From NCBI RefSeq assembly GCF_029919255.1, contig NZ_CP123991.1, positions 675,110 to 739,109 of the forward strand: 64,000 nt of DNA. The letters run 5' to 3'. The stretch comes from a cyanobacterium endosymbiont of Epithemia clementina EcSB (GTDB lineage Bacteria; Cyanobacteriota; Cyanobacteriia; Cyanobacteriales; Microcystaceae). This document shows positions 1-64,000 of the stretch, one piece after another. Each line of letters opens with the position of its first letter. Position 1 is the stretch's first letter. A program made the position numbers and the translations under genes. A model generated the notes under the pieces. The model worked only from the letters and a program-made list of their open reading frames with translations, had not been told where the DNA came from and made no database searches.

Positions 1-853
1 TTGCCAACCAATTTCCTCGATTTGTTAGTCTTCCTTGCCAGATAGAGCCTTGAGAGACACCTGCCACTCGACCATAAATAATGGGTTCAGTCCCAGGGGG
101 AGTAGGAGGGCGGTCACGGGGAGTCACTAAATTTCCATTTTGTAGAACTGTTTTCCATTCTTGTAGAGTAGGTGGTCGTTCTTTTCCGTTTTCATCAAGA
201 GGAGCAAATTTCGCTAAACTCGCCACATAGACATTACCATTAGTCTCAAGACGAACATAAGTAGATCGTCCGTTTAAAGGAGGATCGAGATCTTTCACGG
301 GAATAGGTAAATTCACTAATATTCGACTTTTCTTTCCATGAATGATCAAATAAGGAGGAAAAATGTCCTGGCGGTGACGGCGTAGAATATCTCCCATTAC
401 ACGACTTCCAGGCCCAGCATACAAAATTCCCAGGGAATCTTCGACCTGGGACGGTAATTTAATAAATGGAGCATCGGGTTGACTAAGATAACTAGCTCCG
501 TGGATAATTTTTAAGTTAACTTGAGTTTGGCGAGGATTATAGAGTAATATACCTAAATATAGGGTACTTAAATTATCGAAACTCTGGGCTTTTGCTACAT
601 GATGGACAAAAATATCGAATTTTCCAGGAAATGGAAAATTTAAATGGGCATTTTTATAGACTTTCCCTTGAGGAGGAAAGGTAGACAGCAAAATTCCTTC
701 ATTTATAACTAATTCAGGACTATTACTATTAAAAACCGGAATCGAATTTAGCTTTCCTGGTAAAGGATAAACCTGGTGGGATTGAACAATTTCTTGAGAA
801 GGCTGAGAGGAAATCAGAAGAGTTTGGGCAAAGATAATAAAGGGAATTACCAT
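1..853 (-). CDS. DUF3370 family protein, C-terminus cut by window edge
   Basis: Open reading frame of 284 residues running from an ATG at 853 to the window edge without a stop. The N-terminus (MVIPFIIFAQTLLIS) is a short hydrophobic stretch resembling a signal peptide or anchor. The motifs PVFNSNSPELV, GILLSTFPPQGK, YLSQPDAPFIKLPSQVE, YAGPGSRVMGDILR and PLNGRSTYVRL match my memory of the cyanobacterial DUF3370 family, whose function is unknown. An in-frame TGA lies two codons upstream, so 853 is the only sensible start. The protein is probably exported. The missing C-terminus prevents a check on intactness. Confidence 0.8.
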   Translation of the reverse strand, partial: MVIPFIIFAQTLLISSQPSQEIVQSHQVYPLPGKLNSIPVFNSNSPELVINEGILLSTFPPQGKVYKNAHLNFPFPGKFDIFVHHVAKAQSFDNLSTLYLGILLYNPRQTQVNLKIIHGASYLSQPDAPFIKLPSQVEDSLGILYAGPGSRVMGDILRRHRQDIFPPYLIIHGKKSRILVNLPIPVKDLDPPLNGRSTYVRLETNGNVYVASLAKFAPLDENGKERPPTLQEWKTVLQNGNLVTPRDRPPTPPGTEPIIYGRVAGVSQGSIWQGRLTNRGNWLA

Positions 854-1561
854 GTTTATTCATCTAAACTTTTTACGTCATCTTTTGAAGCAAGTGAGGG
901 ATTAATAATAAATATTGTCTAACTGATGATTAAATTTTTGAGTTTAGCAGGACATCGTCCTAAATAAAATTATAACAATGCTTGAAATTTTAATAAAGTT
1001 TTAATAGTAATTCTTTAATTAGGGAATTTTACAGTTGGGTGGGATTATCAGCGTGAGATCGATTTAATGTCATCTTCTTTCTCCTTATAGTTATCAGTTA
1101 AGTTAATTTTAGATTAGGGTAGTATTGTCTTGATAACTGTTTATGGACCACTGATGGTTAAGTATTTCCAGTAGACTCAACTCATTAATATACAACTGAT
1201 GGCTCCAGCAACTAGTGTCGCGACAAGGACACTTTTAGTCAGTACATTAATCTCTGAAATTCCTAATAAGTTTAAAACTATAACTCTAACCAGACTGATA
1301 TACTTCCCTCTAGGAAATGACTCACGTTAGTTACCAATAAAGTTTTCTATCAACCTATATCTAACTACATCTGAGAGTCCAATGTATAACTCTATCACAT
1401 AGGGTTAACTAAGGTTCTATCTCAAGAAAAATAATGATTTCTCCGACTCTTTTCTATAATTTATCGCGAACAATAGTTCAAGAATTAGGCTTAAAGTTAA
1501 ATATTCAGTTCAGTATGCCTAAAACTCTTGGTTGATGTTGCCCTGAATTTAAAAACAGTTC
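854..1561. other. intergenic DNA with a possible + strand gene relic
   Basis: No intact gene. On the + strand, stop-free patches of protein-like composition occur around 1196-1330 (with SVATRTLLVSTLISEIPNKF) and 1434-1535 (with LFYNLSRTIVQELGLKL, then a TGA). They suggest the tail of a dead gene I cannot name. The rest is AT-rich and featureless. Confidence 0.35.
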
Positions 1562-2902
1562 CTAAACTAAATTACCTGTCAAGCTAAACGCACGAACTTC
1601 AGTGATTTTTACTTCAACAATTTGCCCTTTTAATTGATTAATATCACCTCTGAAAAAGGTCAAACGATTGCCCTGAGTTCGTCCCATCACTTGGGTTTTA
1701 TCTTGTGGGTTTTGACCTTCTACTAATACCTTTTCTATACGGCCTAAATACCTTTGTGATCTTTCGGCAGCTTTTTGTGCTACCAAATGATTGAGACGTT
1801 GTAGGCGATCACTCTTAACATCTTCACTTAATTGATTCTCCCACAAGGCTGCAGATGTTCCGGGACGGGGGGAATAAGCTGCCGTGTTAAGTTGATCAAA
1901 TCCAACATCAGCGACCAATTTTAAGGTTTTTTCAAATTGTTTTTCTGTTTCCCCAGGAAACCCTACAATAGCATCAGCACTAATGGAAGCGTCAGGCATA
2001 AGGTCCCTAATTTTAGAAATAATTCGGCGATATTTCTCCTGGGTATAGCCCCGTTTCATGGCTTTAAGTATTTCATTATCTCCTGACTGAAAGGGAATAT
2101 GGAAGTGTTCGCATACTTTAGATAATTTCTGACAAGCAACTATTAAACGTTCGGTAAAATAACGAGGGTGACTTGTGGCGAAACGAATGCGCTCAATTCC
2201 AGGGATATCATGAATAGTGTAAAGTAAATCTGTTAGGGTGTGTAGATGTCTACCTGTTTGTGTCACTCCCGGTAAATCTCGTCCATAGGCATCAATATTT
2301 TGTCCTAAGAGGGTAATTTCTTTGTATCCTTGTTCTCCTAAGACTTTTATCTCTTTTAAAATCTCTTCTGAAGTTCTCGACTGTTCCACACCACGTACAT
2401 TAGGAACCACACAATAAGTACAACGTTCATTACAGCCATAGATAACATTAACCCAAGCAGTAATCGTACTTTCTCGACGGGGTTTTGTGATGTCTTCAAC
2501 AATATGGATGGACTCAGTTGCGATTACTTGATTCCCATCGGAGACCTGTTGTAGTAAATCTTCTAGACGGTTAGCGTGTTGGGGTCCCATAACTAAGTCT
2601 AATTCAGGAATCCGACGCAAGATTTTCTGCCCTTCTTGTTGTGCAACACAACCAGCCACTACTAAGGTTAAATTGGGGTTTTGGTGTTTTCGTTTGGCTT
2701 GTCTTCCTAAATACGAATAGACTTTTTGTTCGGCATTATCCCGAATAGTACAAGTGTTGTAGAGAATTAAATCAGCATTATTAGGATTTTCTGACCAAAT
2801 AAACCCCATATCTTCGAGAATACCTGCCATGTGTTCCGAGTCAGCTTTGTTCATCTGACAGCCAAAAGTAGTTATGTGGTAGTAACGTTGGGAAGAAGCC
2901 AT
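1562..2902 (-). CDS. miaB: tRNA-2-methylthio-N6-dimethylallyladenosine synthase
   Basis: Radical SAM methylthiotransferase that adds the 2-methylthio group to i6A at position 37 of tRNAs reading UNN codons. The 446-residue length is normal. The N-terminal UPF0004 domain carries the three cysteines for the auxiliary [4Fe-4S] cluster at C15, C51 and C85. The radical SAM CxxxCxxC motif (CNERCTYC) lies near residue 155. A C-terminal TRAM segment (near [11 protein letters not shown]) binds tRNA. The ATG start gives [18 protein letters not shown], as in other cyanobacterial MiaB proteins. It appears intact and monocistronic. Confidence 0.97.
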
Positions 2903-3464
2903 AGTGCAGATTGCAGACTAGATATTTTCTAGAAGAGTCTAGTCCTCCATTATAAGCTGTTCACCATCCACATGACTTGTCCTAGAAACTAAAACGGATA
3001 AAAACAACTCAAATCAAACAGCAAAACAACCAGGCTTCAAATTAACTTTCAGTGAAGAATATCAACAACTAAAATGGGAAAGATCGCAAGTAATGTAATT
3101 TTCTTAGAAAGAATCATTCTTGATATTCGTCCAGTATTTCATAAGCTTATGGACATTTTTAGGATCGGGGGTCTTAATGGCCTTGCAATTTGAGCAGGAC
3201 AAGCATTATTTTCGAGATTAACTAGTCGGGTTAAGGGATTGTCTTAATTATGGAGATTATAATTTACTGATACATCGGTAATGGGGAGAAATTTAAGCTG
3301 TTTGCCATCTAAGTAGCTAGTTGTGAGTGTCCCTGGAAAAGAGAGGAATTGCTTACAAGTAAAAGTAGAGAGTAGCATAAGAGCTTACTCTCTAGCAGAT
3401 TAACCGAATCAAATAGGAAAGAAAGAATTACATAATTGAAATGTCCTTTCCCTAAAATCTGAAA
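2903..3464. other. intergenic DNA, no gene seen
   Basis: About 560 bp between miaB and the COP23 gene. The only clear element is the hairpin terminator near 3361-3393. A short open stretch around 3035-3098 (FKLTFSEEYQQLKWERSQVM) could be a gene tail but is too short to call. Confidence 0.5.
3361..3393 (-). terminator. Rho-independent terminator of the COP23 gene
   Basis: Inverted repeat AGAGAGTA (3367-3374) / TACTCTCT (3386-3393). It is preceded on the + strand by an A-rich run, which becomes a T-run after the hairpin in the minus-strand transcript, about 70 bp beyond the COP23 stop codon. Confidence 0.55.
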
Positions 3465-4160
3465 TTATTCCACAACAGGAGGTAATTCCTCAACAGCAAG
3501 TTCAGGACCACCAATCCCTTCGGCAATACCGCCAGAAACACCAATTTTAAATTGGGTTAGGGTTGTAGCTGCTTGCTGTGCGTTCTCAGGCTTGAGGGTG
3601 AAGATTACGTTTCTAGTGGACGCATTTTCGGGATCATGAGAAAGGAAGATTACCCGTTCTCCATTAACTTTTCCCACTAAGCTAGATTCGCTAAGTTGTG
3701 CTACCTGTTCGGGGGTAACTAAACCAAAGGCGTAGGAAAGATTGGTTAAGCGAGCACTAACGGTTTGACAACGACTTTCTGGAATATAAGCTCCATCAGG
3801 GTGGCTGGAAGGCAGGGTTGCTGTCCACACCATCATGGGCTGACCATCCAGACCATACTCAGCAGAAACATCTTCCGTGGTATAAACAGGGTAGTGATCA
3901 GGATCCATTGTTTCCCGTACTGCTTTTTCCACAGTTACATAGCTTCCATCCCCTTGAGCTTGACAGGTAAAAACAACCTTTTCTTGAACATGGGGAATCA
4001 CTGCGCGGTTACTGTCCCAATCTACACTAGAAGGAAATCCTTCTGAGACCATGTTGTACTGGGGATATTTAGGATGAGCTTGAGCTCCAGAAATTGTGCT
4101 TAGTAAACCAAGGGTGGCTAATGCACTTGCCGCAACAACTTTAACTGAATTGTTAACCAT
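3465..4160 (-). CDS. COP23-domain circadian oscillating protein
   Basis: A 231-residue exported protein with a signal peptide (residues about 1-28, ending near SGAQA). The mature part (VVFTCQAQGDGSYVTVE, RCQTVSARLTN, LTQFKIGVSGG) matches the COP23 family. COP23 was described as a membrane-associated protein with circadian expression in the diazotroph Synechococcus RF-1; its biochemical role is unknown. A reading from an upstream TTG at 4172 is possible. However, GGAGG sits just 5' of the ATG at 4160 with proper spacing, so 4160 is preferred. Two conserved cysteines may form a disulfide. Confidence 0.85.
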   Translation of the reverse strand: MVNNSVKVVAASALATLGLLSTISGAQAHPKYPQYNMVSEGFPSSVDWDSNRAVIPHVQEKVVFTCQAQGDGSYVTVEKAVRETMDPDHYPVYTTEDVSAEYGLDGQPMMVWTATLPSSHPDGAYIPESRCQTVSARLTNLSYAFGLVTPEQVAQLSESSLVGKVNGERVIFLSHDPENASTRNVIFTLKPENAQQAATTLTQFKIGVSGGIAEGIGGPELAVEELPPVVE

Positions 4161-4568
4161 TTTGACCTCCAAAGAGTGTAAGAAGCAGTGATTAATAGCT
4201 ACTGCTATATTTTTATAGAACTTCCCGTTAGCTAAAAGGCTTCAGGATAGTTCCACTTCCTCACCTCACACATGACATCGTACAGGTCGTTAATCGTCAC
4301 GCCTTAACCTACGCGCCTTGTCTACAACAATAAACATTCTAGCCTTATCATTATGTTCAAAACTTACAATCATAGCATTATTTTACAATTGATTTAAGAA
4401 ACTAAGATTTTCCTTCTTAAATCAATTCCCATAACTAAAAATAGTTCAAGACCGAATGCTAGTACACAGAAAAGAGATCACTTTAAAAATTAATATTGGT
4501 TTTATAATTTAAGAGGATAAAAATAAAATTTAGGAGTTAAATTGAGTTAGGATTGGCAAAAAGATCTT
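4161..4568. other. divergent promoter region, COP23 gene and DUF2301 gene
   Basis: About 400 bp between two divergently transcribed genes, so it must hold promoters for both. No operator, hairpin or relic gene could be recognised. Confidence 0.4.
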
Positions 4569-5231
4569 ATGAAAACTGGAACTGAGCAACTAGCTGTTTA
4601 TCAAGGACAATTTGGGGAGTTTATTATTACTCCAAATGATCGCACAGAGGTCATCATCTATCGTTTGGGGTTATGTTTAGCGGCCTTCAATTTTGCGATT
4701 GCCACCCTGTTAGTGTTAATCGTTGGAGAACAACCCTGGGTACTAAACTTACTGAGCCTATTATTTGTGATGTTTTCAGTGGGATTAGGGATTAGTCTAG
4801 CAACTATTCACATTTATCTCCGCCCTCTCCATCGACTATTACAGGTATTTTGGATGATTGGGACAATCACAGCATTAATCATCGCCTGGCGAAGTTCTGA
4901 TCCTCTAGCATTATTTGTCTATAATCATCCTTCAACTTTATTTGGGATTGGTTTTACTTTTGCCGCTTTAACAGGCATCTTCTTTAAAGAAGCCTTTTGT
5001 TTTAATCGTTTAGAAACTAAATTTCTGACTCTTTTAGTTCCCAGTCTCTTGTTAGGTCATTTAACGGGGATTCTACCGGTTAGGATAAAAGCAGTATTTT
5101 TAGCAAGTTGGGGATTGTTATTTATTATTTTTGGTTTTCGCAAGGCAATTCAAGCTATTCCCCCCGATATTGGTGATAAATCCGTATTCACTTATCTTGA
5201 ACAACAACGTTCTATATCATCATCTTCGTAG
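4569..5231 (+). CDS. DUF2301 integral membrane protein
   Basis: A 220-residue protein with about six or seven hydrophobic segments, for example LCLAAFNFAIATLLVLIVG near residues 35-55 and LLSLLFVMFSVGLGISLATI near 62-82. The pattern, including ALTGIFFKEAFCFNRLETK in the middle, fits the cyanobacterial DUF2301 family. Its function is unknown. The cytoplasmic C-tail is short and serine-rich. It stands alone, divergent from the COP23 gene. Confidence 0.8.
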   Translation: MKTGTEQLAVYQGQFGEFIITPNDRTEVIIYRLGLCLAAFNFAIATLLVLIVGEQPWVLNLLSLLFVMFSVGLGISLATIHIYLRPLHRLLQVFWMIGTITALIIAWRSSDPLALFVYNHPSTLFGIGFTFAALTGIFFKEAFCFNRLETKFLTLLVPSLLLGHLTGILPVRIKAVFLASWGLLFIIFGFRKAIQAIPPDIGDKSVFTYLEQQRSISSSS

Positions 5232-5295
5232 TGAATGGGTAAGGGATGAAGTCGACCTTTTAATCCTTTAAATTTTCCTATCTTTCAACAACTAT

Positions 5296-5442
5296 TCAGT
5301 ATAGTTTCATATACATACAAAACACTTCAGTGAACTTTAACTTTTTAAGGCTGATGTTTGGTTCTGTTGCCAATAAAGTTTGGATTTCCTCAAAATAATT
5401 TCTGTAATCAATTCTATCGTTAAAGTCAACCAAACTTACCTC
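5296..5442 (-). pseudogene. unidentified gene relic
   Basis: A stop-free stretch of 49 codons on the minus strand with protein-like content (FNDRIDYRNYFEEIQTLLA, then SLKKLKFTEVFCMYM). It has no start codon and is closed by stops on both sides. I do not recognise the family. It could be chance, but its composition differs from the surrounding AT-rich DNA. Confidence 0.3.
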
Positions 5443-5752
5443 TCAGCTATGGGGGTTAAATACTGGTTATCTTAGTTCAATTTAAAGATGATTACGAAGG
5501 CCACTCTTTATTCCTATCATAATTTATCCTTGACACAGTTGCCCTGCCGATACCAACAAAACATTAAAGATATATAGCCTAATCTTGTATATTTTATATA
5601 CTGCAATCAACCTTAAAGCAAAATGCTAAGCCTGTATTTCAAACACTAAGTTAGGGGTAAAAATAGATAATTCGTTTAAAGTTTTTTAAGTTTATATTCA
5701 AGACTAAGGCTCAGGAGCACTTCAAGGCTTTAAATCATGGGACCACTAGTTA

Positions 5753-5783
5753 CAAAAAAAGTGGTAGTAATTTTATACTACCA
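5753..5783 (-). terminator. Rho-independent terminator downstream of mutM
   Basis: On the minus strand a hairpin with arms TGGTAGTA / TACTACCA (5762-5783) is followed by seven Ts. It lies about 160 bp past the mutM stop codon and points the same way. Confidence 0.65.
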
Positions 5784-5944
5784 TAACAAAATCTTAAATT
5801 TGAGTTTCCAGGACTAGGGTGCAAACGTATCATAAAAAACTAACAACAGTGACTTCTCAGACCATGGCAGTCCCAACTTTACATCCTTCTTTAGGAAGGA
5901 TCGAAATGAGAGGTATTCTAAATGACAAAGGTGAGTGTAACAAA

Positions 5945-6793
5945 TTACCTTTGACATTGCGGGCAGAAATGAGTAGAACGTCCCCCTAATTTTACACGTT
6001 CAATGGTTATTCCACAAACTCGACAGGGTTCCCCCGTGCGACCATAGACCCAGGCAATCTTTCCATAATTACCATTGATGCCTGTCACTCCTCGAAAATT
6101 ACGAAAGGTCGTTCCTCTTTTTTCAATAGCCTCTTTCAACACTTCAACAATTGATATTCTTAACCTTTGGAGTTGTTTACAGTTTAAATTTTTAGCTATT
6201 GTAGTTGGTCGAATGCCACTTTTAAATAATGCCTCATCTACATAAATATTTCCTAATCCTGCCAGAGTACCTTGATCTAATAACAGGGCTTTAATATTGC
6301 GTTTACTAATTCTTGATTTTTCAGTCAAATAACCTAAAGAGAATTCCTCGGAAAAAGGTTCAGGACCCAATTTTTTTAACCCTGTAATAATTATTTCTGG
6401 GTTTTGGTTTGGAGGAACCAACCATAGTCTACCAAAAGTGCGAATATCAACAAAACGTAACTCTTGACCACTACCACAAAATAAACGTAAACGCGTATGG
6501 TTTTGTAGGGGTTCAAGTTCGTTCAACCATAACAACTGACCAGTCATTCGTAAATGAAAACCTAAAAATCCTCCATTTTTACCCGACTCTTTTCTCAATT
6601 TTCCTAATAAATACTTTCCGCGTCGCTCCCATCCATTGACGGTGACATTGACGATATTAGTCAAAAATTCCGTAACCGATAAAGGATAAGCAAGAGTACG
6701 ATTTAGTAATATTTCGCCACCCTGTATTGTTGTCCCTAAAGTTAACCGATTAAGATCTTGACAAACAGTTTCTACTTCAGGAAGTTCTGGCAC
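5945..6793 (-). CDS. mutM: formamidopyrimidine-DNA glycosylase
   Basis: Bifunctional glycosylase/AP lyase that removes 8-oxoguanine and FaPy lesions. The start is GTG; after Met removal the catalytic Pro2 and Glu3 begin the invariant PELPEVET motif. The beta-hairpin lysine is in RRGKYLLG. The H2TH region includes LLDQGTLAGLGNIYVDEALF. The C-terminal zinc finger has CRVC and CPQC pairs. At 282 residues it is full length. In many cyanobacteria mutM lies directly downstream of psaE; here the psaE position holds a corpse (6941-7118) in the same orientation. Confidence 0.97.
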   Translation of the reverse strand: MPELPEVETVCQDLNRLTLGTTIQGGEILLNRTLAYPLSVTEFLTNIVNVTVNGWERRGKYLLGKLRKESGKNGGFLGFHLRMTGQLLWLNELEPLQNHTRLRLFCGSGQELRFVDIRTFGRLWLVPPNQNPEIIITGLKKLGPEPFSEEFSLGYLTEKSRISKRNIKALLLDQGTLAGLGNIYVDEALFKSGIRPTTIAKNLNCKQLQRLRISIVEVLKEAIEKRGTTFRNFRGVTGINGNYGKIAWVYGRTGEPCRVCGITIERVKLGGRSTHFCPQCQR

Positions 6794-6940
6794 AATTTTA
6801 TCCTAAAAATTATGGTTGACAACAACAGTCTAGCCTAAGTACTCTTATTTAAGAGTGCTTACTTCGTGTTTTCTACTCTCCTAGGTTCAGATGCTAATCA
6901 GTTCAGTTATAACATCAACCTTGTGTCAAGAAATTCTTAC

Positions 6941-7118
6941 TTAGCGGATGCCAAAGAATACGATGTCTAATTCATTTTCAGCAAAGTTGTTGATGTCAAT
7001 GTCACGTAAGATTGCCGCTAAAGCTATTAGAATCAACCTTATAAAAGCTGACGATGACAGGATAGATGATTCCAGATTTATCAACACTAGTAACAGTTCC
7101 TATATCTTCTGAGATTGC
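6941..7118 (-). pseudogene. psaE: photosystem I subunit IV (PsaE), degraded
   Basis: The minus strand encodes recognisable pieces of PsaE, the small stromal-side PSI subunit that helps dock ferredoxin. [19 protein letters not shown] and YKVD correspond to the usual GTVASVDKSGIRYPVIVRF / KVN core. After a frameshift and TGA stops, DIDINNFAENELDIV corresponds to the conserved INTNNFAE-EL tail. The first 18-20 codons are gone, although an AGGAGG ribosome binding site survives at 7124-7129. Two conserved arginines are lost. It lies about 150 bp upstream of mutM in the same direction, the usual cyanobacterial order. What I see is the peptide match; that photosystem I is lost is inference. Confidence 0.85.
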
Positions 7119-7226
7119 CTAAACCTCCTAAATACTATTGGATAGTAACTATTAAATAGTAAAATCTTGATGGCTAAAATTTTGAGTTTTGTTGTAAATT
7201 TGACCATATTACCTCGATAAAATAAA

Positions 7227-7494
7227 TTAAATAGAGGTAGTGACGCACTTTTGGGCTGATAGTTCTAAGTTAGAAGCTAATTGTGTAGCTGAAGTGGTAG
7301 TCACCACTAACTCAATAAATCGTTCAAGTTGTAAGTTCAGTAACTTTTGGGTTCTTAACAGATAAAAAGCTAAATTTATCGATATTTCACTTAAGACCCA
7401 GATAATAGATGAAATGTTCTAGGGATAGACTAAACGCACCAAGGATAGTTTTTTTTCTCTGTAATGGACCCTAATTGTTTAAGTGAGTTACTAT
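7227..7494 (-). pseudogene. unidentified gene relic with one internal TAG
   Basis: One minus-strand frame stays open apart from a single TAG. Pieces are VHYREKKLSLVRLVYP, then the stop, then ISSIIWVLSEISINLAFYLL, KLLNLQLERFIELVVTTTSA and TQLASNLELSAQKCVTTSI, then TAA. It reads like the C-terminal 85-90 residues of a real protein with a recent nonsense change, just upstream of the psaE relic. I do not recognise the family. Confidence 0.5.
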
Positions 7495-7936
7495 TTCTAT
7501 ATCAGTTGAGATGAATAGCAGTTCAAATTCAGAAGATGATAAATAGTGGACTTAATAAGGGTGTTCATAAGGTAAAGATAGACTAGTTAGAAATAATTAA
7601 CAGTCAACTTGATTCGGCTTATAGTTGAGAAGTATACGGTGAATTTTTCACTACTATAATTATTTTTTTACTCATCAAATTTTCTCTATCTCCTTACCTC
7701 TAAAAGTTTGCTATAAAAAATACTTATCAAGAAAAAACAATTTTATGCTGAAGGAGTTAATTGAAAGACTGGGCAACTATAGCGTAATGCCAGCAGTTAA
7801 GAACAACCTGAACTGGTTATGGTGATTCCAAAAATCCCTCACCTCTAGTGAAGGTAATGTCAAAACCGGTCCCCTTCCATGATATCATTGCTGACGGTTC
7901 GCTATTGGCTTCATAGATTGATTCTAATAGCTTCAT
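7495..7936. other. upstream region of the atp operon
   Basis: About 440 bp without a gene. It should carry the atp operon promoter. A short open stretch from the ATG at 7745 (LKELIERLGNYSVMPAVKNN) has no recognisable relatives. No operator was identified. Confidence 0.4.
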
Positions 7937-8371
7937 TTGCCTAAAACTATGCCCGTGATTGATCGTCAAACCCCGACGGCTGAAACCGTTTTACCCCCAG
8001 TTGATCCCATGAAAGATTACCATCAATTGCAACGCACTTTGTTGTTATTGAGTGTGTCTATGACGGGGATTATTTTTATCTGTGTCTGGACTGCTTATTC
8101 CCTAAATACGGCTCTTAATTACTTAATAGGAGCTTTTGTCGGCATTGTTTATTTAAAACTATTAGCCGGGGATGTAGCACAACTTGGTTTAGTCAACAGA
8201 CGGATGGGAACTAGAGGAATGGGATTATTTGTGATTTTAATCGTTGTGGCTAGTCAATGGCAGAGAATGCACATCCTCCCAACTTTTCTGGGATTTCTGA
8301 CTTATAAAGCTGCCATAATCGCCTATATGCTCAAAAGTGTTTTAACACCGGAATCTGAGCCAAGGTCTTAG
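7937..8371 (+). CDS. atp1: ATP synthase protein I (Atp1)
   Basis: Small membrane protein encoded first in cyanobacterial atp operons; thought to assist assembly of the F1Fo complex or its rotor ring. Up to 144 residues with about four hydrophobic segments, for example LLLLSVSMTGIIFICVWTAY. The frame opens at TTG 7937, but ATG at 7949 (MPVIDRQTP) may be the true start. The adjacent subunit a gene 56 bp downstream supports the assignment. The sequence is poorly conserved, so the call rests partly on position. Confidence 0.85.
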   Translation: MPKTMPVIDRQTPTAETVLPPVDPMKDYHQLQRTLLLLSVSMTGIIFICVWTAYSLNTALNYLIGAFVGIVYLKLLAGDVAQLGLVNRRMGTRGMGLFVILIVVASQWQRMHILPTFLGFLTYKAAIIAYMLKSVLTPESEPRS

Positions 8372-8427
8372 GGCATCGAGGAAATTAACCATTCTCGTAT
8401 TTTGATTAAGTAAATAAATCTCACCGA

Positions 8428-9174
8428 ATGACAATGTTAGATGGTTTGGGTTTTGTACAAACATTTTCTCTTGCTTCATTAGAAGTCGGTCAGCATTGGT
8501 ACTGGGAAATTGGTAACTATCGGGTTCATGGACAAGTATTCATGACCTCTTGGTTCGTAATTGGCCTCTTGGTGATCGCATCCTTAGCCGCCACTCAGAA
8601 TGTGCAACGCATCCCCAGTGGAATGCAAAATTTCATGGAGTATGTCCTAGAGTTTTTGCGAGACTTGGCTAAAAATCAATTGGGAGAGAAAGAATATCGG
8701 CCTTGGTTGCCCTTCATTGGGACCTTGTTTCTATTTATCTTTGTCTCCAACTGGTCAGGTGCGTTAATTCCTTGGGCGGTCATTGAACTACCAGAAGGAG
8801 AATTAGCTGCTCCTACCAACGACATCAATACCACTGTTGCCTTAGCATTACTAACTTCTCTAGCGTACTTCTACGCTGGTCTAAGCAAGAAAGGACTGAG
8901 CTATTTTTCTCACTATGTAGAACCAATTCCTGTTCTCTTACCAATTAAGATCCTAGAAGATTTTACCAAGCCTTTATCCCTAAGTTTCCGTTTGTTTGGA
9001 AACATCCTCGCTGATGAATTAGTGGTGGCGGTATTGGTCTTCTTAGTGCCTTTGTTCATTCCCTTACCTATTATGGCCTTGGGATTATTCACCAGTGCGA
9101 TCCAAGCCTTAGTATTTGCCACCTTAGCGGGGGCTTATATTCATGAGGCGATCGAATCTGAAGAAGGACATTAA
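8428..9174 (+). CDS. atpB: ATP synthase subunit a
   Basis: Fo stator channel subunit (also named atpI in cyanobacteria), 248 residues. It supplies the proton half-channels. The essential arginine is in [20 protein letters not shown], and the C-terminal helix ends with [13 protein letters not shown]. Five membrane helices are evident, with [15 protein letters not shown] in a loop. It looks intact. In a cell with dead photosystem genes the enzyme would be driven by respiration (inference). Confidence 0.97.
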
Positions 9175-9748
<574 letters not shown>

Positions 9749-10006
9749 GCGGTTTTGAAACAGTAGAGACGCGCGTTGTGTGAAGGCAAAAAGCGAAAAG
9801 AGACGATACAAGCCTTACTGCTTTTACTAATGTCAACTCAGACAACATCGGGTGTGGTAAATCAAAAAGAGTTTGTATTAACTTGGCCACTTGTGACTTC
9901 AATCATTGTCTCGTCTCTACTGATTTCTCTACCATACCAACCAAAGATACGTTAGCTGCTTGGATCTTTTTTGTTTTGACTGAAACATCAATGGGAACCG
10001 TAAAAA

Positions 10007-10438
10007 ATGTTTGATTTTGATGCAACTATGCCTTTAATGGCTTTGCAATTTGTTCTCTTAGCAGTTCTCCTCAATGGTATTTTTTACAAACCTTTGAATA
10101 AGGCATTAGACGAGCGAGCAGATTATATTCGTCAGAAAGAGACTGATGAAAAAAAGCGTCTAGCTAAAGCTAAGGAATTGGCCCTAGAATATGAAGCGCA
10201 GCTTGCTGATGCGCGTAAGCGGTCTCAAGAAGTAATCGCGCAAGCTCAAGCTGAAGCACAAAAAATTGCAGCTAAAGCTTTAGCTAAAGCTCAACGAGAA
10301 GCCCAAGAGGAAAAAGAGAAAGTCGCTCAAGAAATCACCCGACAACGTCAAGAAGCACTGGGTGTTCTAGAACAACAGGTTGATATTTTAAGCCATCAAA
10401 TTCTAGAGAAACTTCTAGGGCCTGAATTTGTAAATTAA
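10007..10438 (+). CDS. atpG: ATP synthase subunit b'
   Basis: Second b-type peripheral stalk subunit, characteristic of cyanobacteria and plastids, 143 residues. An N-terminal membrane helix ([19 protein letters not shown]) is followed by a long charged coiled coil (about residues 35-125). It pairs with subunit b to hold F1 to Fo. It lies between the c and b genes in the standard order, with a 258-bp gap after the c gene. Confidence 0.95.
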
Positions 10439-10475
10439 ATCTACCATCGATTGAGTTTTCACTAGCAAAATACGT

Positions 10476-11012
10476 ATGCTCGATTCTTTTTTTATATTAG
10501 CTACAGAAGCCCATGAGGCCAGTAAAGGCGGGTTCGGCTTAGATTTTAACCTTCTAGAAACGAACTTTCTTAACCTTGCTATTCTCATTGGGTTGTTGGT
10601 ATTCTACGGCAGCAAAGTTTTGGGGAAAATCCTAAATGAGCGGCGATTGCAGATTGCTAATGCTATTCAAGAAGCTGAGGAACGCCAACGCAAAGCAGCC
10701 ACTGCTTTGGGAGAGGAACAGCAAAAATTAACACAAGCTCAAGCTGAAGCTGAACGAATCTGTCAAAGAGCTAAAGACAGAGCTGCCACTCTGGTCAACG
10801 AAATTGCTGAAAAAAGTAGGCAAGATGTGGAACGTCTGAAAGAAACAGCGGCAGCTGATCTTAGTAATGAACAAGAACGAGTCATTGCTCAATTGAAAAA
10901 GCAAATTGCTCAAATGGCCATCAATCAAGCGGAAAGGCAACTCAAAGAACAGGTCAATGAGGATATGCAATACCTCCTAATTGACCGTAGTATCGCTCAA
11001 TTAGGAGGTTAA
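10476..11012 (+). CDS. atpF: ATP synthase subunit b
   Basis: Peripheral stalk subunit, 178 residues. The N-terminus (MLDSFFILATEAHEASKGGFG) leads to a membrane helix (LNLAILIGLLVFYGSKVLG, about residues 32-52). An alanine- and glutamate-rich coiled coil follows to the C-terminus. Its stop is only 3 bp before the delta gene, suggesting coupled translation. Intact. Confidence 0.96.
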   Translation: MLDSFFILATEAHEASKGGFGLDFNLLETNFLNLAILIGLLVFYGSKVLGKILNERRLQIANAIQEAEERQRKAATALGEEQQKLTQAQAEAERICQRAKDRAATLVNEIAEKSRQDVERLKETAAADLSNEQERVIAQLKKQIAQMAINQAERQLKEQVNEDMQYLLIDRSIAQLGG

Positions 11013-11015
11013 TTA

Positions 11016-11573
11016 ATGAAAGGTTCCCTCATCAGTACTGCGATTGCTGAACCTTACGCTCAGGCGTTAATGTCAGTGGCTTTGAGCGACAATCTCGCCG
11101 ATGCATTTGGGGAAGAATGCCGGTCTTTAGTTGCTTTATTAGAAGAGTCCCCTGATTTGGAAGAATTTATTGCCTCTCCAGTGATCAAAGAAACGGATAA
11201 AAAAACTGTTTTGAGACAGATCATGGGAGAAGGGGCTAATCTTTATCTACTCAACTTTATTATGTTGTTGGTAGATAAACGGCGGATTATCTTCCTTAAA
11301 AAAATTTGCCAGCAATATCTTACCCTATTGCGGAAATTGACCAATACCGTTTTAGCCGAAGTTACATCAGCCAAAGCATTGAGCAACGAACAAAGTGAGT
11401 CTGTAGCCAACAAAATTAGAGAACTTACTGGTGCGCAAGGCGTGGAAATTAAAACGAGAATTGATCCTGACTTAATTGGGGGTGTCACTATTAAAGTAGG
11501 GTCTCAAGTCTTCGATGCCAGCCTTCGGGGACAACTACGCCGTGTCAGTCTTAGCTTAGGCGGTATCGCTTAG
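11016..11573 (+). CDS. atpD: ATP synthase subunit delta
   Basis: F1 subunit delta (atpH in bacterial naming), 185 residues, joining the stalk to the top of the alpha/beta hexamer. The N-terminal helical domain begins [13 protein letters not shown]. The C-terminal signature is [20 protein letters not shown] followed by [10 protein letters not shown]. It starts 3 bp after the b gene. Intact. Confidence 0.97.
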
Positions 11574-11626
11574 TCCATTTCATTTGTGTTTCATTGTATC
11601 CATTCGACTTCTAGAACAATTTAACT

Positions 11627-13138
11627 ATGGTTAGCATCAGACCCGACGAAATTAGCAGCATTATTCGCCAGCAAATTGAATCCTACGATCAAACTGTAAC
11701 GGTTTCTAACGTGGGAACAGTGCTTCAAGTAGGAGATGGAACTGCCCGTATTTATGGCTTAGAACAAGCCATGGCTGGAGAACTTCTTGAATTTGAAGAT
11801 GGAACTATCGGAATCGCTCTCAACCTTGAAGAAGATAATGTTGGGGCCGTCTTAATGGGAACCGGTCTTGATATCCAAGAAGGGAGTACCGTTAAAGCTA
11901 CCGGAAAAATTGCCCAAGTTCCCGTAGGGGAAGCAATGATAGGACGGGTAGTTGATTCCCTAGGTCGTCCTATTGATGGTAAAGGGGACATCAATACTTC
12001 GGAAACTGGTTTAATCGAATCAATGGCCCCGGGGATTGTTGCTCGTAAATCTGTTTGTGAACCTATGCAAACAGGGATTACAGCGATTGATGCGATGATT
12101 CCTGTGGGACGGGGACAACGGGAATTAATTATCGGTGATCGCAAAACGGGAAAAACGGCAATTGCGATTGATACCATCATTAATCAGAAGTCCGAGGACG
12201 TAATCTGTGTCTATGTAGCGATTGGACAAAAAGCGTCTACTGTCGCCCAGGTTATAAGAACCCTCGAAGACAATGGTGCGATGGACTATACTATCGTCGT
12301 TGCCGCTAACGCAAATGCTCCAGCCACATTACAGTATCTTGCTCCCTATACAGGAGCCACCCTCGCTGAATACTTTATGTATAAGGGTAAGGCTACCCTT
12401 ATCATTTACGATGACCTCTCCAAACAAGCTCAAGCTTACCGTCAGTTATCTTTGTTACTAAAACGTCCTCCTGGTCGGGAAGCTTATCCTGGAGATGTGT
12501 TCTATATTCACTCTCGCTTATTAGAACGCGCTGCAAAACTTAGCGATAAGCTCGGTGGGGGTAGTATGACAGCGTTACCCGTGATTGAAACCCAAGCAGG
12601 TGACGTTTCTGCTTACATTCCTACCAACGTAATTTCCATTACTGACGGACAGATTTTCCTTTCTAGTGACTTGTTTAACGCAGGTTTCCGTCCAGCTATC
12701 AACGCAGGTATTTCGGTAAGTAGGGTGGGATCTGCGGCTCAGACTAAGGCCATGAAGAAGGTTGCTGGTAAATTGAAGCTAGAATTAGCACAATTTGCCG
12801 AATTGGAAGCGTTCTCCCAGTTTGCCTCTGACTTAGATGCCGCTACTCAGGCTCAACTATCACGGGGTCAACGGTTACGTCAAGTATTGAAGCAACCTGA
12901 AAATTCCCCCTTAGCAGTGTGGGAACAGGTAGCAATTTCCTATGCAGGGTTAAATGGCTATCTTGATGAAGTTGCTGTGGAAAAGGTGACTAAATTTACC
13001 ACGGGACTACGGAACTATATCAACACCAGTAAAGCCAAATTTACTGAGATCATTGGAGCTGAGAAACAACTTACCGATGAAGCAGAAAGCCTCCTCAAAG
13101 AAGCTATTGAGGAATATAAACAGGCCTTTGCAGCGTAA
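11627..13138 (+). CDS. atpA: ATP synthase subunit alpha
   Basis: Non-catalytic nucleotide-binding F1 subunit, 503 residues, normal length. The Walker A loop is [11 protein letters not shown] near residues 170-180; the beta-barrel domain ([20 protein letters not shown]) is N-terminal. [17 protein letters not shown] is the family signature and carries the arginine finger. The beta and epsilon genes are not in this window, as expected because cyanobacteria usually keep them in a separate operon. Confidence 0.98.
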
Positions 13139-13232
13139 TTTACCATAAGTTAGTGGTTAGTCATTTCCTGACAAACTAGAAGGAAGGCTAACCACCCACG
13201 ACCCCTTATGAATAATTGATCCAAAAAAAAAT

Positions 13233-14177
13233 ATGCCTAACCTCAAAGCTATCCGTGATCGGATTGAATCCGTCAAAAATACAAAAAAGATTACCGAGGC
13301 CATGCGTCTGGTAGCCGCTGCTAAGGTTCGCCGCGCTCAAGAACAGGTAATGTCTACTCGTCCCTTTGCTGATAATTTAGCCAATGTTCTTTATAATTTG
13401 CTTAACCGTCTTAAGTATGGGGATGTAAGTTTACCCCTATTGCAACAAAGACAGGTCAAAACTGTAGCTATGGTTGTTGTTTCAGGTGATCGGGGGTTAT
13501 GTGGTGGCTATAACTCTTATCTGATTCGTCGTGCGGAACAACGCCAAAAAGAATTAGAAGCTCAAGGACTTGATTATTGTTTCATCACCATTGGACGTAA
13601 AGCAACTCAATATTTTTCTCGTCGCGGGGCTCCCATTGTAAGCAAGTATACGGGATTAAATCAAATTCCCACTGCCGATGAAACTGGATCTATTGCTGAC
13701 GAGTTACTATCTCTGTTTTTATCAGAAACGGTTGACCGAGTGGAGTTAATTTATACTCGTTTTGTCTCTTTGATCAGTTCTCGCCCCGTGATTCAAACCT
13801 TGTTACCTTTGACTCTTCAGGGATTGGAAGTTGAAGATGACGAAATATTCCGCTTGATTACCCGTGAAGGGAGATTAAGCATAGAAAGGGAAACTATTGT
13901 TCAAGAGCACGAAAACTTCCCTCAAGATATGATCTTTGAACAGGATCCCCTGCAAATTCTTGATTCTTTATTACCTCTGTACATCAACAACCAATTACTC
14001 AGGGGATTGCAAGAAGCATCAGCGAGTGAATTAGCAGCTAGGATGACGGCGATGAGTAATGCGAGCGAAAATGCTGGCCAGTTAATCGGCAGCCTCACTT
14101 TATCTTACAACAAAGCGCGTCAAGCAGCAATTACTCAACAGCTCATGGAAGTGGTTGCCGGTGCTAATGCTTTGTAG
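13233..14177 (+). CDS. atpC: ATP synthase subunit gamma
   Basis: Central rotor shaft, 314 residues. The N-terminal helix begins [20 protein letters not shown] and the C-terminal helix includes [19 protein letters not shown]. The length reflects the cyanobacterial/plastid insertion in the middle (about residues 195-230) without the plant redox cysteines. Last gene of the operon; a terminator follows 35 bp later. Confidence 0.97.
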
Positions 14178-14210
14178 GAATTAATTATCAGAACAGTTCA
14201 ATAATCTTTC

Positions 14211-14245
14211 GGGCGTTTAGAAATTTTTCTAGACGCTCGTTCTTT
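14211..14245 (+). terminator. terminator of the atp operon
   Basis: GCGTTTAGAAA (14213-14223) pairs with TTTCTAGACGC (14226-14236), with one G-T pair, followed by the T-containing run CGTTCTTTAAAT. It lies 35 bp past the gamma-subunit stop codon. Confidence 0.7.
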
Positions 14246-15125
14246 AAATATAAGAGAAAACACCTTTGATATCCTATCTATCTTAGTGCTAAGTAGTATC
14301 GGTTATATAGGTTGACAATAATATATAGGAAATATCACTATAGAATTGACCTCGATACTGAGCCAAAGCAAGTACTAGCTAAAACCTTTGGATGCTAAGT
14401 AATGTTTCTTCTGAGTGCTTATCGATAACAAGTTGTGGCTTTAAGTCTATTGTGGTCCGCCCAATATGTCTTTAACAAAAGAGAAAAATGAATACAGTAA
14501 AAAGAGCTATTTTGCAAGCACAAAAAAGGTAATACTCGTTAAAAGCTAGAAAGAAACCTAGTTGCTAAAGTCCATTCCGCAATTTCTAGATGTAAAGTAG
14601 ATTTTCTGCGCAAGCTATCCCGTTGTATAGTAAATAAAAACTCAGTGATTGCTGTAGAAAAAACGACGTAAAAGACATTAAAAGAAACTAAAACTAATTT
14701 AACACTATTAGTGATAGTAGTTGAGTAACGTTCGCTGCCATACTTAAAATATGAAATAAAAGACTTACATTGAAATTGATAGATTCTTCCCCAGTTATAA
14801 GACCTAAAACAGCTGTATAAATTAAGTAGATAGATTACCTCTTCATCTTGAGAATCAGACTTGCGAATGTGACTGAACTAATAATAATTAGTGACATCAA
14901 CACATTAAATAAATGCAAAGAACTAAGTCGGATAGACACTCTCGTCAGGGACTAGCGACACTTAATTTTGGAAGTTTAATACGGCTAGGGATAATATTCA
15001 TCACTTCTTACCTGCAACTCCCAACAAATTCAGAAGTCTCAAATATAATCTTGGATTTGGGTAAGGGAATTCACGTCACAATATACAATATAAGATAAGG
15101 GAATAGTTCTAAGAGAAAAACAATT
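14246..15125. other. gap between the atp operon and deoC
   Basis: About 880 bp containing the TnpB relic. The first 300 bp and the last 130 bp show nothing recognisable; the latter must hold the deoC promoter. No intact IS ends were seen. Confidence 0.5.
14550..14950 (+). pseudogene. IS200/IS605-type TnpB relic
   Basis: Frameshifted, stop-riddled remains of a TnpB (RuvC-like, OrfB) gene. VAKVHSAISRCKVDFLRKLS followed by RCIVNKNSVIAVE matches the conserved stretch leading to the second RuvC glutamate. IEIDRFFPSYKT followed by a stop matches the segment before the zinc finger. ISDINTLNK corresponds to the final RDxNAA aspartate motif. The surrounding region 14250-15125 has no intact gene. The 61-residue frame at 14913-15098 overlaps the relic tail and is not a gene. 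Confidence 0.75.
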
Positions 15126-15806
15126 ATGACTGTAGTAAATTCAGAAATTGACATTGCCAGTTATATTGACCATAGTTTACTTAGTCCTACAGCGATTGCG
15201 CAAGAAGTAGAACAGTATTGTCAACAGGCTAATCAATTTGGCTTTCCCACTGTTTGTGTATATCCCTCGATGGTACGTAAAGCGACCGAATTACTTCAAG
15301 GTAAGCAATCCCAAGTTTGTACAGTGATTGGCTTTCCCACAGGGGCAACCACCTCAGCTGTTAAGCTTTATGAGGCCAAAGAGGCAGTAGACAATGGAGC
15401 AACGGAGCTCGATGTGGTAATCAATTTGGGATGGTTAAAAACTGGACTTTCTGACAAAATTTATCAGGAAATTGCCGAAATTTGTGCAGAAACAAAACAA
15501 ACGGTTAAAGTTATTCTCGAAACTAATTTGTTAACGGATACAGAAAAACGACTCGCTGCCGAAATTTGTATGGATGGAGGGGCAACTTATTTAAAAACTA
15601 GTACCGGATGGTTTGGAGGCGCAACAGTCGCCGATGTAAGTTATCTTAACCAACTGGCTAAGGGACGAGTAGGTATTAAAGCTTCTGGGGGGATTCGGAC
15701 TCTGGAACAAGCTTTAGCCCTAATCGAAGCAGGGGCAACTCGTTTGGGAACTTCTCATGGAGTCGACTTAGTGAAACAACAACGTGGACTAGTCCAAAAC
15801 ATTTAG
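15126..15806 (+). CDS. deoC: deoxyribose-phosphate aldolase
   Basis: Class I aldolase splitting 2-deoxyribose-5-phosphate into glyceraldehyde-3-phosphate and acetaldehyde. 226 residues, normal length. The Schiff-base lysine is in [14 protein letters not shown]. The catalytic aspartate is in the [12 protein letters not shown] segment, and [20 protein letters not shown] is the phosphate-binding end. It begins an apparent two-gene unit with recO, 19 bp downstream. Confidence 0.96.
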
Positions 15807-15825
15807 GGGATTTTGACACAATCTA

Positions 15826-16671
15826 ATGAGTCGAATTTATAAAACTACAGGGATTATTTTAAAACGAACACCTTTTGGGGAGGCTGATCGTTTAGTAAAA
15901 ATTCTTTCACCAGAATTTGGTTTAATTGGGGCAGTGGTTCCAGGGGCGAGGAAATATACATCAAGACTAAGCGGACGTAGTGAATTATTTGTAGTTAATG
16001 ATTTGTTAATAGTTAAGGGGCGATCACTTGATCGAATCATCCAAGCCGACACCTTAAAATCTTACCCCAGATTGAGTGGAGATTTAGGTAAAATGGCTGC
16101 TAGTCAGTATTTAGCTGAATTGGTGTTATCTATAGCTTTATATGAACAACCTCAACGAGAACTTTACGAACTCCTCAACGAACATTTACACCGCCTCGAA
16201 GAAATCTCATCTGGTCAAAGTTTACATAGTCATTTAGCCCAAGGGGTGTTTCATATCTTGGTGATCGCGGGAATTAGTCCTCAAGTTCACACTTGTTGTT
16301 TGACTAGTGAAACTTTGTCAGCCAACTTTAATAATCCTCATTGGCGAGTAGGGTTTAGTTTTGAAGAAGGAGGTTTGATCAAATTGGCAATTCCCGAATC
16401 TTCTTTATCAACTCAACAAGAATTCCCTAAAATTACCCGGTCTTTAATTAATCAACAACTAAATGCCGTAGAATTAAGTCTTTTGCAACGATTAGGCCAT
16501 CCTTATCTCCCGCAACCACGAAAAATATTACCTCCAGAGTATCTCAATGATTTCCTATCCCTAGCTTGGGTTCACATTGAACATCTGTTACGTAATTATG
16601 CTCAATATCACTTAGGGAAATCTTTTCGTTCAGCCGATCTCATCGATCCTTTATCTCCGTTAGAGTTTTAA
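15826..16671 (+). CDS. recO: DNA repair protein RecO
   Basis: Recombination mediator that helps load RecA on SSB-coated DNA. 281 residues. The N-terminal OB fold begins with [20 protein letters not shown], followed by [20 protein letters not shown]. The helical domain ends with [20 protein letters not shown]. The zinc-ligand cysteines of some RecO proteins are largely absent; the pair near residue 160 (THTCCLTSE context) may be their remnant. Transcribed with deoC. Confidence 0.93.
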
Positions 16672-16798
16672 GGTTTAATGGAATTGTGTGATTAACTACA
16701 AAAATAATTGCTATCCTCACAATCAAGCCAAGTAAAACCCCTATTTCTAAGCCTTAACCTATGCCATTTTCTCTCCCCAAGATTCCCCACCTAACTCT

Positions 16799-18175
16799 AT
16801 GGATCGCCAATCTGCCCCCTCTAAGCCACCAATAAGTCAGGGATTTGTCCCTATTCTGCAGAACCAGCGTTTTTTAACGCTTTGGGTTGGACAAATTTTC
16901 TCTCAATTAGCTGACAAAGTTTATCTGGTCTTGATGATTTCCTTAATTGCTGGTCACTTTCAAGGAGACAATCAACCTATTAGTGGTTGGGTATCGGCGA
17001 TTATGATTGCTTTTACTATTCCGGCGGTTTTGTTCGGTTCCTTGGCTGGGGTTTATGTAGATCGGTGGTCAAAAAAAGGGGTGTTAGTTATCTCTAATTT
17101 TGTACGAGGAGCATTAGTTTTTGTCATTTCTCCCCTAATCTGGTTATCCCAAGATCAAACCTTAGCGTTACCTGTTTCTTGGCTTCCTCTCTGGTTACGA
17201 CAGTGGCAATTCCAAGTTCAAGATAACTTTTTTGTTCCTTTGGGATTTTTCTTCATACTAACGTTAACCTTTGTAGATTCAACTATTACTCAATTTTTTG
17301 CCCCAGCAGAACAAGTTACTATTCCCTTGATTGTTGAACGCCGTCATCTGCTTTCGGCTAATTCCCTCTTCACTACTACCATGATGGCTATGACTATTAT
17401 CGGGTTTGCCATTGGAGATCCTTTATTAGAATTGGCTGCAACGTTAGCTAAGTTCGTGGGATTGTCTTGGGAATTCGGTAAATCTTTAGTTGTTGCCTTA
17501 TCTTATCTGTTAGCGGGTTTTATTTTAATCTTTTTAAGGACAGGAGAAAAGCGAGAACACTACGAAAAAGAACGCCCCCATATATTTAACGATATTCGTG
17601 ATGGTCTTCATTATCTTAATAATAATCATCGAGTTCGTAATGCTTTAATCCAACTGGTAATTCTCTTTTCTATTTTTGCCGCCTTGTCGGTATTGGCTGT
17701 CAGGATGGCTGAAACAATTCCGGGATTAAAAGCTGAACAATTCGGCTTTTTGTTAGCTTTTGGAGGCTTGGGAATGGCTTTTGGAGCGGGTATTTTGGGC
17801 AACTGGGGTCAACAGTTTCGTAAAAACCAATTAGGATTGTGGGGATCGTTGGGAATGGCAGTTTCCTTGGTGGGGTTATCCTTATCTATAGATAGTCTAT
17901 GGTTAACCCTGTTGATGACCACATTTTTAGGGTTATTTGCAGCTTTTGTCGGAGTTCCGATGCAAACTATGATTCAATCGGAAACGCCTGTTGACATGAG
18001 GGGTAAGGTGTTTGGTTTACAAAATAATGCGGTTAATATTGCTTTGTCTTTACCTTTAGCTTTAGCTGGTATTGCAGAAACTTTAGTGGGTTTAAAACCT
18101 GTCTTACTTGCTTTAGCTGGATTAGCAGTCGCAGGAGTAATTCTCACAACGAATATAGGAAAAAATGGGACCTAG
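16799..18175 (+). CDS. MFS transporter
   Basis: 458-residue major facilitator with about twelve hydrophobic helices. The N-terminal FLTLWVGQIFSQLADKVYLV and the loop SLAGVYVDRWSKKGVLV are typical of the EntS/LplT-like branch of MFS proteins common in cyanobacteria. GFLLAFGGLGMAFGAGILG is a later helix. The substrate cannot be told from sequence. It lies 127 bp after recO and may belong to the same transcript or stand alone. Confidence 0.88.
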   Translation: MDRQSAPSKPPISQGFVPILQNQRFLTLWVGQIFSQLADKVYLVLMISLIAGHFQGDNQPISGWVSAIMIAFTIPAVLFGSLAGVYVDRWSKKGVLVISNFVRGALVFVISPLIWLSQDQTLALPVSWLPLWLRQWQFQVQDNFFVPLGFFFILTLTFVDSTITQFFAPAEQVTIPLIVERRHLLSANSLFTTTMMAMTIIGFAIGDPLLELAATLAKFVGLSWEFGKSLVVALSYLLAGFILIFLRTGEKREHYEKERPHIFNDIRDGLHYLNNNHRVRNALIQLVILFSIFAALSVLAVRMAETIPGLKAEQFGFLLAFGGLGMAFGAGILGNWGQQFRKNQLGLWGSLGMAVSLVGLSLSIDSLWLTLLMTTFLGLFAAFVGVPMQTMIQSETPVDMRGKVFGLQNNAVNIALSLPLALAGIAETLVGLKPVLLALAGLAVAGVILTTNIGKNGT

Positions 18176-18325
18176 TAATAAAAAATTAATTGTTACTTCT
18201 TTCTAAGAATGTATTTAGACTATCTAATATTTCTACTCATTTCTCCTATCAATAAATTTAAATTTTTCTATTCTTAAAATTAATCAGCTATCATAATTTT
18301 GTTTTATTTTTTATATACTCTTTAA

Positions 18326-18369
18326 CTTTTTATTAGTTATAAAGGTTTTAATTTATAACTAATAAAAAG
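18326..18369. repeat. perfect inverted repeat, 18-bp arms
   Basis: Arms CTTTTTATTAGTTATAAA and its exact complement around an 8-nt loop. With T-runs and A-runs at its feet it could end transcription in both directions, between the MFS gene and the gap. Confidence 0.7.
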
Positions 18370-18913
18370 CAATTTAATCACAAAATAAAGAGGTAAAGTA
18401 GAAAGTATTCAACGTTGTTACGATAGAAAATCATTTCACTTTTATCTGACTTATTTAGAAGACTTATGCTTAAAGTTGATCAGAAAATTAAATATTACAG
18501 TTGTCCGTCTCTCCTTTAAAGGTAGATGAATTGAATCCCCTTTGATATTTATTTTAAATTGTAAATCTCGATTATATTGACAAATTTGATAAAATTATCT
18601 ATAAGTTTAGACAAATTAAATTAAGGCTCATTTGTACTATATTAACCATTTTACATCCCCCATAGTTTTTTATTTAATAAATATATCTTTTACTTTTAGA
18701 AAAAAGTAATTTTTTTGAAAGTTTATCCTTGAGGGATATAACGTAGTAAGTTAGAAATCAAACATAAAAATTGAAATAGAATATTTAAGACATTTTTTAT
18801 TTTTTTAAAAAATATTTTGCGACTCTTTATTGTGTTTTATTTTTTACTTATTTTTACAGTAAATTCTGTATCAGTAACAATAAATTAACTTAAGTTAGAT
18901 TTTCTTTTTCTAG

Positions 18914-18960
18914 ATAACTAACTACTATGGGTTATGGTAGTTAGTTATTTATCTTTTTTT
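18914..18960 (+). terminator. strong + strand terminator with no nearby gene
   Basis: ATAACTAACTAC (18914-18925) pairs perfectly with GTAGTTAGTTAT (18937-18948), followed by a T-rich tail to 18960. The nearest upstream + strand gene ends 740 bp away. Confidence 0.65.
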
Positions 18961-19753
18961 CTTTTATTTTTATTTTTTTTACTTCCCTTATGTGAGACTT
19001 TTTTAAAAAATCTAACTTCCCCTTAATTATGTTTAATAACATTAAAACTATCCGCTGCTATTTAAGCATAAAGAAGTATTTTTTCAATTACCTCTTTATA
19101 AGGCTTATACAAACTTATTGTCTATTCATTCATCATACTGAGTCGATAAGAGTCGCAATTATTTAATTTTTATAGAAAATCTTTAATAGTAGTAAAAAAT
19201 CAAGTTAAGTATTTATTCTATCTGTCTTTAGGATAGATTCTACATTAGAAAGAATAGTGAAAGTAACATACTATTTGTTGTAATTTAATACAGTGGAATT
19301 TTAAATAAGAAGAAAACTGAGTTAATTTCTTATGAAAGAAGAACACAAAAAATTAATCTGGTAAAATTTTGGAAAAAACAAAGTTAACATCATTCCGGCA
19401 GAAATAATAAATTTGACAATAAATATTCTTAATTTAAGTTTTGAGACCAATAATTTATATTTGGGAAATGTAGACACTAAAGCAATTAAGTAAAATATAA
19501 AAATATATGGATGGAATTAATTCATAATTAATAAAAAAATATAAATTATTTAGTATATAATCCTGTCCTTTTTAGTCAAGTTTTGGAAAGTTAAATAATT
19601 GAGAGTTTTTAAAAAGTAAGTAAAAAAGTTATTCAAACATCTAAAACTAACTTTAGATAATTTTGATAAATCTTTGTATAATTAAAAATGTCTAATATAA
19701 GAGAAAATGCTTGTATGATTAAACATCTCCTCAAGAATGTAAGTTATTAAAAC

Positions 19754-22700
19754 TCAGTCTACTCCTTCAATTTTGTCTTCAACCTCCTGATATAAATTTT
19801 GTAACCTTTCTAAGTTTTCTGCTGGAGTTTCCCAGTAACCTCGTCCATTTACTTCTAACAAGGTAGATACTATTTTACGAAAAGAATTAGGGTTTAAATT
19901 CATCAGACGTTTACACATTTTCTTGTCTCCAATGAAAATTGAATTCACATTTTCATAAACCCAATTGTCTACTGCATCAGCAGTTGCAGACCATCCCATT
20001 GTATTAACTAAACGCTTAGAAACTTCCCTGACTCCTTCATAACCATGAGATAACATTCCTTCGTACCATTTAGGGTTTAATAACTTAGTCCGTGTGTCTA
20101 AACGGATAGTTTCGGATAGGGTGCGAACTTGTGCATTAGCAGTGGTTGTATCTGCAATATATGAAGCAGGTTTTTTGCCATCTTCCCGTAAACTGGAGAC
20201 AATTTTTGTTGGATCAGAATCAAAATAATGTGAAACATCCGTTAAACTTATTTCCGATGAATCTAAGTTCTGAAAAGTAACATCAGCAGTTTTTAACGCA
20301 CATTCAAATATCTTACGGTTATCTTTCATTACTCCTGGGTTATCAGAGTCAAACGCAAAACCTTTCCGGTTTAGGTACATATTCTGCAACTCTTTTTCCT
20401 CTTCCCAACTGCTATTTTCTACCGCTAAGTTTATATTAGAAGAATAGGAACCAGAAGCATTAGAAAATATACGGGTTGCTGCTTGGCGGAGGTTAATTCC
20501 CAGTTTGTCTGCTTGCTCTAAAGCGTGTTTACGAACGTAGTTTGTTTCAATAGGTTCGTTTGCTTCTGCTGCTATTTTAACTGCTTGATCCAATAAATTC
20601 ATTTGGTTAATAAATAAGTCACGAAAAACACCAGAACAGTTAACCACTACGTCAATACGAGGTCGTCCTAATTCTTCGAGGGTAATTAACTCCAATTTAT
20701 TGACTCTTCCTAACGCATCTGGAACAGGTTTAACTCCTACCATCCACATGATTTGTGCGAGGGATTCACCGTAAGTTTTGATATTATCGGTTCCCCATAA
20801 TACACAGGCGATAGTTTCGGGATAATTTCCTCCATTTTCATTTTTTTGACGTGCTAATAACTTATCTACAACTATTTTAGCGGATCTAATTGCTTCTAAG
20901 GTAGGAATCGATTGGGGATCCAACGCATGAATGTTTTTGCCTGTGGGCAAAACGTTTGGGTTACGAATAGGATCTCCCCCGGGGCCAGGTAAGACATATT
21001 CCCCTTCTAATGCTTTAAGTAATCCTTCTAATTCATTATTAGCACAAACCTTTTCTAAACAAAATGCTAGATATTCAAATAGAGATTTTAACGCTTCTTG
21101 ATCGACATTTTTATATCCTAATTGATGTAAGGTTTCTACCCAAGGAACTTTTCTACTCATTTTAAAGAAACTTAGTTTAGAAACAAAGGAAATTCGTCCA
21201 TCTGCATTTACTTGCGCTTGAACTAAAGAAGTAACTGCTTTACGGGTAGCAAGAATAATTTCTTGTAGCAATTCAACGTCTTCTAAAATACCGCGGTCAC
21301 CGTTTTGATAAATTTCCTCAATATCCCGTCCTAAAGTGTTAGCAATAATGCGAGGTAAAGAGATAATTGCTTCTTCTTTACGATCCAAAGAAGCAATATT
21401 GACTAAAGTGGCAATCGCTTCTTCTGCGGTGGGAGGTTTGCCAATGATATGAAGTCCACATGGTAATAAACGGGACTCAATTTCTATCAATTTGCGATAG
21501 GTATAACCGACAATATTATCACGTTGTTCTGATGTCATGTCTTTAGCATCAGTATCAGGTAATTCAATATCTTGATCCAAATTTACTAAGCGACATTTAT
21601 CCATGATGGTATTAACAATGGCAATTCCTCTACCACTATCTTTGAGGGTTTGATAAGAACTAATTAACTCACTTAATTCTTTTAACCCTCTGTATAACCC
21701 CGCATTTTCAGCAGGAGGAGTTAAATAAGATATGGTTTCTGCATAACTACGACGTTTAGCAATAGTTGCTTCACTAGGATTATTCGCCGCATAATAATAC
21801 AGATTAGGAATCATACCAATGAGAGTATCTGGATAACATTCTCCTGACATTCCCATCTGTTTTCCTGGCATAAATTCCAACGATCCATGGGTTCCAAAAT
21901 GCAATACTGCGTCCGCTTTCCAAACTTGGTTTAAATAAGTGTAATAAGCTGCAAATCCATGATGAGGACTAGCGGATCTTGAAAAGAGTAACCGCATAGG
22001 ATCTCCCTCATAACCAAAAGTTGGTTGAACTCCAATAAAAACGTTACCAAACTGTTTTCCATAAATTAATAAATTCTGTCCGTCACTGTTTAAATGTCCA
22101 GGAGGAAGACCCCAGTTTTTCTCTAACCTAACTGAATAAGGAGTTAACTGTTCGTATTGTTCAACGGACATCCGATAGGCTATATTTAACTCCGGTGAGG
22201 TATATTCTGCTTGTGCATCGTGAAGCACTGCGTTCATCAATGCCTTAGGAGAGTCAGGTAAATCTTCTACCCCGTAACCATTGCCTTTCAATGCGGTCAT
22301 TACTTCATAAATAGACCCAAAGACATTCAGATATGCGGCGGTACCTACGTTCCCCTTATCAGGTGGAAAACTAAACACAGTAATAGCTACCCTTTTCTCC
22401 AGTTTAGGTTTTTTCCGTAGATTAGCCCATTTTATCGCTCGTTGGGCAACTGCTTCGGTACGATCTTGCAGTGCAATTGCTCTTCCTGTATTTCCGTCCC
22501 GTCCTGAGAGAATAATAGGTTCGATCGCTCCGTCTAATTCAGGAATAGCTATTTGCAATGCTACTTGGACAGGATGTAATCCCAGATCACTTTCTTCCCA
22601 TTCTTGGGTGGTTTGAAACACAAGGGGCAACGCACACATATAGGGACAGTTAAGGCGTTTTAATGATTCAATTGCTTTTGGATGGTCTTGACGGGCTGGA

Positions 22701-23743
22701 CCTCCAACGAGGGCAAAACCTGTCAAAGAAACTACTGCGTCGACAATAGAAATTGTTTCTCCTCCTTTACTGTAATTTAAGAAATAAGCATCCACTGGTT
22801 TAGAAAAGTCTAACCCTCCTGCAAACACAGGAAGCACCCGCGCTCCCATAGCTTCTAATTCCTGCACTGTAGCTACATAATGAGCATCATCCCCAGTTAC
22901 CAGATGAGTCCGTTGTAAAATCAATCCAATACAGGGGGCTGAAGGATCTTTTAGGCTATCAGAAATATCGATGCGACTATTGAACCATTTTAAATAAGAA
23001 GGGACGTCCTTAAACATTTCCATCGATAAAGGATGCCAAATTCCCATGTCAGGATAGACCACCGGATCCTGATAGTTAACAACCTTATCTTCGAGAAGAC
23101 CTGGATAGGAATATTTATGGGCCAACATCACCAAAAAATTCTCTAAATTTTCTGGTGATCCCCCCAACCAATATTGGAAACTTAACATAAAATTGCGAGC
23201 ATCTTGAGCTTTGTCAACTGGAAGATACTTCAAAATTTGAGGCAAAGTCCGCAATAGTTTTAACATAGCATCTTGGAACCCTGCGCCGGAATTTTCCTTT
23301 CGCTTCCGCATAAATTGGGCGATTGCATTCTTAGACTGTCCCAACTGGGCCATAGAAAAGCTGCCTAATTTGTTTAAGCGCATTACCCGGGGCATAGAGG
23401 GGAAGACCACTACGGCATCTAAATTATCCCGATGGGGTTCCACCGCGTCTACAACTTTATCCGCTAAGTCTTCAATAAAAATTAAAGAAGCAATAAATAA
23501 GTTGGTATCTGCCATTTCACGCTTAAATTCTTCATAGTTCTCAGGATTTCTCAGTTCTTCAATTAAATAACCACTAATTTCTATCGCTAATTTAGGGTTA
23601 TTTTTATTGATTGCTTCAACAGCTGCCGAAAGGGAACTTTGATACTGTGGTTCTAAAACGACATAGACCACCTTCAACAAAGAACGACCATTAATTGCCT
23701 CTGGAACGATATGGCGAATGGTGGACTTTACACGAGTAAACAT
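19754..23743 (-). CDS. chlH: magnesium chelatase subunit H
   Basis: Large porphyrin-binding subunit of the Mg-protoporphyrin IX chelatase, the first committed enzyme of chlorophyll synthesis; works with ChlI and ChlD (not in this window) and with Gun4. 1329 residues, full length, without frameshift or stop. The N-terminus ([35 protein letters not shown]) matches cyanobacterial ChlH rather than CobN. The CobN/Mg-chelatase core includes [20 protein letters not shown] and [20 protein letters not shown]. That an intact chlH coexists with a dead psaE is striking; the enzyme may serve residual tetrapyrrole chemistry, or its decay may simply not have begun. Confidence 0.97.
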
Positions 23744-24622
23744 CTATTACAGTACTCCTTCATTTTATGATGGTCTAAACGCTGTAAACCCTTAATCAGA
23801 GTCAGCAAAAAATTTGACAGGACCCTATATGTGTTTTTACCAAAAAATAGCTATCAAATTAGCAATTTCTCGAGTATTTGACATAATTTGTAAAGAATTA
23901 TTCCATGATCCTTTACAAAAATTGACATACTAACGATAATCGTTTCTCTTTTTCTTGTTCATCAAAATTAATTTCATATTTATTGACGAATTTATTATTT
24001 ACTAAATATGCCCACATCAGATGCCATCATTGCTATGATGGTGATCGAAGAAATGGATCTAATGAGATTAAAGACTAATCATTAAAAATTACCTAACTTA
24101 TTTCATACTTTAAATCAAGTTTTCATCAGTAAATGGTATTTACTCAGCTAAATACTGAGAGTTAAAAATCATGAGTTAGAGTAATAGTCAAAAAAAGACT
24201 ACAATTAAATTTCAAGAAACAGTTAAACTTAACTTGTTTAAAATTTTAGAAGACTAAAATATAATCTCTTGACTTTAGTCGATTATGCTCAATTTATAGT
24301 CAGTTCTTGTCTCGAGTAAAAAAATGGCTGAAATATAAAAACTTTTAAGTATCTTTTATGAAGTTAATTTAGCCAATAAAATACTTAAAAATTGAGCAAA
24401 TACTCAGACAGTATCTTTAATATTTATGTTTGTAAGTCTATAATTTATTTGGTCTAACTTTAAAATCATAGTTTTTTTTATTGGATTCGAGATAACTCTT
24501 AACACACAGGTGATCATTAATAGCCATGGCATTAAGGTTAAGAAGATTCACAAAGAATGATAAGATTTAATTTGGTATAAACTTCACTGCCTATTTACAC
24601 GACTTAAAGGGAAAGCGACTTC
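23744..24622. other. divergent promoter region, chlH and pdhC
   Basis: About 880 bp, AT-rich, without a gene. A small hairpin CCATCAT/ATGATGG lies near 24022-24040. ACGATAATCGT near 23934 resembles half of a Fur-type box, but this is too weak to call. Otherwise nothing is recognisable. Confidence 0.4.
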
Positions 24623-25921
24623 ATGATTCACGATATCTTCATGCCTGCACTCAGTTCCACCATGACCGAGGGAAAAATCGTCTCTTGGGTAAAGTCTCCA
24701 GGGGATAAAGTGGAAAAAGGAGAAACTGTTGTTGTAGTTGAATCAGATAAAGCGGATATGGATGTAGAATCTTTCTATGAGGGTTACCTAGCCACCATTT
24801 TGGTAGAAGCTGGCCAAGAGGCCCCTGTAGGAAAAGCAATCGCTCTCGTGGCAGAGACCAAAGCAGAAATTGCTCAAGCTCAGCAAAAAGCTCCTTCAAG
24901 CTCAGCAAAAACTTCTCGAGGAACTTCCCAAACTGTAGCCTCAGCCTCCACCCTTGAACCAACTACGACACCAACAACAGCTTTTTCGACAAATGTTCCC
25001 AAAACCAATGGAAGTCGTGGCACTGATGGCCGCATAATTGCTTCACCACGGGCGAAGAAACTGGCTAAACAATTAGGTGTTGATCTCAAAACCCTTCAGG
25101 GCAGTGGCCCCTATGGACGCATTGTTGCTGAAGATGTAGAGCGCACTACGGGGAAACCCCCAACTGTAACTATTACCCAGACTTTATCCCCTACATCTCA
25201 AGCAACTCCCACTCCAAATACGTCACCGACTCCTGTCCCTGCTACCTCAGGAGAAACCGTTCCCCTTACTGTCCTACAAAAAGCAGTAGTACAAAATATG
25301 GTGGCAACAGTGCAAGTTCCTACTTATCATGTGGATTATACGATAACTACCGATAGTTTAGATAAACTCTATAAAATAATTAAATCTAAAGGGGTGACTA
25401 TGACAGCTTTATTAGCAAAAGCTGTGGCTGTTACCCTTCAAAAACATCCTTTAGTCAACGCTAGTTACAGCGACCAAGGAATTAACTATAATAGGTCAGT
25501 TAACGTTGCTTTAGCAGTAGCAATGCCTGATGGAGGACTGATTACTCCTGTTTTACAAAATGCAGATCAAGTCGATATTTATTCTCTATCTCGTACTTGG
25601 AAAGATTTAGTCGAACGCGCTAGAATGAAACGGTTGCAACCCCAAGAATATAAAAACGGAACTATTACCATATCAAATTTAGGAATGTTTGGAGTAGACC
25701 GTTTCGATGCAATTTTACCTCCAGGACAGGGAGCAATTTTAGCTATCGGTAAATCTCGTCCCCAAGTAGTAGCAACCTCAGAAGGATTGACTGGAGTAAA
25801 ACGTCAGATGACAGTAAGTATCACTTGCGATCATCGAGTGATCTATGGGGCCCATGCAGCTGCGTTTTTGCAAGATTTAGCTCAGTTAATCGAAACCGAT
25901 GTTCAATTCCTAACGATGTGA
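24623..25921 (+). CDS. pdhC: pyruvate dehydrogenase E2, dihydrolipoamide acetyltransferase
   Basis: Core of the pyruvate dehydrogenase complex, passing acetyl groups to CoA. 432 residues. One N-terminal lipoyl domain with the lipoylated lysine in VESDKADMDVESF; Ala/Pro/Thr-rich linkers; an E3-binding domain (ASPRAKKLAKQLGVDLKTLQ); then the catalytic domain. The catalytic motif is DHRVIYGAHAAAFLQDL; tyrosine in place of the usual aspartate fits my memory of the cyanobacterial/plastid E2 type, so it is probably not a defect. The E1-alpha gene is about 27 kb away (pdhA). Confidence 0.95.
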   Translation: MIHDIFMPALSSTMTEGKIVSWVKSPGDKVEKGETVVVVESDKADMDVESFYEGYLATILVEAGQEAPVGKAIALVAETKAEIAQAQQKAPSSSAKTSRGTSQTVASASTLEPTTTPTTAFSTNVPKTNGSRGTDGRIIASPRAKKLAKQLGVDLKTLQGSGPYGRIVAEDVERTTGKPPTVTITQTLSPTSQATPTPNTSPTPVPATSGETVPLTVLQKAVVQNMVATVQVPTYHVDYTITTDSLDKLYKIIKSKGVTMTALLAKAVAVTLQKHPLVNASYSDQGINYNRSVNVALAVAMPDGGLITPVLQNADQVDIYSLSRTWKDLVERARMKRLQPQEYKNGTITISNLGMFGVDRFDAILPPGQGAILAIGKSRPQVVATSEGLTGVKRQMTVSITCDHRVIYGAHAAAFLQDLAQLIETDVQFLTM

Positions 25922-27173
25922 TCTGCAATTAACGAACAGAAATTATACTCCCCGATTCAAGTTTCTCCACAAACCTGCCAAGCTAAACATATCAAAATAT
26001 TAACAATAGCTATGGACCCACCACTGCACTCCTCAGAATATTGTTCAGTGAGAGTTAAAATTCCTTATGTTGTTTGTGTTTTGTTTTTTTAGGGACGGGT
26101 AATGATTAGGGTGTTGCAATACACGGAATTCACAAACGTTTATTATAAATCAGGCATAACTTCCACTTGCACCATGGATACATTATTTACTGGAATAGCA
26201 CTGCCTCAACTGCTTCCAATGATATGCCTTTTATCAGAGCAAATTAACGTAAGGTAATCACAATTATCCATTTTTATGGATCACCCAACGAATAGTTTCA
26301 TATTAGGCTGAAGGAAATTGACAGTATTTGAACAAGGAATTTTATGATTAAATACCATTCCATATTGAGCCAGAATATTTAAGTTTTAGTCTTAAAAGAG
26401 GTTTTGTATTGAATCAGTACTAAAAACAGATAAGTCTCTAATATTCCCAGGACAAATCACATCACATTCCGAAATAAAAGTCACAAATTGGAAGTACAGA
26501 AGACCAGTGGGCTAAAGGTAAGCCATAGAATGTCCCACGTAAGATGTTAATAATAACCGTGTTTTTTTATCATCTCGAATATGGAAAAAGCTCAGGATAA
26601 TAAATTATAAATGGTATCACTGATACTAAATGCTGAAAGTTGCCGTCGTGGAAATAAGCCACTAAATAAAATACTCTAATTATCAAGTCCCCATAATGTT
26701 GATAACAGCCTGCTTCAGAGAAAGATCACATTTGCTTAAAGTTCTGAGCTTCCAGCCAGTATCTTGTTAAAGATTGGCAATTTCTTCAATTAGAGATAAT
26801 TCTTGAGATTAAGGGAAAAATCTACTAAGTTCACTGCAGTAATGATAACATCGAGTGGAAATTATAGGTAATTAACTGCCCAAGCTAGACAGGAAAAAAA
26901 CTCAGCTTTCTACACTGAAGATACAGGTTATAAGACTCACAATGAAAGACTTAAGATGGCGTTGTTTCATCGGTATTTTTTCTGGAAAATTATTAATACA
27001 TATCAAAATTTTGTTTTTTAGTATTAAAACTAAAATTTAATTTCCTTACTTCTCAGAATATCTGGTTATTATTGAGCAATTTTGAGTCATTAAAATACAT
27101 ATGTGAATTATTTATATGTAAAACTTAAGATAATTCACCAATATGTAATTCCTAGACTTTGAGTCCTTATCTC
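25922..27173. other. 1.25 kb gap without a recognisable gene
   Basis: GC content is higher than in neighbouring gaps, which suggests former coding DNA. Short open patches exist on the + strand (for example TMDTLFTGIALPQLLPMIC near 26172-26230), but no family could be recognised and stops are frequent. Confidence 0.4.
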
Positions 27174-27569
27174 TCATGCTCTCGGTGACCAATCTTTTTG
27201 TGTTGGATAACTCTGCCATTTCTGCCAAGCTGCTTTAAAGCCGATTGCAACTCGACGGGTTCCCTGTTGAACAAGACTGACTTGCCTTTGGGTCTTACTT
27301 AGAGTGAGATCGACTCTTTTGACTACGTCTGAAGCACTTTTAACTCCATTATTGAGCTCATCTGTTAACTCAGTAATTTCTAATCCTGTCAGACGAATAG
27401 ATTCCAGGGTAGGGGGAAGTTCTCGATTGAGAGTATCACAAAGCTTTTCTACACTACGAGCCGCTCTTATTAACTCTATACAAGTAGGTATAGCGACCAT
27501 TAAGACTGCTGTCAAACTGACAGTCACCAAAAGTAAAGAAAGTCCAAGCCATAAAAGGGGATCACTCAC
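27174..27569 (-). CDS. DUF948-like membrane-anchored coiled-coil protein
   Basis: 131 residues: one N-terminal membrane helix (LLLVTVSLTAVLMVAIPTCI, about 12-32) followed by an amphipathic region rich in Leu, Val and Glu (LTDELNNGVKSASDVVKRVD), as in DUF948/YtxG-type proteins. Function unknown. It starts with GTG inside the stop of the upstream YtxH gene (GTGA overlap, 27566-27569), so translation of the two is coupled. Confidence 0.75.
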   Translation of the reverse strand: MSDPLLWLGLSLLLVTVSLTAVLMVAIPTCIELIRAARSVEKLCDTLNRELPPTLESIRLTGLEITELTDELNNGVKSASDVVKRVDLTLSKTQRQVSLVQQGTRRVAIGFKAAWQKWQSYPTQKDWSPRA

Positions 27570-27934
27570 GTTTGTTTACCTGAAGAGGGTTTAGCAGAGG
27601 AGGATGCAGAATCCATAGTCATCTGTGACGAAGAGGTTTGAGAGTTCTCAAAATTACCTTTACTGGCTTCGAGTCCAGCCGCTATCGTGTCTTTGAGTCG
27701 TGTCAGAGTGTCATTCCAGTTTTGAAGTGCTGATTCTGATAGACGATCAGCTTGTAACTGCACTGTAGTTGATAGATCTTCAGCCATCTCTGGCAAAGCA
27801 TCTGCTGATTTTTTGAGAATACGTCTTGTTTCCTTTCCCGAACGTGGGGCCATCAAAATGCCTGTTACTGTCCCCAGCACTCCACCGATGACCATTCCGG
27901 CAGCCAAAATACTACTCTTGTTATTGTTAGACAT
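27566..27934 (-). CDS. YtxH domain protein
   Basis: 122 residues. The N-terminal glycine-rich hydrophobic segment (ILAAGMVIGGVLGTVTGILM) and the adjoining APRSGKETRRILKKSADAL are the YtxH/GvpT-like signature. The C-terminal tail is rich in Ser. A small envelope-associated protein of unknown role, often paired with a DUF948-type gene, as here. Confidence 0.85.
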   Translation of the reverse strand: MSNNNKSSILAAGMVIGGVLGTVTGILMAPRSGKETRRILKKSADALPEMAEDLSTTVQLQADRLSESALQNWNDTLTRLKDTIAAGLEASKGNFENSQTSSSQMTMDSASSSAKPSSGKQT

Positions 27935-28049
27935 TGGTATCTGCGAAATTTTAGTAATTGTAATTTTATTCTAAAGTCAAACCTTAGGCTTTGATGAGCA
28001 ATGTCATAATACTCCTAAGTAATGGTTAACATCGGGAGATTAAATCTTA

Positions 28050-29600
28050 ATGGCGCGTTTAGCACTACTGAGCGTATCGGACAAAACTGGAATCATCGAT
28101 CTGGCTCAACAATTGGTTAATGAATTTGACTTTGAGTTAATCAGTAGTGGAGGAACTGCAGATGTTCTACAACGGGCCCGACTGCCGGTTACTAAAGTGA
28201 GTGACTACACCGGATCACCAGAAATTTTAGGAGGACGAGTTAAAACCTTACATCCTCGGATTCATGGGGGTATTTTGGGACGACGGGATTTGTCCCAAGA
28301 TGGCCGAGACATGGAGTCAAATCAAATCCATCCGATTGATTTAGTGGTAGTCAATCTCTATCCTTTTGAAAAAACCATTGTTCAGCCCCATTTTACAATG
28401 GCTGAAGCTATTGAGAAAATCGATATTGGCGGACCGACCTTGTTGAGGGCAGCATCCAAAAATTTTGTCCATGTCACGGTCTTATCTAATCCTCAATATT
28501 ACGATAATTATCTACAGGAGTTAAATACAAACAACGGGGAAGTTTCTCTAGAGTTCCGTCAAAAAATGGCGATGGAGACCTTTGCTTTGACTCATAGTTA
28601 TGATGGAGCAATCACTAATTATTTTATGACTCTTACTTCAAAAACAGAGTCTTCTTTACCAAGTCGTTTTACTCTCTCAGGTACTCAATTTCAATCTCTT
28701 CGCTATGGAGAAAATCCTCATCAAAATGCAGTTTGGTATCAAACTGGAACTAAACTATCAGGGTGGGCTAAAGCGAGTAAATTGCAGGGAAAAGAACTAA
28801 GCTACAATAACTTAGTAGATTTAGAAGCAGCACGACGTATTATTGCTGAATTTAACCCAAAAGAACCAGCTGTTGCTATTCTTAAACATACCAATCCTTG
28901 TGGTATGGCGATAGGGAAGACGTTGGCTAATGCTTATGAGAAGGCATTTAATGCGGATTCAATTTCGGCCTTTGGGGGCATTGTAGCGGTTAATCGACCT
29001 TTAGATAAGGAAACAGCAAGCCAATTAACAAAAACCTTTTTAGAATGTGTGGTTGCCCCGGGATGCGATGAGGAGGCTAAAGTGATTTTGGCTGCCAAAT
29101 CTAAGATTCGTGTCTTATTGTTACCTGATTTAATGAATGGGCCGAAACAGACAGTTAAGGTAATCGCTGGGGGATTGTTAGTGCAAGCATCTGACGATCA
29201 GATAGATACTTCTGAGAGTTGGGAAATTGTTACAGAAAAGCAACTGACTCCCGAACAATTAGCGGAATTATTGTTTGCTTGGAAAGTGACAAAACACGTT
29301 AAATCGAATGCTATTGTCGTGACAAAAAATCGTACAACTTTAGGAATTGGTGCTGGACAAATGAATCGGGTTGGTGCCGTCAGAATTGCCTTGGAAGAAG
29401 CTGGAAATGAAGCGAAAGGGGGATTCCTTGCTAGTGATGGGTTCTTTCCTTTTGATGACTCGGTGCGCACAGCAGCAGCAGCGGGAATTGTAGCCATCAT
29501 ACAACCTGGGGGATCACTACGGGATAAAGATTCTATTGCGGCGGCTAATGAGTTAGGGTTAGTGATGGTCTTAACCGGAAGACGGCATTTTCTACATTAA
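28050..29600 (+). CDS. purH: AICAR transformylase/IMP cyclohydrolase
   Basis: Bifunctional enzyme for the last two steps of IMP synthesis. 516 residues, normal length. The N-terminal cyclohydrolase has the MGS-like fold (ISSGGTADVLQRARLPVTKV, GGRVKTLHPRIHGGIL). The C-terminal transformylase contains the AILKHTNPCGMAIG and KSNAIVVTKN segments and ends AAAGIVAIIQPGGSLRDKDS. Divergent from the YtxH gene. purS and purQ are also in this window, so purine synthesis seems kept. Confidence 0.97.
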   Translation: MARLALLSVSDKTGIIDLAQQLVNEFDFELISSGGTADVLQRARLPVTKVSDYTGSPEILGGRVKTLHPRIHGGILGRRDLSQDGRDMESNQIHPIDLVVVNLYPFEKTIVQPHFTMAEAIEKIDIGGPTLLRAASKNFVHVTVLSNPQYYDNYLQELNTNNGEVSLEFRQKMAMETFALTHSYDGAITNYFMTLTSKTESSLPSRFTLSGTQFQSLRYGENPHQNAVWYQTGTKLSGWAKASKLQGKELSYNNLVDLEAARRIIAEFNPKEPAVAILKHTNPCGMAIGKTLANAYEKAFNADSISAFGGIVAVNRPLDKETASQLTKTFLECVVAPGCDEEAKVILAAKSKIRVLLLPDLMNGPKQTVKVIAGGLLVQASDDQIDTSESWEIVTEKQLTPEQLAELLFAWKVTKHVKSNAIVVTKNRTTLGIGAGQMNRVGAVRIALEEAGNEAKGGFLASDGFFPFDDSVRTAAAAGIVAIIQPGGSLRDKDSIAAANELGLVMVLTGRRHFLH

Positions 29601-29735
29601 TTTCTGTAAAAAATCTTCTAGATTGCTTAATGAGGAAGGATAGACTTTTTCGGGAAATATTTAATGGAGGAACAAAAAAAGTTGATCTATTCAGTCGCTG
29701 AGTGATTCCGTCCGACTAGAAAAAATGGAATGGAA

Positions 29736-31991
29736 CTACCGAGAAACTAACACTTCCTTCATATAGTCTCTCCACAAGGCCGCTGCTTGACTACTGCTGC
29801 CCCTGGTTGGGGAGTTGTCGTCATTACCTAACCATACCCCTGTTACCAAATTATGACTGGGAACATAGCCCACAAACCAAAGATCCACGCCTTTATTGGT
29901 AGTTCCTGTCTTCCCTGCTTCTCCGAGTCCAATACTAGCTGATCTTCCGGTTCCCCGTTGTACGACTCCTCGTAATAAATCAGTCATAGTCTGGGCTAAT
30001 TGGTATGAGATCACCCTTTTTTTATTAGTCTGATCCTGATTGAGATCGTAAATGACTCGACACGTCTGCCAATTATTGACATCGGAACAGTCTCCCCCGT
30101 CAAGTATGCGCTGAATTGCATGAGGACGGTTCCAAACTCCTTGATTAGCAAAGGTAGCATAGGCTCCGGCCATTTCCAAAACAGTGACTTCACTTTGTCC
30201 TAAAATTAACCCTGGTGATCGTGTTAATGCGGATCCTACTCCCAACCTTTGCGCCATTTCAATCACTCGATTTAACCCTACATCTTGAGCGACTCTAAGA
30301 GCGATTGCATTTTCTGATTGTGCCATTCCTCGATACATATCTACATCTCGACCACTGCGTTCACAGGGTTTATATTGTTGTCCCATCCAGCGCAGTCTAT
30401 CACAGGAATAAACTTTTCTGGGGGAAACTCCTTGTTCAATAGCCGCCGCATAACCGAACACCTTAAAAATTGATCCAGGTTGACGTTTAGCTTGAGTGAC
30501 GCGGTTAAATTGACTTTGTTTATAGTCTACTCCTCCCACTAAGGCTAAGATTTCTCCAGTACTGGTATCTAAGGTTACAATTGCCCCTTGGGAGAACTTA
30601 TATGTTGAACCAACAGTTTTAATATGATTTCGTAGCTCCTTTTCAGCTTTAGACTGTAGGTTAAGATCTAATCCTGTTTCTACAATAAAATTGCCTTCTT
30701 TTGCCAACTCATTCCCTAAGAGAGTTCTTAGTTCTTTAAAAACGTGACTATAAAGATATGGAGCAATCAAATTTGATAAAGTTTTTCTAGCTTTAGGACT
30801 AATTTTTATTCGTGATCGCCGCTCACGATCAGCTCGTTCAGGCTTGATCATCCCTAAGTCAGCCATACGAGTGATGACACGATTTCGGAGTTGAACAGAA
30901 GTATCATAGTCCTGAACAGGGTTATAGAGGTTTGGGGCGGGTAACATCGCCACCAGCGTAGCCGCTTCGGAGATTGTTAAATCTCTGGCTGATTTATCAA
31001 AATAGAATCTGGCTGCATCTTCAAACCCATAAAGGCTACCCCCTAGATACACTTTATTTAGATAAGTTTTTAAAATTTCATTTTTACTATAAACAGCTTC
31101 TAATTTTAAGGCAACAATCATTTCCCGTAATTTACGACTGGCTGTATCTTCCCATCCTACTTCAGTAAAGAGACTGCGAGCTAATTGTTGGGTCAAGGTA
31201 CTTGCTCCTTGATAAACGCCTTGATTTTTTGAGTTGATGACTAACGCTCGAACAATCCCGTAGGGATCGACCCCAAAATGCCAATAGAAGCGAGTATCTT
31301 CTGAGGCAATGAGGGCTTTAGATAAATAAGGAGAAAAATCTTGTAAACGGTTAACTTCTTGGTGGGTACTTTTGGTAATGGGGTTTAGGGAAATTTTATC
31401 ATCCCTTGCATAGACAACTACTGGACCACTAACTCCTGATGGGAGGGGAGTTACGTCATATTTACGGCTTTCCCAGATAATAACGAAACTGACAAGGGCA
31501 AATAGTCCAACAGTTCCGTAAAGGGTATAGGAAATCAGTCTACGCCAAACAGGAGGAGGACTGTGATAAGTCAATTTAGCGGTTTTAGCTAATTCTGGGG
31601 GGCCAAGGATAATTACATCTCCATGACGTAAGGAAAGATTTTTAATGCGTTGTCTGTTGTGGTAAATACCGTTGGTAGAATGTTCGTCTTCGAGGACAAA
31701 ATATTGAGAATCGTTTTTGTCACGGCGTAGGGAACAGTGAACTTGACTAACAAAACTATTAGCAATAAGGATGTCACAGAATCTTGAACTCCGCCCCAAA
31801 ATATAGCGATCACCAATTAATGAGTAGACTTGAGGTTTATTTCCCTCTTTATCTTGTATGTGCAATTCAGGAACTTTTTTCCCTTTTTTGAGAATTTCAG
31901 GACTTAGTTTTCCTTTCCCAAGTTTTTCTACTACTTGGGTAACCAGTTGACTCAAGGGGTGTTTAGGAAAAGAGGGCGGTTTTGAGAACAT
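29736..31991 (-). CDS. FHA-domain class A penicillin-binding protein
   Basis: Bifunctional peptidoglycan synthase of the inner membrane, 751 residues. An N-terminal FHA phosphothreonine-binding domain (about 55-130; YILGRSSRFCDILIANSFVS) precedes a membrane helix (about 155-175). The GT51 glycosyltransferase has EDTRFYWHFGVDPYGIVRA and STLTQQLARSLF. The transpeptidase has SxxK in GSIFKVFGYA, SxN in SENAIAL and KTG in EAGKTGTTNKG. All catalytic motifs are present. The FHA domain implies control by a Ser/Thr kinase (inference). Confidence 0.93.
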   Translation of the reverse strand: MFSKPPSFPKHPLSQLVTQVVEKLGKGKLSPEILKKGKKVPELHIQDKEGNKPQVYSLIGDRYILGRSSRFCDILIANSFVSQVHCSLRRDKNDSQYFVLEDEHSTNGIYHNRQRIKNLSLRHGDVIILGPPELAKTAKLTYHSPPPVWRRLISYTLYGTVGLFALVSFVIIWESRKYDVTPLPSGVSGPVVVYARDDKISLNPITKSTHQEVNRLQDFSPYLSKALIASEDTRFYWHFGVDPYGIVRALVINSKNQGVYQGASTLTQQLARSLFTEVGWEDTASRKLREMIVALKLEAVYSKNEILKTYLNKVYLGGSLYGFEDAARFYFDKSARDLTISEAATLVAMLPAPNLYNPVQDYDTSVQLRNRVITRMADLGMIKPERADRERRSRIKISPKARKTLSNLIAPYLYSHVFKELRTLLGNELAKEGNFIVETGLDLNLQSKAEKELRNHIKTVGSTYKFSQGAIVTLDTSTGEILALVGGVDYKQSQFNRVTQAKRQPGSIFKVFGYAAAIEQGVSPRKVYSCDRLRWMGQQYKPCERSGRDVDMYRGMAQSENAIALRVAQDVGLNRVIEMAQRLGVGSALTRSPGLILGQSEVTVLEMAGAYATFANQGVWNRPHAIQRILDGGDCSDVNNWQTCRVIYDLNQDQTNKKRVISYQLAQTMTDLLRGVVQRGTGRSASIGLGEAGKTGTTNKGVDLWFVGYVPSHNLVTGVWLGNDDNSPTRGSSSQAAALWRDYMKEVLVSR

Positions 31992-32395
31992 AGCTTACTG
32001 TGTTAAGGAATCGGTTAGCTAAATTTCTTAAAATTTTCTGTATTCTCGTTAAGAATGTGTTACTAATTTCTTTAACACCACGGCCTATTATTGTAACTGT
32101 TAAGTAGATGGATATCACTAAAGTCAAATCTGTTTTACTGAGTACTCGGTATCTTACACTTTCTAAATCGCCCCTTATAAAAGGAAATTTTTTTGATATT
32201 CTCTTCCTTAAAAAAAGAAAATTTATCAGACTTTGTCTTACTTTTAAACGTTAAATGGATATTTTTAAAATACGTATTTTATTTGTAATTTTTAAGTAAA
32301 ATTCGAAAGAAGTAACTATTATTTATAATAACATTATTTAGAATAATAGCATTAAAATAGACAAAAAATCTTTATTAAATTAAATTAAATTTAAT

Positions 32396-32442
32396 AAAAT
32401 AGCTAACATAATTAGTAGCATAATAATTATGTTAGCTATTTT
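32396..32442. repeat. perfect inverted repeat, 19-bp arms
   Basis: AAAATAGCTAACATAATTA at 32396-32414 and its exact complement at 32424-32442 around a 9-nt loop. No gene lies within 400 bp. A weak T-run follows, so it could be an orphaned terminator. Confidence 0.7.
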
Positions 32443-33329
32443 GTGAGCCATCAAATTACTCTGGAATAAGAAAAGAGCTAAACTTTTAGATAAAAATACA
32501 AGACAATAGAAATTTTAAGAAATTGTATGTTTAGTTGAATTTCTGAAAAATATTTTTGGAAAAAATTTTCTAGATAAATGGTTCAAGAACAAAAATAATT
32601 ATGGACTTCTCCTAGAGGCGAGAACTAAAATTAACTGATAGAAAAAATCCGTATTTTTTAAAAAAAAGAGCTAGAAATAAAACTTAAAAAAGTGATAACG
32701 AGGATTAATCTATAAAATTACAGATAAAGAGACAGGTACAACCAAAAAATATGGTAAAGACAAAGCAATAGATACAGTAACTGTTTTTGATAATTACTGA
32801 ATGACTGGGTGTATACAAATGATTTAGTCAATGCCAAACTGAAATAATGAAATTTTTTTAAAAATATTTAAAGATAAATATGATTAAACTAACGTTGTTA
32901 AACAAAGTTTTTATCTGAAAAATATAAAATACGTCAAATAAAGTAAGTTAAATCTAAACTATTAGAACTACATAAAGCTAGAAAAATAAGATATTTTATG
33001 TTTTTAATAGTTATTTATGACTATTTATTTAGTGGTGTTAATTTAACTATTATTTTTAATTTAAAAACCTTGATTGTGTCTTGCCATACAAATAATTAAC
33101 TATTGCCAACTTTTAAAAAATTTGCTCTTCAATAGGTATCTTAAAGTAGTTTAAGATAATTACAGTTAAATTTTATTTTTCCCTTTTAATTCTTGAATTA
33201 TTGGTTCGTATTTAACATAATTTTCCCTATATTTTAAGATAAGAAACCGTGATTATACGTATAAATATAAACAGCTTTTATCATGAGACTTTGTTGACTT
33301 TTACAATCACTAAAATAATTTTTTTTTAC

Positions 33330-33642
33330 TTAAAATAAAGAGAGAACTGGCAAGAACATTGGGTAAGTCTCGAAAGACGCAATTATATAGATAATAGCTT
33401 TTCTCTCACTCCATAAGTCTCCCAATAATCTCCCGATATGGGTACAAAGTTTTTTAGCCCCCACTAAGAACTTCCCCGACCCAGTTATATCTCTGACTAT
33501 TACTATACTGCGAAAGTTAACATTGTTCACCGCAATTATAACAGTCACTCCAATCTATATCTAAATTGATGGTACTGAAGAGATTTTCCAGATCTACAAG
33601 AGCTATTTGTCTTCGTCGCTTTACTACAATAACTCCATAGTA
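33330..33642 (-). pseudogene. unidentified gene relic with a frameshift
   Basis: Two adjoining minus-strand frames with protein-like content: YYGVIVVKRRRQIALVDLEN and LDIDWSDCYNCGEQC ending in TAA, then in another frame NFRSIVIVRDITGSGKFLVG, AKKLCTHIGRLLGDLWSERK, to a TAA at 33330. The switch occurs near 33500-33550. I do not recognise the family. The C-x-x-C-G-x-x-C cluster could bind metal. Confidence 0.4.
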
Positions 33643-33897
33643 TTTAAGTCTTTTAATAATTTAAGATTGCAATGTTATTGACTTTAATTGTTTTGAGAGA
33701 TTTAGTAATCAAAGAATTATATAGACTTTATCAAATGCTAATTTAATAAAATTAATCCTGATTTACATAATTGGAAAGCGTGTCAATCATGCAAATGGGT
33801 GAAGAAGCGATAATAGTAATAGAGATAGGATTGGCACCAGATTCAGGATTTTTAGTTGCTCGAATTATTCTAGCTGATCCTTTCGGAGAAACTTCCT

Positions 33898-34218
33898 ATG
33901 AAGAGAATTTTTGTCTTGGAATTGCTGGTAACTACCTTGTTCATCGGTTCGTTCTCATTATTTACCTCTCCAGTCAAGGCTCAAATTATAGAACTGGGTG
34001 ATGATGTTCGCATCGATTTTTCTAATGAACGCCGTCGCCGTCGTGGAACTAAAATAAGAATGTATCCTGAAAATGGTCGCCTCAATGTAGGATTAGAAGA
34101 AGAAAGAAGACCTCAAACGAGAATCAGGGTACTTGATCTCAATAGTTCTCCTTCTATTGATGTTCGTGAGGAGAAGCCAGCTTCTGAAGAAAAAGTTAGG
34201 TTCTTTCTTCCTTTCTAA
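33898..34218 (+). CDS. small exported protein of unknown function
   Basis: 106 residues. A clear signal peptide (MKRIFVLELLVTTLFIGSFS, cleavage probably after VKA near residue 29) leads to a charged mature part with an arginine run (NERRRRRGTKIRMYPE) and later Arg/Glu-rich segments. GGAGA lies about 10 bp upstream. An alternative frame from 33771 overlaps and is not favoured. I do not recognise a family. The codons look ordinary and the frame is uninterrupted amid decayed DNA, which suggests selection. Confidence 0.55.
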   Translation: MKRIFVLELLVTTLFIGSFSLFTSPVKAQIIELGDDVRIDFSNERRRRRGTKIRMYPENGRLNVGLEEERRPQTRIRVLDLNSSPSIDVREEKPASEEKVRFFLPF

Positions 34219-34458
34219 TAGATAGGCACGAAAAGTATCTAGTTTTAGTAGCAAAATATACAGTTAAGGTTTTTTTGTATTTATCATTAACTAACCTGAT
34301 TTACTTAAGAGGCCACGCAAGTTGTATAAAGTATGTACTTGGTAAACTCGGAAAAACTGTAGACCCTTTATTTTAGACTAAATGATGGGCGAGATATAAA
34401 CTATTTAAATTCATTGGGACACAAAACAAGTTTTGTTTTGTAGAGGTTTTGTCCGTTG

Positions 34459-34508
34459 CAACGACACGTCCACGCATGTAGATATCTACATGCGTGGACG
34501 TGTCGTTG
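34459..34508. repeat. perfect 50-bp palindrome
   Basis: Each 25-bp half, beginning CAACGACACGTCCACGCATG, is the exact complement of the other, meeting at GATATC without a spacer. It is much richer in G+C than the surrounding DNA. It has no T-run and lies about 240 bp from the nearest gene, so it is not a typical terminator. It may be a mobile palindromic repeat. Confidence 0.85.
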
Positions 34509-35036
34509 GTGAGCAGTTGCTTGATTAACGGTAAATCCAGTTAACAATTCTCTAAACCTTGTCTAACTAAAATAACTTTTTACTAAGTTTAATTGTATTT
34601 TTTCAAAAATTTTGGTACGGTCTGGTAGGGCACGATAACTGTCAGTTTCTATAATTGTGATGAACGTTTTCTTGAAGATAGTCTCCTTAAAAAGGAGGTA
34701 CAAACTCCTCGAAACAAGAGAAAATAATCACGCCTAGCAAACGTTTATAACATTTTTTTTAACAGCTTTTTTGTAATTGCCTTTTACTTCCGTGAAATTG
34801 TTAATATAATTGATTCCAAACTACAGCAAAGGTAAAAAACTTACTGTATAATTGAGAATTATAGAGCTGTTTACAAGATTACTTTATTAATTCTTTTTGT
34901 CAAAACTGAAAGAGACTTATTAACTAAACCTAAGTTATTAATTCTATTTAATAAGCTACTTCAGCTAATTCCGTAATTTATCCTCGCTTATCTAAGGTTT
35001 AAAATAACTGTTTAGGTAAGTAATTAGTGAACTTTT

Positions 35037-35235
35037 TTATTCACCAATTCTAACAAGTATTTTCTCTGCTCCAACCCCTGAAAAACTTTGATTTTGTTCA
35101 TAAACATAGCTAATTAAATCTAGTTTGAATGTAACGTCAAGAATCTTGAAAAGCTTCCATTAATTCATAATCAAAAGGACCTGCTGCTAAATTATAAATT
35201 TACTCTCCTAAAAAATCAATAATAAAACTTACCAA
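35037..35235 (-). pseudogene. unidentified gene relic downstream of cysK
   Basis: Minus-strand fragments NLAAGPFDYELMEAFQDS (ending in TGA) and, one frame over, FKLDLISYVYEQNQSFSG, GVGAEKILVRIGE, TAA. The pieces join naturally across a frameshift near 35140. Composition is clearly protein-like. I do not recognise the product. Confidence 0.5.
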
Positions 35236-35477
35236 CCGAGCTTATAAATTAGAATATAAATTTATGGTAACTAAGAATATGAATTAATTTTTATGGCTTG
35301 TTGATCTTCTCGACGATATTTAAGACAAGTAGTCTAACTTAATTAGATCTAATTAAACGTGGATTTTCTTAAAGTTCAAAAATGAGGGCTCCAGTATTTA
35401 TTAGACAAGCTCTCAATAAACCTACCATGAACTTATCATTAATTTTGTTGGCGGACTTATCCTAAGATAACCAATTG

Positions 35478-36443
35478 TCAATATTGACAATTGTTCGGTT
35501 GAAGTGTTTCCAAACTTTCGAAGAGAGGAGTACTTAAGTAACGTTCCCCAAAACTAGGTTGAATCATAACAAGTAGTTTGCCTGTATTTTCGGGACGTTG
35601 AGCAACTTTAATAGCAGCAGCTAAAGCTGCCCCCGTAGAAATTCCTGACAATAGCCCTTCTTCTCTAGCTAAACGACGACTATAAATAATAGCTTCATCA
35701 TCAGTCACCGTTACTACCTCGTTAATTAGCTCTACTTTGAGAACTTTAGGAATAAAACCTGCCCCTATCCCTTGAATTTTGTGACCGCCAGGGCTTCCTC
35801 CTGATAAGACAGGACTATTAGCCGGTTCAACGGCGATTGCCTGAAAAGTTGGTTTACGTTGTTTAAGTACTTCAGCTACTCCAGTGATAGTTCCTCCAGT
35901 ACCCACTCCGGCAATGAGGATGTCTACCCGGCCATTTGTGTCTTCCCAAATTTCTTGAGCAGTGGTTTGGCGATGAATTTCAGGATTAGCAGGGTTGTTA
36001 AATTGTTGCAGCATGTAGGCATTGGGCAAAGTCCTCACCAGCTCATCAGCACGTCGAATACAGCCACTCATCCCTTCAGTTCCGGGGGTTAACTCTAATT
36101 GCGCACCATAGGCTTTTAACATCGCCCGTCGCTCTTGACTCATGGTTTCTGGCATAGTCAAAATTAGTTTATATCCTTTGGCAGCTGCGGCCATAGCTAA
36201 TGCAATCCCCGTATTACCGGAAGTAGGTTCAACTAAAAGAGTTTTACCAGCAACAATTAGTCCTTCCCGTTCTGCGGCATTAATCATATTTACCCCAATA
36301 CGGTCTTTTACTGAAGCCGATGGGTTCATTCCCTCTAATTTCACAACAATCTGAGCCACACATCTCTCTGCTTGAGGAATATGGTTTAATTGCACTAGCG
36401 GGGTCCGGCCAATTAACTCTGTAATGTTGTGGGCAATTCTCAT
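35478..36443 (-). CDS. cysK: cysteine synthase A
   Basis: O-acetylserine sulfhydrylase, PLP-dependent, makes cysteine from O-acetylserine and sulfide. 321 residues, the usual length. The PLP lysine is in [11 protein letters not shown]; the substrate loop is [12 protein letters not shown]; the phosphate-binding glycine loop is [10 protein letters not shown]; the PLP ring serine is in the [10 protein letters not shown] region. Start [20 protein letters not shown]. Intact and apparently monocistronic. Confidence 0.95.
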
Positions 36444-36549
36444 CTTTTTTTAATTGATGTTTACTTACTTTATAATCCTTTCGTTGTAATATTTCTACTG
36501 CTTATTCGATAATATTTTTTAGAATTTCTTTACACTAAAGCTTACCCCT

Positions 36550-37248
36550 CTATTGAGGTTGTGGCAATTTTTCAATTAACCCTTCAAACAATCCTCGCCC
36601 GTCTGTGGATCCCAAAAGTGGGTCTGAGGCACGTTCTGGATGGGGCATCATGCCCAAAATATTTCCTTTTCGATTGCTAATTCCGGCAATATTATTAAGG
36701 GAGCCATTAGGGTTTTTAGCCTCATTAAGCTCCCCCTTAGCTGTGCAATAACGAAATAAAATCTGTCCGTTGTCTTCTAAACTTTTAAGAGTATTTTGCT
36801 TTGCATAATAACGGCCTTCTCCATGGGCGATAGGTAGAGTAATAATCTGTTTTGATGCATACATTCGTGTCCAGGGTAGACGATTATTTTCAACTCTTAC
36901 GGGGACTCGATCACAGATGAAATGTAAGTCTCGATTACGAATTAATGTTCCAGGTAATAACCCAATTTCCGTTAGTATCTGGAATCCATTACAGATTCCT
37001 AACACCCATTTTCCTTGGTTAGCGTGAACTATCAGTTGTTGCATCACCGACGAAAAACGAGCGATCGCCCCACAGCGTAGATAGTCTCCATAACTAAATC
37101 CTCCTGGGATTACCACTACATCCAAATCAGAAATATCTGTTTCTTGATGCCATACCATACGGGTTGGTTGGTTTAATAATCCTCGAGTAACCGTTGCTAC
37201 ATCACGATCACAGTTAGACCCTGGGAAAACTACAATACCAAATTTCAT
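36550..37248 (-). CDS. purQ: FGAM synthase glutaminase subunit
   Basis: Class I glutamine amidotransferase that feeds ammonia to PurL in purine synthesis. 232 residues. The catalytic cysteine is in [16 protein letters not shown]; histidine and glutamate are in the [14 protein letters not shown] motif. The N-terminus is [17 protein letters not shown]. It starts 6 bp after purS, so the two are co-transcribed. purL is not in this window. Confidence 0.96.
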
Positions 37249-37254
37249 GGATAC

Positions 37255-37536
37255 TTACCTCATTGAGGATTGAATCACGTTGACAGATGTTACCTCAAAA
37301 CAATAATTTTCAATGACTGGGTTAGCTAATAATTGATCACACATTTGCTCAAGTTGTTCTTTGGCATGGATTTCGCCATTGGCTGTTAAAGTAAGTTCAA
37401 TATATTTACCAATTCTCACTTTTTCAACCCCTTGATAGCCTAACTGTTTTAATCCAGATTCAACTGCGGTACCCGCAGGATCTAATACTGATGGTCTAAG
37501 GGTTACGTAAATACGACACTGATATTGTTGAGACAT
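37255..37536 (-). CDS. purS: FGAM synthase subunit PurS
   Basis: 93-residue bridging subunit of the three-part PurLQS enzyme. Signatures are YVTLRPSVLDPAGTAVESGL and VEKVRIGKYIELTL, with the C-terminal CDQLLANPVIENYCFEV. First gene of a purS-purQ pair. Confidence 0.95.
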   Translation of the reverse strand: MSQQYQCRIYVTLRPSVLDPAGTAVESGLKQLGYQGVEKVRIGKYIELTLTANGEIHAKEQLEQMCDQLLANPVIENYCFEVTSVNVIQSSMR

Positions 37537-38020
37537 AGGATGTTAATTATTGCTAAGATAATCATGAAAGTTAAATACATTAGTTCTCAAGCGCGAATCC
37601 TCCGCTTACTCAAGTCTTTAAAATCGTGCTATTTTAACTCCAGCTTAGGGTTCATATTTAAAACTCAACAATCGAGATTAAACCTTTAGACCGGCCACAG
37701 TTTATTGTGCTTTAAAGACTTTAAAATTTAAAGAAACGATGTAAATGTAAACCTTAGTCGGTAGAGAGTCTGTTTATAGTTTAATCCCCCAGAGTCAATA
37801 CTATCTTAACCTGTGTCAAGTGCGGTCAATCTGTTTTCATTAAACAAGTGTCCTGTACATGACTAAAAAGAATGATTGAAGCATTACCATCGTTTTTGAG
37901 TTCACTATCATACCATAGAATTTTTTAGACTATATTTAAAAATATCAACTTGATTGAGCAAAAAAAATCTTGATTTTAACACACTTAATTTTTAGCTAAT
38001 CAATTTGACTTTTGACTGGT
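37537..38020. other. intergenic DNA upstream of purS, no gene seen
   Basis: About 480 bp between the M50 protease stop and purS (both on the minus strand). It should hold the purS promoter. No hairpin or relic was recognised. Confidence 0.4.
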
Positions 38021-39505
38021 TTAAAGATTTAACCATTGAGCTAATGTCCCAGGTAAAGGAAGCAAAATCATTATCAGCAATGCTAATGAAAATAACCCTA
38101 AGACATCTCGTCTGTCATCTAATTCTGTTACATCATTTAAGGCAGTCTGCTCAGAAGTCGGCATAAAAAAGAGTAAAATTGCCCATAGTAAAAACTCCTG
38201 TCTAATAATTCCTAAAGCTAAGACAAACAATCGAGTAAATTGACCAATAATAATTGCTGTTCTTTGCCCAAACATTCCATGAACAATATGTCCCCCATCG
38301 AGTTGTCCCACAGGCATTAAATTTAAAGCAGTAATAATTAATCCCACATAACCTGCAATGGCTAACGGATGAAGATGAATTGCTTTTTCAGCAATAAAAC
38401 TACTCCCAAAAATCAATTTAGCCAAAATAGCAAATAGAAGAGAAACTCTAGGATCAAATGCTTGTAGACTTAATAGGTTAGACTCCTCAACTTGAGGCAC
38501 GACTTCTGATAAAGATAGTCCCCATAATAAAATAGGAATAGTGACAATAAATCCGCCTAAAGGTCCTGCTATACCGACATCAAATAATGCTTTACGATGA
38601 GGGATAGGAGATTTTATCTGTATGAATGCCCCGAAGGTTCCCAAGAAAAAAGGTATAGGAATAAAGTAAGGTAGGGTCGTAACAACTTTATAGCGAATAG
38701 CAGTTAGATAATGACTAAGTTCATGAATCCCTAAAATTATAATTATTCCTAAACTATAGGGTAATCCATTTAATAGTAATTTTAGATTATCTTGCCATTG
38801 TTCCACTGAAATGCCAGCTATTTCAGTCCCAACAATTGTTGTAGTTAACAACGTCAGTAATAGTAACCCTAAAGCAAATAAAGGACGGGTAGTAGCTTGT
38901 TCGGGTTCTTTATGTTGAGACTTAGCCCAGGGATTAGCTACTAAGGCAAAAAAGGGCTGTCCTTGTAAGCTTTCCTGAAAAAGAATTAAGAAGCGATCAC
39001 CAAACACCCGCTCAATATTAGTTTTAATTGACTGATAAGCTTTTTCTGGGGCTGTCCGTAACTTTCCCCGACAAAGAATAGCTTGGGGACGATAATCTAA
39101 ATTCTGCAAGTAATACACTCCCCAAGGGAAACAATCTCTCAATGACTGTTCCTCAGTAGCGGTAATCGGACGAATGAAAACAGGATTTTCTAGCGTCTTT
39201 ATCTTTTTTTCAAGGTTAGGCGATAAAGAAGAATTCTGACTATCTTGGTTTTCTGTAAGAATACGTCCGATAGAAATCAACCACCCATAGGTAATAAAAC
39301 AAATAAATAGGGGTAAGATAATCCACACAAAGGGAATAGGTTCTTCTTCTCCCATTACCACATACCATACTGTCCAAGCTATGGGAGGAGTCATAACAAC
39401 TAACCACAATAGCCAAGCAGGGGTACGAGTGACTGACGTTACCGTGCGCTTAATGAGAATATAAGTAATTATACTTAAAATAAGTAACAGTAAAAGTAAC
39501 CACAT
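38021..39505 (-). CDS. site-2 protease family (M50) membrane metalloprotease
   Basis: 494 residues with about eight hydrophobic segments. Zinc motif HELSHYLTA (HExxH) is in the central helix, and the third ligand is in NLMPVGQLDGGHIVHG. The N-terminal half has a membrane domain plus a soluble insert (PITATEEQSLRDCFPWGVYY), as in the plant EGY1/EGY2 and cyanobacterial homologues. It presumably cuts membrane-anchored proteins. Substrate unknown. Divergent from the MBL-fold gene. Confidence 0.9.
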   Translation of the reverse strand: MWLLLLLLILSIITYILIKRTVTSVTRTPAWLLWLVVMTPPIAWTVWYVVMGEEEPIPFVWIILPLFICFITYGWLISIGRILTENQDSQNSSLSPNLEKKIKTLENPVFIRPITATEEQSLRDCFPWGVYYLQNLDYRPQAILCRGKLRTAPEKAYQSIKTNIERVFGDRFLILFQESLQGQPFFALVANPWAKSQHKEPEQATTRPLFALGLLLLTLLTTTIVGTEIAGISVEQWQDNLKLLLNGLPYSLGIIIILGIHELSHYLTAIRYKVVTTLPYFIPIPFFLGTFGAFIQIKSPIPHRKALFDVGIAGPLGGFIVTIPILLWGLSLSEVVPQVEESNLLSLQAFDPRVSLLFAILAKLIFGSSFIAEKAIHLHPLAIAGYVGLIITALNLMPVGQLDGGHIVHGMFGQRTAIIIGQFTRLFVLALGIIRQEFLLWAILLFFMPTSEQTALNDVTELDDRRDVLGLFSLALLIMILLPLPGTLAQWLNL

Positions 39506-39656
39506 AGTTATCTATTGAAAAATGTGTCAAGAAATCGTCTCCATCGTTCATGATTGAGACGATTCACTATTATTAAGGAATAATGGAATCACAAGGCCAC
39601 AGTCAATTTTGAGATTCCCTGTAATAAATTAACAAGGATTCTACTTTTCACCCATT

Positions 39657-40337
39657 ATGTTTCAAAAGACAGCTAGGCTCTCTAAACTCCCTCGTCAACT
39701 ATTAGAAGGGTTGTTCGCTTTCCCTTCCAATAAAGATACTTTAGGCGGGGCAGCTTATTTTATTTTAGAAAAAACTGGCAATATCTTGGTGGATTGTCCC
39801 GAGTGGAATCAACAAGTTGAAGACTTTCTTCAACAACACGGGGGGGTGCGTTGTTTATTTATCACTCATCGTGGTGGGATGAGTAGATCGGTAAAATCCC
39901 TACAAAAAACTCTAAAGTGCTTAGTTGTAATCCAAGAACAAGAAGCTTATCTACTTCCAGAGGTAAACGTGACTTCTTTCGAAGAAGAAATCTTTCTTAG
40001 TCCAGGTATTAAGGGAGTTTGGACTCCTGGCCATTCTCCAGGTTCTTCTTGTCTTTATTGGAGTTTCTATGGAGGAATTCTTTTCACTGGAAGGCATCTT
40101 TTGTGTGATTCCTCAGGGACTTTAACACCTTTACAGTTAGCGAAAACGTTCCATTGGTTACGTCAGCTAAAGAGTGTTCAGATGTTGCGCGATTACTTCA
40201 ACTCTGGCTCCCTCACTTATATTTGCCCAGGAGCTAATATAGAATTTCTGCTGGAAAAAGGATTGATTGATAGAGCTTATGAGCAATTATATACTTTAAA
40301 TTTGGATAATCTTCGCAAAAATTCCGTCATACAATGA
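39657..40337 (+). CDS. MBL-fold protein with a degenerate metal site
   Basis: 226 residues with a metallo-beta-lactamase fold outline: TLGGAAYFILEKTGNILVDC, then LFITHRGGMSRSVKSLQ, then VWTPGHSPGSSCLYWSFYGG, then ILFTGRHLLCD. The canonical HxHxDH is replaced by HRGGMS, and the later aspartate by GR, so metal binding is doubtful. This may be a feature of a cyanobacterial subfamily rather than damage. Function unknown; it may also start at another codon near 39657. Confidence 0.8.
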   Translation: MFQKTARLSKLPRQLLEGLFAFPSNKDTLGGAAYFILEKTGNILVDCPEWNQQVEDFLQQHGGVRCLFITHRGGMSRSVKSLQKTLKCLVVIQEQEAYLLPEVNVTSFEEEIFLSPGIKGVWTPGHSPGSSCLYWSFYGGILFTGRHLLCDSSGTLTPLQLAKTFHWLRQLKSVQMLRDYFNSGSLTYICPGANIEFLLEKGLIDRAYEQLYTLNLDNLRKNSVIQ

Positions 40338-42324
40338 TTTTATTTATTTTTCACTAGTTCTCGTTTTTTTATAACTATGTCCTATTTTGTAGGCTAGTTA
40401 ACAAATCTTAATATATTGCGATTATACTCTCTTAAATCTTAGAAGAGTATCATCTGAGGCAGGATTATTTAGATTTTTTGGTAACAAAACCAAGTATGTT
40501 GATGAATTTAGTGTGTAAGCCTTTCAACAGGAAAAAGAAAGATTTCATTCTCGAATCTAATGATATAAAAAGCTTAGTAAATGCTGACAGCAATGGGTTT
40601 GTTTCTAACAATCTACTTTACCTTAAACCTTGATTCAGTTCTACAACAGAAGCAAATACACAACGTTGTCGCAGCGACGGCAGCATGGATATGTTTTGCC
40701 AAATGGCCCGTAAGCTTAACAAACAAGTTGATCTAGTTTTCTAAACATTCTTTATAAAACGCTAAATAGCTGGGTTAGGTAGAGATAAGTTATGGATTGT
40801 CTTATCTTGTAATTTAAGCTTCTTTAAATAAACATAAAATCTATATAGTGTGACAATTATCATCACTTTCAGTGGAATTCAAGAAACTCTATCAAATTTA
40901 TTAAGGATCAAAAAATTTAATGTTAAACTTTAACATGTTAGGGTACGCGATCGTCCTCGCTTGAGGTATTTTAGATGTTTTAGCAGCTATAGGAGCTGGT
41001 ATTTATAATTATTTGATTTTTTTATTTTAAAATTCTTAGTATATTTTTTTTTCTTGGCATTAATTATATTATTTGATAATTTACTTACTATCAAGGTTTT
41101 TTTAAAAAAGTAAATGCATTTTTAAAAAAATAATTAATAAGATATCTTTCTAGGTGAGTACTATTTTCGATGTAGAGCTAATTAAGGTTATATAAATATT
41201 TTTTGATTTCAATTACTTTTTTCTTATTAGAACTTGTTTCTTGAAAAAAATATTTATATATGTATACTTTAAGTACTTAAAATAATCATTAGAATTTCCA
41301 AATCTCCGGTTTCAAGTCTGTTGAACTTAACCTAACTAATTACCATGACATTAGCTATTTGTTTACTGGATTTACAAAAAAGATCTTATTCCCTTATCAT
41401 TATAAATGATATAATTACAAATTAATTCCTTTAATTGATTTTAATCTCAATCAACTCTAATTATCTGTAGAAAATTTAAAATTTATTTATTCTGAAATGC
41501 GTTCTATGTAACTTTCTTTCTGAGAAATAAATAATAAAAAACAATATTTTTTAGCGATAAATATTGTTCGTTAAGTAATGATGATTAAATCAATAAGTTT
41601 TTTATCTAGTTTTTTTATTGCTCTTAATAAAGTTCGCTATTAAGATTGGAATATTAATATTCAATAATTATACAATAAAATTTTATTGATTTGTTATTTT
41701 CCTTATTGAGTTTCTTAAATACTACTAATATTATTAGTCTTTAATTTGGTTAGTAACTTTTTCTTTCTGGGAAAAATTATTACTTCTTCTTTGGGGCTAG
41801 CTTTAAGTATGTTTTTAATACACCAACAACCTACATTACCATTAACAGTCCCCTATTGAAGCAACAGCTAGCAAATAATCAACTATTAAGGAATAAACCC
41901 TACTTCAGTCATAACCTTAAGACATCAATTTTTCGCTGTTAAGCTATTAAATAGAAGTTAGCCCTAATTTAGGGTGTGTTCAACCTACCTCAGAAACAGC
42001 CCATAAAAGAATACTACTATACAAAAAATGAGCGCTAATCTAAAAATTAATAACCTTTTTTTTGTTTTCTATTTAAGAAATAAATTGGATTTTTTACAAA
42101 CCTAAAAAATAAAAGTCAGAAATAATAACTTTAAAAGAAAGTTAGGTTTAAATTTATAAATTACTCTTATTGAGTCTTAGTAGTTGAAGAAATTTAATCA
42201 AAAGACAATACTAGTGATAAAAAGATCAAAGAATCAGAAATAATATTTTTTATATATTAAAATAATTTACATATAAAGATATAATGCCATCAATAACCGC
42301 ACAAACTTTGCTAATTTATATATT
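40338..42324. other. 2 kb gap with faint relics
   Basis: No intact gene. On the + strand near 41798-41935 a stop-limited frame (TYITINSPLLKQQLANNQLL, RNKPYFSHNLKTSIFRC) looks like a dead gene tail, unidentified. Near 40921 a tiny frame (MLNFNMLGYAIVLA, TGA, GILDVLAAIGAGIYNYL) resembles a small membrane peptide broken by a stop. The remainder is very AT-rich. Confidence 0.4.
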
Positions 42325-43527
42325 GTGAAAAATTTCTTTCAAATCAACCAAAACTTCACCCCCACAACTAACACCGATGAATCGTTTTATCATTTTCTTG
42401 TTCCCGAAGGCGCATTTATTATTTTAGGTGAACAGTTTTCTAATACTTTGGTGATGCCCCTAGAACCCAATGCCACTACTATGTTTGGTCCAAGAGGTGT
42501 TTGTTTAGTTTCCGAAACTGGCCCGTTATGGGTAGCAGACACAGGACACCATCGACTGTTGGGATGGAAAAATCTGCCCGAAACTGATGGCAAACCCGCA
42601 GACTTGATAATTGGACAACCAGATTTTCACCAGGAAGGACAAAACGCTAATGGAACTCCTCAAAGCAATACTTTAAGTGTTCCTACGGGGATTTGCACTT
42701 GTGGAGAAGGATTGGCAGTAGCTGATGCTTGGAACCATCGGGTCTTAATTTGGAAAGAATTACCTCAAGATCATAATGTTCCTGCAGATATTGTATTAGG
42801 GCAAACAGATTTTCACCAAAATCAAGTTAACCGAGGAGAAATTAATACAGCTGCGGATAGAATGCACTGGCCTTATGGCGTTTTTTACCATCAAGGTTAT
42901 TTTTTTGTCGCAGATACCGGAAATAGACGGGTTTTAGTGTGGAATCGACTCCCGGAAGTTAATGGACAACCGGCAGATTTCGTTCTGGGACAGTCCCAGA
43001 TGAATCTGCGAGACGAAAATGGAGGAGGAATTCCAACCGCTTCAAGTATGCGTTGGCCTCATGCGTTAGCAATTTGGCAAGATAACCTAGTTGTGACTGA
43101 TGCAGGAAATAATCGTGTAATGATTTGGGATGGAATACCAACCGAAAATAATGTTCCCTGTAAATTAGTTTTAGGTCAATCAAATTTTGAAGATGTAGAA
43201 CTTAATCAAGGGGTTTATTGGCCATCTTCTAGAAGTTTAAGTATGCCGTATGGCGTAGCTGTCTGTAAGCAATGGTTAATGGTGGCAGACACTTCTAACT
43301 CTCGTTTATTAGGGTGGAAAAATTTCCTAGAAATGGGTATCTCTTCCCAAGGATTAATAGGTCAACTTAACTTTCGTAGTAAGGGAGAAAATCGTGCTTA
43401 CGGTAGGACTTATCGTAATAGTTTAAGTTGGCCTTATGGCATCTCTATTTGTGGTGATACGGCTATTATTGCTGATTCTGGAAACAATCGAGTTTTACTA
43501 TGGTCTGTTCAAAGTTCAAATAAGTAA
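42325..43527 (+). CDS. NHL-repeat beta-propeller protein
   Basis: 400 residues, GTG start. Six NHL repeats are visible, each ending in a VADTGHHRLLGW-like core: VADTGHHR, VADAWNHR, VADTGNRR, VTDAGNNR, VADTSNSR, IADSGNNR. They would form a six-bladed propeller, probably a protein- or ligand-binding platform. No signal peptide is obvious. NHL-repeat genes sit in some cyanobacterial nif regions, but no nif gene is in this window, so a role there is only a guess. Isolated between two 2-kb gaps, yet intact. Confidence 0.85.
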   Translation: MKNFFQINQNFTPTTNTDESFYHFLVPEGAFIILGEQFSNTLVMPLEPNATTMFGPRGVCLVSETGPLWVADTGHHRLLGWKNLPETDGKPADLIIGQPDFHQEGQNANGTPQSNTLSVPTGICTCGEGLAVADAWNHRVLIWKELPQDHNVPADIVLGQTDFHQNQVNRGEINTAADRMHWPYGVFYHQGYFFVADTGNRRVLVWNRLPEVNGQPADFVLGQSQMNLRDENGGGIPTASSMRWPHALAIWQDNLVVTDAGNNRVMIWDGIPTENNVPCKLVLGQSNFEDVELNQGVYWPSSRSLSMPYGVAVCKQWLMVADTSNSRLLGWKNFLEMGISSQGLIGQLNFRSKGENRAYGRTYRNSLSWPYGISICGDTAIIADSGNNRVLLWSVQSSNK

Positions 43528-45589
43528 ATAATCAACTCTAAATGGATGTAAAAAGTATATTTTTTGTATCTCTCATGTTTGGAAAAATTAGAGTTACAAT
43601 TAAATGACTTTTCATAATACTTTTTCTGCTAACTCTTTTAGACAATTGCTTTTTTACAATTTACTTAGCTAAGTCATATTTATGATAGAACATCTTTACT
43701 TATTCTATACAAGAAAAACTTACTAAGTTCCATAGACTACAGTTAGATAGTTGATTTTTAGCCATTACAAGTTATTTTAGCCTTTTAAATATGATTGTAT
43801 GTGCTAATAATTTCATAAAATCTGCAACTTTGCAATTTATTTAACCTTTTATTATTTTGTATTTAAACATGATGTTTCTACTTTTATTGTAATTCTAAAA
43901 ATAATTTGTAGATCGCGAATTAACTTTGATGGTGTTTGCTCTTCTAATTGTATCAACTGAGTCTTTGAGTATACTGCTATCTAGCGATCACTCTTTTTTA
44001 ACTGTTTTAAAAACTTGCTAATAGTTATCAACTTTATTAGTAGAGATAAAAAAATTATCTCTACTTAGACGAAAAATAATCTCTAAATTAGGGATTGTTA
44101 ATCTTAAACTTATTAAGAAGAGTCAAAAAATAAAAAAATAATCTTAATTATATTTTGTGTTATGAAACAATTCATTATTTTTTTAAATTAATAAAAACCG
44201 ATTAGACAATTCAGTTAAACTAACATGGAGTACCTCATGCTAATTTTTTAAATTATTTTATAATGTTTAATTTTTATCATTAGCTTTTCATTAGTCATTT
44301 CCAATTTTTAAGTCAGGTTTTAGATGATGATTTTTAACATTTAAAGTTCATTAACAAATCGTAGCTTTACTCATTTATAAGCCTTTTATTTTTTTATAGG
44401 TCTCCTAAAGAAACTTACTAATAAGGCTACAGAATTCAGGTAAAGTAAGAAGCAATCCAAATAAACTTATAAACTAAGTTGTATTGAGATGAAGAGTTAT
44501 CATTCCTTTTATTATATTTTAATTTAAAGTAAATCAAGACATGACATATATTGTAAATAAGTCTCTACTATAGAAAATACAAATAAAAGCTAGCCATCAT
44601 GTCCGACATGATGTAGAAAATCACTGTTTGTAATCTAAGTTTTTCGAGTAATTTTAAATTTTTTGCAAACGTACAACAGGGAAATCATACTGAACTGACG
44701 ATATAAGACGATATAAATTTAACTAGTAAAATATCAAATCAAAGAGCTTTAGAGTTTAAAATCAACTAAATTTATGGATTTATAAGCTATCTTTTTAAGA
44801 GACTCCAAGATATTGTTAATTTCTTTAAATGTTACTTAGTCAAAATAGGCAATAATTTCTCAAGTCAACGTCTAACCTAATTGTCAGACTGCTTTATTTT
44901 GACATCGCAAATGCTATAGTATCCAATTATAATTCTAAACAAAAATGCTAAATTAGAATCATTAAACAGAGCAGGAGAAGGCGATAGAGAAATCTATAAG
45001 GCAAGTTTTGAGGTATCAACTTGACATAAACATTCATTCTATTCTTTAAAATGAAAAGTTTAAACGCATGATATCTTTCAAAATAAGAGCAATATTCTAC
45101 GTGTTTTATTTGTGTTGGTTTTGTTGTTGATATTGACTAATTATATGAACAATCATACCAGAAGGGAAATTAGGAAACGGAATTAAATCAGCAATAAAAA
45201 AAACAACCGCACTAGCCAGGAAGAACTTAAAAAAACAACTCATGATGATAGACCTTCGTGCAATCTCTCTTTTATTATCTTAGAATTAACTTGCCTAAAT
45301 CTTCCCCTAATTGGATGAACCACTTGAAGTCTTATTTTTATAAAAATTTAATTAATTAACCACGAACCTATCAACGGAACCGATATGGTAATGACTACTA
45401 TTGATAATGATATGGAAATCCTAGAATTAGAGGATAGTTGGATCGTTATTTGGAGTCAACCTAAAACAATGACAGACAATACCAAGAAATTAGTTACAAA
45501 CGCAATCTACTAATTATCCTATTGTTCTAGATGAGCACCTAAATAAAATTATTTATAGGGTAAGTATTTCACGGAAAAATAACTATGTT
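43528..45589. other. 2 kb AT-rich gap with tiny frames
   Basis: No convincing large gene. It contains an inverted repeat with AGTAGAGATAA arms at 44039-44065, another CATCATGTC/GACATGATG near 44597-44615, a small minus-strand frame at 45106-45243, and a 42-codon + strand frame at 45385-45513 (MEILELEDSWIVIWSQPKTM) that has no recognisable family. Confidence 0.4.
45106..45243 (-). CDS. possible 45-residue membrane protein
   Basis: ATG frame, MSCFFKFFLASAVVFFIADL at the start, then a proline-rich turn (IPFPNFPSGMIVHII) and a Gln-rich tail. One membrane helix is likely. GAAGG lies about 10 bp upstream. Too short to be sure; no family recognised. The opposite strand is also open here, so coding status is uncertain. 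Confidence 0.35.
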   Translation of the reverse strand: MSCFFKFFLASAVVFFIADLIPFPNFPSGMIVHIISQYQQQNQHK

Positions 45590-45946
45590 TCAAGGAAATT
45601 TACTAGTAACTTTACCAATAATATTACGAAGCTTTATAAAGCCAAAATGCCGACTATCATTGCTTTCTGTTCTATTTTCTCCCAATAAAAAACAGTCACC
45701 ATTGTTGTCAACCAAAACAGCTCGTTTAATAATTATTAAATCTTGATGGTGAGGGTGCCTAGCTACGACTAAATCCCCTATTTCGGGTAAATGGCGGCGG
45801 TAGGCTCTTGTGTCCACAAGGACCTCCTCTCCTGCTTTAAGCAGGGGAAACATAGAAGCCCCTGTAACACAAAACCGTTGACGCAATCTTAACAACCAAA
45901 GAAGTAATTCTTTATTTTCACTAGTAAGGATCAACTGTATGCCCAC
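45590..45946 (-). CDS. sodX: nickel-type superoxide dismutase maturation protease
   Basis: 118-residue S26-type (signal-peptidase-like) serine protease that trims the SodN propeptide to expose the nickel-binding histidine. Catalytic serine in FCVTGASMFPLLKAGEEVLV; catalytic lysine in DLIIIKRAVL; FLLGENRTESNDSRHFGFI is the conserved C-terminal box. Starts at GTG 18 bp downstream of sodN, so they form an operon. Intact. Confidence 0.93.
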   Translation of the reverse strand: MGIQLILTSENKELLLWLLRLRQRFCVTGASMFPLLKAGEEVLVDTRAYRRHLPEIGDLVVARHPHHQDLIIIKRAVLVDNNGDCFLLGENRTESNDSRHFGFIKLRNIIGKVTSKFP

Positions 45947-45964
45947 TACCTCAAATAAACAAAT

Positions 45965-46423
45965 CTAGCTAGCTTTTACCCAGGCTATATCCCGATTCTT
46001 GCTGGACCAGAACATAGTATGAATTTTCTCAACAGTAGCAAGTAATTCGGTGGCCTGGTCCAAGCTAACTTCTACCTTGCACGCAGAGCAAAGTTTAGCA
46101 GCCTTCCAAAAAGTATTATGAAGATCAGGATATTTTTCTAAATGTACAGGTTTAAAGTAGTCAGTCCAAAGGATAAGTAATTCTTCTTTAGTCTTTTGTG
46201 CTTGCTCTTCCTTAATTGCAATATAGCGGGAAAGGGTATTAGCAGTGGCATGATCTCCGACAGAAGGATTAAGGTCTAGTATCTTCTTAGTCATAGATAA
46301 TACTGCTTCAGCGTAGATGCGAGCAGAGGCGGGATCATAAACACCACAAGGCCCATCGCAGTGAGCACTAACTTCTGGCGCGCGGAAGTGTTTTTTAATT
46401 TGAGTAGCAATTGTGTTGAGCAT
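45965..46423 (-). CDS. sodN: nickel superoxide dismutase
   Basis: Cytosolic Ni-SOD converting superoxide to oxygen and peroxide. 152 residues including a propeptide of about 20 residues; the mature enzyme starts at the nickel hook HCDGPCGVYDP (His1, Cys2 and Cys6 as ligands). The rest is the usual four-helix bundle (IYAEAVLSMTKKILDLN, IAWVKAS end). Expressed with sodX. Ni-SOD protects iron-sulfur enzymes without needing iron, which suits a nitrogen-fixing relative. Confidence 0.96.
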   Translation of the reverse strand: MLNTIATQIKKHFRAPEVSAHCDGPCGVYDPASARIYAEAVLSMTKKILDLNPSVGDHATANTLSRYIAIKEEQAQKTKEELLILWTDYFKPVHLEKYPDLHNTFWKAAKLCSACKVEVSLDQATELLATVEKIHTMFWSSKNRDIAWVKAS

Positions 46424-46769
46424 AGTTTTCTGAGATGTATCTAATTTTTCAATAAAACGTTTACAAACGTTACTATAAGGGGCTGTGGTCAGGATAAAAC
46501 TTTCCCACTAACTCCCTTCCTCCTAATTTTAATTGAAAAGTGTAGGCATTTCAGATCTTAAAATTCTAGATTCTTGCCCCTACCCTTATGGCTTCCTAAT
46601 AGTTGCACTATATTGATTATTTGAATATTGTTCTTTCCTTTAAATAAAAAGGTTTAAAATGTTATAATTAACTGAGAAAAAACCTTCTCTTATGCTTCCT
46701 CTTGATAAGAAGTAATTAAACAACCTACCAACATAATGGAATTGATAAGCAGACTAAAAAAACTAACTC
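46424..46769. other. sodN upstream region
   Basis: About 345 bp between sodN and the sdhB remains. It contains the palindrome ACGTTT-AC-AAACGT (46457-46470). No relic was recognised. Confidence 0.4.
46457..46470. promoter_or_regulatory. palindrome upstream of sodN
   Basis: ACGTTT and AAACGT separated by AC form a perfect dyad 34 bp upstream of the sodN ATG, where an operator or promoter-proximal element would sit. The binding factor is unknown. Confidence 0.3.
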
Positions 46770-47753
46770 CTAGCTGGTTTCTGCTTGTACCCGTTCAATT
46801 AGTAATCGTACTTCATCAGTCCCTTCTGACAGTTCAAAAGAGAGGGTAAACTTACCACTGACTACCATTCGTAACCCTAAAGGAGCAAGACTAAACAATC
46901 CTTTTAAATCTTTCAAATAATTCCCTACTACAAATAATCCAAACTTACGCTCATCAATCCATCCCCCTTGTTTGACTAAGTCTACCAAAACCTTACGATG
47001 GCGAATGGCACGACTATCTCGAAAATTTTTTTGAGCCAAAATTTCTTGTTTAATGTAACCAATTTGGTCCATGGGGAAAACACCTATGGGACAAATTGCG
47101 TTACAAAAATAGCAACGAGTACACCCCCAAACTCCTTTGGTTTCGTCATTTTAGGTTTCTAAACGAGTTTCAGTTTCTGTATCCTGTGAATCGACTATCA
47201 TACGTTGTGTTTTAGCAAGAGCGTGAGGACCAACAAAATCGGGGTTAACCGTAAGAGCGTTACATTCGGAATAACAGACTCCACACATGATATAGCTGCT
47301 GGTCTGATTGAGACGTAATCGCTCTTTGGGGGTTTGCAGAAATTCCCGTTCAAAAATAGAATTTGCCTTGAGCCTGACATAGGGTTCTATAGCTTCTAAT
47401 TTTTTCCAAAAAAGGGCCATATCCACTACCAAATCCTTAACTACTGGGAGATTTTTTAGAGGAGCAATAGTCATGGTTGGTAGTTTTTCCTTTCCGGAGT
47501 GTCCAAATTTTTCAAGTTCACTGCCCACATTTTCTTTACAAGCAAGGGCAGAACGACCATTAATTCTCATGCTACAACTACCACAGATCGTATTACGACA
47601 ATTTTTGCGAAAGGCAAGGGTTCCATCTTTTTCCCATTTAATACGATTGAGGCAATCTAAAATAGTTGCGTTTGACTCCACGTCCAAGTTATAAGTCTGT
47701 AAATGAGGTGTTTTATTAGACTTTTGTCGCATAATTTTAAATTGAACTTTCAT
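46770..47753 (-). pseudogene. sdhB: succinate dehydrogenase iron-sulfur subunit, one in-frame stop
   Basis: Iron-sulfur subunit of the SDH/fumarate reductase family. The frame from ATG 47753 has the 2Fe-2S cysteines (CRNTICGSCSMRINGRSALAC) and the first 4Fe-4S group (CGVCYSECNALTV). It then meets a TAA at 47151-47153. Without any frame change the next 26 codons continue (NDETKGVWGCTRCYFCNAIC, PIGVFPMDQIG) into a 100-residue open frame ending at 46770. Together they give about 326 residues, the usual cyanobacterial length. A tyrosine codon turned TAA would explain it. All cysteine ligands survive. It may be a very young pseudogene, a read-through gene or a sequencing error. Confidence 0.88.
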
Positions 47754-48323
47754 AGGGAAGATATAGGGTGATTTCTCAGAAGGGGAGTAAGCATAACCCT
47801 ATCTATTAGTTTAGTAGCCCAACACATTCACTAAAATCTCTCAATCATTACTCCATCATAGCCACCATAGAGATTGTCGAAAGTAGACAATCTCTATGGT
47901 GTATCCTCTTGCTTAGCCTTCTTTTAAGACTAGAATTAAATAGTGAGGTTCTTGTAACTTCTGGGGCAATTCCATAGATTGAAATCCTAGTAAATGGTTC
48001 TGTGACCTTCAGATTTAATCCTTTCATCCATCCATAAGTATATTCCCCCAAACTCAGTATCACAAAGGTTATCCAGATTGTAGAAGCTAACTTTAAAAAA
48101 CTTATTTTTAGACTGAGTAACTCAAATCCATCACGATATTAGGGGTAAATTTTCTTAAGGGGATGCACTTCTCCTTACATTTTGTCTTCTTGAACTGTCT
48201 GCTTCTCTCGTTTATAATTATTGAAAATTTTCTTGATTTTATTAGGAAGATAACGCTATATTTTTGATATGGTCAATAAAGGCAACGATCATTAAACTTC
48301 AATCAAGGAACATTGATAACATC
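47754..48323. other. divergent region, sdhB and cyAbrB
   Basis: About 570 bp. It contains the inverted repeat at 47863-47901 and must hold promoters for both neighbours. The 71-codon minus frame here has no protein-like features. Confidence 0.45.
47863..47901. repeat. perfect inverted repeat, 16-bp arms
   Basis: CACCATAGAGATTGTC and its exact complement around a 7-nt loop. There is no T-run on either side. It lies about 110 bp upstream of the sdhB start. Confidence 0.75.
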
Positions 48324-48719
48324 ATGACCGATAAACCAATCCCTTTAACGGGAAAAGCCCTACTTCAAAAAGTCAAAGAGCTATCCCACAAACCACGGAG
48401 AGAAACAGCCAAAGATTGTGGCTATTACTCAGTTACAAAAGACGGACAAGTCCGCGTCAATTTGACAGAGTTCTATGATGCAGTTTTAGGAGCCAAAGGA
48501 GTTCCTCTTGAGCCAGGAACCGCTAAAGATGGTCGAGGACGTGAACCCACTTACCGTGTAAGTGTCCACAAAAATGGTCAAATTGTCATCGGATCAACAT
48601 ACACCCAAGAGATGGGATTGAAACCTGGAGATGAGTTTGAAATTAAATTAGGATACAAACACATTCACCTCAAACAAATTGGAGATGATGGGGAGGTCGT
48701 TGAGGAAGAAGCAGCTTAG
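48324..48719 (+). CDS. cyAbrB transcriptional regulator
   Basis: 131 residues from the ATG at 48324 (MTDKPIPLTGKALLQKVKEL), preferred over an ATG 60 bp upstream because the family starts here and AAGGAA lies upstream. Cyanobacterial AbrB-like DNA-binding proteins (cyAbrB1/cyAbrB2) control carbon/nitrogen balance, hydrogenase and nitrogen-related genes. The C-terminal SpoVT/AbrB-like domain is IVIGSTYTQEMGLKPGDEFE. Which paralogue it is cannot be settled here. Confidence 0.9.
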   Translation: MTDKPIPLTGKALLQKVKELSHKPRRETAKDCGYYSVTKDGQVRVNLTEFYDAVLGAKGVPLEPGTAKDGRGREPTYRVSVHKNGQIVIGSTYTQEMGLKPGDEFEIKLGYKHIHLKQIGDDGEVVEEEAA

Positions 48720-48765
48720 GAATTATTTAATCTAAACAAAGATTATAAAATCTCTTGAGCCTAAA

Positions 48766-48785
48766 AAACCCCATTGGATGGGTTT
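48766..48785 (+). terminator. hairpin downstream of cyAbrB
   Basis: AAACCC and GGGTTT arms enclose CATTGGAT, 46 bp past the stop codon. The T-run is weak, so termination is likely but not certain. Confidence 0.45.
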
Positions 48786-48981
48786 GCCTTAACCTGTTCT
48801 TATTAGGGTCTAACGGATAATTAGTCCTAAAAGCTATCGTCTTACTCGGGGCGGCGTAATATAAGAAACAGACGTTAGCCCCCATAGATTTTTCTGTAAA
48901 ACCTGTCCGAACTCAAATATTTTACTAGGGTAGTAACTATAGATTCTTCATTAGAAGATATAGACAGTATAAGAAACAATT

Positions 48982-49821
48982 TTGTCATTACCAATTGCAT
49001 TCTTGGATATAACTTTGAGCTTAACTCTTTCCGGAACAGTCAAAGTATGCCTCTTTTTAATTACTTGGGTTATACTTTGGCTGCCTTTAGCTTGGTCTAT
49101 AGCCAGAAAAATTAGCTGGCAACCCTTTAGTCCTTTAGTAGGTTCGGAAAAACTCCTCCTTGTTATATCTCTCTATTTAACTGTTCCTCTTCTAGTATGG
49201 CTAACTATTTCAGTAGAAGGGACCTCCGTAATAGACTACGGACTAAAGTGGCAACTGACTTTTTTGATTTCTTTACTTTTAGGAATAGGATTAGGAATTG
49301 CCGGTTTAGGGATTCTCTTTGGACTCGAAGGATGGTTTGGTTGGTTAATTTGGCAAAAAAATAATTTATATCGTCTGGGTAAATTAGGATTACCCTTATT
49401 GGGGTTAGGACTTTGGGTAGGAATTACTGAAGAATTAATCTTTCGGGGAGTTTTACTCAATTTACTACAACAAGACTATTCCCTAGAAATAGCCGCTATT
49501 ATCTCCAGTGGTGTTTTTGCTCTCTTACACTTACTCTGGGAAAGGGAAGAAACAATTCCTCAACTTCCTGGATTATGGATAATGGGTATGATTTTGGTGT
49601 GGGCTAGAATAATGGACGAAGGCAGCTTAGCTTTAGCATCAGGACTCCATGTGGGTTGGATTTGGGGGTTATCGTGCATCGATGCGGCCGAATTGATTTC
49701 CTATACTGATAAGGGAGCTGCAGGGGTGGTTGGCTGGAAGAAACAACCTTTAGCCAGAATATCCGGAATTCTTTGTCTGTTGGGAACAGGTTTAGTTTTA
49801 TGGCAATTTTCTTTATTTTAA
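48982..49821 (+). CDS. CPBP family intramembrane glutamic protease
   Basis: 279 residues with about eight membrane helices. Catalytic motifs of the CAAX-protease/bacteriocin-processing (CPBP, Abi) family: GITEELIFRGVLL (EExxxR) and SGVFALLHLLWE (FxxxH), with a third histidine in LASGLHVGWIWG. Start is TTG by the longest frame, so the true start is uncertain. Substrate unknown. Confidence 0.85.
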   Translation: MSLPIAFLDITLSLTLSGTVKVCLFLITWVILWLPLAWSIARKISWQPFSPLVGSEKLLLVISLYLTVPLLVWLTISVEGTSVIDYGLKWQLTFLISLLLGIGLGIAGLGILFGLEGWFGWLIWQKNNLYRLGKLGLPLLGLGLWVGITEELIFRGVLLNLLQQDYSLEIAAIISSGVFALLHLLWEREETIPQLPGLWIMGMILVWARIMDEGSLALASGLHVGWIWGLSCIDAAELISYTDKGAAGVVGWKKQPLARISGILCLLGTGLVLWQFSLF

Positions 49822-51705
49822 TTTAGGAATTTCATTCAACTAAACTGGGAAACAATTTGATTGTAGGCTGAGGTTTATTAACTCCAAAATACAGCTTAAG
49901 GCAATTACTTTTTCGAATTTATACCGAACTAATTTAGCAATTTTTCTTCCCATATTTTTATTATTAAGGGGTTGTATCTCAGTATCTTAACTCACTTTCT
50001 GACCGACGAGTTACTAAGTGAAAACCATCGAGATAGACCACTGGTTCTCCCCTTTTAAAACCTAATTCTAGGATAATTGATTCTATTCTTGGTTAATCTT
50101 CGGTAGAAGTTCACAATGTTAATCAGATGAGATCTTTAGTGAAAGAAGATTAGCTAAATCTGGTAAGAGAATACCAGTTATGACAACTTTTCTGAAAGTT
50201 ATGATGTAGAAAAAGTCAGTCAATTGAAATCCTTGAACTCATTTTAAAGCTATTAATATAATTGCTTTAATACGTCGATTACATTTGATTCTAGCCTTAT
50301 TAAAATGCAGTTTCACTGAAGTTTGCATTAGAAAATTAGAGAGCTCATCCTCACTAATAACATTGCATCAATACCTGATATTTTAATTAATTTCTTGTTA
50401 TAAGACTTAATTAATTAATTAATTAAATAAATTAATTAATGGCTTTTTTTAAACAAAATATTCAAATTGATCTCGAGTAAAATTCAACTTATAAATATTT
50501 AACTGTTTATTATTAAAATAGACTTACGTCGCTTATATTAAAGATAATAGTTTTATTTGATATCGTTTTACTTTTAGTAAAACAAGAAAAGACTGTGGTA
50601 AACCTTGGGTAATCTAAAAATACTAGATCGAATAATTATTAATATCAGAACTGCTTAAATTAGAACTGGTATTAATTAAAATATCCATGATATTTTTGTT
50701 CTTTTTATTAAAACCTGAGCTGAATAATTTACTTCCCCATTTTAAAACAAATCCTTGACTTTTATATCGAGTTCCAAATTCCATTAAAATGATAAATTTT
50801 CTTCGATTACTCCATATACTAACGCTGCTGCAGTATATTTATCAGCATAGTCTCACTTGTTCAATAAACCGATACTGACATACTTAGCCCAACCAATAAT
50901 GATAACTTTAAAAAATATCTATTGGAACGGTCAATATGACAGAGTCAAAGTTGGGAATTTCTTCTGCTTTAAGTTATTTGAATAACTAAGTTAAGAGTAA
51001 TTTTTTTTACTTATTCAAAGAATATAATTTTTTCATCTAAATTTTGCAACAAATCTCGAACTTATGAGCTAAATTTTAGAGAAAATAACAAATTTTTTCA
51101 AAAATTTACAATCTAATTCGCAACTGGGCATGGATTATCTTATGATTACTTGAAACTCAGTGGTATTTTCTAAATAAGGCAAATTGGGAATTAATAAGGA
51201 TTTACTGCTTAAATTGACATATATAGTTTCGATAACTTAATACTTTTAGCCTGTTCTGTGATCGAACTCGAATAAATGATGACGATGTTGCTAGTTCCAA
51301 AATCGATGGCGTAAGACACGTTAGATCGAAAGAAAATTAGCTAGGTCAAATATTAACAAACTGGGAACAAAGACAATTTATTAAAGTTAAAAATCCTAAT
51401 AATCAAATCACAAAGTTTAGATGACATATTGAATTAATATCTCCTTAAGATAAATTTAAGATTTGTCCAGAAACTTTTTTACATGGCGCAAAACTTTGAG
51501 AGAATAAGAACAGCACAGTCGAGTGTAGTAGTGTATACCAGAAATTTACGTAAAACTAGACTAGGCTAGTGCCAGGTCACTATATATACTCAACTAATTT
51601 TGAAGGTACCTAGATTGTTAGATGAATATATCTTGAACACCTTAAATAAAATTAAAAAAGAGTGTTAGGGTTTTACAATGGGTAGTGTTACTCGGAGGAA
51701 GAAAA
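49822..51705. other. gap between the CPBP gene and DUF1815 gene
   Basis: Almost all of this gap is the Hsp70-family corpse (49985-51320). A low-complexity TTAA-repeat patch lies near 50406-50442 within it. The last 385 bp show no gene and should contain the DUF1815 promoter. Confidence 0.6.
49985..51320 (-). pseudogene. Hsp70-family (DnaK-like) gene, heavily degraded
   Basis: A complete but wrecked gene can be followed on the minus strand. From GTG 51319: SYAIDFGTSNIVIIYSSSIT (phosphate 1 loop), LKAEEIPNFDSVILTVPIDI, YHYWLG, RFIEQVRL, ADKYTAAALVYGVIEENLS (the DEPTAAALGYG motif), SSDINNYSI (GGSDIDN motif), ITQGLPQSF, VYFNNKQLNIYKLNFTRDQF, IKAIILIALK and VQGFQLTDFFY. It ends with LGFKRGEPVVYLDGFHLVTR. 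Many stops and frameshifts. This is the divergent cyanobacterial Hsp70-like family, not the main DnaK. Confidence 0.8.
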
Positions 51706-52089
51706 GTGTTTACCCGACTAGCTCAACAACACCGTAACTTTGTGAGAGATTTAGTAATTAATCTCCAAGCACTGGCGATTGTCCTTGAAAAACAAGGTTA
51801 TCTAGCTTCTTGCTACACTTGTGGTGGGCAGATGAACAGTGGTTCTTTTATGGTTAGCCTAGGAGAAAACCATCTGATTCGCTTTTTGGTATCGGACTAC
51901 GGAATTACCTGGACAGAGATGCGAGACGATCTTGAGCTGATGAAACTTGAAGGGGCTGAGGCCATCAGTCAATTGCAGGAGTTAGCTGATTTAGTTAAAT
52001 ATCAAATTGAGCCATCCAAGTCCGACACTTCAGATAATTTTACTTCTGAAGATAATTCTACTCCTGAACCTCAGATACAATCGATTTAA
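51706..52089 (+). CDS. DUF1815 family protein
   Basis: 127 residues from GTG 51706, chosen because GGAGG lies 8 bp upstream and the family starts VFTRLAQQHRNFVRDLV; a TTG reading from 51685 would translate the ribosome site. Conserved motifs: LASCYTCGGQMNSGSFMVSL and NHLIRFLVSDYGITWTEMRD. Soluble, cyanobacterial, function unknown. The acidic Ser/Thr-rich tail (about 30 residues) is variable. Confidence 0.88.
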   Translation: MFTRLAQQHRNFVRDLVINLQALAIVLEKQGYLASCYTCGGQMNSGSFMVSLGENHLIRFLVSDYGITWTEMRDDLELMKLEGAEAISQLQELADLVKYQIEPSKSDTSDNFTSEDNSTPEPQIQSI

Positions 52090-52183
52090 GTTTTAGAAAA
52101 CTCAGAGGAAACATAAACAAGGAAATCTCCTTAATCTTGTCCTCAAATTGTTCTCTGTTTTAAGTCTGTTTTAGGAAAGTAAC

Positions 52184-53218
52184 TTATTTGTCTTCAGCAA
52201 AAACATAGCGATAGAGCTCATTTGCATTAGGTTCTGGACTATCTTGAGCAAATTGAACCGCTTGATCGATTTTCTCTTGAACTTGCTTTTTAATGTTCTC
52301 GAGTTCTTGGTTATCAGCTAAATTACGCTCCACTAGATAAGTAGTCAGTTTATTAATGGGATCTCGGCCTCCCCAAAATTCTTTTTCATCAGAAGATCTA
52401 AGTTCATCGGGATCAGCTAAGGAATGTCCTCGAAAGCGATAAGTCAAAGCTTCAATTAAAGTTGGGCCTTCTCCGGCACGGGCACGGGCGATGGCCTTTT
52501 GAGCAACACTACGAACAGCAAGTACGTCCATACCATCTACTTCCACACCGGCCATATTAAAAACAGTAGCTTTTTGATAAATTTCCGGTTGAGAGGTTGC
52601 CCGATCATGAGCCATGCCAATTGCCCATTTGTTATTTTCAACGACGTAAATAATTGGCAACTTCCACAATGAAGCCATGTTGAGACACTCGAAGAATTGA
52701 CCATTGTTGCTAGCTCCATCCCCAAAAAAGCATACAGTAACTTGATCGGATGTCTCATCCCCCATCATTTCCCGTCGATATTTGCTTTGGAAAGCTGCTC
52801 CCGTGGCTACAGGGATACCTTCAGCGACAAAGGCATAACCCCCTAGAAGTCGATGTTCAGCAGAAAATAGGTGCATTGAACCGCCCCGTCCTTTGCTACA
52901 TCCAGTCTCCTTTCCAAATAATTCTGCCATCACCTCGTGAGGGGGAACTCCACAACTAAGGGCATGAACGTGATCACGATAGGTACTAGATACATAGTCT
53001 TCACCGGGACGTAAAGCTTTGATTATTCCAGTAGAAACTGCCTCTTGGCCATTGTACAGATGAACAAAACCGAACATTTTACCCCGGTAATACATCTCAG
53101 CACACTTATCTTCAAACAAGCGCCCGAGTATCATGTCTTCATAGAGGATTAAACCTTCCTCTTTGGTGATTTTGATAGAAGCTTGGTTAAATTTGGGTAA
53201 TGTTCGTTGGGAAACCAT
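52184..53218 (-). CDS. pdhA: pyruvate dehydrogenase E1 alpha subunit
   Basis: Thiamine-diphosphate-dependent subunit that decarboxylates pyruvate with E1 beta (not in window). 344 residues from ATG 53218 ([20 protein letters not shown]), the start that fits cyanobacterial relatives; an upstream ATG frame from 53254 adds 12 unconserved residues. The TPP motif runs from [20 protein letters not shown] to [27 protein letters not shown] is the regulatory loop region. Intact; partner of pdhC at 24623. Confidence 0.95.
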
Positions 53219-53708
53219 AGATTTTGTAGAATAATGATAATTCATTAAGACCATTGAGTGATTAAGGTTGACTTAGCTCAACTGCCTACTTCAAATGAGA
53301 GCAAAAAATACTGACTTAAAGATTATAGAGGGAGATGAGATTTTTATGTTAAAAGACTTATACGATTCCCTACAGCTCCAAGTTTTTACTAAAATAAACT
53401 CTAATAAACCCAATAGAGTTAACGCGGTTAGAATAGGGCGGATCTCTATAAAGGCTAAGATTGAGACAGGTAGTAACTGTTTTACTAATTGGAATATTTT
53501 AGTTATAATCTTTCTCAGCTTTGTCTATGCTTATGCTTACCAGTCACTGAATCTTTCTGGAGCTTATTCTGGAGCTTAAGTGTTATCGGTTTACTATGTT
53601 GTCCTTGCTCTGTTTCCTAAGTGTCTTAAACTGGACATGTATCTTAAATATAGGCTATCAGAATAAGGATAAGCTTATTGTCTTGACCCGGCTCTGAGGA
53701 AATCAACC
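53219..53708. other. divergent region, pdhA and ftn2
   Basis: About 490 bp. A 94-codon + strand frame at 53295-53579 has a possible C-terminal membrane helix (NILVIIFLSFVYAYAYQSLN) but no recognised family or ribosome site; I do not accept it as a gene with confidence. Promoters for both neighbours should be here. Confidence 0.35.
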
Positions 53709-55985
53709 GTGCGTATCCCCCTCGACTACTACAGAATTTTGGGAGTTCTTCCCCAAGTTACAGATAAGCAGCTTAGTCAGGCTTATCATGATCGCTGTCT
53801 GCAATCACCCCGCCGGGAATATAGCAAGATGGCGATTTCATCGCGGAAGCAGCTGCTTACTCAAGCCTATGAAGTATTATCGGACTCAGAACAAAGAGCT
53901 GCTCACGAGGCCTTGTTTCTAGAAACTACTTTTTCCGACCAATTAAAGTCCAATCTGGAAATTCCTTTAACTGGCTCAGAGGAAGAAATTCTTCCTGATT
54001 CATCGCCATTAGATCCTAAGACGTTAGAAATTGCCCCTAAGCAGTGGATAGGGGCCTTAATGATTCTCCAAGAGTTGGGAGAATATGAACTAGTCATTAA
54101 GTTTGGTGAACTTTCTCTTGACACCTTGTCAAGTCCTAGATCGGAGCTGTTTTCTTCCATCTGCGAGATTCAAAGTGATGTTATTCTTACCATTGCCCTA
54201 GCTGCTTTAGAATTGAGCAGGGAACAATGGCAACAAGAAGAATACGAACAGGCTGGAATTTCAGGGGGAAAAGGACTCAGTATACTCCAAGAAAATTGTT
54301 TATTTCCCTCATTACAACTCGAAATTACCAAGGAACTTTATAAGTTACGTCCCTACCGAATTCTGGAGTTGTTGGCTCAACCTGAAAAAAATCGAGCTGA
54401 TCGAGATCAAGGCAAAACCCTACTTCAAGAAATGTTACAGGAAAGACAGGGGATTGATGGTCAGGGTGATGATCACTCTGGGCTTGGTATTGATGATTTT
54501 TTGCGGTTTATTCAACAACTACGGACTTATCTAACAGCTACCGAGCAAGAAGATATTTTTTTTCGTGAAACCAATTACCGGTCGGCCGTAGCTGCTTATT
54601 TAAGAGTATATTCTTTAATTGCCCGTGGTTTTGCCGGAAAACAACCGGCTTTTATTGTTGAAGCAAAAGGTATTCTTGACGGCTTAGAGAAACTTCAAGA
54701 TGTCTCTTTAGAAAAAGGGATTTGTGCGTTGCTTTTAGGGGAAACCCGGGAGGCTATCCTAGCATTAGAACAATGTGAAGATGAAGAAGTCTTAACTTTT
54801 GTTCGAGAACAATCCCAAGGGGCGCCAGATCTTCTCCCAGGATTGTGTTTATATGGGCAATATTGGTTACACACGGAAGTATTTTCTCATTTTCGTGATT
54901 TTAAAAAACGGACTGACTCTTTAGAAGATTATTTTGCTGATCAAGCAGTTCAGACTTACTTAGAACAGTTATCTTTTGATTCTCAAAAGACTTATCTTAA
55001 AGGGAAACAAGGAAATGAAGTGATGTTTAGTAGAACAATCTCTCGAAATGATCATGTCGTTCAAGAAAGAAGATCTTTCGCCAAAGGACGACACTTAAGA
55101 AAAACCCGCTTTCAACATCAAGAACCTCAGTTACTTGTCAGTGGAGGTGGGGGGATTCCTACTATGGCCACAGCTGCTGCTGTTCCTAGGACTCCATATC
55201 GTCGCAGTTTTAGGGAAAATTCTTCGAGAGGAGCTAGAAACAAGTCAGTTGTTACAACTTCTCACCAGGATTATCTTCGGAAATCCCAGACTGACCAGTC
55301 TTTTAGTTTACCGACAACAGCTAACGAGCCAGAACAAAGAGCTCAGCGTGGGTCGTATAAACGAAACAATCCCTACAGGACTGGCAAGACAATCTTTAAA
55401 TTCCGGCCTTGGTTTATGCTGGTTGCTTCATTGACAGTCTTAGGAGCAGTAGGATCATCAGTTAAATGGATTCAATATATTGTGTCTCCCTTGGTTGCTT
55501 TGGAGGAAGAACAACTTGTTTTGGAACTACGTCAACCTCCAATTACCATTCCAGTGCCAGAGACTAAAATCAAAAATAAAACAAAAAATCAGATAAAGAA
55601 ACTGACCATAGAAGACGCGAAACAAGTCATTGAGACGTGGTTATCGAGTAAAGCTGATGCCTTCGGCTTGGAACATAAGATTGAGTCATTAAACAACACT
55701 TTATCAACTCCTCTTCTCAGTCTCTGGAAAAGTAGAGCGCAAAGTCTTATAAAATACGAAGACTATTGGAAATATAAGCATAATGTTACTATAAAGTCCC
55801 TAAATATTACTGATAATACCCCAGATAAAGCAGTTATTGAGGCTGAGGTTAGAGAAATTGCTGATTTTTACCACCGTGGTCAACTAAACAAGAGTCAATC
55901 TTATGATGATCGACTGAGAGTTCGTTATGGGTTACTCCGCAAGCAAGATCGTTGGCTAATTTATTCTCTTGAAGTTATTAATTAA
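53709..55985 (+). CDS. ftn2: cell division protein Ftn2/ZipN (ARC6 homologue)
   Basis: 758 residues, GTG start. FtsZ-ring anchoring protein of cyanobacteria and plastids. A DnaJ-like N-terminal domain (IPLDYYRILGVLPQVTDKQL, about 4-70) lacks the HPD motif, as in the family. A long helical cytoplasmic region follows. One membrane helix lies near residues 572-595 (WFMLVASLTVLGAVGSSVKW). The C-terminal IMS domain (IEDAKQVIETWLSSKADAFG onward) faces the periplasm. Intact, so the cell still divides by FtsZ. Confidence 0.93.
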   Translation: MRIPLDYYRILGVLPQVTDKQLSQAYHDRCLQSPRREYSKMAISSRKQLLTQAYEVLSDSEQRAAHEALFLETTFSDQLKSNLEIPLTGSEEEILPDSSPLDPKTLEIAPKQWIGALMILQELGEYELVIKFGELSLDTLSSPRSELFSSICEIQSDVILTIALAALELSREQWQQEEYEQAGISGGKGLSILQENCLFPSLQLEITKELYKLRPYRILELLAQPEKNRADRDQGKTLLQEMLQERQGIDGQGDDHSGLGIDDFLRFIQQLRTYLTATEQEDIFFRETNYRSAVAAYLRVYSLIARGFAGKQPAFIVEAKGILDGLEKLQDVSLEKGICALLLGETREAILALEQCEDEEVLTFVREQSQGAPDLLPGLCLYGQYWLHTEVFSHFRDFKKRTDSLEDYFADQAVQTYLEQLSFDSQKTYLKGKQGNEVMFSRTISRNDHVVQERRSFAKGRHLRKTRFQHQEPQLLVSGGGGIPTMATAAAVPRTPYRRSFRENSSRGARNKSVVTTSHQDYLRKSQTDQSFSLPTTANEPEQRAQRGSYKRNNPYRTGKTIFKFRPWFMLVASLTVLGAVGSSVKWIQYIVSPLVALEEEQLVLELRQPPITIPVPETKIKNKTKNQIKKLTIEDAKQVIETWLSSKADAFGLEHKIESLNNTLSTPLLSLWKSRAQSLIKYEDYWKYKHNVTIKSLNITDNTPDKAVIEAEVREIADFYHRGQLNKSQSYDDRLRVRYGLLRKQDRWLIYSLEVIN

Positions 55986-56158
55986 GGAACAATGAGGAGC
56001 AAACTTTCTCAGTCATTAGACTAATTAGTTTGACAAAAAGTGGTGTGGCTGATAAGCTAGAAAGCTATAACTCAACAGATTTGTGTTAGGAAAGCCAATA
56101 ATCAAATTGTTGGCCCATTTCCTGCTGTAAAAAAACTAGGAGGTATAAGAGTTAATCA

Positions 56159-56341
56159 ATGACCCAAGTTGTAGTCGGTCAAAATGAGCCCATTGAATCT
56201 GCTTTGCGTCGGTTTAAGCGACAGGTTGCTAAAGCCGGAATCTACACAGATTATAAAAAGCATCAATTCTTTGAAACGCCGCAAGAGAAACGGAAGCGCA
56301 AAGAAGCGACTCGTAGAAGGCAGCGATCGCGCCGTCGTTAG
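56159..56341 (+). CDS. rpsU: 30S ribosomal protein S21
   Basis: 60 residues; [20 protein letters not shown], then [19 protein letters not shown] and a basic C-terminus ([11 protein letters not shown]). Helps mRNA engagement on the small subunit. AGGAGGT lies about 15 bp upstream of the ATG. The gene contains a HIP1 octamer (GCGATCGC) near its end. Confidence 0.96.
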
Positions 56342-56429
56342 AAGTAGGACTTGCAATGCAGGCTGTGCCCTGGTTAGTCAATTTTTCTTAAAGTTGTTGA
56401 TATATTCTAAAGAGTTCTATGGTATCCAT

Positions 56430-56464
56430 AACCTCTCCTGAATGGGAGAGGGTTAACTTTTTTG
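56430..56464. terminator. bidirectional terminator between rpsU and the SUI1 gene
   Basis: AACCTCTCC and GGGAGAGGGTT pair around TGAAT, followed on the + strand by AACTTTTTT. It sits between convergent genes, so it can serve both. Confidence 0.75.
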
Positions 56465-56468
56465 GGAG

Positions 56469-56816
56469 TTAACCACCACTAATTTTTACTTTGTAGCCTA
56501 ATTGAGAGAGAACAGTTACTATTTTTTGGCAATGATTCCCTTGAATTTCAAGAGTATTGTCTTTAATAGTGCCGCCACTACCGCATTGATTTTTTAATTG
56601 TTTAAGTAATTGAACTAACTCTTCAGCAGAATGTTGAAAACCAGTTATAACGGTCACGGTTTTGCCCTTTCGTCCTGATCGGGTGGACTTCACCAAAATG
56701 TTTTGTTGTTGGGGAAGTAGATTTTTAACCTGACTTTCTAACACCTCTGGGTTGGAAGATAAACCAAACTCTTGATAGGCAATGTGCTCAGAAGAATACT
56801 GACGTTTGGAAGACAT
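56469..56816 (-). CDS. SUI1/eIF1-like translation factor
   Basis: 115 residues from ATG 56816 (MSSKRQYSSEHIAYQEFG), chosen over ATG 56834 because family members start here. The SUI1 domain is C-terminal: VKSTRSGRKGKTVTVITGFQ and QCGSGGTIKDNTLEIQGNHC. YciH-type bacterial homologue of eIF1, affecting start-codon fidelity or a subset of mRNAs. Convergent with rpsU. Confidence 0.9.
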   Translation of the reverse strand: MSSKRQYSSEHIAYQEFGLSSNPEVLESQVKNLLPQQQNILVKSTRSGRKGKTVTVITGFQHSAEELVQLLKQLKNQCGSGGTIKDNTLEIQGNHCQKIVTVLSQLGYKVKISGG

Positions 56817-57236
56817 AAAAAACCATAGGGACATAACCTAATTTAACTTGATCTTGAACTTTGAGCAAAGCTTACTTAGTTGCTTCTTCCAGCTAAACTA
56901 CAGGAAGTTTACTAGAACGATCAGGTAAAGTCATTAACTCCATTCGTGCTAAACGAACTAGATTAGACAAAAGTCCACTAAAATGGGATTAGAGTCGATT
57001 TCTATATAGTCTTAGAGTCGTAGCACTTTTCCAAAACCTCTCCTAAATCCAAGGCGAGAGAATCGCCCTGCAGTTGAGTCAATTCATAAAAGTAGTTCAA
57101 TTAACCTATAATTAGCAGTTTAATAGAGATTTATTTCCTTGTTCTAATTGGTGATCAAAAATTTATTTTATTGCCTCTAATTCAGGCATAGTTCTGAAGA
57201 GTATTGCCCCGATAGAAGAGCGATCACCCTAAAAAC

Positions 57237-57280
57237 ATAAACTCCTAAACTTGTATTATATAAATAATATAGGAGTTTAT
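57237..57280. repeat. inverted repeat, 11-bp arms
   Basis: ATAAACTCCTA and TAGGAGTTTAT around an AT-rich 22-nt centre that itself nearly pairs. It lies at the edge of a gene relic; it could be the relic's old terminator. Confidence 0.55.
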
Positions 57281-57299
57281 TGAACACTTAAATTCTAAC

Positions 57300-58140
57300 T
57301 TTTACTAACCCAATGCGATAGAGTTTTTCAACAAAAGTAATTGTCTCAACCTTAATGTGAGTAAGTCTAGGAGTTATCCAATGGTTCCCGACAAAGCGAT
57401 GACTTGAAGCAATGCTAAGGGTTAATGGTGATTATGTTGATCTATTCGTTGGGACATTCTCAAAAAAGTTTGCAACTTACCGACTACTAACTTTTGACTA
57501 AGGCGATAAGCTTGCCATTCTTAAGTCTACCAAGTCTTTAGTCTGATGGTTCTACGGTTACCAGTTGCTGTTGACTTGTTTGGAGATAGTTAACGATACA
57601 ATAGACAACTTTAGTCGAATCAACAGAGATATTGTAAGGAGTAGGAGCAATTTAGAAACACATCCTCTCAATTAAAATTTCGGCTGTCTTTTCTACTAAA
57701 GTGTGAGCAACTGTCCACAGTCCATAAAATTTTCGTTTGGTGTCTGCCTGGGGTTGACTTTCATTACGGTAGCATTTATTCAGAGAATTAATAAGACAAT
57801 ACTATCAAAGTGTACTCTCCTAAAGCGAGAATGACTAAATGATAGTATTCCATCTACTATTTCACCATTGGACCTACCGTATCTAGTTTGACAAAAGAAA
57901 TTTGGTCTAATTGTCTAGTTTGATGGCTGATAAAGTCACTATCGGGAACGGCCACTACTACAATTTGGTGAAAACTTGGGCGATATACCAACAAAGATCA
58001 GCTTCTTACAAGTAAGAAGCTGATCTTTGTTGAAGGGAAACCACAACTAAAGGCTGGCAAGAATTCGAGACAGATTTGTAGGATATAATCTTCCAGGGCA
58101 TGACAAAGGACGGCTAGAATGATTTTGAAGTAAGTTTACT
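57300..58140 (-). pseudogene. unidentified gene relic with many frame breaks
   Basis: Minus-strand frames switch repeatedly but keep protein-like pieces in order: ILAVLCHALEDYILQICLEF, then YRPSFHQIVVVAVPDSDF, ISHQTRQLDQISFVKLDTVG, then RKFYGLWTVAHTLVEKTAEI, then NISVDSTKVVYCIVNYLQTS, then KLVVGKLQTFLRMSQRIDQH. About 800 bp in total. I do not recognise the family. The perfect inverted repeat at 57989-58032 interrupts it. Confidence 0.5.
57989..58032. repeat. perfect inverted repeat, 21-bp arms
   Basis: Arms starting CAACAAAGATCAGCTTCTTA around AA. No T-run. It lies inside former coding DNA on the minus strand, suggesting an insertion rather than a terminator. Confidence 0.8.
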
Positions 58141-58240
58141 ATCAGGTCAGGTAACTTTTCAGTTAATTAAGGGTCGATTCCAACAGTATTGGGGATAGGT
58201 TGACTCAAATTATGTAAGTTTTAATGTACTTTCCTAAGAG

Positions 58241-58294
58241 AATCAATTAATACTATAAACTACTAATTAGTAGAGTTTATAGTATTAATTGATT
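58241..58294. repeat. perfect inverted repeat upstream of the deaminase gene
   Basis: 21-bp arms (beginning AATCAATTAATACTATAAAC) around a 12-nt centre that contains the small palindrome ACTAATTAGT. It ends 22 bp before the start codon at 58317, so an mRNA starting upstream would carry a large hairpin next to its ribosome site. Confidence 0.75.
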
Positions 58295-58316
58295 AAAATA
58301 AATTTTATTTGTTCCT

Positions 58317-59672
58317 ATGTCTATTATTTCTGAGATTTTTTTGAGTGGTCACTACTGGCTTAAAAATGTTCATATTCCCTTGTGTTTATTAGATAAAAGC
58401 CATTTTACTCCTGATACTAGGGAAGGTTTATGTCGAGTTGATTTAGAAATTGTTCAAGAAAAAATTTCCTCAATTGTTCTTTCTGATTCTACTGTGATAG
58501 AAAATACTTTCATAGATTTAAAAGGGGGTATTATTTTTCCTGGGTTTGTCGATATTCATACCCATTTAGATAAGAGTCATATTTGCGAACGATCACCTAA
58601 TTTAGACGGTACATTTGATACCGCAATAACAACCCTTAGAAAGGATGTTCAGGCATTTTGGCAACCCGAAGATGTTTATGCTCGCATGGAGTTTAGTCTG
58701 AAGTGTAGTTATGCTCATGGAACAACGGCTATTAGAACTCATTTAGATTCATTTGGGAGACAAGCTGACTTAGTTTTTGAAGTCTTTAAAAGATTACAAA
58801 CTCAATGGCAAGATAAAATCATTCTTCAAGCTGTTTGTTTAGTTTCTTTAGATTATTTTTTGACGGATGAAGGGGTAATTTTAGCAGATAAAGTAGCTGA
58901 ATATGGAGGTATTTTAGGTGGGGTTGCTTATATGAATCCCTATCTAGAAAAACAACTTAATCAGGTTTTTACTTTGGCAAAAGAACGTAACTTAAGTTTA
59001 GATTTTCATGTAGACGAAAATAATGATTTTAATTCAGTTTGTTTACATAAAATTGCTGAAATTGCCATCAAACATGAATTTTCAAATCAAATTATTTGCA
59101 GTCACTGTTGTAGTTTAGCAGTTCAATCGCAAGAAATTATTAATCGAACAATTAAATTAGTTAAACAAGCAAAGATTGGAGTTGTTAGTTTGCCAATGTG
59201 TAATCTATATCTTCAAGATAGAGCCTCGAACAAAACGCCTTATTGGAGGGGTATAACAAAAGTTCATGAATTTAAAAAACAAGGGATTCCTATTATATTT
59301 GCTAGTGATAATTGTCGAGATCCTTTTTTTGGATTTGGGGATCATGATGGGTTAGAAGTCTTTAAAGAATCCGTAAGAATTGCCCATTTAGATACTCCTT
59401 ATAGTGATTGGTGTAGTAGTGTAACGAAAACTCCTGCAACCTTAATGGGACTCTCTAGTATTGGTCGAATTTCAATCGGTTTAAATGCAGATTTAATTTT
59501 GTTTAAAGCCCGTTATTTTAGTGAATTATTATCGCGTCCTCAGAGTGATCGCATTGTTTTGCGCCGAGGAAAGCCAATTAATACTAACTTACCTGATTAT
59601 GCAGAGTTAGATAATTTAGTATTAGTCAATAAAGACTATAATAAAAGTGTACAAGTAGGAATTTCAAGATAA
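58317..59672 (+). CDS. cytosine deaminase-like amidohydrolase
   Basis: 451-residue metal-dependent hydrolase of the CodA branch. Metal ligands: HTHLDKSH near residues 82-88; FHVDENND near residue 240; ICSHCCSL near residue 262; and the catalytic aspartate in IIFASDNCRDPFFGFGDHDG. The N-terminal and C-terminal beta-sandwich pieces are present (FPGFVDIHTHLD; ISIGLNADLILFKA). Likely deaminates cytosine or a related pyrimidine; the exact substrate is not certain. Intact, isolated between two decayed regions. Confidence 0.87.
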   Translation: MSIISEIFLSGHYWLKNVHIPLCLLDKSHFTPDTREGLCRVDLEIVQEKISSIVLSDSTVIENTFIDLKGGIIFPGFVDIHTHLDKSHICERSPNLDGTFDTAITTLRKDVQAFWQPEDVYARMEFSLKCSYAHGTTAIRTHLDSFGRQADLVFEVFKRLQTQWQDKIILQAVCLVSLDYFLTDEGVILADKVAEYGGILGGVAYMNPYLEKQLNQVFTLAKERNLSLDFHVDENNDFNSVCLHKIAEIAIKHEFSNQIICSHCCSLAVQSQEIINRTIKLVKQAKIGVVSLPMCNLYLQDRASNKTPYWRGITKVHEFKKQGIPIIFASDNCRDPFFGFGDHDGLEVFKESVRIAHLDTPYSDWCSSVTKTPATLMGLSSIGRISIGLNADLILFKARYFSELLSRPQSDRIVLRRGKPINTNLPDYAELDNLVLVNKDYNKSVQVGISR

Positions 59673-60419
59673 ATTTAGACTAAATTTATTAAATAATAGG
59701 TAGTACATATAAATAAATATTATCCAAATTAGCCTGGATAATATTTTACTGAATTATTGAAATTAAAACACTTCTTATTTATGAGTAGTTAGTTAATATT
59801 AAAAATAAATTTTATTTTTAATATAGAAAGAGAGGGTAATAAATAAAAAAAAAGTTGATATTTATTTTTAATAAAAATTTCTGATAGTTTAAATACCATA
59901 AATACCAGTCGTTGTTTTGTATACTATTTCAATAAGTAGAACTCTTCATAGAAAATCTGATATTAGGTAACGGTTAATTCCTCTAAAATTTAGAATCTCA
60001 TTTATTAAACTGAGTTGAGAGTTTGACGCCATATGGATAAATAAAGTTAAAATTTTGAATACAGTACAATTAGGTTTAAATGAAAAATTTAGTGTAGTAT
60101 TGTCTGTCTAATAGATAGAGTTTTTGATAAGTATATTTATTGAGTATCAAACTTTGTATTTATATTTTTTGTATTGATATAACAGGTCTGATAAAATCCT
60201 AAAATGTTAAATGTTACCGTAATGATCTAAATCTATATAATCGACTGTTTGGTAGGCTAAACAGCCCGCAAATAAATCTCCACACTAATAATTAAACTAA
60301 TTGCATCATAAAAAAACAATATTTATAGATAAATAAATAGATTTAATAATATTTAATAGTTAAAAATCTAGAATTTAGAATTTTATAAAAAAATCTCATT
60401 ATACTTGATATTTACAATT

Positions 60420-60580
60420 GTAGGTAATTATTAACCAACCATAGTTTTCTTCTGATTTAATTAAATTCAATTTATCCCCACCAAGGGAACTGTGTTCCCT
60501 TTACCAAATCTGACCTGTTACTTTCTCAACCGTTAACCCACGAATATTTTGGATGGCATCGTCAGCGTCTTTAAACTCTA
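60420..60580 (-). pseudogene. unidentified gene relic, one in-frame stop
   Basis: One minus-strand frame reads EFKDADDAIQNIRGLTVEKV, TGQIW, TAA, REHSSLGGDKLNLIKSEENY, GWLIITYN. Both sides of the stop are in the same frame and clearly protein-like. Family not recognised. No start codon is identifiable. Confidence 0.45.
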
Positions 60581-61452
60581 GAAAAAGTCATAATCAAAGA
60601 ATTATTTATCATAATTTAATCGGATAATTTTACTTCAATTACTACCAATATTCTGCGCTTATAAAAGTATTTTAATCTGTGAAAGCCAAACCAAACAAGA
60701 ATCAAAGTGTTGTCTCACTAACTTCACAGAATAAATTTAAAAGATTACTTTTAAGTTTTGTAAAACCAAATACTCAAAGGGGGACAGGCAATACATCTCT
60801 AGTTTGCTTGAGTGGTTTCGTGAGAATAGATGAGATAAGCAAGACGATTTTCAGTCAAATTCCGGTTTAATGACACCTACATCGGTCCTCCTTTTAGATT
60901 AAATTTACTTAACGTGGAAAGATATATTTTATGAGTAAATCAGAACAAATTTTTGAACGATCAATTTATCTTTAAATCAGCAATAAACTTTTTAATATAA
61001 AGGTCAGATTTTCCTCTAGCTATTAAGTTAGCTAGTTTAACTTAATAAGAACATGTTAAAGTAGAAGCAATAGTCAAAAAAATCTTAGTAATGATTGATT
61101 AATTTAGTTATAAAAACTGGGCATAAGTAAAAATATAATTGTACTTTTTACTAAATTAAATTTATACAGATATTGATAAAAATTTAGATTTTTTAGCTAA
61201 TTCCTTAAAAAATAATCCTAATTTTGATTTTCCTAAAGAAATCAATGATTTTGTAAGATATATACTAGCCGCAGATAATTGTGTTAGATCTTAACATACT
61301 TATAAAGAAAATAATTAAAGACTATATAAAAAACAGACTAACTATTTAATTCAATTCGATTTAATTTTTTCTGAAAAAAAGAAAACCATCACAACGATTT
61401 TAATAAAATGAATAAGTATTAATAAGTAGTTAAAATAACTATAAGTCACATA

Positions 61453-61483
61453 TATCAAATGATTAATTATTAATCATTTGATA
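61453..61483. repeat. perfect inverted repeat, 14-bp arms
   Basis: TATCAAATGATTAA and its exact complement around TTA. Located in gene-free DNA, close to an AAAT tetranucleotide run. Confidence 0.65.
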
Positions 61484-61944
61484 CTATATATTGATCTACT
61501 AAATAAATAAATAAATAAATCATATCATATAAAATATATGCTCATATGAAACAATAAAAATTAGGTACGAATCATAAAGTTGGTACAGAAATAGTTAAAA
61601 AAAACTTTGCCTAGATCTTAGTGAAAATATTAATTCTCTTGAAAGAAAGTAAAATTTAATTTTGAGAGTAAAGGTGCGGTTATTTAGATTTAATTTTTAT
61701 TAAAATTTATATCTGGACCTTTATGTTCTTAATATTTTTACTTTGAAAAAATATTCAATGTTTATTCAGCAGTTTATATTTTTATTAATTTTAATCTGTT
61801 TAGCTATAATTTTGGTTTCTATTGTACTTCTTTCTCAATTGTTACAACGATAAGTTAACATAAAGACCGTAGATGAATATCTTATGTTAACGGTAACTAT
61901 AAATTATGTTTAAAATTATACAAACAGTAGCTTAATGTTAATTT

Positions 61945-62101
61945 TGAATAACGAGTCGAGTAAAGCCAGGGAGTTTATTCGTAAAACGGTACAAACTTTT
62001 GGGGTGCGGAAAATCTCTGAGAGGTTTAGACAATTATCAGGGGACAATGTCTGATGTGATTGAGCGATTATTGAGATATCGGTTGTTAGAAGATAAGTAG
62101 C
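61945..62101 (+). pseudogene. unidentified short relic
   Basis: A 47-codon frame without a start (VKPGSLFVKRYKLLGCGKSL, RGLDNYQGTMSDVIERLLRY, RLLEDK, TAG) at higher GC than its surroundings. The end resembles tails of small ribbon-helix-helix-type proteins, but that is a guess. Confidence 0.3.
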
Positions 62102-63366
62102 TTTTTGATACTCTTGTCCTTTAAAAGTTAATAATATTAGTTGCTTAAAGTGTTACGGGGAGCCTGAAAATGCTTTTTTTAAAAAAATGGTAAATTTATG
62201 GTGATCGCAATGGTTGCGGTTGACAGTTAGTTCGTTTGTCCATCATTCAAACGTAAAGTAAAAAAACGATGTAGCTATCACTAATAATTAACGTAATATT
62301 TTCTTCTTAATCATCAGTCAAATTTCTATAAAATTGTTTTTTTCAGTTGTTCTAGTAAAGTAAATAATCGTAGCAAAATTAACTTGGTTACATCAATAAA
62401 GACTAGGTCTGTAAGTTTAAGTCATTAAAGTCTTATCTAATATAAGAGTCTCGAAGTTTGTCCCAAATTTTTATAAACCTTAAAAGGCATAAAGTATTTT
62501 TTTTGTTAATTTAAGTTTTTTAAAGTAAAAATGCTAGATTTACTAACTTTAATGTTTATCTTGTTGTGCGAGTAGTCACTTAGTAAGTGTAGAGAAACGT
62601 TGTGATTCTGTTCTCGCAATTATTCAACAATCTCAAGTTATTTTTTCTCAAGTAAAGGGTGATTTTTTTAAAAAATAAGGTAATAATTTTATTCTTTTCA
62701 TGGTTTTCTAGCGTCCAAAGATATGATTAACGAATCTATACCAAAATTTTAAAAAACATGTTAGTTGTTGTGTTGATTAATTGGTCTTATTGTTAGTTTA
62801 TCTAACTTTAGTGGAAATATCTATCGAGTACAGCTTCGTTTTTTGATGCAACTAATATTTTTTTGTTTTTTTCACTATAATCTATCCAAATAAAACTCAC
62901 TATGAATTAGAATACCACCTACTCTATCTGATGTTTGCTATCTTCATTGTTATAGTTGTTCAATGACCATTGAAGTAATTAACTACTTACTTAAGATAAA
63001 AGTTGTTTTACCTATCAATCAACTTATACAAACAATATGTCAATTATAGAGATAGTGTTTTTTCCTATGTTCAAGCATCATCAAATAGAACTAATAAACT
63101 TTAATTCATTGGTTAAGCGTCAATACGAAATAGAACAGCGATCACATATTTTTTAGTAGATTATCTATGGGTTGTTTCAGGACAACAAGAGCTATGGTAT
63201 TTTGCGGTAAAACTTCGAAGCAGCATTTTTAACAATTGCGCTTAGAACAAAATTTGTGAGATACCATCGATGTAATAGCAATTCATTGTTGACTACCAAG
63301 CTATTGTTAATCTGACAATTGGTTTGATCATTTGTGTTAAATTTAGAAGTTAGTCCTCCAAATTAA

Positions 63367-63543
63367 GATATTGTCTCTATTACGTTAGGTGATTGTTTAG
63401 AAATGGCAGGAATCGCTAAAGGGAGTGAAACCCTACAGCAAGTTCATTATCTCAAAATACTGGACTGTAAATTAATGTGAGGTTATTCCTTTTTTAAACA
63501 TCTCATGGCAGAAAAGGTTGTTTTTTTTAAAAAAAATCCCTAG
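63367..63543 (+). pseudogene. unidentified gene relic
   Basis: Frame with DIVSITLGDCLEMAGIAKGS, ETLQQVHYLKILDCKLM, TGA, GYSFFKHLMAEKVVFFKK, TAG. Upstream to about 62780 similar but more broken pieces occur (SGNIYRVQLRFLMQLIFF; LVKRQYEIEQRSHIF), so a gene of several hundred codons may have died here. Not recognised. Confidence 0.4.
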
Positions 63544-63704
63544 ATATTAATACTTTTACTTTAATATTTTAAAAATCATCATTCTCTTTATCTCCAACGG
63601 TTAAACTGCAGCCAAACTACCTCCATTATTACTACCAGAACTAAGTAGGTGAGCTCAAATTAAGTCTAAAATAGAAAAGTAGTTAAAAAAGAGCAATCAT
63701 CTAG

Positions 63705-64000
63705 ATGCCGGCCTGCCTCAAAATTCAGCTAACAAAATTAGAAGAGCAAGAACTATTAAAGTTAACCCACGATCCAAAAATTCCCTCCAGAACTAGAACA
63801 AGAGCAGAGATTTTATGTTTAAATGCAAGAGGATGGAAAGTTAAAGAAATTGCAGATTGGGTTAAATTATCAGAGAATACAATTAGAAAAACGATTTCTA
63901 GATGGATTATTCAAGGAAAAGAAGGACTGTGGGATCTTCCGAGAAGCGGAAGAAAAAGAACTTGGAAAGAAGAAGATATAAAATATTTGGAAGAACTATC
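63705..64000 (+). mobile_element. IS630-type transposase, N-terminus, cut by window edge
   Basis: 98 codons open from ATG 63705 to the window end. The N-terminal helix-turn-helix is typical of the IS630/Tc1-mariner group: RTRTRAEILCLNARGWKVKE, IADWVKLSENTIRKTISRW and GKEGLWDLPRSGRKRTW, as at the start of a winged-helix DNA-binding domain. The DDE catalytic domain lies beyond the window. The left inverted repeat was not identified. So far it is uninterrupted, so the element may be recent. Confidence 0.82.

Follow-up and report, generated by a model that had tools for sequence, protein, structure and literature searches.

The sdhB gene described here is almost certainly a recent pseudogene in an obligate, N2-fixing cyanobacterial endosymbiont of a rhopalodiacean diatom (Epithemia clementina EcSB), with no working succinate dehydrogenase (SDH) and with relaxed selection. 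The sdhB lesion is ordinary reductive evolution, since the partner gene sdhA is broken and the same two genes are differently broken in three related endosymbionts. The genome is 3,072,807 bases in size, in one contig, 99.78% complete. It groups with the endosymbionts (spheroid bodies, diazoplasts) of rhopalodiacean diatoms. The window, i.e., the whole stretch of DNA analysed (64,000 nt), is G000:C1:675110-739109, G000 being the genome of this endosymbiont. The genus sample consists of seven genomes, G000 included. The four endosymbionts are G000, the Rhopalodia gibberula spheroid body (G005; 3,020,309 bases), the Epithemia turgida spheroid body (G002; 2,794,318 bases) and G003 (2,483,960 bases), probably the marine Epithemia endosymbiont EpSB. 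The three free-living members are PCC 8801 (G006; 4,679,413 bases), SU2 (G001) and Cyanothece sp. UBA12306 (G004).

The sdhB locus and its cluster-motif cysteines

Features of the locus, in positions of the window, are as follows.
46770..47753, minus strand: sdhB pseudogene; iron-sulfur subunit of succinate dehydrogenase/fumarate reductase, cyanobacterial NF009227 type.
47538..47600, minus strand: N-terminal cysteines, codons 52, 57, 60 and 72, all kept.
47292..47294, minus strand: codon 154, TAT (Tyr), replacing the first Cys of CxxCxxC.
47151..47153, minus strand: in-frame TAA, codon 201, preceded by 200 codons; Tyr in 80/80 compared loci.
47091..47123, minus strand: C-terminal cluster-motif cysteines, codons 211, 214, 217 and 221, kept; past the stop and before the ATG at 47072.
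47070..47072, minus strand: ATG, the nearest in-frame start downstream of the stop (ATG, GTG and TTG considered).

The frame is 327 codons long, the TAA counted in, and is followed by the final stop. Its two halves match adjoining parts of NF009227 in profile searches, so one gene is split by the single in-frame TAA, as the sequence-only reading had stated. The upstream half (200 residues) corresponds to profile positions 1-199 (E 1.4e-101), the downstream half (126 residues) to positions 202-326 (E 3.7e-60). Scores are 339.5 and 203.3 bits, each below the family cut-off of 349 bits; an uninterrupted relative reaches 622.8 bits. A functional SdhB (NF009227 / TIGR00384) would be open without interruption along the full profile, which this gene is not; its frame is disrupted, as in a pseudogene. 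The TAA is the sole frame-disrupting lesion of sdhB in this genome. No stop lies within the best match in any of the 80 compared loci (the best 80 of 200 from a relative scan, all 80 aligned), and Tyr201 is present in all of them; the interruption is thus far from the family norm. The titles of these loci are nearly all cyanobacterial, with one Gracilibacteria MAG. Loci are picked by short peptide patterns, some containing motif cysteines, so that close relatives are favoured. A second intact sdhB is absent from the genome; the sole other match, 69 residues long, is 36% identical and has five stops.

All 12 cluster-motif Cys columns checked are invariant in the 80 loci. A functional SdhB would possess all of them; the sdhB of the window has 11 if the TAA is read through, and 4 of these 11 sit downstream of the TAA. 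Codon 154 is Cys in 80/80 loci and in the three other endosymbionts, being in relatives the first Cys of the motif CIMCGAC. The cysteines of the CxxCxxC motif with codon 154 are presumably [4Fe-4S] cluster ligands, as in solved SdhB structures; those at codons 52, 57, 60 and 72 are taken to be [2Fe-2S] cluster ligands. Reading through the stop had been said to leave every Fe-S cysteine in place. It does not: codon 154 is Tyr here, and a full-length read-through product, missing this motif cysteine, would not be intact. Nor does one substitution separate this sequence from a working gene, as had also been claimed, since Cys154 is lost and sdhA is broken.

Read-through or recoding of the TAA to full-length SdhB is extremely unlikely. 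The frame is open past the TAA and the downstream sequence still matches the family, but the TAA is read by none of the 39 tRNAs found (RF00005 search, ARAGORN typing; 150 of 244 first-look candidates scored); intron-bearing tRNAs could be missed by this search, and tRNA-Leu(UAA), often intron-bearing in cyanobacteria, is not among the 39. Of the 33 ORFs in the window that are 120 aa or longer, 16 terminate in TAA. The read-through product would be without Cys154 and without an SdhA partner. The probability of a split gene, with a 200-aa N-terminal piece assembling with a 100-aa C-terminal piece that begins at ATG 47072, is negligible. This in-frame ATG, pointed out earlier, is present and both pieces are ORFs; it lies past cysteines 211, 214, 217 and 221, so that those four would be in neither piece, and Cys154 is gone too. 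The proposal of read-through or a split protein is therefore unsupported, for want of a TAA-reading tRNA among the 39 and with reinitiation only after four motif cysteines.

The 33 counted ORFs occupy just 53% of the window. ORFs of at least 120 aa are absent from 31992-35477 and 59673-64000, and these ORF-poor stretches are probably degraded genes. RNA families (gathering threshold) and tRNAs were not found within the 64,000-nt window. A nickel superoxide dismutase gene, sodN, and the gene of its maturation protease, sodX (window 45590-46423, minus strand), lie directly downstream of sdhB in 4/4 endosymbionts; the 10 kb surrounding sdhB in SU2 and in PCC 8801 gave no sodN/sodX match. A gene at window 35478-36443 (minus strand), presumably cysteine synthase-like by its N-terminus, is open, with 321 codons. 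Its copy in G005 (L179 11081-12043) is 96.6% identical and is interrupted close to the C-terminus by a stop at codon 311.

SdhA and the lesions of related endosymbionts

The sdhA gene is located at about C1:211884-213590 and contains five in-frame stops and three frame changes. An intact SdhA partner, as expected beside a functional SdhB, is absent from the genome, which answers the earlier call to check sdhA integrity. An intact SdhA-like gene at C1:2460907-2462466 was considered as a second sdhA and rejected; it is an L-aspartate oxidase, above cut-off for NF005636 / TIGR00551. As sdhA is in a worse state, the TAA of sdhB is, by lesion counts, probably not the first lesion of SDH. With sdhB truncated, Cys154 lost and sdhA ruined, a working succinate dehydrogenase (complex II) is, at the level of sequence, not encoded by this genome. 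The idea of TCA or respiratory decay caught in the act is correct as to decay, but sdhA has already accumulated its five stops and three frame changes, and the decay extends beyond this genome: sdhA and sdhB are both broken in 4/4 endosymbionts, and both open in all three free-living genus members (G001, G004, G006).

Comparison with related strains, as the sequence-only reading had advised, reveals sdhB broken at other sites in the three related endosymbionts. The G005 copy carries two stops, E79* and one at codon 206, together with a 1-bp deletion. In G003 the lesion is a 1-bp deletion within a G run near codon 263, with no stop ahead of it. The ATG is gone and stops are many in G002. The sdhA of G005 has two stops, that of G003 one (W59*, alignment numbering), and that of G002 is a short remnant. 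Codon 201 of sdhB is TAT in 3/3 free-living genomes, CAT in G005 and G002, CAA in G003 and TAA in G000. A change of Tyr to stop, earlier called probable, is plausible from the TAT of the free-living genomes, but the sister endosymbionts have other codons, so the last sense codon at 201 is uncertain.

An error of sequencing or assembly, with the TAA spurious and the rest of sdhB open throughout, is very unlikely. It is favoured by the TAA being the only frame-disrupting lesion in sdhB, and opposed by the loss of Cys154, the stops and frame changes of sdhA, and the breakage of sdhB elsewhere in three related genomes. Were 47151-47153 in error, SDH would still be judged dead, given the Cys154 loss and the broken sdhA.

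No stop codon is common to any two endosymbionts (sdhA and sdhB, four genomes), which points to separate and fairly recent SDH losses among them. The 1-bp deletion in the G run near codon 263 is common in position to G002 and G003. A shared ancestral lesion was considered and rejected, as there is no common stop and this deletion is taken as independent slippage. Repeated slippage is preferred because neither the control tree nor the combined tree places G002 and G003 as sisters. Three control genes with sdhA and sdhB give the tree (G003,(G000,(G005,G002))) with support 97-100; the control genes alone give the same topology with support 85-100 (inner nodes 85-99). Against repeated slippage, the tree of sdhA alone pairs G002 with G003 (55), and G000 with G005 (82), while that of sdhB alone is weak (inner-node support 49-60). 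An older common silencing, e.g., of a promoter, may be compatible with the lack of a shared coding lesion.

Strength of selection

For sdhB the NG86 omega is 0.27 in the G000-G005 comparison and 0.08-0.10 among free-living relatives; for sdhA the values are 0.29 and 0.05-0.07. In 29 other ORFs of the window, each 120 aa or longer, the median G000-G005 omega is 0.116, with 2/29 at 0.27 or above; the 29 were obtained from 35 ORFs by dropping sdhB, one ORF nested on the opposite strand and four unmatched in the fetched G005 stretch. The omega of sdhB and sdhA is clearly raised against the free-living rate of the same genes and lies inside the range of the genes of this genome. Purifying selection is relaxed, as in a pseudogene, and an omega of 0.27 that is not outside the range of the other genes counts against the pseudogene, as does the presence of just one disrupting lesion in an sdhB otherwise well conserved.

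Changes private to G000 were scored only where the outgroup SU2 and the sister agree. In sdhB the non-synonymous:synonymous counts are 8:18 upstream of the stop and 6:15 downstream; in sdhA, 48:63. The sdhB ratios indicate that most of the G000 branch was still constrained. Being alike on both sides of the stop, they give no hint of the N-terminal piece of SdhB alone being kept. Of 252 sdhB positions identical across the three free-living relatives, 218 are kept. From these counts sdhA looks more relaxed than sdhB, and the omega pattern fits a recent loss following long constraint.

Respiratory context and significance

Fumarase (fumC) is intact in 4/4 endosymbionts and in both free-living genomes searched (G001, G006). 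Malate dehydrogenase (TIGR01763) is above cut-off in the same two free-living genomes; G002, G003 and G005 give no match. A malate dehydrogenase remnant with eight stops is located at G000:C1:632399-632899. According to the main texts of published work, the TCA cycle of these symbionts is partial, ending at succinate or earlier (PMC12903740, PMC11070190); the symbionts lack many TCA genes, with the oxidative pentose phosphate pathway as their main route (PMC11070190). Table 1 of one of these papers gives three TCA proteins that free-living relatives conserve and that all six endosymbionts have lost (PMC12903740); SdhA, SdhB and malate dehydrogenase would fit these three. The texts on rhopalodiacean spheroid bodies give 99-286 pseudogenes per genome, varying by source (PMC5638926, PMC11131595). 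The sdhB of the window resembles the pseudogenes of the endosymbionts of E. turgida, R. gibberula, R. gibba and E. adnata, members of the same lineage. For UCYN-A (nitroplast) the main text of PMC12903740 states that the TCA cycle is wholly absent. An SdhB match is absent from G013 and G021, two genomes of the family of 1.4-1.5 Mb, probably UCYN-A. Unlike UCYN-A, the genome of the window keeps sdhB as a recent remnant, with fumarase intact.

The pseudogene is best explained as follows. The TAA cuts SdhB to 200 residues, with loss of the four C-terminal cluster-motif cysteines. In the published metabolic reading, the oxidative pentose phosphate pathway, with respiration, carries the host-fed carbon, the TCA branch being retained only to 2-oxoglutarate/succinate. 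Such carbon routing, we infer, would relax selection on SDH. Drift would then fix distinct lesions in the separate endosymbiont lineages, as the private stops and the tree suggest.

A more far-reaching reading, of low probability, is convergent SDH loss after the endosymbionts had split, a working sdhAB having long been kept in each lineage and then separately broken, with fumarase retained. If true, convergent loss of SDH would replace a single ancestral accident, and would suggest that selection acts against oxidation of succinate by the quinone pool in a symbiont that consumes O2 and fixes N2, or that each lineage was separately released from need. No description of sdhA or sdhB lesions was found in the main-text passages covered; in the main texts of PMC5638926, PMC12903740, PMC11131595 and PMC11070190 'sdh' occurs 0 times and 'succinate' once (PMC12903740). 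Modestly new is the parallel loss of SDH via different lesions, the loss itself being already implied in print. Alone, the stop in sdhB matters little, as another pseudogene in a genome of the shrinking kind. Taken together, the four endosymbionts present different stages and lesions of one enzyme, and SDH is convenient for timing the loss of this respiratory entry in organelle-like reduction.
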